Positions 1-40,850 of a stretch of DNA of 40,850 bases are shown here, piece by piece. The translations under genes were made by a program, and so were the position numbers. The stretch is from Anaerolineae bacterium (GTDB taxonomy: Bacteria; Chloroflexota; Anaerolineae; Aggregatilineales; Phototrophicaceae): contig JABWBO010000030.1 in NCBI GenBank assembly GCA_013360465.1, positions 1 through 40,850 of the forward strand, written 5' to 3'. The notes under the pieces were generated by a model. That model was not told where the DNA came from, made no database searches, and saw only the letters and a program-made list of their open reading frames with translations. Position 1 is the first letter of the stretch. Every line of letters begins with the position of its first letter.

Positions 1-540
1 GCCATCGGTGATGCCGATCATGGCATTAACATGGCACGTGGGTTTGGCAAAGTGATGGAGAAGTTGCCCACCGTCACCGATAAAGACATCGGCAATATCC
101 TTAAAACAGTTGGTATGACGCTTATCTCAACGGTTGGTGGAGCCAGTGGCCCCTTATATGGCACATTTTTTACCAGGGCAGCGGCCGAAACCGCCTCAAA
201 AGAAGTGTTGAGTAACGCCGAGTTGGTAGCTTTGTTAAAAGCCGGGGTAGATGGCATTGTGCAGCGTGGGCGGCCACAGCTAGGCGACAAAACTATGTAC
301 GATGTGTGGGCACCCGTTTTGCAGTCGCTGCAAACCTCTTTGGATGCTGGTAAAGAGACAGTGGAGATGATGAAAACGGCCGTTTCCGTCGCCGAACAAG
401 CCGTCAAAAACACCATCCCCCTGCAAGCAAAAAAAGGCCGCGCCAGCTACCTGGGCGAACGCAGCATCGGGCATCAGGACCCCGGCGCTACCTCGGCGGC
501 GCTGCTGCTGGCGGCGCTGCGCGATGCCGTGAAGGGGTAG
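1..540 (+). CDS. dhaL: Dihydroxyacetone kinase ADP-binding subunit DhaL (5' end outside window)
   Basis: This is the subunit that holds ADP as a cofactor and passes phosphate from DhaM to dihydroxyacetone bound on DhaK, making dihydroxyacetone phosphate in the cytoplasm. The reading frame is open from base 1, so the start codon and perhaps 30 residues lie upstream. Visible family motifs are IGDADHG (Asp residues that chelate the Mg-ADP), GMTL followed by GGASGPLYG, GDKTMYDVW, and a C-terminal RASYLGERSIGHQDPGATS. From memory these are very close to Escherichia coli DhaL. The stop is 10 bp before the DhaM-type fusion gene, so the two are in one operon; dhaK is expected just upstream. The first ~420 bases use many TTA/TTG and AT-ending codons, unlike the last ~100 bases and all other genes here. 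Confidence 0.95.
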   Translation, partial: AIGDADHGINMARGFGKVMEKLPTVTDKDIGNILKTVGMTLISTVGGASGPLYGTFFTRAAAETASKEVLSNAELVALLKAGVDGIVQRGRPQLGDKTMYDVWAPVLQSLQTSLDAGKETVEMMKTAVSVAEQAVKNTIPLQAKKGRASYLGERSIGHQDPGATSAALLLAALRDAVKG

Positions 541-550
541 CCGCAGCGCC

Positions 551-3034
551 ATGATCGGTCTCGTGCTGGTTTCGCACAGCGCCGCACTGGCGGAAGGAGT
601 CCGCCAGATCGCCGAAGGGATGACGCAGGGGCGCGTGCCCATCGCCGCTGCCGGGGGAATCGACGATCCCGAAAATCCCGTCGGGACCGATGCCCTGCAG
701 GTCCTCGCCGCCGTTGAAGCGGTCTACAGCGATGACGGCGTCATCATCCTGATGGACCTGGGCAGCGCCCTGCTGAGCGCCGAGACGGCGCTCGACTTCC
801 TGGGCGAGGCGCGTCGGGCGCGGGTCTTCCTGTGCGACGCGCCGCTGGTCGAAGGGGCGGTCGCCGCCGCCGTGCAGGCGGGGATCGGCAGCCCGATCGA
901 AGTCGTGCTGGCGGAGGCGCGCGGCGCGTTGACGGCGAAACAGCAGCATCTCGCCCCGTCGCCGAGCGCCAGCGCGGCAGCGTCGCTTTCCGCCCCTCCG
1001 ACGGAGAAAGTCTCGACGCTGCGCCTGCCGCTGATCGTCCCCAACCGGCTTGGGCTGCACGCCCGCCCTGCCGCCCGGCTGGTCGCCCTGGTTGGGCAGT
1101 ACGACGCCGCCGTGACACTGCGCAAAAGTGAACGATGCGTCAGCGCCGGAAGCATCACGGCGGTGATGCTCCTCGATGCGCGCCAGGGCGACCCTCTGGA
1201 ATTCAGCGCCGAGGGTGACGGCGCGGCGGCGGTCCTGGACGCCATCGGCAGGCTGGCGTTGGACAATTTCGGCGATCAGGACGACGACGGTTCGCCGGCA
1301 GCCGATCCCGCCGCTTCGCCCGCCCCGCTGAACGATCCCACCGGCAGGGCGCTGGTAGGGATCAGCGCTTCGAGCGGGCTGGCGGTCGGGCGGCTCTATC
1401 CGCTGAACGAAGCGCGCCCGACGATCCCCAGGGCGCAGATCGCCAGTGGGGACGACGAAGGCGAGATCGCCCGGTTGGCGGCGGCGGTCGAAGCGGCGGC
1501 GCAAGCGCTGGAGGCGCTGATCCGGCGGTCGAATGGGACCGAGGCGGCGATCTTCCAGGCGCACCGGCTGATGCTGCATGACGCTGTGCTGCTGGGAACG
1601 GCGCGCGAGGGCATCACCGGGGCGCGGCTCAGCGCCGAAGCGGCATGGTGGGACGCTATCGAAGCGACGGCGGAACGCTGCCGACAGTCGGATAATGTAT
1701 ACCTTCAGACGCGGGCGTCCGACGTGATCGACGTGGGCAGGCGTGTCCTGCATCTGCTGACGCCGTACACCCCGGTTCTGAGCGATGTGCCGTCAGGCTG
1801 CATCCTGGCGGCGTCCGATCTGACCCCCTCGGAAGTGGCGCAGATCGACCCACAGCAGGCGGCGGGCATCGTCCTGCGCTACGGCGGGGCGACAGCGCAC
1901 GCCGCGATCATCGCGCGCGGGCTGGGCATCCCCATGCTGGTCGGCATCAGTGCGCTCAACGACCTGGGCGAAGGGCGAATAGTCGTCCTGGACGGCGATG
2001 CGGGCTGTCTGATTCTCGATCCGACCCCGCCGCAGATCGACGCCGCCCGCCGGACGATGGAGGAGCGGCGCGCTCATGCCGCGCGGCTGCGCGAAGCGAG
2101 CCGACAGCCCGCCATCACCCCCGACGGCAGACGCATCGAGGTCGCCGCCAACATCGGCGCGCCGTCCGACGCCGCCAGAGCCTTCGCCCTTGGCGCGGAA
2201 GGGGTCGGCGTGTTCCGCACCGAGCTGCTGATGATGAACCGGGCTGCTCCACCGGACGAGGAGGAGCAGGTCCGCCTCTACACCACCGCCGCTCAGGCGA
2301 TGCCGGGACACCTGATCATCGTGCGGACCTTCGACATCGGCGGCGACAAGCCCGTCCCTTACATCGACATCCCTCCCGAACAGAATCCGTTTCTCGGCTA
2401 TCGCGGCGCGCGCGTCTGGCTGGATCAGCCGGCGCTGTGGGGACCCCAGATGCGGGCGATCTGCCGCGCCAGCGCCGATCACCCCATTGGCGTCATGTTC
2501 CCGATGATCGGCACGCTGGAAGAACTGGACCACGCCCGCGAGCTGCTGCTGCGGGTGCAGGGGCAGCTCGCTGCCGAATCCATCGCATTCAATGCCGCGA
2601 TGCCGGTCGGCGTCATGATCGAAGTGCCGGCGGCGGTCACGATGATCGCGCCTCTCGTCGAACGGGTCGATTTCGTCAGCCTGGGGACCAACGATCTGAC
2701 ACAGTACCTCCTGGCAGCGGATCGCGGCAACGCCCGTGTCAGCCATCTGGCGGCGCACACCCAGCCGGCGCTGCTGCGCGCGATTCGGCAGGTGGTAGAA
2801 GCGGCGCACGCGCGCGGCAGATGGGTCGGCGTGTGCGGCGAGATGGCGGGCGATCCGCATCTGACGCCCGTCCTGCTCGGTCTGGGGGTGGACGAGCTGA
2901 GCATGAACGCGCCCGCCATCCCGGAAATCAAAGCCGTCATCCGCCGGACCGATTACGCTCAGGCGCAGACGTTGGCGGCGCACCTGCTGACTCTCGCCAG
3001 CGCGGAACAGGTCGAAGCGGCGCTGACCGGCTGA
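551..3034 (+). CDS. dhaM: DhaM-HPr-enzyme I fusion phosphotransferase for dihydroxyacetone kinase
   Basis: This 827-residue cytoplasmic protein should take phosphate from PEP and hand it to DhaL-bound ADP. Three modules are visible. An EIIA-DhaM domain (about 1-130) has the N-terminal LVSHS motif with His9. An HPr domain (about 157-240) has GLHARPAA with His170. A complete enzyme I (about 265-827) has GGATAHAAIIARG with His450, the PEP-site segment GVGVFRTELL, and GVCGEMAGD with Cys762. E. coli DhaM is shorter and has only the N-terminal part of enzyme I, so this version could autophosphorylate on PEP without a separate PtsI. The ATG at 551 follows dhaL by 10 bp, with GAAGGGG at the dhaL end as a likely ribosome site. 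High confidence in the domain calls; specificity for Dha is inferred from the dhaL neighbour. Confidence 0.94.
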   Translation: MIGLVLVSHSAALAEGVRQIAEGMTQGRVPIAAAGGIDDPENPVGTDALQVLAAVEAVYSDDGVIILMDLGSALLSAETALDFLGEARRARVFLCDAPLVEGAVAAAVQAGIGSPIEVVLAEARGALTAKQQHLAPSPSASAAASLSAPPTEKVSTLRLPLIVPNRLGLHARPAARLVALVGQYDAAVTLRKSERCVSAGSITAVMLLDARQGDPLEFSAEGDGAAAVLDAIGRLALDNFGDQDDDGSPAADPAASPAPLNDPTGRALVGISASSGLAVGRLYPLNEARPTIPRAQIASGDDEGEIARLAAAVEAAAQALEALIRRSNGTEAAIFQAHRLMLHDAVLLGTAREGITGARLSAEAAWWDAIEATAERCRQSDNVYLQTRASDVIDVGRRVLHLLTPYTPVLSDVPSGCILAASDLTPSEVAQIDPQQAAGIVLRYGGATAHAAIIARGLGIPMLVGISALNDLGEGRIVVLDGDAGCLILDPTPPQIDAARRTMEERRAHAARLREASRQPAITPDGRRIEVAANIGAPSDAARAFALGAEGVGVFRTELLMMNRAAPPDEEEQVRLYTTAAQAMPGHLIIVRTFDIGGDKPVPYIDIPPEQNPFLGYRGARVWLDQPALWGPQMRAICRASADHPIGVMFPMIGTLEELDHARELLLRVQGQLAAESIAFNAAMPVGVMIEVPAAVTMIAPLVERVDFVSLGTNDLTQYLLAADRGNARVSHLAAHTQPALLRAIRQVVEAAHARGRWVGVCGEMAGDPHLTPVLLGLGVDELSMNAPAIPEIKAVIRRTDYAQAQTLAAHLLTLASAEQVEAALTG

Positions 3035-3335
3035 CGATCTGACCGTAATGGACTTTGACGGGTTTTCGCCGCCGGTCTACAGATGAGACCGAATACCGTT
3101 GGCGTGATCGTCAACCCGAAAGCCGGGCAGGGCGCGGCGCTCACGAAAACGCCTCTTGATGCCGGGCGACGGGGTTCAAGGGATAGATGGATGACGCGCG
3201 CCCTGAAAATGAGAGAATCCTCTGGTTGGAAATTTTACACAATGGGGGAGATCTGTCGGTTACAATTCATATCATAAGCAGGGCAATCCTTCATGAACAG
3301 CAGAGTGGTCCAGGTTTAGTAAATATTAGCTGGCG
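3035..3335. other. Intergenic stretch after dhaM
   Basis: About 300 bases separate the dhaM fusion from the PAS kinase. The only coding trace is the short NAD-kinase-like remnant listed separately. The last 60 bases (about 3241-3335) are AT-richer and may hold the promoter of the kinase gene, but I see no convincing -35/-10 pair and no terminator hairpin with a T tract. Confidence 0.5.
3083..3277 (+). pseudogene. Remnant of an ATP-NAD kinase / diacylglycerol-kinase-like gene
   Basis: The first 20 or so residues of this 64-codon frame read like the start of an ATP-NAD-kinase or lipid-kinase fold protein: a short lead followed by VGVIVNPKAGQGAAL, the first strand and glycine loop. After that, residues lose any resemblance to the family, and the frame closes at 64 codons where an intact protein would have about 300 or more. 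Genes of this type are found next to dihydroxyacetone kinase genes in some bacteria, which fits its position 48 bp after the dhaM stop. I read it as a decayed or deleted downstream member of the dha operon. A chance match of a short segment cannot be excluded. Confidence 0.5.
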
Positions 3336-5342
3336 ATGATGTCGAAGCACCCTATCGAACCCGATACGCAGCCGCACGCCGACGACAGCACGGCGAAGTT
3401 CAGCCGCGCCGACGAAGCGTTCTTCCAGAATATCGTCGAAAACCTGACCGATTTGATCTGCCGCTATGACGCCAAGTTCTGCCTGACTTTCGCCAACCGC
3501 GCCTACTGCGAGTGGATCGGTCAGCCGGTGGAGGCGCTGCTGGGGACCAGCCTCCTGGAAAAAATCCCTGCCGAGGAGCACGAGCGGGCAATTGCCCACG
3601 TCAGGGCGCTCACCCTTGAAAATCCTGTCGTCACGTCGCTTCACCACTCCATCCTGCGGGACGGAACCCGCTGTCTGATCGAATGGACAGATCGCGCGCT
3701 GTTCGACGCCGAGGGGCGGCTGATCGCCTACCAGGGCAGCGGACGCGATGTGACCGAACGAGAACGCGCGGCACGGGCGCTGCGCGCCAGCGAAGAAAAA
3801 TACCGCAGCCTGGTCGAAAGCTCGGACGCGCTGATCGCGGTGGTTGACGAGGATGGTCAGATACTTTACGTCAACGAGATCGCGACGCGGGAGATCGAGC
3901 TGGACGCCTCTACGCTGGTCGGCAGCAATCTTCGAGACTTCCTCTCGATGGAGGATGCGGCGGCGCAGATGACGATCATCCGAGAAGCCATGCGGCAGAA
4001 TTCCGGCATCGTCTACGAAACCAGCCTTTCCGGAAGGAATGGAGAGCGATGGTTCCGCGCCAGCGTACAGCCGGTTCGTGACGCCTTCGGCAGGGTCAGC
4101 TCAGCACTCCTCAACGCCTCAAACATAACGCACTTCAAACAGGCGGAGGCAGCGCTGCAAGAAGCGCGCGATCTGCTCGAGCAGCGGGTGATCAAGCGCA
4201 CTGCCGAACTGGAGTGGGTCAAGAATCGCCTCGAAGCGATCTTCAATCACGGCGGCGACGGCATCCTGCTGCTGGACATCGAGCGCGGCATCCAGCAGGC
4301 GAACCGCGCCTTCGAGACTCTGTTTGGGATCGCGCCGGTGCAGTATCTTGGCGTCCGGTTGGCAGCGCTGTTTGATCTGGCAGACGCCCTGACCATTGAT
4401 CAAATCAGCCGGGAAGTCGCCAGGACACACCAGACGGGGCACGTCGAAGCCAGAGTCCACCGCCGAGACAGCGGTATCAGCGTCGATGTCGAAATCGGCA
4501 TCGCGCCGGTGAACAATTCCGAACAGGCGGTGACCAACCTGGTCTGCATCATCCGCGACATCACCGAGCGGAAACAGGCGGAAGACGCCCTTCAGCGGGC
4601 GCTCCAGCGCGAAAAAGAGCTGAACGAACTCAAATCGCGCTTCGTGTCGATGTCGTCGCATGAATTCCGCACGCCGCTGGCGTCGATCCTGGCGACGACC
4701 GATACCCTGACCTATTACCGCGCGAAAATGGACGATGGGCAGATCGACGAACGGCTGGAACGCATCCGCCAGCAGGTCATGCACATGAAGGATATCATGG
4801 ATGATGTCCTTCAGTTGGCGCGTTTGCAGGCGGGGCGCGTCGCCTTCAATCCCGAACCGAGCGACCTGGATGCGCTCTGCCGCGCCATCGTCGAGGAGTT
4901 CGAGAGTCAGGCGGCATATCGCGGGCGAATCACCTATGTCCCCCCAGAATCAGCCGCGCAGACGATCTTCGACATCCGGCTGATGCGCCAGATCGTCAGC
5001 AACCTGATTCACAATGCTCTCAAGTATTCGCCGGACAGGAACAGCGTGCGGGTGAAGCTGTGGTTCGACGAGACAGAAGTCGGCTTCAAGGTATCCGACG
5101 ACGGCATCGGCATCCCGCCGGAGGACCTGGATCACCTGTTCGAGCCGTTCCACCGCGCCACCAACGTCGGGGTCATCTCCGGCACGGGGTTGGGGCTGAC
5201 CATCACCCGGCAGGCGGTCGAACTGCACGGCGGAACCATCTCCGTCGAAAGCACACTGGGGAACGGCTCCGTCTTCACGGTCACCCTGCCGAGGAATGCT
5301 CTGCCACCTGATGGCGAAGGGAAACACGGCGTTGGGGGATGA
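3336..5342 (+). CDS. Soluble multi-PAS sensor histidine kinase
   Basis: This 668-residue protein has no membrane segment or signal peptide and so should sense a cytoplasmic cue. Three PAS domains are visible: about 28-145, 152-272 and, after a coiled-coil segment, 300-425; each of the first and third ends in a DVTERERA or DITERKQA type PAC tail. A HisKA domain follows with SSHEFRTPL (His442), then an HATPase domain with NLIHNALKYS (N box), DDGIGIPPEDL (G1) and GTGLGLTITRQ (G2). No response-regulator gene is adjacent, so it is an orphan kinase with a partner elsewhere. Two ATG codons in tandem (3336, 3339) are possible starts; no strong ribosome site is visible before either. The ligand of the PAS domains cannot be told from sequence. 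Confidence 0.9.
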   Translation: MMSKHPIEPDTQPHADDSTAKFSRADEAFFQNIVENLTDLICRYDAKFCLTFANRAYCEWIGQPVEALLGTSLLEKIPAEEHERAIAHVRALTLENPVVTSLHHSILRDGTRCLIEWTDRALFDAEGRLIAYQGSGRDVTERERAARALRASEEKYRSLVESSDALIAVVDEDGQILYVNEIATREIELDASTLVGSNLRDFLSMEDAAAQMTIIREAMRQNSGIVYETSLSGRNGERWFRASVQPVRDAFGRVSSALLNASNITHFKQAEAALQEARDLLEQRVIKRTAELEWVKNRLEAIFNHGGDGILLLDIERGIQQANRAFETLFGIAPVQYLGVRLAALFDLADALTIDQISREVARTHQTGHVEARVHRRDSGISVDVEIGIAPVNNSEQAVTNLVCIIRDITERKQAEDALQRALQREKELNELKSRFVSMSSHEFRTPLASILATTDTLTYYRAKMDDGQIDERLERIRQQVMHMKDIMDDVLQLARLQAGRVAFNPEPSDLDALCRAIVEEFESQAAYRGRITYVPPESAAQTIFDIRLMRQIVSNLIHNALKYSPDRNSVRVKLWFDETEVGFKVSDDGIGIPPEDLDHLFEPFHRATNVGVISGTGLGLTITRQAVELHGGTISVESTLGNGSVFTVTLPRNALPPDGEGKHGVGG

Positions 5343-5371
5343 GGCTTGCGCGAAACCACGCTGATCGAGCG

Positions 5372-5408
5372 CATCTCTCACCCCTCACTTCTCATCTCTC
5401 ACCCCTCA
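5372..5408. repeat. Two-copy tandem direct repeat, 21-bp period
   Basis: The 16-mer CATCTCTCACCCCTCA occurs at 5372-5387 and again, identical, at 5393-5408. It lies in the gap between the convergent kinase and glpD genes. The sequence is pyrimidine-rich; similar CCCTCATCCC tracts appear in the intergenic DNA at 21611-21630. Confidence 0.85.
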
Positions 5409-5461
5409 TCTGCCAGATCGACATTCATGGGCGTGATCCATACCGCGCACATCCTTAACGC

Positions 5462-7180
5462 TCATCGGGCGGCATAGTTCGGCTGAGGAAGGCGAACGTC
5501 GATCTTGTGGCGATCCAGCAGAATGTCGGCGGTCCGCGCCACCTCCGCCGCCTGCCGCTCTGGAGACCAGCCCAGCGTCGGGGCAATGATCCCAGCGATC
5601 TCTTCCAGCAGGGGCAGCGTCGTCTCACCCTGCATGGCGATCATCGTCCGGCGCTGCACCACGTCGTCCAGGTGTTCCACGCGTTCGTGCTGCGCCAGAT
5701 AGCGCATCTCGCCGATGCTGTATGCCGGATGCGCCGCCAGCGGTGCATCGCCTCCAGCCTGAGCGCAGGACTGCGCGACAGCGCGCGCCGTCGTCCCGTA
5801 GCGGTCCAGCAGAGTCGCTATCCTTTCGGCGGGGAGACTGATCTCATCAGCGCACGCCTGAATCCAGGCAGAGCGCGCCGATTCGCCGCGCGGGTAATCT
5901 CTGCCACCGCCGACCGGCAGCGTTCGGGTATCGGCGGCGCGCTTCCGCCCCAGCAGCTTCAGCAGTTCGTCGGTGACCATCTCGGAGAAGGCGCGGTAGG
6001 TGGTCCATTTGCCGCCGACCAGGCTCAGGATCGGGAAGGCGATCCCGCCGCCCGGCGGGGTCAGCGGCGCGCTGTGATCGCGGCTGATCTGACCGGCGGT
6101 GGCGGCGCTGCTCCTGGGCAGCGGGCGAATGCCGGAAAAGGTGTAGACGATGTGCGACCGGTCGAGCCTGATGTCGGGGAAGACCCGCTCCACCGAGCGC
6201 AGCAGGTAGTCCGTCTCGGCTTCATCGCAGATCGTCTGGTCGGGGTTGTTCGCCGGGATGTCCGTCGTGCCGATCAGCACCCGCCGCCCGATGGCGTAGA
6301 AGATGCAGATGCGCGCGTCGGCGTTGACGTAGAAGAGCATCTGATCCTTCGTCAAGCGCCACAGCTCCGGGTGTTCGACGACCAGATGCGCCCCTTTCGT
6401 ACCGCCGATCAGCGCCGTCTCGCGCCCCATGAACTTATTGGCGAAATCGATCCAGGCGCCGGTCGCATTGACCACGATCTGCGGCTGAACGGTGAACGTC
6501 TCGCCGGTCAGGTCATCGGCGAGCGTCACACGATTTCCCGATGCGCCGACCAGCCGCACATAGTTGAGCGCCCGCGCACCGGGGTGCGAAGCGGCAGCAT
6601 CCTGGATCAGCTCCAGGCAGAGGCGTTCAGGAAAGCGGATGCGGGCGTCATAGTAGTAGGCAACGCACTGGATCGCCGGGTTGAATGCCGGGCGTTCGGC
6701 GAGCGACTTTCGGCGCGACTCGAAATGATGCGCCGGCAGGATGCGGCTGCCGGAATAGAGATCGTACAGCGTCATGCCGATCTTCAGGATGAGCGCGCCC
6801 CGGTCGCCCGGAACGCTCTTGAGTCCGAGGAACTGCCGCGCCGCGTGGATCAGCCCTTTCATCCAACTGTAGGCGGGCATGGCGACCAGCAGCGGCTCGA
6901 CGCAGTGCGGGGCGTTTTGCAGCATACGGTTGCGCTCATGCAGCGCTTCGCGCACGAGGCGAAATTCGCCGTTCTCTAGATAGCGAATGCCGCCGTGTGC
7001 GACGCGCCCCGATGCTGCGCTCGTCCCGGCGCAAAAATCCGACTTTTCGACCAGAAGGGCATCGACGCCCTGGAGCGCCAGGTCTCGCAGGACGCCGACG
7101 CCATTCACCCCGCCGCCGACGATCAGCACCGGGATTTCGGGGTTCTGGCGCAGCGCAGTGAGGATTTGCTGTCGATTCAT
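5462..7180 (-). CDS. glpD: FAD-dependent glycerol-3-phosphate dehydrogenase
   Basis: This enzyme oxidises sn-glycerol 3-phosphate to dihydroxyacetone phosphate and passes electrons through FAD to the membrane quinone pool. The 572-residue protein opens with a Rossmann FAD site, VLIVGGGVNGVG (Gly22-Gly29), then EKSDFCAGTSAASGRVAHGGIRYLE split over two family motifs, which is typical of GlpD/GlpA. The family signature IGTTDIP lies mid-protein and SGIRPLP further on, and the last ~130 residues form the usual C-terminal DAO_C cap. Length is normal for GlpD. It starts 10 bp after the SDR gene on the same strand, with GGTGAG as a possible ribosome site that includes the SDR stop region. Together with the dha genes it makes this a glycerol/Dha region. 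Confidence 0.93.
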   Translation of the reverse strand: MNRQQILTALRQNPEIPVLIVGGGVNGVGVLRDLALQGVDALLVEKSDFCAGTSAASGRVAHGGIRYLENGEFRLVREALHERNRMLQNAPHCVEPLLVAMPAYSWMKGLIHAARQFLGLKSVPGDRGALILKIGMTLYDLYSGSRILPAHHFESRRKSLAERPAFNPAIQCVAYYYDARIRFPERLCLELIQDAAASHPGARALNYVRLVGASGNRVTLADDLTGETFTVQPQIVVNATGAWIDFANKFMGRETALIGGTKGAHLVVEHPELWRLTKDQMLFYVNADARICIFYAIGRRVLIGTTDIPANNPDQTICDEAETDYLLRSVERVFPDIRLDRSHIVYTFSGIRPLPRSSAATAGQISRDHSAPLTPPGGGIAFPILSLVGGKWTTYRAFSEMVTDELLKLLGRKRAADTRTLPVGGGRDYPRGESARSAWIQACADEISLPAERIATLLDRYGTTARAVAQSCAQAGGDAPLAAHPAYSIGEMRYLAQHERVEHLDDVVQRRTMIAMQGETTLPLLEEIAGIIAPTLGWSPERQAAEVARTADILLDRHKIDVRLPQPNYAAR

Positions 7181-7190
7181 CGTGTGATGC

Positions 7191-7997
7191 TCACCAGGCG
7201 CAGTATCCGCCGTCGATCACGATGTCCGTGCCCGTCGCATAATCCGACACTGCCGCCGCCAGATAGACCAGCGCCCCCTGTAGATCGGTCACTTCCGCCA
7301 GCGTCCTGATCGGCGTGAGCGCCATCCAGGCGGGCAGCATCTCCTTGCCGATGGGCGTCGCCAGAAGGTCATCGACCAGTTGTGTGCGCGTGTAGCCGGG
7401 GCTGATGCTGTTGACGCGGACGCCCTTCGACGCCCACTCCGCCGCCAGCGAGCGGGTCAGATGCAGTACCCCGGCTTTGCTGGCATTGTATGCCGCCTGA
7501 TTCTGCGGCGTGTTGGAGATGTGACCGGACATCGATGCCGTGTTGATGATCTTGCCGTAACCCGCCGGGATCATCACCCGCGCCTCCGCCTGGCTGCACA
7601 GGAAGACGCCCTTGAGGTTGATGTCGAGCATACGATCCCAGTCGGCTTCGGACATCTTGTCGGAATCGACCCACTGCCCCACGCCGGCGTTGTTGACGCC
7701 GATGGTCAGCTTGCCCCAGGCTTTCATGACACCATCGACCATCGTCGCCGCGTCGGCGGGTTTAGTGACATCCGCCCTGACGGCAATCGACTGAACGCCC
7801 TTTGCCATCAATTCGTGCGCCACTTCTTCCGCCTTTTCCAGCGAAAGATCGACGATGGCGACCGAAGCGCCGCACTCCGCCAGGGCGTGGGCGAACGCCC
7901 GCCCGATCCCCTGCGCGCCGCCCGTCACCAGGGCGGTCTTGCCGTCCAGGCGGAACCGTTCCAGGATCGGCTTGGCTTCCAAAACCACATCGCTCAT
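7191..7997 (-). CDS. Short-chain dehydrogenase/reductase, polyol or sugar type
   Basis: A 268-residue classical SDR that should interconvert an alcohol and a ketone with NAD(P)H. The cofactor loop is TGGAQGIG (25-32); Asp50 at the end of the second strand (VDLS) favours NAD(H). The catalytic set is Asn127, Ser155 and Tyr170/Lys174 within YNASK, and NNAG is at 102-105. The C-terminal IDGGYCAW resembles mannitol-dehydrogenase and sorbose-reductase-like SDRs, so a polyol or ketose substrate is plausible. I chose the ATG at 7997 because AGAAGGG lies eight bases upstream; an in-frame extension to 8117 has no such site. It is the promoter-proximal gene of a two-gene unit with glpD. The exact substrate is unknown. 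Confidence 0.88.
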
Positions 7998-8304
7998 GGC
8001 AGTTACCCTTCTGCAACCGTGATCTGCACTTTGACCGACGCAGGCGGCATGTGCAGCGCATAATGAAGCATTAGTTCGAATGTTTCGCAGTTTAGCGGGT
8101 TCCGCAGGGCGTATCAAGCATCAAGCAGCACTGATGGCGCATCGCAGCCGAACAATGAAGGATGCACAAATCTTCGCTGAAGGACCGTCGGTGAAAAAGC
8201 GGCGCTCGGTGCGGGAGGCAAGATTTCCGACCTTACGCTAGATTGAAGCCCGTTTCGTGGTATCGTAACCGGCGATCGGACATGTCGCTGACAAGGGTCT
8301 ACAG
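7998..8304. promoter_or_regulatory. Divergent intergenic region, SDR-glpD versus CNNM/CorC gene
   Basis: These 307 bases must hold the promoters of both flanking units. I see an exact tandem heptamer ATCAAGC at 8113-8119 and 8120-8126, and an AT-richer stretch with TTCGAA near 8073-8078. No promoter pair is clear enough to assign, and I see no gene here. Confidence 0.5.
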
Positions 8305-9648
8305 GTGGGAACGACAACGGGCATCCTGGCAGTGCTGGCGCTGGTGTTCATGAACGGCTTCTTCGTCGCCGCCGAATTCGCCTTCGTCGGCGCACGCCGC
8401 ACGCGCATCGCCCAGATGGTGCAGGAGGGCAGCGCCGGCGCACGCGCCGCCCAGAGCGCCTTGCAGCACCTCGATCGCTATATCGCCGCGACGCAGCTGG
8501 GCATCACGCTGGCGAGCCTCGGTCTGGGATGGGTGGGCGAACCCGCTATCGCCCACCTCTTCGAGCCGCTTTTTGAGCGCCTTCTGCCCCCTGAAATGGT
8601 GGAGACCGTCGGACACAGCGTCTCGATTGCCCTTGCCTTCTCGCTGGTCACCATGCTGCACATCGTCCTGGGCGAACTCGCCCCCAAGTCGATTGCCTTG
8701 CAGCGCCCGGAAGACGTATCGGTCATCGTCGCCCGCCCCACCATTTTGTTCCACAACATCTTTCGCCCGGTCATCAACCTGATGAACGGCGTCGGCAATG
8801 CCGTCATCCGTATGCTCGGTTTCGAGCCTGCCGGCGAGCATTCGGCGGTGCATTCGCCGGAAGAGCTGGAAATGCTGGTCCATTCCAGCCGCGAAGCCGG
8901 TCTGCTGCAAGAGAGCGAAGAGGTCATGCTGCGCCGCGTCTTCGACTTCAGCGATATCGCCGTCGAGTCGATCATGCAGCCGCGCATCGATGTCGATGCG
9001 GTCAATGTGAACACGCCGCTGCAAAAAATGCTCGAATTGATCGCCGAACAGCATCATTCGCGCTACCCGGTCTACAGGGACACCATCGACAACGTGATCG
9101 GTCTGCTAACGATCAAGGACATCTTCAACCGGCTGATCGAGCAGCCCGACCTGCTGGCGGACGGCGCGCCTCCCTTCGACATCACGCCGCTGCTGCGTAT
9201 GCCGATCTATGTGCCGATGACACTGAGCGTCGATAGGGTGCTGGAACAGATGCGCCGTCACAAAATGCACCTCGCCGTCGTCATCGATGAATACGGCGGC
9301 ATGGCGGGACTGGTGACGATGGAAGACATCCTGGAACAGCTGGTCGGTGATGTCGAAGATGAATTCGACATCGCGCCCGCCGGCGACGCCGGAGATGCTG
9401 ATCCGTTCGTGGTCAATGGGCTGACGACGATCGGCGAGATCATCGAACGCTTCGGCGACCCCGGCGAAGAGGTGGACTCGGCGACGATTGGCGGCTACTT
9501 CGCGGAAAAGCTGGAACGCATCCCGGTAGAACACGATACACTTCCGTTCGGCAGCTACATGATCCGCGTGGAGGCGATGGATGGGCTGCGGGTCGCCAAA
9601 GTGCGCTTCACGCCGACGGGACGCGCGGCTGAAGAGCCTTCCGGCTGA
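8305..9648 (+). CDS. CNNM/CorC-family membrane protein with CBS pair
   Basis: A 447-residue inner-membrane protein of the HlyC/CorC (CNNM) family, linked in other bacteria to Mg2+ or Co2+ transport. The N-terminal CNNM (DUF21) domain (about 1-190) starts with a hydrophobic helix and FFVAAEFAFVGAR, followed by two or three more membrane segments including a helix near 120-140 with VLGELAPKSIAL. A pair of CBS domains follows (about 205-335; IMQPRIDVDAV begins the first and VIDEYGGMAGLVTMEDILE ends the second), then a C-terminal CorC_HlyC domain (about 350-440). The start is a GTG with AAGGG about ten bases upstream. It stands alone: divergent from the SDR gene and convergent with the kinase gene, from whose end it is separated by only 4 bp. 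The transported ion is not determined. Confidence 0.92.
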   Translation: MGTTTGILAVLALVFMNGFFVAAEFAFVGARRTRIAQMVQEGSAGARAAQSALQHLDRYIAATQLGITLASLGLGWVGEPAIAHLFEPLFERLLPPEMVETVGHSVSIALAFSLVTMLHIVLGELAPKSIALQRPEDVSVIVARPTILFHNIFRPVINLMNGVGNAVIRMLGFEPAGEHSAVHSPEELEMLVHSSREAGLLQESEEVMLRRVFDFSDIAVESIMQPRIDVDAVNVNTPLQKMLELIAEQHHSRYPVYRDTIDNVIGLLTIKDIFNRLIEQPDLLADGAPPFDITPLLRMPIYVPMTLSVDRVLEQMRRHKMHLAVVIDEYGGMAGLVTMEDILEQLVGDVEDEFDIAPAGDAGDADPFVVNGLTTIGEIIERFGDPGEEVDSATIGGYFAEKLERIPVEHDTLPFGSYMIRVEAMDGLRVAKVRFTPTGRAAEEPSG

Positions 9649-9652
9649 AAAA

Positions 9653-11107
9653 TCAAGCGGAGGAAGGAGCTGGCAGAAAGACCGTCGCCGTCGTCCCCCG
9701 ATTCAGCCCTGCGCTTTCCAGCGTCACTGAGCCTCCGTAAGCATCCACGATGGATTTCACCAGCGCCAGCCCCAACCCTGTCCCCGGAACATCACGCGCT
9801 CGTGAACGGTCGGCGCGGAAGAAGCGCTCGAAGACGTGCGCCAGGTTGTCAGGCGAAATGCCCTGACCGGTGTCCTGAAGGATACTGCGCACCCCGCCGG
9901 CTTCCTGGCGAATGGTCCAGGTGACTCGCCCGCCCTGCGGGGTGTACTTGATGGCGTTTTCCAGCAGGTTGCGGAAGATGATCAGCAGGTGGTTCAGGCT
10001 GCCGCGAATCGGGATGATCGCCTCCGGGGCGATCAGTTCCAGCGTCACGCCGCGCTCCGCCGCCGAAGCAAGGTGCTGCTGAGTCAGGCTGACGGCAAGG
10101 CGCACCAGATCGATCTCGCTCTGCCCCAGTTCTGTTCGTCCGGCGTCAAAGCGCGAGAGCAGCGTCAGATCCGCGATCATGCTGCTCAGGCGTCCGATTT
10201 CCTCGTCGATTTCGACGATGTACTGCGCGCTCATCGCCTCATCCAGACTGTCGTCATAGCGCAGCGCTTCGGAGCGAAGACGAATGGTGGTCAGGGGGGT
10301 GCGCAGTTCATGCGAGGTGTTGCTGGCGAAGGCGCGCTGTTCTTCCAGCATCCCCTGCACCTGCGCCGCCATCTCGTTGAACGCCCTGCCGAGCGCGCCG
10401 ATCTCGTCGTCGCCAGGGTTCGCCACACGAATCGCCAGATCGCCCCGCGACAGGCGCAGCGCCGAGTCGCGCAGAGTATAGAGAGGGCGGATGATCGACC
10501 GGGCGACCCACAGCGCGGCGGCGACCGTCACCGCCAGGATGACCGCCAGCACCAGGAGCAGCAGCAGCCAGCGCTGGGTGATCAGCAGGGTCAGATTTTC
10601 CAGCGGGACGCTGAGCTGAACCACCGCCTGTCCTCCCTCGCGCCCACCGTCTCCCAGAGCCACCGCTGTGAACAACGCCGGGCGTCCCTGATCGTCATCG
10701 CGCTGCACGACCACCACCCCGTCGCGGATCGCCGTTTCCATCTCCGGCGCGTCGCGGAAGCTGCCGCGCAGCTGGGGACCTTCGCGTTCATTCAGGGCGT
10801 GGAGGACAATTGAAGCGTTCAGGTGTGCCTCGTATTCGGCGATCTGCGCCGCCAGCGCCGCCTCCGCCTCTTCCGTCCACCCCTCGCTGTAAAGGACAGC
10901 GCGCAGCCCCTGCTGCACCAGGCGCACTTCGTTCAGCAGCCGCTGTTCGTAATCTGCCCGCGCCGCCAGCGCGATCTGGCTGCCGGCGACCAGCGTCAGC
11001 GCCAGAAAACCGATCAGCAGCAGCCCCACGTAGGCGATCAGCAGGCGGGTGCGGATGCTCATCCGGTGCAGCCGGGCGGCGACCTGCGCCAGCAGGCGGC
11101 GGATCAT
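9653..11107 (-). CDS. Two-TM sensor histidine kinase with HAMP domain
   Basis: A 484-residue membrane kinase. An N-terminal membrane helix (about 20-45) and a second at about 180-205 flank a ~135-residue extracytosolic sensor domain with no recognised fold. A HAMP linker follows (starting RPLYTLRDSALRLSRG), then HisKA with SNTSHELRTPL (His266), then HATPase with NLLENAIKYTP (N box), DTGQGISPDNL and GTGLGLALVKS. The ATG at 11107 overlaps the stop of the upstream response-regulator gene in an ATGA arrangement, so the two are translationally coupled and form one two-component system. Longer in-frame extension into the regulator is only a reading-frame overlap. The stimulus is unknown; the divergent flavin operon is the obvious candidate target. 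Confidence 0.92.
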   Translation of the reverse strand: MIRRLLAQVAARLHRMSIRTRLLIAYVGLLLIGFLALTLVAGSQIALAARADYEQRLLNEVRLVQQGLRAVLYSEGWTEEAEAALAAQIAEYEAHLNASIVLHALNEREGPQLRGSFRDAPEMETAIRDGVVVVQRDDDQGRPALFTAVALGDGGREGGQAVVQLSVPLENLTLLITQRWLLLLLVLAVILAVTVAAALWVARSIIRPLYTLRDSALRLSRGDLAIRVANPGDDEIGALGRAFNEMAAQVQGMLEEQRAFASNTSHELRTPLTTIRLRSEALRYDDSLDEAMSAQYIVEIDEEIGRLSSMIADLTLLSRFDAGRTELGQSEIDLVRLAVSLTQQHLASAAERGVTLELIAPEAIIPIRGSLNHLLIIFRNLLENAIKYTPQGGRVTWTIRQEAGGVRSILQDTGQGISPDNLAHVFERFFRADRSRARDVPGTGLGLALVKSIVDAYGGSVTLESAGLNRGTTATVFLPAPSSA

Positions 11108-11802
11108 GATCGCCCCACCGGCGCGAAGCGATAGCCCACGCCGCGCACTGTCTGCACGTACTGCGGATCGCTGGGATCGTCTTCCAGCTTTTCGCGCAGC
11201 CAGCGCACATGCACGTCGAGGGTGCGCATATCGCCCAGCCACTCCGTCCCCCACACCTTATCGAAGATCTCGGCGCGGGTCACGACCTCGCCGAGATGCG
11301 CGACGAGGAGGCTGAGCAGCTCAAACTCCTTGTAGCGCAGTTCGAGCCTCTGTCCGTGCTTGAAGACCCGCCGCTGCACCAGATCGATGCGGATTTCGCC
11401 AACGGTGATCGTCTGTTCCTCGGTCAGCCCTGCCCGGTCGAACTCCACACGGCGCAGAGTCGCTTTGATGCGCGCCATCAGTTCGCGCGTGCTGAAAGGT
11501 TTGGTCAGGTAATCGTCCGCGCCCAGTTCCAGACCGAGTACGCGGTCGATCTCTTCATTCAGCGCGGTCAGCATCAGGATCGGCACCAAGCTGTGGTCGC
11601 GGATCGCCTTGCAGACCTCCCAGCCATCCATCTCCGGCAGCATGATGTCCAGGATGACCATATCCGGCTTTTGAGTCCGGACCATCTCCAAACCAGCTTT
11701 GCCACTGCTCGCGACCGTCACCTCATAGCCCGCACCGCGCAGCGCGCGGGCGAGTGGTTCGGAAATCAACCGGTCGTCTTCGATGATGATGATCTGGGGC
11801 AT
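11104..11802 (-). CDS. OmpR/PhoB-family response regulator
   Basis: A 232-residue regulator with an N-terminal receiver (1-120; acidic pair Glu8/Asp9-Asp10, phospho-acceptor Asp52 in VILDIMLPEMDG, and the conserved Lys in LTKPF) and a C-terminal winged-helix DNA-binding domain (about 135-228) with RRVFKHGQRLELRYKEFELL-type wing and recognition segments ending in VRGVGYRF. The protein should bind DNA as a dimer on direct repeats. Its gene is first in the pair with the kinase and faces away from the flavin operon across 244 bp that contain two near-identical 18-bp direct repeats. I infer control of the flavin operon, its own operon, or both. Confidence 0.93.
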   Translation of the reverse strand: MPQIIIIEDDRLISEPLARALRGAGYEVTVASSGKAGLEMVRTQKPDMVILDIMLPEMDGWEVCKAIRDHSLVPILMLTALNEEIDRVLGLELGADDYLTKPFSTRELMARIKATLRRVEFDRAGLTEEQTITVGEIRIDLVQRRVFKHGQRLELRYKEFELLSLLVAHLGEVVTRAEIFDKVWGTEWLGDMRTLDVHVRWLREKLEDDPSDPQYVQTVRGVGYRFAPVGRS

Positions 11803-11894
11803 ATTTCACCGACCCTGCGGGGATTGTGCTGAGTGGTCCCCCACACCTTCAAGTATTGCACCGCGCGGGCGGCACATGCAATCGTATGGCGCTG

Positions 11895-11970
11895 GATTTA
11901 AGGATATTTGAGGTGGTTTTCGGCGGCGCCGGCAGCCGCCAACCTTAAATCAGATTTAGGGATATTTGAG
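11895..11970. promoter_or_regulatory. Paired 18-bp direct repeats, candidate response-regulator sites
   Basis: GATTTAAGGATATTTGAG (11895-11912) and GATTTAGGGATATTTGAG (11953-11970) match at 17 of 18 bases and are 58 bp apart start to start, about 5.5 helical turns. Next to the second copy lies CCTTAAATC (11943-11951), an inverted partial copy. Between them sits a GC-rich inverted repeat near 11923-11940. The repeats are far AT-richer than the surroundings and lie between the regulator gene and the flavin operon. Confidence 0.6.
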
Positions 11971-12046
11971 ATCGGCATAACCATCGAGAAGACCTTCGGC
12001 GCTACAGTGATGAACGTATTCGCCAACGTTCACAGGAGCCAGCACA

Positions 12047-12604
12047 ATGGCTGCCCAGGCGCTCGCCAAGAAAACATTCACCTCTGACCGTGCTATCAGC
12101 CGGCGCAGAATCAACAAGGTCAAGCTCAACGTCTTCATCGACCTGCTGCTGACCGTCGTCTTCGTCGTGGAGATGGAAGAACACTTCACCGGTCTGGCGC
12201 TGCATGAACTGTTGGGCTTGTTCTTCGCCGCCGCCTTTGCCCTGCACATCCTCCTGCACTGGGACTGGATCGTCAGCATCACCCGGACGTTCTTCAGGAA
12301 GCTGCTGCACGAGTCGCGCGTCAATTACCTCCTCAACGTCACCCTCTTCGCCGACATGATGTTCGTGACCATCAGCGGCATCCTGATCTCGCGCACCCTC
12401 GGTCTGAGCCTCAGCCTGGGCGACGAGTTCAAGCGGACCCTGCAAAGCCTGCATATGGTCGGCGCAGAGATGGTGCTGATCATCGTCGCCCTACACGTGG
12501 CGATGCACTGGAAATGGATCATGACCAACGGGGCGAAATATCTGTTCGGCTGGCTGCCGAAGATCGCCGCCCGGCTCAGCGCCCGCCAGCAGAGCAATTC
12601 TTAG
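12047..12604 (+). CDS. DUF4405 membrane protein, probable heme-binding electron-transfer subunit
   Basis: A 185-residue integral membrane protein with four predicted helices (about 26-42, 52-72, 97-117, 137-157). His53, His67, His71, His136, His150 and His154 sit in or next to these helices; the repeated LHxxxHW pattern (LHILLHWDW and LHVAMHWKW) is that of DUF4405, a family related to cytochrome-b-like and ferric-reductase-like domains. DUF4405 proteins are known neighbours of FMN-binding and ApbE genes, where they are proposed to move electrons across the membrane. It is the first gene of the flavin operon. The ATG at 12047 follows CAGGAGCC, a good ribosome site. Heme binding is inferred from the histidines and the family. 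Confidence 0.82.
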   Translation: MAAQALAKKTFTSDRAISRRRINKVKLNVFIDLLLTVVFVVEMEEHFTGLALHELLGLFFAAAFALHILLHWDWIVSITRTFFRKLLHESRVNYLLNVTLFADMMFVTISGILISRTLGLSLSLGDEFKRTLQSLHMVGAEMVLIIVALHVAMHWKWIMTNGAKYLFGWLPKIAARLSARQQSNS

Positions 12605-12640
12605 CCTGTGACATCGCAGCGCAAACGTAGGAGAACCATC

Positions 12641-13354
12641 ATGGCGTGTTCACAGCACATTTCCCGCCGGGGACTGCGGGGGTTCATCCTCCTCATCGCC
12701 GTCGTCGTCATCAGCGGAGCCTTCCTGTATGCACAGGGCGATCTGCAAAGTCCGCTTCAAAGCACCACCCTGCTGCTGAGCATGGCATCAGGCGAAGAAG
12801 GCTTCGCGATGGCGGGCGAGCGCCCGGCGCTGCCGGACAGCGAAGCCGGCACGACCGGCGAATCTGCCGCCGAGGTTGACAGCGCCGCCGTCGCAGCAGC
12901 AGCAGAGGACGCCGCTCAGACGACGGGTGTCACGATGACCGCCATGCAGACCGCTGCCGGCGGCGCGGCATCCAGCGGCATGACTCTGGAACAGCTCACC
13001 GCCGAACTTGCCGCTGCCGGTGTGGATGTCGAAGCGGTCTCCGCCGAGATGTCCGCCGGGGGTCGAAGCCTGGAGAACCTGCTGAGCGTCGTCAACAGCG
13101 GGCGCGTCACCGTCGCCGATCTCGCCGCCCGACTCAACGGCGAGACGACCACCGAGGCGCAGATGCCGCCGAGCGAAAGCAGCACCTCGCTCCTCGACCT
13201 CCGCTGGGATGAACTGGGCAGCATCGCCTACAACCTGTGGGTCATGCTCGCCGCCACCCTCGCCGTCATCGTCCTGGGACGCCCCGTCGGCTGGTTGGTC
13301 AGCCGGGTCAGGCGCGTACCGGCGACGCCTTCCGCTTCACGCAGCACGTTGTAA
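12641..13354 (+). CDS. Unassigned two-TM protein in flavin electron-transfer operon
   Basis: I do not recognise this 237-residue protein. It has a signal-like or anchoring helix at about 13-30 and a second helix at about 199-218 (LWVMLAATLAVIVLGRPVGWLV region) followed by a basic tail, which would place the middle ~165 residues outside the cytoplasm. That middle part is rich in Ala, Glu, Ser and Thr, first disordered-looking, then helical with a repeated pattern (LTAELAAAGVDVEAV and LAARLNGE). There is no Cys-His heme motif and no FMN-binding motif. The ATG at 12641 is preceded by GTAGGAG; a GTG at 12608 is a weaker alternative. Its place between DUF4405 and FMN-binding genes suggests a scaffold or spacer role, which is inference only. 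Confidence 0.75.
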   Translation: MACSQHISRRGLRGFILLIAVVVISGAFLYAQGDLQSPLQSTTLLLSMASGEEGFAMAGERPALPDSEAGTTGESAAEVDSAAVAAAAEDAAQTTGVTMTAMQTAAGGAASSGMTLEQLTAELAAAGVDVEAVSAEMSAGGRSLENLLSVVNSGRVTVADLAARLNGETTTEAQMPPSESSTSLLDLRWDELGSIAYNLWVMLAATLAVIVLGRPVGWLVSRVRRVPATPSASRSTL

Positions 13355-13401
13355 CGATCTCGTCCGAGTCACGACTTTAGCCTTACCGGGAGTACGGAAC
13401 C

Positions 13402-14004
13402 ATGAGCAACTCACGTCGCAAGCACTGGAAAGTCGGCGCCCTCAGCGCTTCCATGATCCTCGCCTCCGCCGCCGCCGGCTACACCGGCGTCAGCGCCCTC
13501 AGCGACAACACCAATCCGCAGGCGGACACGACCACCAGCACGACCGAGCAGGACGGCGCAGCGCCCGGCGGGCGGGGTGGTCGCGGCGGACGCGGCGGAC
13601 ATGATCACCTGGCGGGCATGGATACTACCCCGCCGGAAGTCGAACTTGCGCCGGCACAGTCCAGCGTCGAGGCGACGCAGTCCACCGAGAAAGCTGCCGG
13701 CGCGGAATTCTACGACGGGCAGTACTACGGCGACCCGGTCTATGCCGGGCGATGGGGCACAATGCAGGTCGTAGCGGTAATCGAAGATGGCGTACTGGTC
13801 GATGTGCTGATCGCCAATTACCCGCGCAGCACCTATGAATCGGACATCATCACTCGCAACGCCCTGCCCACCCTGATCAGCGAGGCGATTGAAGCGCAGG
13901 ATGCCGACATCGATGTCGTCTCTCGCGCCACCGACAGCAGCCGCGCTTTCGTGCAGTCGCTCGACTCGGCGCTGCTCGATGCGGCGATCGGCATGGACCT
14001 GTGA
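13402..14004 (+). CDS. Exported FMN-binding (flavinylated) electron carrier
   Basis: A 200-residue protein with an N-terminal membrane or signal helix (about 10-30), a low-complexity linker including a Gly-Arg run GGRGGRGGRGG (about 56-66), and a C-terminal FMN-binding domain (about 105-200; starts with DGQYYGDPVYAGRWG). This domain type carries FMN covalently on a Thr or Ser through ApbE. The acceptor motif reads DVVSRATDSSRAF, making Thr177 the expected site; the usual form is SGAT, so Arg175 replaces the normal glycine. The start has CGGGAG upstream. The stop overlaps the ApbE start by 4 bp (GTGA), which couples the substrate protein to its modifying enzyme. Function: single-electron or two-electron carrier outside the membrane. 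Confidence 0.88.
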   Translation: MSNSRRKHWKVGALSASMILASAAAGYTGVSALSDNTNPQADTTTSTTEQDGAAPGGRGGRGGRGGHDHLAGMDTTPPEVELAPAQSSVEATQSTEKAAGAEFYDGQYYGDPVYAGRWGTMQVVAVIEDGVLVDVLIANYPRSTYESDIITRNALPTLISEAIEAQDADIDVVSRATDSSRAFVQSLDSALLDAAIGMDL

Positions 14005-14753
14005 AACAGACTCGCTGGCTGATGGGTATGCCCATCACCGTAGAGATCGTTGACGCCTCGGCAGATGCCGGGGCGTTCGACGCCATCTACGGGTATTTCA
14101 ACGATGTCGATCAAACGTTCAGCCCCTTCAAGGAGACCAGCGAAGTCTCGCGGGTCAACCGGGGCGAACTGGCGCTGGAGGACTGCTGCGCCGACATGCA
14201 GATCATCCTCGAACTGGCGGAGCAGACCCGCCTGGAGTCTCACGGCTATTTCGATGTCTGGAATCAGGGCAGGTTCAACCCCTCCGGCATCGTCAAGGGC
14301 TGGGCAATCGACGAAGCGGCGTCGCTGCTCTACGCCAGGGGGTTTCGCAGCTTTTACGTCGATGCCGGCGGCGATGTTCAGGTTTATGGCAGGAACGCGC
14401 GCGGTCAGGCGTGGAGCGTCGGAATCTGCAACCCCTTCGACCTGAGCCAGATCGTCAAGACGGCGACGCTCGATGATCGGGGGATCGCCACCTCCGGCAG
14501 CTACATGCGCGGCGCGCACATCTACAACCCGCACAGCGACGCCGACGCCTTGGACGAGATCGTCAGCATCACGGTGATCGGTCCCGACGTGCTGGAAGCC
14601 GACCGCTTCGCTACGGCGGCGTTCGCGATGGGGCGGGCGGGGGTCTACTTCATCGAGTCGCTGCCCGGTCTGGAAGCCTATATGATCGACCGCGCCGGTC
14701 GGGCGACGATGACCTCCCACTTCCGCGACTATACCGCCGCCGCTCACGCCTGA
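14001..14753 (+). CDS. apbE: FAD:protein FMN transferase ApbE
   Basis: ApbE moves FMN from FAD onto a Thr/Ser of FMN-binding domains. This 250-residue protein begins at the family's first strand (MGMPITVEI) and has no signal peptide or lipobox, whereas many ApbE proteins are lipoproteins. Visible family segments are VDQTFSPFKETSEVSRVN, FNPSGIVKGWAIDEA, VDAGGDVQVYG, IATSGSYMRG and HIYNPHS, then ADRFATAAFAMG. The GTG start overlaps the stop of the FMN-binding gene. Its stop lies 10 bp inside the end of the convergent hybrid kinase gene. Lack of an export signal raises the possibility of cytoplasmic flavinylation before export, or an unnoticed translocation route. Confidence 0.92.
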   Translation: MKQTRWLMGMPITVEIVDASADAGAFDAIYGYFNDVDQTFSPFKETSEVSRVNRGELALEDCCADMQIILELAEQTRLESHGYFDVWNQGRFNPSGIVKGWAIDEAASLLYARGFRSFYVDAGGDVQVYGRNARGQAWSVGICNPFDLSQIVKTATLDDRGIATSGSYMRGAHIYNPHSDADALDEIVSITVIGPDVLEADRFATAAFAMGRAGVYFIESLPGLEAYMIDRAGRATMTSHFRDYTAAAHA

Positions 14754-16825
14754 TCGATCACCGCCCGGACGTAGCGCAGCACCTCCGCCGGGCGCAGCCC
14801 ACCCTGCCGCGCGATGGCGATGTCGCCGTAGGTGTCGCTCTCCTCGCGGGTGTACTGGGTGGCGGTCAGCAGGATGATCGGCAGATCGGCGGTGTTCGGG
14901 TCCGCCCGCAGTTTTTGCAGCACCATGAAACCGTCCATCGTGGGCATGGCGAGGTCGAGCAGCAGCAGATCGGGTCTCTGCGCGCCGATGACATTGAGCG
15001 CTTGCTCGCCGTCGTAAGCGCGCGAGACGGTATAGGCTTCGGGCAGCGTCTCCAGCCCGCGCTGGATGAGCTGCACAAAGCCCACGTCGTCATCCACCAC
15101 CAGGACGCGCCGCACCGGTCCGATGCGCCGGATATGCTCCACGAGCTGCTGCGTGCTGAAGGGTTTGGGCAGGTAGGACTGCACCTGGAGCTGGTTCATC
15201 ATCCACGAGGCGCTGGGCAGCGCACAGCGGATGTGCAGCGCCTCGTGCGCCGGCAGGTCTGCCTGTGCCAGGCGGCGGTTGTCGATGACCGCGCGCGGCG
15301 CGTACTGCTCAAGCGCCTCCGCCAGCGCCGCCGAGTTGCCGACCGGGACCACCTGATAGGACGGCAGATGACGGCGGATCAGTGAGGCGAGCGTCGGATC
15401 ACGATCCAGCACCAGCACCGTCTCGTCGTGGTCGGTTTCCCCGCCGTCGGAAGGCACGCCGTCGCCGCGCACGCCGTAGGTGTGGATCGGCAGGGTGAAG
15501 GTGAAAGTCGAGCCGACTCCTTCCTCGCTGCTGACCTCGATGACCCCGCCGTGCCTCTCGACGAAGCGCTTGCTGATCGCCAATCCCAGCCCCGCCCCGC
15601 CGTGATTCCGGCTGAGCGAATAATCGACCTGGTAAAACTCATCGAAGATCAGCCCCAGCTTGTCGGGGGGGATGCCGCGCCCGGTATCGGAGACGCTGAA
15701 CTGCACCGACTGCTGCCAGCAGCGCACTTTCAGCGTCACCGATCCGACGGTGGTGAAGCGGTGAGCGTTGCCGAGCAGATTGAGGATCACCTGGCGGATG
15801 CGCGTCCGGTCGATCTCGATGATCGGCAGGTCCGGTTCGACCTCCAGATTGAACTGAAGCTTGCCGTCACGGAAGATGTTGCGGAACATCTCCACGCTCT
15901 CCTCGATGAAGGCGTTGGGCTGCACCGGTTCCTGGTTCAGCGCCATCGTCGCCAGCTCCACCTGTGACAGATCGAGTACGTCGTCGATCAGCGCCAGCAG
16001 ATGACGACTGCTGCTGTAAATCTGGTAAAGGTCGCGGGTCAGCTTCGGCGCAAAACGCGCCTCGCCGTAAACCTCCGGCGTGACCACCATGATCTCGCTG
16101 AAGCCGAGGATCAGGTTGAGCGGGGTGCGCAGCTCATGGCTGATGTTGGCGGCGAAGCGCTCTTTCATGCGGCGCGCCTCGTCCGCCTGCTGGCGCGCGC
16201 CGATGAGCTGCTGCTGCATGCGGCGCATATTCGTATAGGCGATCTCCAGCGACTTGACGGTCTGCGCCAGCTCCGCCTGACGCCGGCGCGTCTCTTCCAG
16301 CAGGGCGTCGGCGCGCCGCTGCATGGCGCTGTACCAGGTCAGCGCCGTGTAGAGCATGGTCACCGAGGTCTGCATGACCGCCACCGTCAGCGCCAGCGTT
16401 GCCCCCAGCGGCAGCAGCGGAATCGGCGGCTCTTGCAGCAGGGCGGTCGCGCCGAAAATGGTCAGCGCCGAAATCCAGTGCATGTAAGTCGTGGTCATGC
16501 CGCTGATCAGCACCAGCAGCACGCCGAAGAACGGCAGCCAGGGCGCGCCGGTCAGGCGCATGACGACGAACAGAGTCAGGTGCGCCGTCAGCAGCAGTCC
16601 GTAACGGCTGACGTTCAGGCGGCGCGGCAGCTGCCGCCGCAGCAGGATCATGACGACCGCCGCCGAACCGATCAGGATGAACAGGTCGATATGAAAGTCG
16701 TCCATCAGCAGCATCGAGTAGGCCGCCAGGGCGCAGAAGATGCCGGCGACGGTCGTCAGCGAGCGCACCATGTCGATACGCAGGGTGCGCAGCGTATCGC
16801 GAAACGATAAGTTGGTTAACTGCAT
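14744..16825 (-). CDS. Membrane hybrid histidine kinase with two C-terminal receivers
   Basis: A 693-residue protein. The N-terminal ~165 residues hold about six membrane helices without a recognised sensor fold. A coiled-coil leads to HisKA (ANISHELRTPL, His230), then HATPase (NLLGNAHRFT, DTGRGIPPDKL, GGAGLGLAISKRF). The first receiver (about 470-575) looks degenerate: LDRDP replaces the acidic pair and no clear phospho-Asp loop is seen. The second (about 580-693) has VVDDD and LLLLDLAMPTMDG with Asp624, but the conserved Lys near its end appears replaced (IARQGGLRP). The gene starts 3 bp after the HTH-receiver gene, so both are one transcript. The REC architecture suggests an internal phosphorelay to an output protein, most simply its neighbour. 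Confidence 0.88.
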   Translation of the reverse strand: MQLTNLSFRDTLRTLRIDMVRSLTTVAGIFCALAAYSMLLMDDFHIDLFILIGSAAVVMILLRRQLPRRLNVSRYGLLLTAHLTLFVVMRLTGAPWLPFFGVLLVLISGMTTTYMHWISALTIFGATALLQEPPIPLLPLGATLALTVAVMQTSVTMLYTALTWYSAMQRRADALLEETRRRQAELAQTVKSLEIAYTNMRRMQQQLIGARQQADEARRMKERFAANISHELRTPLNLILGFSEIMVVTPEVYGEARFAPKLTRDLYQIYSSSRHLLALIDDVLDLSQVELATMALNQEPVQPNAFIEESVEMFRNIFRDGKLQFNLEVEPDLPIIEIDRTRIRQVILNLLGNAHRFTTVGSVTLKVRCWQQSVQFSVSDTGRGIPPDKLGLIFDEFYQVDYSLSRNHGGAGLGLAISKRFVERHGGVIEVSSEEGVGSTFTFTLPIHTYGVRGDGVPSDGGETDHDETVLVLDRDPTLASLIRRHLPSYQVVPVGNSAALAEALEQYAPRAVIDNRRLAQADLPAHEALHIRCALPSASWMMNQLQVQSYLPKPFSTQQLVEHIRRIGPVRRVLVVDDDVGFVQLIQRGLETLPEAYTVSRAYDGEQALNVIGAQRPDLLLLDLAMPTMDGFMVLQKLRADPNTADLPIILLTATQYTREESDTYGDIAIARQGGLRPAEVLRYVRAVIDQA

Positions 16826-16828
16826 GGA

Positions 16829-18004
16829 TCAGAGTCCTATGTCCCGCAGGGCATCCAGGATGCGATCTTTGGTGAGCGGTTTGGAGATGAACAGCGATGC
16901 GCCCAGCGAATATGCCAGTTCGGGATCGTTGATCACCGAGCAGATGATCACCGGAATCGACCCCGTGCGGTGATTATTGCGCAGCCGCTGCAGCAGTTCC
17001 CAGCCGTCCATATCCGGCATCATCAGATCGACGATCATGGCGTCCGGGCGCAGCTCTTCCGCCAGCTTCAGCCCCGCCGCGCCGGAATCGGCGACCAGCA
17101 CCTTATAGCTGCTGTCGGTGAAATAGCGCTGAAGCAGGTCGGTCAATCCCTGGCTGTCATCCACCACCAGCAGGGTCGGCTGCTGCGCCGGCAGCATCAG
17201 CCGAAAGACCCGTCGGGCGTCGCCCAGGCGCTCTTCCTGTATCTGGAACCGGAGCTGCTGGACGAAACGCTGCACGGCATCGGCGATGGGCAGCGTCCCC
17301 GCCTGAAGATCGCGCGGGGCATAGAGCAGTTCAAGCGTCACATGATCGGGTGGAAGCGGCTGCAGGCTCAGGCGCAGATCGCCCGGCTGTGCCTGCTGGA
17401 TCGCCTGGCTGAGGACATGGATGAAGACCTGCTGGGCGACCGTGCCGTTGGTAGAGATGAGGATCGGCACGGTCGGGGCGCTGTCGATCAGTCGCAGATT
17501 CTTCTGCTCGGCGAGGCGCTGCACCGCCTTGATAGCGTTTTCCAGCAGGGTCGCGGCGTTGTGGGCGCTGAACTTCTCGTCGACCGGCTCGACAACCGCC
17601 GCCTCTGGGCTGGCGACCGGCGGACGCTGTGCCTGAAGCTGGCGGTTGAACCACAGGATTTCGCCGACGCTCTCGTGCCCGTGCCGCAGATCGCGATAGG
17701 CTTGGCGCACCGAGATGCCCAGCTCGTTGGCGACCTCCTGAAGCGTCATACCGCCGACGTAATGCATATGCAGCAGGTTGTACAGGCGCGCCGCGTTGGG
17801 ATGACCGCCGTTTTCCGCCCCCGGTTTGAGCGATTCCACCGCCTCCATCACTTCGCGCCGCAGGCGATGCCCCAGCGGCTCGTTCGGCTGCCCGGCGCGC
17901 GTCGTCTGCGCCAGCGTGTGACGGTTCAGCAGGGGGAAATCGTAAAGGTTTTCGAGGACCTGTTTGACATCATCAATGAACGCTTCTGGCAGGGACTGGC
18001 TCAT
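16829..18004 (-). CDS. Sigma-like HTH protein with C-terminal receiver domain
   Basis: A 391-residue regulator with an unusual order. Residues about 82-112 form a helix-turn-helix like sigma-70 region 4 (MTLQEVANELGISVRQAYRDL). Residues about 145-265 resemble a worn HATPase or GHKL fold (VFIHVLSQAIQQA looks like an N box without the key Asn, and no G boxes are seen). Residues about 272-391 are a full receiver with VVDDS, phospho-acceptor Asp326 (IVDLMMPDMDG) and Lys375 (ISKPL). It is first in a two-gene unit with the hybrid kinase and divergent from the sugar ABC operon. I infer a DNA-binding output partner of that kinase; its targets may include the ABC operon. The central fold is uncertain. 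Confidence 0.8.
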   Translation of the reverse strand: MSQSLPEAFIDDVKQVLENLYDFPLLNRHTLAQTTRAGQPNEPLGHRLRREVMEAVESLKPGAENGGHPNAARLYNLLHMHYVGGMTLQEVANELGISVRQAYRDLRHGHESVGEILWFNRQLQAQRPPVASPEAAVVEPVDEKFSAHNAATLLENAIKAVQRLAEQKNLRLIDSAPTVPILISTNGTVAQQVFIHVLSQAIQQAQPGDLRLSLQPLPPDHVTLELLYAPRDLQAGTLPIADAVQRFVQQLRFQIQEERLGDARRVFRLMLPAQQPTLLVVDDSQGLTDLLQRYFTDSSYKVLVADSGAAGLKLAEELRPDAMIVDLMMPDMDGWELLQRLRNNHRTGSIPVIICSVINDPELAYSLGASLFISKPLTKDRILDALRDIGL

Positions 18005-18193
18005 GATCTTTGCGCTTCAGGTCTTCAATAAGTAGGACAGCGAGCGGTCGATCTGCTGAAAGGGCGTACTGTCACTATTGTGTCATAAACCTGGCAAAAA
18101 TGCCTGGGCGCGCGGCGAAATGGAGTGCTAAAGTGAACAGAGATGATCCTCCGATCATCGAAACGAAATCACAGATTCGCAGGAGAATTTGAA

Positions 18194-19468
18194 ATGAAAA
18201 AACGTTTACTGATCATCGGTGTGCTGGTGATGACTCTCTCGCTCATCGGCATCGTCCGAGCGCAGGATCTCAGCGGACAGCTGGAGATTTTCTCGTGGTG
18301 GTCGGGCGACGAAGGTCCGGCGCTGGAAGCCCTGATCGCGCTCTACAACAGCCAGAATCCAAACGTCGAAGTGATCAACGCCACCGTCACCGGCGGTTCC
18401 GGCGTTAACGCCAAAGCCGTCCTCAAGACCCGCATGCTCGGCGGCACACCCCCGGACACCTTCCAGGTCCACGCCGGGCAGGAACTGACCGGGACCTGGG
18501 TGGTCGCCGGTCGTATGCAGGACCTCAGCGGTCTGTACGCGGAGCAGGGCTGGAATGAAGCCTTCCCGCCGGACCTGATCGACCTGCTGACCGTCGATGG
18601 CGCGATCTACAGTGTGCCGGTCAATATTCACCGCTCCAACGTCCTGTGGTACAACCCCGCCAAGGTCGAAGAATGGGGCGTCTCCGTCCCGGCGACCTGG
18701 GATGAGTTCCTGGCAGCCTGCCCGACCCTTCAGGCGGCGGGCGTGACCCCGCTGGTCGTCGGCGAGGCGTGGACTGTCAACCACCTGTGGGAAAGCATCG
18801 CCCTGGGCATCCTGGGCGCGGACGGCTGGAACGGCATCTGGACCGGCGAGACTCTGGCGAACAGCCCGGAGATGGTCGCCGTGTGGAACCGCTTCAGCGA
18901 AATCCTCGCCTGCTCCAACGTCGGAGCGGATTCGGCGGGTCTGTCCTGGCAGCAGGCGGTCGATAAAGTCCTCGCCGGCGAAGCCGCCTTCAACATCATG
19001 GGCGACTGGGCAGCCGGCTATATGTCCACCACCCTCGGTCTGGAACCGGGCGTCGGCTTCGGCTTCGCCCCCGCGCCCGATACCGCCGGCTCCTTTATGT
19101 GGCTGTCGGACAGCTTCGGTCTGCCAGTCGGCGCGCCGAACCCCGACAACACCATCGCCTGGCTGTCGCTGCTGGGGTCGGTCGAAGGTCAGAACGCCTT
19201 CAACCCGCTCAAAGGCTCGATCCCGGCGCGCACCGATGCCGTCGCCGCCGCGCCCGACCTGTATAACGCCTATCTGCAATCTGCCGCCGAAGACTGGGCG
19301 GGCAACCGTCTGGTCGGCAGCCTGGCGCATGGCGTCGCCGCCAACGAACGCTTCATGGGCGACTTCAACACCGTCATGGAAGTCTTCATCGCCAGCGGCA
19401 GCGCTGAGGCGGCTGCCAGCGCCATGAGTGCCGTCTGCATCACCTCTGGGGCGTGCGCCGGGGCGTAA
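18194..19468 (+). CDS. Glucose/mannose-type ABC transporter substrate-binding protein
   Basis: A 424-residue exported binding protein of ABC sugar uptake. The signal peptide has KKR followed by a hydrophobic stretch and ends at VRAQ (about residue 23); no lipobox cysteine is seen, so anchoring is by other means or absent. The mature start LEIFSWWSGDEGPALEAL, then NATVTGGSGVNAKAVL, GGTPPDTFQVHAGQEL, VPVNIHRSNVLWY and NIMGDWAAGYM match, from memory, the Thermus thermophilus glucose/mannose-binding protein. The ATG at 18194 has AGGAGA seven bases upstream; a longer in-frame start at 18143 has none. It heads an operon with two permeases, separated from them by a large palindrome. Glucose/mannose specificity is inferred from likeness. 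Confidence 0.92.
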   Translation: MKKRLLIIGVLVMTLSLIGIVRAQDLSGQLEIFSWWSGDEGPALEALIALYNSQNPNVEVINATVTGGSGVNAKAVLKTRMLGGTPPDTFQVHAGQELTGTWVVAGRMQDLSGLYAEQGWNEAFPPDLIDLLTVDGAIYSVPVNIHRSNVLWYNPAKVEEWGVSVPATWDEFLAACPTLQAAGVTPLVVGEAWTVNHLWESIALGILGADGWNGIWTGETLANSPEMVAVWNRFSEILACSNVGADSAGLSWQQAVDKVLAGEAAFNIMGDWAAGYMSTTLGLEPGVGFGFAPAPDTAGSFMWLSDSFGLPVGAPNPDNTIAWLSLLGSVEGQNAFNPLKGSIPARTDAVAAAPDLYNAYLQSAAEDWAGNRLVGSLAHGVAANERFMGDFNTVMEVFIASGSAEAAASAMSAVCITSGACAGA

Positions 19469-19502
19469 CCCTCCCTCTGCTCGCCTGCCGGATAGCCGTT
19501 GT

Positions 19503-19534
19503 GCGGGGGCGATCCTGATCAGGATCGCCCCCGC
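19503..19534 (+). terminator. Perfect 32-nt palindrome between binding-protein and permease genes
   Basis: Bases 19503-19534 are their own reverse complement: GCGGGGGCGATCCTGA on the left and its complement on the right. As RNA this gives a very stable hairpin. There is no T tract after it; it is followed by CTCAGGGGG, the ribosome site of the permease. It is more likely a partial terminator or mRNA 3'-end protector than a full stop. Confidence 0.8.
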
Positions 19535-19549
19535 GCTCAGGGGGTTCTC

Positions 19550-20704
19550 ATGCGCAACAATCGAGATCGCTACATCGCCTTCGTGATGCTGCTGCCCTCG
19601 CTCATTCTCGTCGGCATCTTCGTCTACGGCTTCATCGGACAAGCCATTCAGACATCGATGACCGACTGGGGGCAGAATCCGGCGCAGCCGCCGCTGGCTG
19701 CCACCGTGATCAAGAGCTTCGTCGGGCTGCAAAACTACGAAAACATCATGACCGACACGCTGGAGTTCTACTTCCGCAATGCGTTGGTCAACACCTTCTT
19801 CTTCACGGTCCTGTTCGTACTGGGCTGCGTGGCAGCCGGCATGATCCTGGCGCTCCTGCTCGACCAGAAGGTCGTCGGAGAGGGCTTCTTCCGAACCATA
19901 TTTCTGTTTCCGATGGCGCTGTCCTTCGTCGTGACCGGGACGATCTGGCGCTGGATGCTGCAGCCCGGCGGCGGCGTCAACATCCTGCCGCAGGTGCTGT
20001 TCGGTCTGCCGCCCATCGAGTTCAGCTGGATCAACAGCCGGGATGTCTGGCTGCCCTTCGAATGGGGGAACGTGCCCGCCTACCTGACGATGGCGGGGAT
20101 CGCCATCCTGGCGTTCCTGGCGGTGCGCTATGCCAGCGCCCGCCGCTGGCGGGCGTCGCGCTACGCCGTCCTGGCGGCGGTCATCGTCCTGCTGGTGTTC
20201 GCCGCTCGCCTGTGGGATTTCGTCTGGCTGCCGCTCGACACGCCGGAAGCCGAGACGCCTATCGCCCCCAAGGGGTTCAACGCCGCCCTGGTGGGCATCA
20301 TCATCGCGGCGGTCTGGCAGATGTCCGGCTATACGATGGCGATGTTCATCGCCGGCATTCGCGGCGTCCCTGAAGAACTGCGCGAAGCCGCCCGCGTCGA
20401 TGGCTGCTCTGAACTGGATGTCTACCGGCGCATCGTCCTGCCGCAGCTCAACCCGATCATCCTCAGCGCGATGATCATCCTGGGGCACATTTCGCTCAAA
20501 ATTTTCGATCTGGTATTCGCGATGGCGGGTCCCGACAACGCCAAGGCGGTCGTGCCGGGTCTGCTGGTCTACACCGAAGGATTCCGCGAAAATGCCTTCG
20601 CCAAAGCCAGCGCCATCGCCGTGATCATGCTCTTCTTCGTGACGCTGATCATCGTGCCCTACCTGTGGTCACAGCTTCGCGAATCCCGAAGCAGGGGGAG
20701 ATAA
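19550..20704 (+). CDS. Sugar ABC transporter permease, MalF type with extra membrane segment pair
   Basis: A 384-residue inner-membrane permease. The BPD_transp fold shows an N-terminal helix (about 9-29), helices at about 80-105 and 115-140, and the cytoplasmic EAA loop (ELREAARVDGCSELDVYRRIVLP) that contacts the ATPase. Between the third helix and the EAA part there is an inserted stretch (about 165-240) with two more hydrophobic helices, about 178-197 and 205-224, split by a basic turn (SARRWRAS). The ATG at 19550 is directly after CAGGGGG. It sits 45 bp beyond the palindrome... and 3 bp before the next permease gene, forming the heterodimeric channel with it. No ATP-binding subunit gene is nearby. 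Confidence 0.9.
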   Translation: MRNNRDRYIAFVMLLPSLILVGIFVYGFIGQAIQTSMTDWGQNPAQPPLAATVIKSFVGLQNYENIMTDTLEFYFRNALVNTFFFTVLFVLGCVAAGMILALLLDQKVVGEGFFRTIFLFPMALSFVVTGTIWRWMLQPGGGVNILPQVLFGLPPIEFSWINSRDVWLPFEWGNVPAYLTMAGIAILAFLAVRYASARRWRASRYAVLAAVIVLLVFAARLWDFVWLPLDTPEAETPIAPKGFNAALVGIIIAAVWQMSGYTMAMFIAGIRGVPEELREAARVDGCSELDVYRRIVLPQLNPIILSAMIILGHISLKIFDLVFAMAGPDNAKAVVPGLLVYTEGFRENAFAKASAIAVIMLFFVTLIIVPYLWSQLRESRSRGR

Positions 20705-20707
20705 GCC

Positions 20708-21547
20708 ATGAGCATGACCGCCTATCAATGGCGACGCTACACCATACGCACCGCCATCTACGTTGCGCTCATCCTGCTCACCGTCGTCTTCCTCACGCCG
20801 GTTTATCTGGTGGTGGTGACCAGCCTGAAGGACCCGGCGGCGATCAACCTGGCGACCGCCTGGAACACGCCCGAAACGCCCTACTGGCAGAGCTTCAGCG
20901 AAGTCCTCGACGCCTTCGGTCCGCGCCTGCAAAACAGCTTCGCCCTGGTCATCGGCGCGACCATGCTCTCCTCGCTGCTCGGTTCGCTGAATGGCTACGT
21001 CTTCGCCAAATGGCGCATCCCTGGCGAACGCTACCTGTTCCCGCTTATGCTGTTCGGCATGTTCATCCCCTATCAGGCGATCCTGATCCCGCTCTTCGAC
21101 TTCATGCGCAGCGTGAATCTGTACGGCGGCGTCATCGGCTTGATCCTCATCCACACGGTCTATGGGCTGCCGATCACGACGCTCATCTTCCGCAATTTCT
21201 ACGTCGATATCCCCGACGAAATGCTGGAAGCCGCCGCCATCGACGGCGCGGACTTCTTCGGCATCTATCAACATGTCGTCTTCCCACTGTCCATCCCCGG
21301 TTTCGTGGTGGTCGTCATCTGGCAGTTCACGCAGATCTGGAACGAGTTCCTGTTCGGCGTGACCATGACCAACACCGATTCCCAGCCGATCACCGTCGGG
21401 CTGGCGCAGCTTGCCGGCGGCGAGGCGGTGAAGTGGAATCTACCGATGGCGGGCGCTATCGTCGCCGCGCTGCCGCCGCTGCTGGTCTATATCGTGCTGG
21501 GGCGCTACTTCATACGCGGCTTGCTGGCGGGGTCGGTCAAGGGCTAG
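20708..21547 (+). CDS. Sugar ABC transporter permease, MalG type
   Basis: A 279-residue inner-membrane permease, the second half of the channel. It has an N-terminal helix (about 15-35), four to five further helices, and an EAA loop [24 protein letters not shown] about 90 residues from the C terminus. The family ending [15 protein letters not shown] is complete. The ATG at 20708 follows AGGGGGAGA with good spacing and 3 bp after the first permease stop, so translation is likely coupled. It is the last gene of the glucose/mannose-type operon; energy must come from an ATPase encoded elsewhere, as is common for multi-purpose MsmK/UgpC-type ATPases. Confidence 0.92.
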
Positions 21548-21630
21548 CGCGCAGCGGCAGGAGGCGAGTTACCAGGGATGAGAAAATGCGCCCGATCAGG
21601 ATGCTTTCCCATCCCTCATCCCTCTTCCCT

Positions 21631-21755
21631 TTAGGCTGTTCCAGACAAAAGACGCGCCAGCGGTTGCAGGGGCGAACCCACGTGTTCGCCCGTGAACGGC
21701 GGGCGGAGACACAGCTCCGCCGCTACTGCTCGATTATTTTCTTGGAACAGCCTTA
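21631..21755. mobile_element. MITE-like or REP-like element with terminal inverted repeats
   Basis: GGCTGTTCCA (21634-21643) and its exact complement TGGAACAGCC (21743-21752) bound a ~119-bp segment. TTA lies just outside each end (21631-21633 and 21753-21755), as a 3-bp target duplication would. Inside are two shorter inverted repeats, GGGCGAAC/GTTCGCCC and GCGGAG/CTCCGC. The right-hand TTA is the stop codon of the AraC-type gene. There is no transposase gene inside. Confidence 0.6.
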
Positions 21756-22607
21756 GTGCGTGTTGATGTGCATCCGCGAGAACTCCTTGCGGTACTCGCT
21801 GGGTGACGTTTTCATGTACTGGCGGAAGATGCGCCGGAAATAGTCCGGGTCGCTGAAGCCGCATTTCTGGGCGATCTGCTCAATGGTCAGACTGCTGTCG
21901 AGCAGATAATCCGCCGCGTGACTGACCCGGCAGCGGTGAATCGCCTCGGTCAGGGTGCAGCCGTAGACCTTGCGATAGATGCGCCCCAGATAATCGGCAT
22001 TGTAGCCTATCGCCTCGGCGACCTTGCTGGTGGTGATGGCGCGGTCATAGTTGATGCGGATATAGGTGTGCGCCCAGGTGGCGACGACGTTCTGCTCTTC
22101 TGGATCGGCGGCGCGTTCCTGTAACGACTGCGCCACTTCGACCAGCATCAGGGTCGTCAGCAGATTCGCCACCTGCGGCTGCAAGACTCCCGTCTCCTGA
22201 TCTTCAAGAAATGCCCGGAACAGCCGCTCCAGGCGCTCCGGGTGACACAGCCGCACCGTCTGCGGAACCCGTATCCGCTGGTTCAGCTCAGCGCCGGCGC
22301 GGCGGGCGCGGCGGCTGCTCCCTTCGTCGATCTCGAAGTGTATCCAGTAGAATTTCAGCCCCAGCGGCATCGGCTTGGTGCTGCCGTGCTGGCGTCCGGG
22401 GAAGAGGTGGAGCGCCTGACCGGCTTCCAGGTGAAAGACCTGGTCTTCCTCCCACATGTCCAGCACGCCCTGTTTGACCAGGATCAGCTCGTGCGACTGG
22501 ATCACGCGGGTCGGGTGCATGGCAACGCCGCGCGAGATGAACAGCCCGGCATTCTGCGCGCGGATCGGGCAGCCGGTCTCCAGATCGAGCAGATTTGCAG
22601 CGGTCAC
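21753..22607 (-). CDS. AraC-family transcription regulator with cupin sensor domain
   Basis: A 284-residue regulator. The N-terminal half has a cupin-type ligand domain (HELILVKQGVLDMW, then LEAGQALHLFPGRQH), which in this family binds a sugar. The C-terminal ~100 residues carry the double HTH: first VAEAIGYNADYLGRIYRKVYG, second TIEQIAQKCGFSDPDYFRRIF, with the family ending TSPSEYRKEF. I chose the GTG at 22607 because AAAGGAGG lies five bases upstream; the longer frame to 22640 would start before that site. It is divergent from the GH127 gene, so control of the arabinofuranosidase/ABC cluster is the natural inference. Its stop codon coincides with the edge of the MITE-like element. Confidence 0.92.
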   Translation of the reverse strand: MTAANLLDLETGCPIRAQNAGLFISRGVAMHPTRVIQSHELILVKQGVLDMWEEDQVFHLEAGQALHLFPGRQHGSTKPMPLGLKFYWIHFEIDEGSSRRARRAGAELNQRIRVPQTVRLCHPERLERLFRAFLEDQETGVLQPQVANLLTTLMLVEVAQSLQERAADPEEQNVVATWAHTYIRINYDRAITTSKVAEAIGYNADYLGRIYRKVYGCTLTEAIHRCRVSHAADYLLDSSLTIEQIAQKCGFSDPDYFRRIFRQYMKTSPSEYRKEFSRMHINTH

Positions 22608-22693
22608 GAGCGCCTCCTTTCCTATTCGAAGTATAGTCACTTTTCCGCGCCGTCTGGGGCAAAAAAGTCGGAATCATCCCGGTATTGTACGCT

Positions 22694-22714
22694 TCAATGA
22701 CTGCTCAATGCTGC
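22694..22714. promoter_or_regulatory. Tandem half-sites between AraC-type regulator and GH127 gene
   Basis: TCAATGACTGC (22694-22704) is followed directly by TCAATGCTGC (22705-22714), the same word less one A, giving an 11-bp period. AraC-family proteins bind two direct-repeat half-sites about one or two helical turns apart, and the position in the 170-bp divergent gap fits an operator. Confidence 0.45.
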
Positions 22715-22777
22715 CCGTTGCCTATACAGTTGAGGGTAAGAAGACTATGGATAGGTTTATTGCAGGAGGTTTAGTGA

Positions 22778-24724
22778 TTGACGCTCCGTAGAGAACATCC
22801 TGTAGCCCTTCCCCTGGAAAATATCGACATCACCGGCGGTCTGTGGGGAGAACGGCAGACCGTCAATCGAGACCGGACGATCCCGGCTATTTATCGCCAG
22901 CTCAAGGCGACAGGTCGCATCGACGCCTGGGACCTGAGCCGCAAGCGTGAACGCCCCAAACGCCACGCCGTGATCTACATGTTCTTCGACTCCGACACCG
23001 GCAAATGGGTCGAAGCCGCCGCCTACAGCCTCGCCAAACATGCCGACCCGGTGCTGGAAAAACAGGTGGACGATCTGGTCGGCATGGTGGCAAAAGCCCA
23101 GCAGCCGGACGGCTACCTGAACTCCTACTTCACCAACGTCGAGCCGGGCAAGCGCTGGACCAACCTGCGCGACTGGCATGAACTGTACAACGCCGGGCAT
23201 CTGCTGGAAGGCGCGGTCGCCTATAGCAAGGCGACGGGTAAGCCCGCCCTGCAGGACATCCTGACCCGCTATATCGACCACATCGCCGAGCGCTTCGGTC
23301 CAGACGAGGGGCAGCGTCACGGCTACTGCGGTCACCCGGAAATCGAGCTGGCGCTGGTGCGGCTGTATTATGCTACCGGTGAACAGCGCTATTTTGACCT
23401 CGCCAAGTATTTCATTGACGAGCGCGGCAAGCAGCCGAGCTATTTCGACATGGAAGCCCGCGAACGCGGCGAAGACCCCGCCGACTTCTGGGCGGAAACC
23501 TACCGCTACTGCCAGGCGCACCAGCCGATCCGCGAGCAGCAGACGGCGACCGGTCATTCGGTGCGCGCCGGCTACCTGTACGCCGGCGTCGCCGATATCG
23601 CCATCGAAACCGGCGACGCGGCGCTGATCGAAACCGCCAAGCGGCTGTGGGACGACCTGACGGCTCATCAGATGTACATCACCGGCGGGCTGGGACCGGC
23701 GCGTTCCAACGAGGGCTTCACCTTCGCCTATGATCTGCCCAACGAGACCGCCTACGCCGAAACCTGCGCTTCGATCTCGCTGGCGTTCTGGGCGCAGCGC
23801 ATGTTCCACCTGGACCCGGACGGGCGCTACATCGACGTGATGGAACGAGCGCTTTACAACACTATCCTGGCGGGCTGCTCCTGGGATGGCGAGCATTTCT
23901 TCTATGCCAACCCGCTGGCGTCCTATCCCAACGTCAACCCGCACGAGCCGTTCAGCGGCATCACGTCGGCGCGCCACTTCCGCCGCGAAGAATGGTTCCT
24001 CTGCCCCTGCTGCCCGCCGAATTACTCGCGCGTGGTGGGAAGCATCGGCACGTATCTTTACTCCACCACCGCCGACACGATCTACACCCACCTTTACAAT
24101 GCCAGCCGCGCCCATTTCGCGCTCAGCGCCGGCGAAGTGCAGATCGAGCAGGAGACGAATTACCCCTGGGACGGAGAGATCAGGCTCAGCATTCAGGCGG
24201 CGCAGCCCACCGCCTTCGATCTGGCGCTGCGCATTCCGGGCTGGTGTCGCAGCTGCCGACTCAGCCTCAATGGAGCGCCCTTCGAAGCCGCGTCCAGCCG
24301 GGGATACGTTCACCTCAAGCGTCTGTGGAACAGCGGCGACGAAGTGGCGCTGATCCTGGATATGCCGGTCGAACGCATGATGGCGCACCCCCAGGTGCGC
24401 GAAGACGCCGGGCGTATCGCCCTGCAGCGCGGACCCGTCGTCTACTGCCTGGAAGAAGTTGATAACGGCGCGAATCTGGCGAATTTGACGATCCCCCGCG
24501 CCGGCAAACTTACGGCAGCGATAGACCCCGATCTGTTCGGCGGAGTGAGCGTGATCACCGGCGAGGCGGTGCGCGTGGAGCCGCCCACCTGGAGCGGCGA
24601 CCTGTACCAGCCCATCGACCGCGCCGCGCCGGCAGCTGTGCCGGTGAGCTTCAAGGCTATCCCCTATTTCTTTTGGGCGAACCGCCAGCCCGGTGAGATG
24701 CGCGTCTGGATACGCGAAGGATGA
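22778..24724 (+). CDS. GH127 beta-L-arabinofuranosidase
   Basis: A 648-residue cytoplasmic glycoside hydrolase (no signal peptide) of the family of Bifidobacterium HypBA1, which releases terminal beta-L-arabinofuranose from hydroxyproline-linked arabinosides. An (alpha/alpha) barrel is followed by beta domains. The zinc/catalytic residues can be placed: Glu312 (acid/base, in SNEGF), Glu328-x-Cys330 (in YAETCAS), and Cys411/Cys412 in CPCCPPNYSR, of which one is the nucleophilic cysteine. Length and motifs are normal for the family. Translation begins at a TTG at 22778 with a perfect AGGAGGT seven bases upstream; no ATG fits. It is the first gene rightward of the divergent AraC gene, ahead of a second sugar importer. 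Confidence 0.92.
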   Translation: MTLRREHPVALPLENIDITGGLWGERQTVNRDRTIPAIYRQLKATGRIDAWDLSRKRERPKRHAVIYMFFDSDTGKWVEAAAYSLAKHADPVLEKQVDDLVGMVAKAQQPDGYLNSYFTNVEPGKRWTNLRDWHELYNAGHLLEGAVAYSKATGKPALQDILTRYIDHIAERFGPDEGQRHGYCGHPEIELALVRLYYATGEQRYFDLAKYFIDERGKQPSYFDMEARERGEDPADFWAETYRYCQAHQPIREQQTATGHSVRAGYLYAGVADIAIETGDAALIETAKRLWDDLTAHQMYITGGLGPARSNEGFTFAYDLPNETAYAETCASISLAFWAQRMFHLDPDGRYIDVMERALYNTILAGCSWDGEHFFYANPLASYPNVNPHEPFSGITSARHFRREEWFLCPCCPPNYSRVVGSIGTYLYSTTADTIYTHLYNASRAHFALSAGEVQIEQETNYPWDGEIRLSIQAAQPTAFDLALRIPGWCRSCRLSLNGAPFEAASSRGYVHLKRLWNSGDEVALILDMPVERMMAHPQVREDAGRIALQRGPVVYCLEEVDNGANLANLTIPRAGKLTAAIDPDLFGGVSVITGEAVRVEPPTWSGDLYQPIDRAAPAAVPVSFKAIPYFFWANRQPGEMRVWIREG

Positions 24725-24834
24725 GGCGGCAGGTGGCGACGATAGGAGCGAAGGAGGCGATACCAGCCAGAGCTTCGGCAGTGCCAGTGAAAAATGATAT
24801 GGTTCGGTCAGACTAAACGAGGGGAAAAAAGAGC

Positions 24835-26214
24835 ATGAGCATCAAGCGTTTGTCACGTCGTGATTTCTTACGGATGTCGGGCGCATCCGCCGCCATGCTG
24901 GCGTCGGGATTGCAGGTGCCGGGACTGCTGCGCGCTGCGCCGTCTTTGCAGGATGTCGTCCGCATCTCCTTTGGCGGCTGGGGCGGCACGGCTGAAGACG
25001 AGGGCGTCAGAGCCGCCATCGAAGTCTTCCAGCAGGAAATGCCCGGCATCGCCGTCGAATGGCAGCATACGCCGGATGCGGGCGAATACAACCGTGTGCT
25101 GCTGACCAACTTCGCCGCCGGCACGACCCCGGACACATCGTTCATCATCTCCGATGCCTATGAAACCTATCGTTCCCAGGGCATGCTGCTGGACATCACC
25201 GACCAGATCGCGGCGGACCCGCTGCTCGGTCAGCCCGATTATTTCATGCCGCAGGAAGCCTTCCGCTGCGCCGACAGTAATGGGCGCTGGCATGGCATCG
25301 GCTCCTGCTGGGTGGCGCATCACATCTATTACAACCAGGCGGCATTCGATGAGATCGGCGCCGCGCCTCCCGGCTTCGCCGACGACGAAATCTGGGATTG
25401 GGACAGTTTCGTCAACGTCTGCAAGCAGCTGACGGTGGACAGCGCCGGTCGTCACCCCGATGACGCCGGTTTCGACCCCGACGATATTCAGCGCTGGGCG
25501 GTTGACTGGCCCCTGTGGTGGATGCCTATCGCCGCAGCCGTCCATTCCAACGGCGGCGCGTACTTCGCCGATGGCAAGGTCGCTCTGGACACCCCGGAAG
25601 CCCTGGAAGCCCTCACGCGTCTGTATGAACTGATTTACGTACACCACGTTGCGCCGCGCAGCGCCTCGATGGCTGACCTCGGCATGTCCAACACGCAGAT
25701 GGTCGACAATGGTCGTCTGGCGATGGCGGTCGACGGTTCCTGGGCGCTGTCCTGGATGAATCCGTCGCTGGTCACTGTGCCGCTCGGCACGGGCGCGCTG
25801 CCGAAGATGAAGCAGCCGGCGACCGTCATGCAGGCGCACTTCCATTCGGCGCTCGCCAACACGCAGCATCCTGAAGAAGCCTGGCAGTGGGTGCGCTTCC
25901 TGTCGACGCCGTTCTATCAGACGCAGTTCCTGAAGATCGGCTTGTGGCTGCCCAGCCAGACCGCCCTGACCACCGAAGAAGGTCTGGCGACCTGGATCAC
26001 CGAGGGCATTCACCCTGCCAACTATCGTCAGTTCGTGAGCGAGTACCTGCCCACCTACGGCGTCTCCGTCCGGATTCCATCCGGCTATCTGGAAGCTGCC
26101 AGCAGCTTCATCGACCCGGCAGTCCAGGCGATTGCCGGCGGCACGCCGCCCGCCGACGTCATCCCGGAAGCCGTGCGCCAGGCGAACGACATTATCGCGA
26201 TGGCGGCAATCTAG
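24835..26214 (+). CDS. ABC sugar transporter substrate-binding protein, Tat exported
   Basis: A 459-residue family 1 solute-binding protein. The N terminus has a twin-arginine motif [10 protein letters not shown] (7-16) followed by an Ala-rich hydrophobic stretch ending near LLRAAPS, so it is probably exported folded by Tat. The mature start [16 protein letters not shown] and the later [18 protein letters not shown] are typical of oligosaccharide-binding proteins of the cluster. The ATG at 24835 follows GAGGGGAAAAAAGAGC. It heads the second importer, placed between two GH127-type genes, so an arabinose-containing oligosaccharide or arabinoside is the likely ligand (inference). A hairpin separates it from the permease gene. 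Confidence 0.9.
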
Positions 26215-26223
26215 ATCTTTGCT

Positions 26224-26248
26224 GGGGGCACGGCGCTGCTGTGCCCCC
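26224..26248 (+). terminator. Hairpin between second binding-protein and permease genes
   Basis: GGGGGCAC (26224-26231) pairs with GTGCCCCC (26241-26248) around a 9-base loop and is followed by TCTTTC. It lies 10 bp after the binding-protein stop and 31 bp before the permease start, the same position as the palindrome in the first importer operon. A leaky terminator or 3'-end protector is likely. Confidence 0.7.
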
Positions 26249-26279
26249 TCTTTCGGTCGGTGATAATCGGTGGACGAAC

Positions 26280-27227
26280 ATGGCATCGCAAGCACAAGCG
26301 CAAGCACTACCGGCTCAGACCGGCTGGAAGTGGTGGACTAATCTCCCGCTGGCGCGCCGGCGGACGATCACCGGCTATATTTTCATTTCGCCCTTCATGC
26401 TGGGCGTCCTCTTCTGGGTGGTGATCCCCGTCCTGGTCAACCTTTACCTGACTTTCCACAGCTGGAATCTGATGTCGCCACCGCGCTTCGTCGGTCTGGC
26501 GAATATCGAAACGCTCTTCAAAGACCCCATCCTCCCTTATGCTCTAAAAGCGACTTTTCTTTACACTGTGATGTCTGTGCCGCTGGGGCTGGCGCTCGGC
26601 TTCTTCCTGGCGAATCTGATCAACACCAATATTCGCGGCATTGCCGTCTTTCGCACGGTCTTTTATCTGCCCAGCATCGTGCCCGCCGTCGCCAACGCCC
26701 TGCTGTGGGCGTGGATGTTCAACACCGAGTTCGGCTTGATCAACAGCTTCATTCGCGCGCTCGGCGGCTCCAAGATCGCCTGGCTGCAAGACCCGGCGTG
26801 GGCGATGCCCGCTTTCGTCATCCTCAGTCTGTGGGGGTCGGGCGCGTCGATGATCATCTTCCTCGCCGGCTTGCAGGGCATCCCGGACATCTATTACGAA
26901 GCAGCGGAGATCGACGGCGCAGGGCGCTGGGCGAAGATGCGCCACATCACCCTGCCGATGATGTCGCCGATCTTCTTCTTCAACCTGGTCATCGGCTTCA
27001 TCAACTCCTTCCAGGTCTTCGTCATCGGCTATCTGATCACCGACGGCGGTCCGCAGAATTCGACGCTCTTCCTGGTTCTTTATATCTATCGATCCGCCTT
27101 CCAAAACCTGAAGATGGGTTATGCGGCGGCGCTCTCCTGGCTGCTCTTCGGCATCCTGCTGGTCCTATCGCTCATCATCTTCCGCTACCTGGGCAAGCGC
27201 GTCTACTACGAAAACCCCGGCGAATAA
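26280..27227 (+). CDS. Sugar ABC transporter permease, MalF type
   Basis: A 315-residue inner-membrane permease of standard length for the family. The first helix (about 30-52, with [17 protein letters not shown]) is followed by [20 protein letters not shown], then the BPD core. The EAA loop reads [24 protein letters not shown]. The ATG at 26280 gives a normal N terminus; an in-frame open stretch reaches back to 25887 but overlaps the binding-protein gene and lacks family likeness. The next permease follows after 14 bp, and the pair would form the importer channel. No ATPase gene accompanies it. Confidence 0.92.
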
Positions 27228-27241
27228 AGAGGTCATGACCT

Positions 27242-28153
27242 ATGGCTGTCATCGAACAATCGATCAATGACCTGAACAACGGCGGTGTGGACATGGAGCT
27301 TCGCGAGACCCGCCGCCACATGAACCGCTCCGACCGAGCGTGGCGCTATTTCACCATCGCCCTGCTCATCCTCATGGCGTTCATCATGCTGATGCCCTTC
27401 ATCTGGCTGGTCACCAGCTCGCTGAAATCGCAGGTGCAGATCTTCCAGTACCCGCCAGAGTGGATTCCCAACCCGGTGCGCTTCGAAAACTACACCAACG
27501 CGCTGACCTACAAGCCCTTCGGTTTGTACCTGCGCAACACAATGATCATCGTCACGCTCAACGTCATCGCCGTCGTCTTCACCTCGTCGTTCGTCGCCTA
27601 CGGCTTCGCCCGGATGCGCTTCTGGGGGCGCGACTTCTGGTTCGGCGTCGTCATCGCCACCCTCTTCCTGCCCTATGCCATCATGATCGTGCCGCAGTTC
27701 ATCATGTTCTCGCGCCTGGGCTGGGTGGACACCTTCCTGCCGCTGACCGTGCCCTATTTCTTCGGCGGCGGGGCGTTCAACATCTTCCTGATGCGCCAGT
27801 TCTTCCGCACCATTCCTGAAGAGCTGGCGGATGCGGCACGCATCGACGGCTGCACCGAGTTCGGCATCTACTGGCGGATCATGATGCCGCTGTCGCGCCC
27901 GGCGCTGATCACCATCGGTATCTTCACCTTCCTGAGTTCGTGGAACGACCTTCTGGGTCCCATCATCTACCTGCGCTCTCCGGAGAACTTCACCGTCGCG
28001 GCGGGGCTGGCGTCCTTCCGCAGCATCCAGGATGTCAGTTGGGATCTGCAGCTGGCGGCGTCCACCGCCATGATCGTACCGGTCATCCTGCTGTTCTTCT
28101 TCGCGCAGCGCTACTTCGTCAAGGGCATCGTCATGACCGGCTTAAAGGGATAG
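27242..28153 (+). CDS. Sugar ABC transporter permease, MalG type
   Basis: A 303-residue inner-membrane permease with an N-terminal helix (about 36-58), the typical [12 protein letters not shown] after it, further helices, and EAA loop [24 protein letters not shown]. The family ending [15 protein letters not shown] is complete. Its ATG at 27242 comes 14 bp after the first permease. The stop codon lies inside the first copy of a 15-bp tandem duplication that runs into the gap before the next gene. It completes the channel of the importer that lies between the two GH127-type genes. Confidence 0.92.
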
Positions 28154-28172
28154 CCTGTAAAGGGACAGCCTG
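28143..28172. repeat. 15-bp tandem duplication across a permease stop codon
   Basis: TAAAGGGATAGCCTG (28143-28157) is followed at once by TAAAGGGACAGCCTG (28158-28172); one base differs. The permease stop TAG is in the first copy, and in the second copy the corresponding codon is CAG. Confidence 0.85.
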
Positions 28173-28212
28173 CTCGCCGGTCGTTTGGCAGCCGCCAGAA
28201 TGGAATATCATC

Positions 28213-30006
28213 ATGATTAAAGCGAAATCCTTCTCGCTGGAGCAGGTGCGCCTGCTGGACGGCGTGTTCAAAGCCGCCATGGAACGGGATCAGGCATACA
28301 TGCTGTCGCTGGACCCGGCGCGTCTGCTGCGCAGCTTCCGGGTGACGGCGGGGCTGCCGACGACCGCCGAACCGCTCGGCGGGTGGGAAAGCCCGGACTG
28401 CGAGCTGCGCGGGCACACCATCGGGCACTATCTGAGCGCCTGCGCGCTGATGTTCGCCGGCACGGGCGACGCCCGCTTCAAGGAGCGCGCCGACCTGATC
28501 GTGAGCGAACTTGCCGCCTGTCAGGACGCCCTGCCCGCCCAGGGCTACACGCCGGGATTCCTGTCGGCATACCCGGAGTCTTTCTTCGATCGGGTGGAGC
28601 GCCGTTTCATAGTCTGGGCGCCCTACTACACCCTGCACAAGATCATGGCGGGGCTGCTCGACGCCTACGCCCACTGCGGCAGCCGCCAGGCGCTCGACAT
28701 CGCCGAGAGGCTCGCCGGCTGGATTCAAACCCGGCTCAGCCGACTCGATCACGAAGAGGTGCAGATCATGCTGCTCAACGAACCGGGCGGCATGAACGAA
28801 GCCCTGGCGAACCTCTATGGCATCACCGGCAAAGCCGAACACCGGGCGCTGAGCCTGGCGTTCAATGACGAGGTGGTCCTCGACCCGCTGGCGCGCGGGG
28901 TGGATCAGCTCGACCGGCTGCACGCCAACACACAGATCCCCAAGGCGGTCGGCGCGGCGCGGCAGTACGAACTCACCGGCGAAACCCGCTTCCGCGACAT
29001 CGCTCGCTTCCTCTGGGAGCGGGTGGCGCTGCATCGATCCTACGTCATCGGCGGCAACAGCGACGATGAGCTGTTCTTCCCGGCAGACCGCTTCGCGCAG
29101 CACCTCAGCCCGCGTTCCGCCGAGACCTGCAACACCTACAACATGCTCCGCTTGACCCGCCATCTCTTCGCCTGGGAGCCTTCGGCGTGGACGATGGATT
29201 TCTACGAGCGGGCGCTGTTCAATCACATCCTCGGCTCGCAGGACCCGGAGACGGGCATGATGCTCTATTTCGCCTCACTCAAGCCGGGACACTTCAAGGT
29301 TTACAGCTCGCCGGAACACTCGTTCTGGTGCTGCACCGGCACGGGCATGGAGAACCACGCCAAATATGGCGAGACGGTCTACGGGCACGATGACGACTCG
29401 CTCTACGTCAATCTGTTCATCGCCTCGGAACTGACCTGGGGCGACAAAGGGGTGGTCCTGCGCCAGGAAACGCGCTTCCCAGAAGAGGAGACGACCCGCC
29501 TGACCCTGCGCTGCCGCCGCCCGCTGCACCTGACGATCAAGGTGCGCTGTCCGGGCTGGGCGAACGGCGTCAGCCTCACCGTCAACGGCGCAGCGGTCCC
29601 GGTGCGTCTGTCCGCCAACGGTTATATCCCGATCTCGCGAGAATGGTCCGACGGCGACCAGATCGCCATCCGCCTGCCGATGCGCCTGCACGTCGAGTCG
29701 CTGCCGGACGCCCCAGACGTAGCGGCGGCGCTCTATGGACCCATCGTCCTCGCCGGAGCGCTCGGCACGGAAGATATGCCGAATGTCTATCAGAAGTTCA
29801 TGCACACGCGCGAGTCGCCGGTCCACTGGGGCGCGACGCCCGCCGTGCCGGTTCTGTACGGCGATCTCGACGCCGTGCTGGGGCGGATCGAAGTCGTCGA
29901 AGGTCAGCCGCTCACCTTCCGCCTTGACGGCATCACCCTCCTGCCGTTTTATCGACTGCACCATCAGCGTTACACTGTGTACTGGAAGACGCAGCCCGTG
30001 ACGTGA
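28213..30006 (+). CDS. GH127-like (DUF1680) glycoside hydrolase, second paralogue
   Basis: A 597-residue cytoplasmic protein of the beta-L-arabinofuranosidase superfamily, distant from the first copy at 22778. Helical-barrel motifs include LRGHTIGHYLSACA, YYTLHKIMAGLLDAY and NEPGGMNEALANLY, which are those of the DUF1680 branch that acts on plant arabinosides. The zinc set is Glu304-x-Cys306 (SAETCNTYN) and Cys373-Cys374 (FWCCTGTGMEN); Glu286 (DDELFF) is the likely acid/base. The CC pair lacks the CPCC form of the first copy. I chose the ATG at 28213 by the family's N terminus (MIKAKSFSLEQVRLLDG); the ribosome site is weak. It follows the importer permease by 59 bp and precedes the aldo/keto reductase, so it is probably in that operon. 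Confidence 0.9.
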   Translation: MIKAKSFSLEQVRLLDGVFKAAMERDQAYMLSLDPARLLRSFRVTAGLPTTAEPLGGWESPDCELRGHTIGHYLSACALMFAGTGDARFKERADLIVSELAACQDALPAQGYTPGFLSAYPESFFDRVERRFIVWAPYYTLHKIMAGLLDAYAHCGSRQALDIAERLAGWIQTRLSRLDHEEVQIMLLNEPGGMNEALANLYGITGKAEHRALSLAFNDEVVLDPLARGVDQLDRLHANTQIPKAVGAARQYELTGETRFRDIARFLWERVALHRSYVIGGNSDDELFFPADRFAQHLSPRSAETCNTYNMLRLTRHLFAWEPSAWTMDFYERALFNHILGSQDPETGMMLYFASLKPGHFKVYSSPEHSFWCCTGTGMENHAKYGETVYGHDDDSLYVNLFIASELTWGDKGVVLRQETRFPEEETTRLTLRCRRPLHLTIKVRCPGWANGVSLTVNGAAVPVRLSANGYIPISREWSDGDQIAIRLPMRLHVESLPDAPDVAAALYGPIVLAGALGTEDMPNVYQKFMHTRESPVHWGATPAVPVLYGDLDAVLGRIEVVEGQPLTFRLDGITLLPFYRLHHQRYTVYWKTQPVT

Positions 30007-30028
30007 CCTGTGGAGGTGAAACATCGCT

Positions 30029-30967
30029 ATGAAAATGCTGCCTCTCGGCAAGACCGGCATGGAAGTCAGCGCGCTCTGCCTGGGCGCGATGTACTTCGGC
30101 AGCCGCAATGATGCGGCGACATCTTATCGCATCCTCGACGCCTACACCGGCGCGGGCGGCAGTTTCATCGACACCGCCAACATTTACGCCTGGTGGGTGG
30201 AAGGCTTCCAGGGCGGCGAAAGCGAGACCCTGCTCGGCGCATGGATGGCGGCGCGGGGCAACCGCGACCAGGTGTTCATCGCCTCCAAAGTCGGTTTCGG
30301 CTACATGGATGTGCCGAAGCGGCTGCGCGCCCGCGACATCGAGCAGGAATGCGAGAAGAGCCTGCGCCGCCTGAGGACCGACCGGCTCGATCTCTTCTAC
30401 GCCCATGTCGATGACCGTCAGACGCCGCTGGAAGAGACGATGGGAGCCTTCGACCGTCTGGTCCGGGCGGGCAAGGTGCGCACTATCGGCGCGAGCAACT
30501 ATCTGGCGTGGCGCATGGAAGAAGCGCGCTGGACCAGCGAGACGCGCGGGTGGGCGTCGTTCTGCTGCGTACAGCAGCACTACACCTACCTGCGGCTGCG
30601 ACCGGGCATGAGCGTCGCCCCTCAGGAGATGGTCAACGATGATCTGCTGGACTGGTTGAAGGCGCGGAGCATCACCCTGCTTGCCTACAGCGTCCTGCAA
30701 TCCGGAGCCTACACCCGCGCCGACCGATCTCTGCGCCGCGAGCTTCAGATGCCGGATAACACCCGCCGGCTGGAAGTGCTGCGCGCCATCGCCCAGGAGA
30801 CCGGCGCGACCGCGAACCAGGTCATCCTTCGCTGGATGATGGATCGCGCTATCATCCCGCTGATCGCCGCCAGCAGCGAGGAGCAGATGGCGGAAAACCT
30901 CGGCGCGCTGAACGTCACGCTCAGCGCCGAACAGACAGACCGGCTGAATCGAGCGGGGACGGACTGA
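30029..30967 (+). CDS. Aldo/keto reductase
   Basis: A 312-residue NAD(P)H-dependent oxidoreductase with a TIM-barrel fold. The catalytic tetrad is complete: Asp48 and Tyr53 (DTANIY), Lys87 (SKVGFG) and His126 (YAHVDD). The N terminus, LGKTGMEVSALCLGAMYFG, is typical of the YccK/Tas-like group. GGAGGTG lies upstream of the ATG at 30029. It is 22 bp after the second GH127-like gene and one base before the epimerase-like gene, so it probably works on a sugar or sugar acid released by the hydrolases. The substrate is not determined. Confidence 0.92.
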   Translation: MKMLPLGKTGMEVSALCLGAMYFGSRNDAATSYRILDAYTGAGGSFIDTANIYAWWVEGFQGGESETLLGAWMAARGNRDQVFIASKVGFGYMDVPKRLRARDIEQECEKSLRRLRTDRLDLFYAHVDDRQTPLEETMGAFDRLVRAGKVRTIGASNYLAWRMEEARWTSETRGWASFCCVQQHYTYLRLRPGMSVAPQEMVNDDLLDWLKARSITLLAYSVLQSGAYTRADRSLRRELQMPDNTRRLEVLRAIAQETGATANQVILRWMMDRAIIPLIAASSEEQMAENLGALNVTLSAEQTDRLNRAGTD

Positions 30968-30968
30968 C

Positions 30969-31922
30969 ATGCGCATCGTGATCATTGGCGGCAGCGGGCA
31001 TATCGGGACTTACCTCGTGCCGATGCTGGTCGAAAGCGGACATGAGGTGATCAACGTCGCGCGCGGGCAGCGCGATCCCTACCTGCCCCATGCGGCGTGG
31101 CGGCAGGTGCAGCAGATCGCCGCCGACCGCGCGGCGGAAGACGCCGCCGGGACGTTCGGCGCGCGCATCCGTGATCTCAACCCGGAAGTGGTCATCGATC
31201 TGATCTGCTTCACCGAAGACAGCAGCCGCCAGATCGTCGAGGCGCTGCGCGGGCGGATCAGCCATTTCCTGCACTGCGGCACGATCTGGGCGCACGGGCA
31301 CAGCACGCGCACGCCGGCGACCGAAGATCAGGCGCGCCAGCCGTTCGGCAATTACGGCATTCAAAAGTGGCAGATCGAGTCGACGCTGCTGAGCGAAGCG
31401 CGCCGGGGCGGTTTCCCTGCCACGGTGCTGATGCCGGGGCACATCGTCGGACCCGGTTATGCGCCGCTCAACCCTGCCGGGCATTTCACGCCGGCGGTCT
31501 TCACGCAGATGGCGCGCGGCGAAGCGCTCTGCCTGCCCAACCTGGGGCAGGAGACCGTGCATCACGTCCACGCGGCGGATGTAGCGCAGGCGTTTTACAG
31601 GGCGATGACCCACTGGAGCAGCAGCATCGGCGAGAACTTCCACACCGTCTCGCCCGCTGCCCTCAGCCTGCGCGGCTATGCCGAGGCGATGTACGACTGG
31701 TTCGGAAAGCCGCCGGCGCTGACCTATCTGCCCTGGGAAGACTGGCGCAAAACAGTGACCGAGCAGGAGGCGGCGGCGACCTGGGATCACATCGCCCACA
31801 GTCCCTGCGCCAGCATCGAAAAAGCGCGTCGGCTGATCGGCTACGCGCCGCGCTATTCGTCGCTGGAAGCAGTGCAGGAGGCGGTCTCCTGGTTGATCGA
31901 TCACAACATCGTCCAGAACTGA
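30969..31922 (+). CDS. NAD-dependent epimerase/dehydratase (extended SDR)
   Basis: A 317-residue protein with the cofactor loop IGGSGHIG (Gly7-Gly13) and active-site Tyr129/Lys133 in YGIQK. The usual upstream Ser/Thr is in HCGTIWAHG. Extended-SDR enzymes of this type modify nucleotide sugars or free sugars. The gene begins one base after the aldo/keto reductase stop, so coupling is tight. The C-terminal half (FHTVSPAALSLRGYAEAM) resembles substrate-binding parts of nucleoside-diphosphate-sugar epimerases. A role in further handling of released pentose is inference. Confidence 0.9.
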   Translation: MRIVIIGGSGHIGTYLVPMLVESGHEVINVARGQRDPYLPHAAWRQVQQIAADRAAEDAAGTFGARIRDLNPEVVIDLICFTEDSSRQIVEALRGRISHFLHCGTIWAHGHSTRTPATEDQARQPFGNYGIQKWQIESTLLSEARRGGFPATVLMPGHIVGPGYAPLNPAGHFTPAVFTQMARGEALCLPNLGQETVHHVHAADVAQAFYRAMTHWSSSIGENFHTVSPAALSLRGYAEAMYDWFGKPPALTYLPWEDWRKTVTEQEAAATWDHIAHSPCASIEKARRLIGYAPRYSSLEAVQEAVSWLIDHNIVQN

Positions 31923-32320
31923 CCCGCGCCGCCGGGACGTATGTCCTACTGCTGAGCCTGCCGGCGATCACCCCTCTGGTCATCGGCAGGCTCGGCGCGT
32001 TCGACTTCCCCGCCGGATGGTACGCCTACGTGGGCAGCGCCTTCGGACCGGGCGGGCTGCGTGGGCGGTTGGCGCATCATCTCGCTCCGGTCCGCAAGCC
32101 GCACTGGCACATCGACTATCTGCGTCAGGCGGCGACCTGCCGCGAAGTCTGGTCCGTCGCCGGCGAGGCCAGCCGCGAACACGCCTGGGCGGCGGCGCTG
32201 CTGGCGACGCCGGGCGCATCGACGCCTGCGCCGCGCTTCGGCGCATCGGACTGCGCCTGCCCGACGCACCTGATCCACTTCGCCGTGAAACCAGACCTGA
32301 CGGCGCTCCTCGATCCATGA
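31919..32320 (+). CDS. DUF123 / GIY-YIG-like protein, apparent CTG start
   Basis: A 133-residue protein of the DUF123 (Uri-type, GIY-YIG-like) family, known as predicted nucleases. Family motifs are GTYVLLL at the start, IGRLGAFDFPAGWYAYVGSAFG, WHIDYL, and near the end FGASDCACPTHLIHF. Frame and family alignment put the N terminus at the CTG at 31919, which overlaps the epimerase stop in a CTGA arrangement. No ATG, GTG or TTG lies in this frame at a suitable place, and there is no ribosome site, so translation by reinitiation is inferred. It seems an add-on to the sugar operon and need not share its function. Confidence 0.82.
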   Translation: MTRAAGTYVLLLSLPAITPLVIGRLGAFDFPAGWYAYVGSAFGPGGLRGRLAHHLAPVRKPHWHIDYLRQAATCREVWSVAGEASREHAWAAALLATPGASTPAPRFGASDCACPTHLIHFAVKPDLTALLDP

Positions 32321-32340
32321 TCCGTGACCGCGCCGCTGTC

Positions 32341-32384
32341 GCAGATTCGTAAGGCGGACTACAATCGCTGCCATGCGAATCTGC
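32341..32384 (+). promoter_or_regulatory. Inverted repeat around a -10-like element upstream of the Cache-channel gene
   Basis: GCAGATTCG (32341-32349) and CGAATCTGC (32376-32384) are exact complements with 26 bases between. Within them lies TACAAT (32360-32365), one base off the -10 consensus. No good -35 is visible. It could be an operator or a leader hairpin for the gene that starts at 32401. Confidence 0.4.
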
Positions 32385-32400
32385 CGGACTGCGAGGCGAT

Positions 32401-34494
32401 ATGCGGCGGCTCTCAACGCTCATCCTGACGATCCTGCTCGTCATTGCCGTGATGGTGACGGCGCTGCTGACCTACGGCTATCTGAGCTTTCGCAGCCGCC
32501 TGGAAGACAAAGCGGTCGCCGCCGCCCAGACTCAGGCGGTCGCCGCCTCGGAGCACATCAGCGCAGCGTTCGGCGAGGTGATGTCCACCGCCGCACTGCT
32601 CGCCGCTGAACTCGAAGACGGCGCGCTGCCCTACAGCAGCATCGAAACGCGCTTGCGCGAGATCGCCGCCGACCGCCCGAACATCGACGGCATCGCCATC
32701 ACGTTCGAGCCGTTCGCCTACGATCCTGATCTGCGCCTGTTTCAGACCTACGTCTACAAGCTGCCCGACGGCATGTACGATGCGCTGGTCGGGGCGACCT
32801 ACGACTACACCCAGACGCCCAACCCCGCCGCCGGGATCAACACCGGTTGGTACGTCGATACCCTGCGCGAAGGCGCGCAGTGGCATGAGCCGTTCTTTGC
32901 CACCGGCGCGCAGAAGATTCTGGTCGAATACGGGCTGCCCTTCGCGCCCCTCGGCGGGCAGGGCGAAGGTCCCGCCGGCATCATCAGCATCGACTACACC
33001 CTCCAGGATATGAGCGCGCTGATCCGGGCGCTGGAACTCGGCGCGACCGGCTACGGCTTCGTCATCTCGGCGGAGGGTAGATTTCTGGCGCACCCGGTGC
33101 GCGAATATATGGTCAACCGGACGATCTTCGAGGTCGGCAGCGACGAAGCGCTGACCGAGGCGGCGCGTCTGGCGCTCGGCGGAGCCAGTCAGTTCGTCGA
33201 AATCCCTGACCCGATCACCGGGGAGACGACGTGGCATTTCTTCGAGCCGATCGGCGCGACCGGCTGGTCCATCGGCATCGTCCTGGACTCCACCCACTTC
33301 CTTCCAGACGCCCGGCAGACCGTGCGCGATCAGATGACGATTGCCCTGGCGGCGGCGAGCGCCATCTTTCTGGCGGCGACGCTCCTCTTCCATGTCGATC
33401 ACTTCCACTTCACCAACTTCTGGACGGTCTCCGGCGTCTTTTCGATGCTGTGCGTCGCGCTGATCGCGCTGGCATGGACGCTGACCAACCGCCTGGAAGT
33501 CGTCGATGGCACAAGCATCACCAGCCCGTCGCAGATGGATCGCTACCTGGAGGGGTTGACGAGCGCCAACCCTGCCGCCGCGCCGCTGCGCGTGCCCACC
33601 GGTATCCTGATTCAGTCGCTTCAGTTTCCCGACGCCACCTCGGTAACGATCAACGGCTACATCTGGCAGCGCTACCCGGTCGACTCTCCGTTGCAGCGGG
33701 GGTTCGCCCTGCCGCAGCGCACCGGCGAAGAGGCGACGCTCGACGAGGTGAGCCGCCGGCGCATCGGCGATGAAGAGGTGATCACCTGGTACGTCGGGGT
33801 GACGCTGCGCCAGAGCTACGACCCGACGCGCTTCCCCTTTGACCACCGCCTCATCACGATCCGCCTTGCCCCGGCGGACCTGAACGCGGCGGTCATCCTC
33901 ATCCCAGACCTCGACGCCTATGACTTGATCAGCCCCCGCCTGCTGCCGGGGGTCGATCCGCAGGCGGGCGTCAACAACTGGTCCCTGCAAACCAGCCGCT
34001 TCGCCTATACCGCCGCGCCGATCACCACCTCGCTGGGCATGACGCGGGACGAAGCCGCCCCCCGGTCCGCTGAACTGCGCTTCAGCATCCAGGCGCAGCG
34101 CGTCTCCCTGGGACCCTTCATCGCTTATCTGCTGCCGGGGCTGATCGCGGCGGCGATGACCTTCGCCTATCTGATGAGCGGGCACGAGCCGGGGAAAGCG
34201 GAGCAGATCACCAACGCCCTCAATTACGCGGCGGCGCTCTTCTTCGTCGTGGCGGTGATCCACACCGCGCTGCGCGATCAAGTCGCGGCAGTCGGCATCA
34301 CCTACATGGAAGTGCTGTATATGCTGCTTTACGTGGCTATCGTGGCGGTGGCGGCGAATATCTTCGCCGTCGCCCGGCGTGCGGGGTGGGCGATAGTACG
34401 CTATCGCAACAACATCGCGCCGAAAGTGCTGTACTGGCCCGTCTTCGCCGGGGTGATGCTGATCGCCACGCTGGCGGTCTTCGTGTACTGCTGA
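32401..34494 (+). CDS. Cache-domain sensor fused to pentameric ligand-gated ion channel-like module
   Basis: A 697-residue membrane protein. An N-terminal helix (9-29) leads to an extracytosolic double Cache domain (about 35-300; WHEPFF, PAGIISIDY, GYGFVISAEGRFLAHP are typical). Two helices follow (about 314-332 and 341-361) and then a second extracytosolic beta-rich domain (about 375-565) with GILIQSLQFPDATSV, INGYIWQRY and the Pro-loop word RFPFD (477-481), as in prokaryotic pentameric channels such as GLIC (RYPFD). The end has four helices in channel spacing: about 571-593, 605-624, 634-658, 676-696, with the C terminus just after M4. No cysteine pair in the loop. No HAMP, kinase or cyclase part. 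I infer a ligand-sensing cation or anion channel. Alternative: another Cache-type membrane receptor with chance likeness in the second half. Confidence 0.78.
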   Translation: MRRLSTLILTILLVIAVMVTALLTYGYLSFRSRLEDKAVAAAQTQAVAASEHISAAFGEVMSTAALLAAELEDGALPYSSIETRLREIAADRPNIDGIAITFEPFAYDPDLRLFQTYVYKLPDGMYDALVGATYDYTQTPNPAAGINTGWYVDTLREGAQWHEPFFATGAQKILVEYGLPFAPLGGQGEGPAGIISIDYTLQDMSALIRALELGATGYGFVISAEGRFLAHPVREYMVNRTIFEVGSDEALTEAARLALGGASQFVEIPDPITGETTWHFFEPIGATGWSIGIVLDSTHFLPDARQTVRDQMTIALAAASAIFLAATLLFHVDHFHFTNFWTVSGVFSMLCVALIALAWTLTNRLEVVDGTSITSPSQMDRYLEGLTSANPAAAPLRVPTGILIQSLQFPDATSVTINGYIWQRYPVDSPLQRGFALPQRTGEEATLDEVSRRRIGDEEVITWYVGVTLRQSYDPTRFPFDHRLITIRLAPADLNAAVILIPDLDAYDLISPRLLPGVDPQAGVNNWSLQTSRFAYTAAPITTSLGMTRDEAAPRSAELRFSIQAQRVSLGPFIAYLLPGLIAAAMTFAYLMSGHEPGKAEQITNALNYAAALFFVVAVIHTALRDQVAAVGITYMEVLYMLLYVAIVAVAANIFAVARRAGWAIVRYRNNIAPKVLYWPVFAGVMLIATLAVFVYC

Positions 34495-34555
34495 CAGTGG
34501 ATCGTCCAGCGAGTACAAGGGGCAACCCCGACACGCCAGCCGCGCGCTTGGTGCG

Positions 34556-35767
34556 CTACTGCGAAGGGTACGACACCCCCCCGCCGGTGATGCGGTTCAG
34601 CCACTCCTGGGCGAAGGTGTAATTGGGGTCCAGTCTCAGCGCGTGTCGCAGATCCCATACCGCCTGCCAGGGGTTGCCTTTGAAGTACCAGCACACCCCA
34701 CGTCCACCGTAGGCATAGGCATAGGTCGGCGCGACCTGAATCGCCCGCTCGTAATCCATCAGCGCGGCGTCATACTGCCCCCAGCCCATCAGTACGTTGC
34801 CGTGATTGTAGTAGGGATACGGCGTGTTCGGCTCAAGGCGCATAGCGGCTTCGAAGTCGGCGAGCGCGGCGGTGGCGTTGCCGAGCGCCTGCTGCGCCAG
34901 CCCGCGATTCAGATACGCCGCCCCATTCATCGGCGCGAGCATCAGGCAGGCGTTGTAATCACTGACCGCCCCGGCGAAGTCGCCCCGCTGCTGCCGCGCC
35001 CAGCCCCGATTGATATACATCAGGGGGTTGTTGTTTTCCAGGCGGATGGCGCTGTCATAATCCTGAATCGCTGCGATGAGGTCGCCTTTGCGGAAGCGCG
35101 ACCAGCCTCGGTTGTTGTACGCCATCGCAAAATTCGGGTCCAGGCGGATCACCTCGTCGTAGTCGCGGATCGCCCCATCGTGATTTTCGACGGAGGCTTT
35201 GGCGAACGCCTGCTGGAATAACTGCTGCGCGTTCATCTGCTGCACCGTCGGCAGCGGCGCGGCGAACGCCGCCTCAATTCGCCGCTGCACATCGGCGCGC
35301 TCCGCCGCCGGCGTAGGATGAATGACCAGGTCAAGCGTCTTGTTCAGATAGCGCCGTTCCAGTTTGTCAATCGCTTCGTCGAAATAGCCGCGCGGCACTT
35401 CCAGCGCATTGTAGTCCTTCAGCAGCGCCAGCTGACCCACCAGGTACGGCTTCGCCTGCTCCCAGTTGAAATCGTCGAAGGTGACGGGGATGACGTTGCG
35501 CCGCTCGGCAATCGCTGCTTCGATCTCCCGGCGCACCCAGTCGCCCGGCTCGATGCAGCGGCTCAGCGTGTCGGCGTGTAGGATCAGCACAAAGTGCGCC
35601 CGTGCGCGAATCTGGTTCAGGATCACCTGCTCGAATGACCCGGAGTCGATGCTTTCGAAGTCGAAGAAGACGTCGTAGCCCCGCCCTTTCAGCGCGTGGA
35701 AGACGTTCAGGGCGGTGTAGTAGCTGGTGCGTCGGTAGCTGATGAAGATGGTCTTTTCGATCTGCAT
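34556..35767 (-). CDS. TIR-domain protein with C-terminal TPR repeats
   Basis: A 403-residue soluble protein. An N-terminal TIR domain (about 5-135) shows IFISYRR, YDVFFDFESIDSG, and GDWVRREIEAAI followed by RRNVIPV. Glu81 in WVRREI is at the position of the catalytic glutamate in NAD-cleaving TIR domains such as SARM1, so NADase activity is possible. A linker (about 136-180) is followed by about six TPR units (about 185-395), e.g. AIRDYDEVIRLDPNFAMAY and AIQDYDSAIRLENNNPLMY, for protein contacts. The ATG at 35767 has GGTGGAG just upstream; a TTG four codons earlier is less likely. It is convergent with the Cache-channel gene (61 bp between stops). Confidence 0.88.
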   Translation of the reverse strand: MQIEKTIFISYRRTSYYTALNVFHALKGRGYDVFFDFESIDSGSFEQVILNQIRARAHFVLILHADTLSRCIEPGDWVRREIEAAIAERRNVIPVTFDDFNWEQAKPYLVGQLALLKDYNALEVPRGYFDEAIDKLERRYLNKTLDLVIHPTPAAERADVQRRIEAAFAAPLPTVQQMNAQQLFQQAFAKASVENHDGAIRDYDEVIRLDPNFAMAYNNRGWSRFRKGDLIAAIQDYDSAIRLENNNPLMYINRGWARQQRGDFAGAVSDYNACLMLAPMNGAAYLNRGLAQQALGNATAALADFEAAMRLEPNTPYPYYNHGNVLMGWGQYDAALMDYERAIQVAPTYAYAYGGRGVCWYFKGNPWQAVWDLRHALRLDPNYTFAQEWLNRITGGGVSYPSQ

Positions 35768-36012
35768 GGCTCCACCCAATTAGACGACGGCACAGTTCCC
35801 TGATACAGCGATCATATCCCATTTTTGTGGGGGATCGCACCTGAATCAAAGCATATCTTCTCGGTCAGGATGCCCCTCTGTGAAGCAAAGGTTAACGATG
35901 CTTCACACAATCATCACAAGCCATTGCATAGAATCCACAGGAGTTCACGGCGTATCCTGCCGGCACGCCGGCAAAGCCAGGTCAAGACCATCATCAGCAC
36001 CACAGGAGACAC

Positions 36013-37623
36013 ATGACCCGCAAAGCATCGCGCTCCTTCTGCCATTTCGGCAGCGCAGTTCTCATCATCCTGCTGTTTGCCACAGCCTGTTCCAGCGGCG
36101 GTCCTTCGACGACGCTGCGCATCGTCTCCGGGTCGGAAAATCGACCGCTGGAACCGATCATCCAGGAATGGGCGCGTTCGCACAACACAACGGTTGAGAT
36201 GACCTATCAGGGGTCGGTCGATATTGCCCGGCTGCTGCAAAACGGCGGCGCGTCGTTTGACGGGGTGTGGCCCGCCAACCGTCTGTGGATCGATTTCGGC
36301 GACACCCAGAATATCGTGCGTCACGATGCCAGCATCATGCGTTCGCCGGTGATCCTGGGCGTCAAACGCAGTATCGCCGAAAGTCTGGGATGGCTGAATC
36401 GCGATGTGACCCTCAGCAACATCCTCACCGCCGCTGAATCCGACGATCTGCGCTTCATGATGACCTCCGCCACTCAGTCCAATTCAGGCGCATCGTTCTA
36501 CTTCGGGGCGCTCAACGCCTTTGCCGGCTCGCCAGAGGTGGTCACCGGCGCGCACCTGGAAGACTCCGCCGTCACCGAACAGGTCGAACGCATCCTCGGC
36601 GAGGTCGATCGTTCCAGCGGCAGCAGCGGCTTCCTCAAAGACCTGTTCTTGCAGCAGTATGACCGGTTCGACGCGATGGTCAATTACGAAGCAGTGATTA
36701 TCGAGACCAACCAAGCGCTGCTGCGCAGCGGGCGCGAACCGCTCTATGCCATTTATCCTGTCGATGGGCTGACCATCGCCGATTCCCCCCTGGGCTACAT
36801 CGACCGGGGCGAGGAGGCGAAGGAAGAGGCGTTTCTGGCGCTTCAGCAGCACCTCCTCAGCGAGACCGTCCAGCGGCAGCTCCTGGCGCAGGGGCGGCGC
36901 ACCAGCCTGCTCGGCATCGATCTCTCGAGTGCCGACCGCAGCGTCTTCCGCCCGGAATGGGGTATTGATGCCGATCGCCTACTCCAGCCGATTCGCCTGC
37001 CGAGCCGCGAGGTCATCGAGCAGGCGCTCAACCTCTACCAGATCGCCTTGCGCCGTCCCTCCTGCACGATCTATGTCCTCGACTTCTCCGGCAGCATGGC
37101 GGAGCGGGGCGAAGCCGATCTCAAGGCGGCGATGCGCACCCTGCTCAATCAGTCCATCGCCCAGCAGTATTTCCTGCAAGGGCATCCTGGAGATGTCACC
37201 CAGGTCATTCTGTTCAACGAAAACATCATCAACCAGAATGAGCTGAGCCGCTGGCGGGTGGTCGGCAGCGATCCAGAGGATCTGCTGCACCTTTCGCGGC
37301 AGATCGAAGCGGTCAGTTCTGGCGGCAATACCAACATCTTCGACTCCACCCGACTCGCCCTGGAAGAGATGTCTCGACTGCGCACGCCGGAATGCCTGCC
37401 CGCCGTCATCCTGATGACCGATGGGCAGGACAACAGCGGAGATCGATCTGCACTGGAGCGTTACGTCGATTCGCGCGAAAACGATATCCCTGTCTTCGCC
37501 ATCATGTTCGGCAGCGCCGACTCCGAACAGCTTGACCCGATCGTGGCGCGCACTTATGGGCGCGTTTTCGACGGACGAAGCGACCTTGTGACCGCTTTCC
37601 GCGAAGCCAAGGGCTACAACTAA
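36013..37623 (+). CDS. Lipoprotein with solute-binding domain fused to VWA domain
   Basis: A 536-residue exported protein. The N terminus is a lipoprotein signal with ATAC (Cys26) after a hydrophobic stretch. Residues about 30-335 look like a type II periplasmic binding protein (LRIVSGSENRPLEPI at its start). Residues about 350-530 form a von Willebrand A domain with a full metal site: DFSGSM (Asp357, Ser359, Ser361), Thr440 (GGNTNIFD) and Asp470 (MTDGQD). So a ligand-binding module and a metal-dependent adhesion module are joined on one membrane-anchored chain. The next gene encodes a binding-domain paralogue without VWA, 13 bp later. The ligand is unknown; no ABC permease is nearby, so transport is not implied. 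Confidence 0.88.
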   Translation: MTRKASRSFCHFGSAVLIILLFATACSSGGPSTTLRIVSGSENRPLEPIIQEWARSHNTTVEMTYQGSVDIARLLQNGGASFDGVWPANRLWIDFGDTQNIVRHDASIMRSPVILGVKRSIAESLGWLNRDVTLSNILTAAESDDLRFMMTSATQSNSGASFYFGALNAFAGSPEVVTGAHLEDSAVTEQVERILGEVDRSSGSSGFLKDLFLQQYDRFDAMVNYEAVIIETNQALLRSGREPLYAIYPVDGLTIADSPLGYIDRGEEAKEEAFLALQQHLLSETVQRQLLAQGRRTSLLGIDLSSADRSVFRPEWGIDADRLLQPIRLPSREVIEQALNLYQIALRRPSCTIYVLDFSGSMAERGEADLKAAMRTLLNQSIAQQYFLQGHPGDVTQVILFNENIINQNELSRWRVVGSDPEDLLHLSRQIEAVSSGGNTNIFDSTRLALEEMSRLRTPECLPAVILMTDGQDNSGDRSALERYVDSRENDIPVFAIMFGSADSEQLDPIVARTYGRVFDGRSDLVTAFREAKGYN

Positions 37624-37636
37624 GGATCGCACCACC

Positions 37637-38746
37637 ATGAACAACCGACTGGCGCTCGTCCGCTCGCTTATCGTCCTGGCTTTTGTCGTCTTCGTCCTGG
37701 TGGTGCTGCTGCCGACCATCATTCAGCAGGTCACGCCGCGCACTCTGACGACCGTCACCTGCTTTGTCGGCAGTGAAAAAGACGACTTCCTCAAAAACCC
37801 GGAGGTCGTCCGCCTGCTCGCCGACCGCTACGGCTTGGAAGTCAGCTACAGCCGCGTGGGCAGCATCGAGCAGGCGTTCATCGACTCGTCGCAGGTGGAC
37901 TGCCTGTGGCCCTCCAACACCAGCGCGCTGGAAATCTACCGCAGCCAGCACCAGCAGGATTTTGACAGCGGCGGGATCAGCTACGAGACGATCTTCAACT
38001 CACCCATCGTCCTTTTCTCCTGGACGCCCCTGGTACAGGCGCTCGTCGATCAGGGGTTGTTCGTCGTTCAGCCAGAAGGATACACCACCGTCGATACTAC
38101 CCGGCTGATCGAACTGCTCACCAGGACGCCCAAACCCACCTGGGCGGAAGTCGGCGTGGACGAACTGTTCGGCTCCTTCAACGTCATCACCAGCGACCCC
38201 GCGCGCAGCAATTCCGGCAACATGTTCTACGGCTTGTTCGCCAACATGCTCGCCGGCGGGCAGGTGGCATCGCTGGAGGCAATGCGCGAAAACCTGCCGG
38301 CGCTCCGAGCCTACTATGAAAGCCAGGGCTATATGGAAGAAAGTTCGGGCATCCTGTTCGAACGTTTCGTCAACACCGGCATGGGCGCGCACCCGATCAT
38401 CGCCAATTACGAAAGCCTGCTGATCGAGTTCATCGTGCAGCATCGTGAGCAGATGGACGCCGTGCTGAGCCAGATTCACATCATCTACCCGACTCCTACA
38501 GTCTGGTCTTCGCACCCGCTGATCGCCCGCACCGATGCTGGCAGGAAACTGCTGGAAGCGCTGCGCGATGAGCGCCTCCAGCAGATCGCCTGGGAGCAGC
38601 ACGGTTTCAGGAGCGGCTTGTTGGGCATCGAAAACGATCCGTCAATCCTGTCGCTGACCGGCATCCCGGCGGAGATCACCTCGGTCATTCCGCTGCCGCG
38701 CGCCGAAGGCATCATCGAAATGCTGGACTTCCTACGCCAGCCCTGA
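37637..38746 (+). CDS. Membrane-anchored solute-binding-like protein
   Basis: A 369-residue protein with one N-terminal helix (about 9-31) and no lipobox, so probably kept in the membrane with the rest outside. The remainder is a periplasmic-binding-like fold: VTCFVGSEKDDFL at the first strand, CLWPSNTSALEIY, NVITSDPARSNSGNMFYG and IIANYESLLIEF. The last two are like MTSATQSNSGASFYFG and MVNYEAVIIE in the upstream VWA protein, so the two are paralogues. It starts 13 bp after that gene and is thus co-transcribed. It lacks the VWA part. A paired function as sensor or co-receptor is inference. Confidence 0.82.
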   Translation: MNNRLALVRSLIVLAFVVFVLVVLLPTIIQQVTPRTLTTVTCFVGSEKDDFLKNPEVVRLLADRYGLEVSYSRVGSIEQAFIDSSQVDCLWPSNTSALEIYRSQHQQDFDSGGISYETIFNSPIVLFSWTPLVQALVDQGLFVVQPEGYTTVDTTRLIELLTRTPKPTWAEVGVDELFGSFNVITSDPARSNSGNMFYGLFANMLAGGQVASLEAMRENLPALRAYYESQGYMEESSGILFERFVNTGMGAHPIIANYESLLIEFIVQHREQMDAVLSQIHIIYPTPTVWSSHPLIARTDAGRKLLEALRDERLQQIAWEQHGFRSGLLGIENDPSILSLTGIPAEITSVIPLPRAEGIIEMLDFLRQP

Positions 38747-38785
38747 ACTGCATCGGGTCTAGTTTCGCCCACGAGCAGACGAGCC

Positions 38786-38818
38786 TCCGGCGTACCGGCT
38801 GACGCCTGGCACGCCGGA
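38786..38818 (+). terminator. Possible hairpin after the binding-protein pair
   Basis: TCCGGCGT (38786-38793) and ACGCCGGA (38811-38818) are exact complements, 17 bases apart, with AGTTGGTTTTCC after. A second, weaker hairpin CGGGGT/ACCCCG is at 38838-38853. Neither has a strong T tract, so terminator function is uncertain. Confidence 0.4.
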
Positions 38819-38977
38819 AGTTGGTTTTCCGTCTCAGCGGGGTGTGAACCCCGTTTGCGCCAATCCTGTTTTAGTTTTAACATCTACAGAGTCATGCTGC
38901 GGCGCTGACGACTCCTGCTGGCTGTCGTGCGTCGTTTTTCGTGATAGGCTGTTCATTCCGAAAAGAAAGGGTGTGCC

Positions 38978-39598
38978 GTGCGTCGATTGCTGCCTCTTCT
39001 GCTCCTGCTGGTGCTGCTGGCGACCACCGTGTTTCCGGCATCGGCATCCGGGACTGTCGAACATATCGTAGATCGCGGCGAGACGCTTTCCAGCATCGCC
39101 CGGCATTATCACACCTCCGTCCATGCCATCCTGGCGGCGAACCCGTCGATCTGGAATCCCAACGTCCTCTGGGCAGGCATGCGCCTTCAGATTCCGGCGG
39201 GCGATCACCAGCCGCCGCCCCCGCCGCCGCCGCCCTATCCTGAGGGCGGATGCTCCTGGTACGTCGTGCGCTACGGCGATACGCTCATCGGCATCGCCGC
39301 CTGGTACGGCATCAGCCCCTGGGACATCGCCGAATTCAACGGCATCTACAACCTGAACCATATCTACGCCGGCATGTACCTGCAAATCCCCTGCGGCGGC
39401 AGCCCTGATCCTCACCCCTGCCCCTACGGCGGCTGCATGGCGACGACCAGCTACACCGTGCAGTACGGTGACAATCTGACCCTCATCGCGGCGCGCTATG
39501 GCGTCACCGTCGACGCAATTTTGGCAGCCAACGCCGCCACGATCCCTTATGGCAACTACATCCAGCCGGGGCAGGTCATTCAGATACCGGTCGGCTAG
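38978..39598 (+). CDS. Secreted protein with three LysM domains
   Basis: A 206-residue exported protein. A signal peptide (RRLLPLLLLLVLLATTVFPASASG) ... is cleaved near residue 24. Three LysM domains follow, about 28-72, 95-137 and 158-205, each starting with a VxxGDTL-type motif (VDRGETLSSIA, VRYGDTLIGIA, VQYGDNLTLIA) and ending in LQIP or IQIP. A run of eight prolines (about 79-86) links the first two and a Pro/Cys/Gly stretch the last two. LysM domains bind N-acetylglucosamine-containing polymers such as peptidoglycan; no catalytic domain is attached. The start is a GTG with GAAAGGG upstream. It seems a single-gene unit with a terminator behind it. Confidence 0.92.
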   Translation: MRRLLPLLLLLVLLATTVFPASASGTVEHIVDRGETLSSIARHYHTSVHAILAANPSIWNPNVLWAGMRLQIPAGDHQPPPPPPPPYPEGGCSWYVVRYGDTLIGIAAWYGISPWDIAEFNGIYNLNHIYAGMYLQIPCGGSPDPHPCPYGGCMATTSYTVQYGDNLTLIAARYGVTVDAILAANAATIPYGNYIQPGQVIQIPVG

Positions 39599-39609
39599 AC
39601 CTCGATCCT

Positions 39610-39651
39610 CGCCCCTCCTCCTGCGCAACCAGGAGTGAGGGGCGATTCTTT
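39610..39651 (+). terminator. Rho-independent terminator after the LysM gene
   Basis: CGCCCCTC plus CTCCTG (39610-39623) pair with CAGGAG and GAGGGGCG (39630-39644, one bulged T) around a six-base loop, followed by ATTCTTT. It lies 12 bp past the LysM stop. A smaller hairpin, GAGGGG/CCCCTC, follows at 39656-39671. Confidence 0.75.
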
Positions 39652-39687
39652 GATGGAGGGGTGCGCCCCTCGTGAGGAAGCGCGGCA

Positions 39688-40542
39688 ATGTCCGTTTACG
39701 ACTCACTCCGTGCTGCATGGCGCGCGATCCGGCGGAGACCGGCGCTGCTGCTGATCGCCGCCCTGCTGCTGTCGGCATTCCCCGCCAACGCTCAGGACAT
39801 CCTGCCGCCGATCCCCATGACGATACCGACGCTCATCCCTGCGCCCGGCGCGCCTATCGAATTCACCGCAGTCAGCGCCGGTCAGGATGATGCCGTATCC
39901 CTGGAGGCGCTGCGGGCGCAGGGCTTCGCCTGGACCGCTGTGCGCTTCCGTCCTGCCGGCTTCGCCTTCCCGGAAGCCGCGCGCGCTAACCTCGGCAGGC
40001 TGATCGCGCAGCTGCACGAGTCTGACTTTGGCGTCCTCATCCAGATCGACTTCGCCACGCCGCCGACCACCGATGCCGCCGGATTCCTGAACTTCCTTGC
40101 CGAAATCGCCGTCCTTCAGCCGGAGGGTATACAGATCGGCAGGAATCTGAACGATGGAAGCATCGCCCCGGAAAACTACGTCGGCTTGATGCGCCAGGCG
40201 TTTGCCGCGATCAAGCGCGCCAGCGTCGAAACCCTGGTGATCAGCGGCATACTCGATGAGGCTCTCGAAGGCGATGACTGCGCGCAGGCGTGTTCGGAAG
40301 AAGCCTATCGGGCGGCGCTGGCGGCGGCGGGGTTGGATCGCTTCGCCGACTGCATCGCCATAGGTTTCGATGCCTCGTCGCTGATGGCGGCGCTGGACAT
40401 CGCCGCTCCGCTCAACGCTTATGCGGTATCCTTTCCCGACAAACCCCTGTGTGTCACGGCAGAAGGCTCTCCCGACCCTGATTCGCTGGTCGAGGTGCTG
40501 GCGGAAGCCGGGCGCGTTCGCCTGCTGATCCTCGACGCCTGA
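39688..40542 (+). CDS. Exported protein of unknown function
   Basis: I do not recognise a family with confidence. The 284-residue protein has a basic lead and a hydrophobic signal (about 20-33) ending in ANAQD, so it is probably secreted. The rest alternates strands and helices, with LEALRAQGFAWTAVRF, AQLHESDFGVLIQIDF and LQPEGIQIGRNLND, which looks like part of a TIM barrel as in glycosyl-hydrolase-like extracellular proteins, but I see no clear acid pair. The ATG at 39688 is preceded by GAGGAAG with good spacing. It is divergent in function from the LysM gene and separated from it by a terminator. A small glycosidase-like or carbohydrate-binding protein is only a guess. Confidence 0.7.
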   Translation: MSVYDSLRAAWRAIRRRPALLLIAALLLSAFPANAQDILPPIPMTIPTLIPAPGAPIEFTAVSAGQDDAVSLEALRAQGFAWTAVRFRPAGFAFPEAARANLGRLIAQLHESDFGVLIQIDFATPPTTDAAGFLNFLAEIAVLQPEGIQIGRNLNDGSIAPENYVGLMRQAFAAIKRASVETLVISGILDEALEGDDCAQACSEEAYRAALAAAGLDRFADCIAIGFDASSLMAALDIAAPLNAYAVSFPDKPLCVTAEGSPDPDSLVEVLAEAGRVRLLILDA

Positions 40543-40578
40543 GGCGGTTCGGCGGCGCGACCGCCCGCCCTTATATCG

Positions 40579-40850
40579 TCACAGCCAGTCGGCGAGCGCG
40601 GTCAGGCACGCTTCGACGCTGATCCCGTCGCGCGCCCAATCCCAGGCTGCCGGCGCGCCCCCCGCCACCCCAAGCGCCCCGACTTCGACCGGACGCCACA
40701 GGACTCGCACCGCCTTCCCAAACGGCGCGTAGCGGCGCGGGTCGGTCGGTCCGAAGATGGCGGCGGTGCGCGTCCCGACCGCCGCCGCCAGATGCGTCAT
40801 GCCGGTGTCATTGCCCACATACAGCGCCGACTCCGCCGCCAGCGCGGCGA
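40579..40850 (-). CDS. GT9-family glycosyltransferase, C-terminal part (5' end outside window)
   Basis: The frame is open to the window edge, so only the last 90 residues are present. They show the strongest family signature of glycosyltransferase family 9 (ADP-heptose transferase-like): LYVGNDTGMTHLAAAVG, then AAIFGPTDPRRYAPFG. The Asp-Thr-Gly-x-x-His stretch binds the sugar-nucleotide. Members add sugars to envelope glycans; in Chloroflexota the acceptor is usually not lipopolysaccharide, so the substrate is open. It is convergent with the upstream exported-protein gene. Confidence 0.88.
   Translation of the reverse strand, partial: AALAAESALYVGNDTGMTHLAAAVGTRTAAIFGPTDPRRYAPFGKAVRVLWRPVEVGALGVAGGAPAAWDWARDGISVEACLTALADWL

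Follow-up and report, generated by a model that had tools for sequence, protein, structure and literature searches.

A single open reading frame on contig JABWBO010000030.1 of an Anaerolineae bacterium (assembly GCA_013360465.1, Chloroflexota) raises the question of whether a Cache sensor, held in the membrane by helices of its own, can be combined in one chain with the channel module of the pentameric ligand-gated ion channels (pLGICs). The frame occupies positions 32401-34494 (+) of the window, by which we mean the whole stretch of 40,850 nucleotides that was analysed, and its translation has 697 residues; both values are those of the preliminary description. We consider it fairly probable that this protein is a divergent subunit of the pLGIC superfamily which uses a membrane-tethered double Cache domain as its input sensor, so that the complex would represent a Cache-modulated ion channel. 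The order of its parts is Cache-TM-TM-ligand domain-M1-M4, as follows:

32401..34494 (+), the whole ORF of 697 aa, TM1-dCache-TM2-TM3-Pro-loop ligand domain-M1-M4, based on the translation and the long relatives
32416..32472 (+), TM1 (residues 6-24), the N-terminal anchor, from hydropathy; two Arg precede the span
32527..33279 (+), double Cache sensor domain (residues 43-293), from Pfam and PDB matches
33334..33390 (+), TM2 (residues 312-330), from hydropathy; also a helix in a low-confidence model
33427..33483 (+), TM3 (residues 343-361), the additional helix preceding the ligand domain, from hydropathy; present in Cache-less relatives
33526..33564 (+), short linker helix (residues 376-388) between TM3 and ligand domain, predicted in low-confidence models
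33595..34098 (+), putative pLGIC-type extracytosolic ligand domain (residues about 399-566), from the ligand-domain columns in hhalign (E 2.6e-8) and the GLIC profile match
33832..33843 (+), Pro-loop F/Y-P-x-D (residues 478-481); P, D and F/Y each in 25/25 aligned members
33979..33981 (+), W527, in line with the superfamily beta9 Trp; 25/25, aligning with the Trp of GLIC 'GWD'
34099..34101 (+), R567, the pre-M1 Arg; 24/25
34117..34173 (+), M1 (residues 573-591) with the kink Pro P579, from hydropathy; the R567-P579 spacing of 12 equals GLIC 192/204
34207..34275 (+), M2 (residues about 603-625), the presumed pore helix, register uncertain, from alignments and hydropathy
34312..34368 (+), M3 (residues 638-656), from hydropathy; E637, immediately N-terminal to it, is 25/25
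34426..34482 (+), M4 (residues 676-694), from hydropathy; W679-P680 are 25/25

Hydropathy analysis gives the spans 6-24, 312-330, 343-361, 573-591, 603-621, 638-656 and 676-694, and the C-terminus lies 3 residues past the last of them, which agrees with the earlier claim that four helices follow the ligand domain and that the chain ends right after M4. The word RFPFD, previously placed at 477-481, was also found in the translation (R477-F478-P479-F480-D481). One further weak hydrophobic span (484-502, mean 1.54) falls within the ligand domain and was rejected as a TM helix, since it is absent from the near-identical protein L002, a 90% identical copy in another assembly titled Anaerolineae bacterium and the only relative obtained by the contig search of named genomes. 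The antisense ORF 32413-34518 was likewise rejected as a gene, being a shadow of the conserved plus-strand protein.

The gene is immediately preceded by a frame for a DUF123 protein (31928-32320, +) and adjoined on the opposite strand by one encoding a TIR_2 domain followed by TPR repeats (34556-35779, -). Further downstream lie a fusion of the solute-binding domain SBP_bac_11 with a von Willebrand A domain (36013-37623, +) and, after it, a frame with no Pfam match up to E 0.001 (37637-38746, +).

The identity of the first half is the simpler part of the question. In Pfam, dCache_1 matches residues 43-293 with E 8.4e-9 and 35.7 bits, under its 45-bit cut-off, and MCP-like_PDC_1 exceeds its cut-off in this half (30.1 vs 27). 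The closest PDB matches are Cache sensors that belong to a kinase and to chemoreceptors, including 3li8 (2.4e-12) and PctA (9.1e-8). The domain lies between TM spans 6-24 and 312-330; together with the profile matches, this qualifies it as a dCache-family member, and the TM1-Cache-TM2 arrangement is the usual one for chemoreceptor sensors. The preliminary description of a membrane-tethered Cache followed by two extra helices is thus borne out, with TM1 and TM2 flanking the domain and TM3 beyond them. The likeness to the dCache chemoreceptors and kinases (PctA and the 3li8 family) ends at the output, which in those proteins is HAMP/MCP or a kinase, whereas here it is the pLGIC-like module. The alignment with PctA reveals a W-Y pair common to both proteins, but the Arg which precedes this pair in PctA stands opposite T148. 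This Arg of PctA contacts amino-acid carboxylates. If that is its role, the ligand of the Cache domain analysed here is probably something other than a plain amino acid, because the carboxylate-contacting Arg is replaced by T148.

The identity of the second half is less easily seen, since single-sequence and small-profile searches are silent. The channel half alone gave no Pfam match up to E 1. For the nine members of alignment A1, no Pfam or NCBIfam channel model scored E 10 or better, the NCBIfam matches being at the level of chance (best 0.16), and no Pfam channel model matched eight further long relatives, five Cache-less relatives or the Vibrio and Acaryochloris proteins. In the PDB, the 9-member profile did not reach any pLGIC; its sole match was the unrelated Toc75 at 0.89. 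The check for a Neur_chan-type match proposed earlier was therefore negative for the single sequence and the 9-member profile, but positive for a 25-member profile (alignment A8), which reaches GLIC with a best E of 5.7e-6 (3lsv) and matches 3eam, which we take to be wild-type GLIC, at 2e-4. This profile matched 76 distinct PDB sequences at E<=10, and the best 60 of the 76 are all named proton- or ligand-gated channels, Glr4197, or chimeras thereof. Alignment A8 left out the near-copy L008, the gene split across two frames (L011/L012), and L013-L022 and L052-L071, most of which duplicate matches already obtained or cover shorter parts of them; three real relatives were also left out, namely G410 (L020), G483 (L059, a fragment) and G644 (L066/L070, two pieces).

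For a comparison at closer range, eight reference pLGICs of the same phylum were assembled via PF02932, separately from the relatives of our protein. PF02932 was above its cut-off in 6/400 genomes of the phylum. It was above the cut-off in all five scanned proteins L043-L047, borderline in L048 (27.6 vs 28.1 bits; 28.4 when scanned with its neighbours) and under the cut-off in L049 (21.7 bits), and L087, a later addition, matches only PF02931 (0.093). One reference protein matches a GLIC/glycine-receptor chimera (2.4e-12), while a profile built from the first seven references reaches a GLIC/GABA-A chimera (3.8e-30). The window's own genome gave no match to PF02931 or PF02932, and the PF02931 control set was equally silent, so that the PF02931 negative carries little weight.

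Several of these references are sensor fusions themselves. L044 (3-3836, -) and L045 (2802-6431, +) encode single proteins of 1210-1278 aa, in which a PF02932-positive pLGIC has Peripla_BP_6 on its N-terminal side and the solute-binding domain SBP_bac_1 on its C-terminal side. L043 (1035-3611) and L087 (909-3515) combine in one chain a TPR-like N-terminus, a hydrophobic span (computed for L087, assigned by eye for L043), a Peripla_BP_6 sensor and the pLGIC. The TPR match is to TPR_19 and sub-threshold; possibly, the chain is a PBP-gated channel with a TPR tail in the cytosol.

Alignment of the 25 members with the eight references by hhalign gave a probability of 98.7, E 3.7e-16 and a score of 119.4 over 266 collinear columns, vs a maximum of 26.9 for 30 permuted controls and 16.3 for one reversed control. 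Both parts contribute, with E 2.6e-8 for the ligand-domain columns alone and 4.5e-7 for the membrane columns alone. A smaller comparison (9 vs 7 members) gave E 2.7e-10 and a score of 77.3, again collinear from the ligand domain into the membrane helices, while 40 permuted and two reversed controls reached at most 21.8 and the Cache half 14.5. In HMMER, a 10-member profile also matches the PBP-pLGIC L087 (7e-8 among the tested ORFs, 7e-5 in the genome scan). The earlier proposal that the second half is akin to prokaryotic pLGICs is upheld by the GLIC profile match and by these collinear alignments with far lower controls; at the level of sequence comparison they demonstrate the homology of this half to the pLGICs.

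Structural modelling adds little to this. The AlphaFold2 alignments consisted of two rows, the window protein and the near-identical L002, and the resulting pLDDT was 45 for the channel half and 34 for the whole chain. The channel-half model has seven strands and, at its C-terminal end, four helices; the 10-strand sandwich named in the earlier check did not emerge at this confidence. For the weak channel-half model, the best 50 of 1268 Foldseek rows are all pLGICs with TM scores of 0.22-0.37, GLIC being matched with E 1.8e-5 and TM 0.37. The best 50 rows of a VIA search with the same model are also all pLGICs (best Z 9.3 with an rmsd of 8.9; middling Z values are common with this method). Both results lend weak support to a pLGIC fold of the predicted structure. 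The missing single-sequence Pfam match and the poor models would suit an unrelated beta domain with four helices that merely imitate a pLGIC; we strongly disfavour this view, and consider it highly improbable, in the face of the GLIC profile match, the alignment, collinear over both ligand domain and helices and backed by clean controls, and the conserved signatures described below.

These signatures also bear on whether the module conducts ions. Of the seven conserved superfamily positions listed in the available part of Jaiteh et al. 2016 (PMC4795631), the window protein has six, the missing one being the Pro of the M2-M3 loop, which according to the same text is present in 88% of the superfamily and is not universal. 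Among the 25 members, the F/Y, P and D of the Pro-loop and the beta9 Trp are invariant (25 each), the pre-M1 Arg occurs in 24 with Gln in the remaining one, and the M1 kink Pro is found in 15 (P579 in the window protein). The distance of 12 residues from R567 to P579 is that of GLIC (192 to 204). No Pro is located between R625 and Y635 of the window protein, and the presumed M2-M3 columns of the 25 members contain one Pro at column 629 and none at 630 and 632. Two residues at the end of M2, F615 and R625, are retained in 25/25. The register of M2, and with it the placing of the 0' basic residue and the 9' Leu/Phe, differs between HMMER and hhalign, and in neither alignment was an Arg or Lys seen at position 0'. 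Judged by the alignments, the pore chemistry would depart from the usual kind, since the M2-M3 Pro is absent and neither register shows a 0' Arg/Lys. The orthosteric site may be reduced as well, because few residues separate the beta2 Trp from the Pro-loop and WxPD is absent there. The gating machinery, in contrast, seems to be under selection, as suggested by the retention of the coupling residues and of F615 and R625.

The main doubt about a Cache-modulated channel thus concerns conduction: the M2-M3 Pro is gone, and the register of M2, on which the selectivity depends, varies with the alignment. One could suppose that the protein is a pLGIC-derived receptor without an open pore, an oligomeric scaffold that hands the signal of the Cache on to a different membrane protein. 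The lack of the M2-M3 Pro and of a clear 0' basic residue, the variation of the M2 register with the alignment and the very low identity to the superfamily would agree with this, but the Pro-loop P and D, the pre-M1 R, the M1 P, F615 and R625 are all kept, and neither a cytosolic output domain nor a conserved neighbour is present. Across 11 neighbourhoods, in which families were linked by blastp matches of more than 60 bits, no conserved operon partner was detected, nothing but the gene and the frame antisense to it recurring in more than two. We therefore regard a non-conducting receptor as unlikely.

The Cache-modulated channel gains from the repeated occurrence of its plan in other bacteria. 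Six long relatives align with the window protein from end to end at 37-42% identity, and the complete relatives fetched first have open frames of 721-756 aa. The order Cache-TM-TM-ligand domain-M1-M4 is found in the window protein, in its f25 relatives, in L073, L074, L075 and L088, and in L050 from a Vibrio plasmid, which is 26% identical across the matched pieces. All eight further long relatives have seven hydrophobic spans (at a threshold of 1.5; lowering it to 1.4 produced additional spans in L004, L006, L008 and L010, in a count where L005 was read from an internal Met), and 7/8 have a Pfam Cache match; in L086, for which Pfam finds no Cache, the sensor half was assigned by position and by the seven spans alone. 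The Cache matches of the relatives range from above cut-off to weak (5.6e-4 in L004; 4.6e-9, under the cut-off, in L010).

Other relatives are devoid of the Cache domain. In L051 from an Acaryochloris plasmid and in L076 and L080-L085, one TM helix is directly followed by the ligand domain, so that the equivalent of TM3 is retained; five spans were counted in 6/7 of the Cache-less proteins and four in 1/7. The L051 gene (5986-7443) resides on a plasmid typed as conjugative. A third layout is represented by L077-L079, all three of which show the beginning of SBP_bac_5 past M4, in each case sub-threshold and with the DNA ending within the domain. The same three, with open frames of 1323-1399 aa, can be described as Cache-TM-TM-pLGIC-like up to M4.

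The distribution of the family is patchy. A relative of the channel half occurs in 9/400 genomes of the phylum, the window's own included, and in 9/41 genomes of one other family of the phylum. Matches were found in 16/396 genomes of the class, one of which is a PBP-pLGIC (G484, L087), leaving 15 for the family of the window protein, and in 4/101 genomes of the order. Within the genus, 5/8 listed genomes, the window's own being one of the eight, are without the gene. Viral contigs and phages yielded no relative.

In a tree of 33 rows, the 25 members and the eight reference pLGICs are split by a branch with 100/100 support. When the rows are labelled with the three layouts and the reference group, three changes are required, the minimum possible. 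The Cache-less group forms one side of the tree with support of only 40/38, and the row of L050 is long and unsure. The PBP-pLGIC fusions L043-L045 and L087 resemble the window protein in being sensor-pLGIC fusions of the same phylum, but their sensor is Peripla_BP_6 and they group with the references, across the 100/100 branch from its clade.

How far this layout differs from known systems determines what remains of the earlier suggestion of a distinct receptor-channel plan. GLIC shares the core ligand domain with M1-M4, the F/YPxD motif, the beta9 Trp, the pre-M1 Arg, the M1 Pro and the 12-residue spacing, while the window protein, unlike GLIC, is deprived of the M2-M3 Pro. To our knowledge, GLIC has neither an N-terminal sensor nor a TM helix before its ligand domain. 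DeCLIC, the pLGIC of Desulfofustis, is also a prokaryotic member with a modulatory N-terminal module, composed of NTD1 and NTD2; in the accessible text of PMC9897478 and PMC12664993 these are jelly-roll lobes on the ECD periphery, whereas the module found here is a Cache tethered by separate TM helices. The available portion of a Cache census (PMC4822843) gives only VWA_N and VGCC_alpha2 as ion-channel partners.

The closest precedent is provided by Tasneem et al. 2004 (PMC549065), whose available text describes 'MCP-N and Cache' fused before the pLGIC core in Methanosarcina, Cytophaga and Microbulbifer. These ART-LGICs thus share with the window protein a Cache-type sensor N-terminal to the core in one chain, so the plan is less novel than first proposed, although the tethered layout itself stands. 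The window protein could then be an ordinary member of the 2004 fusions with nothing new in its layout, which would be compatible with a Cache-modulated channel and for which the occurrence of MCP-N plus Cache in three lineages speaks. We nevertheless find this rather unlikely. The same portion of the paper locates the additional domains after the signal peptide and before the ligand domain, and does not speak of TM helices separating them; here, by comparison, the Cache is not joined directly to the ligand domain, as TM2 (312-330) and TM3 (343-361) intervene, and the helix nearest the ligand domain is kept in relatives without a Cache. Moreover, in the tree of the 25 members and the eight reference Chloroflexota pLGICs, a 100/100 branch separates the clade from the references. 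With TM helices on both sides of its Cache and a further one before the ligand domain, the window protein differs from the ART-LGICs as that text describes them, though these proteins may themselves share its layout. In a literature search with subscription papers mostly outside its scope, we found no description of a pLGIC preceded by a Cache that has TM helices of its own, nor of a TM helix directly before a pLGIC ligand domain. The membrane-tethered layout and the deep clade with a helix before the ligand domain, whose tested members have no Pfam channel match, therefore look new, the 2004 proteins being compared by description only.

If the protein is a Cache-modulated channel, its action may be envisaged as follows. 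The N-terminus would be located inside, with the Cache and the ligand domain both outside; this topology fits because the number of helices between the two domains is even and because a solute-binding domain starts past M4 in three relatives, as suits an outside C-terminus. Five subunits would assemble around M2, which would form the pore, in keeping with the pore-lining role suggested earlier for helix 605-624. Binding of a solute to the Cache would shift TM1/TM2, and the TM2-TM3 hairpin and TM3, placed beside M1/M4 and connected with the ligand domain through about 37 linker residues, would relay this shift to the pore, so that the ion pathway opens or closes. The ligand domain may either retain its own site or serve chiefly as a coupling scaffold.

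A broader reading, which we put forward only tentatively and do not favour, is that the clade represents a deep pLGIC branch in which the ligand domain of each subunit is entered via the membrane helix TM3, and in which a swappable membrane sensor gates the pore through membrane helices and not through the classical inter-subunit site. This sensor could be a Cache, nothing at all, or a solute-binding domain past M4. If this reading is true, signalling across the membrane in the style of chemoreceptors opens a pore of the neurotransmitter-receptor type in bacteria.

If the Cache-modulated channel is confirmed, the pLGIC superfamily would gain a branch that is missed by the Pfam channel models in its tested members, which suggests that prokaryotic pLGICs are undercounted. 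It would also become possible to ask whether a Cache sensor can drive a pLGIC pore from the membrane side, and the question of what bacteria use such channels for would be opened.
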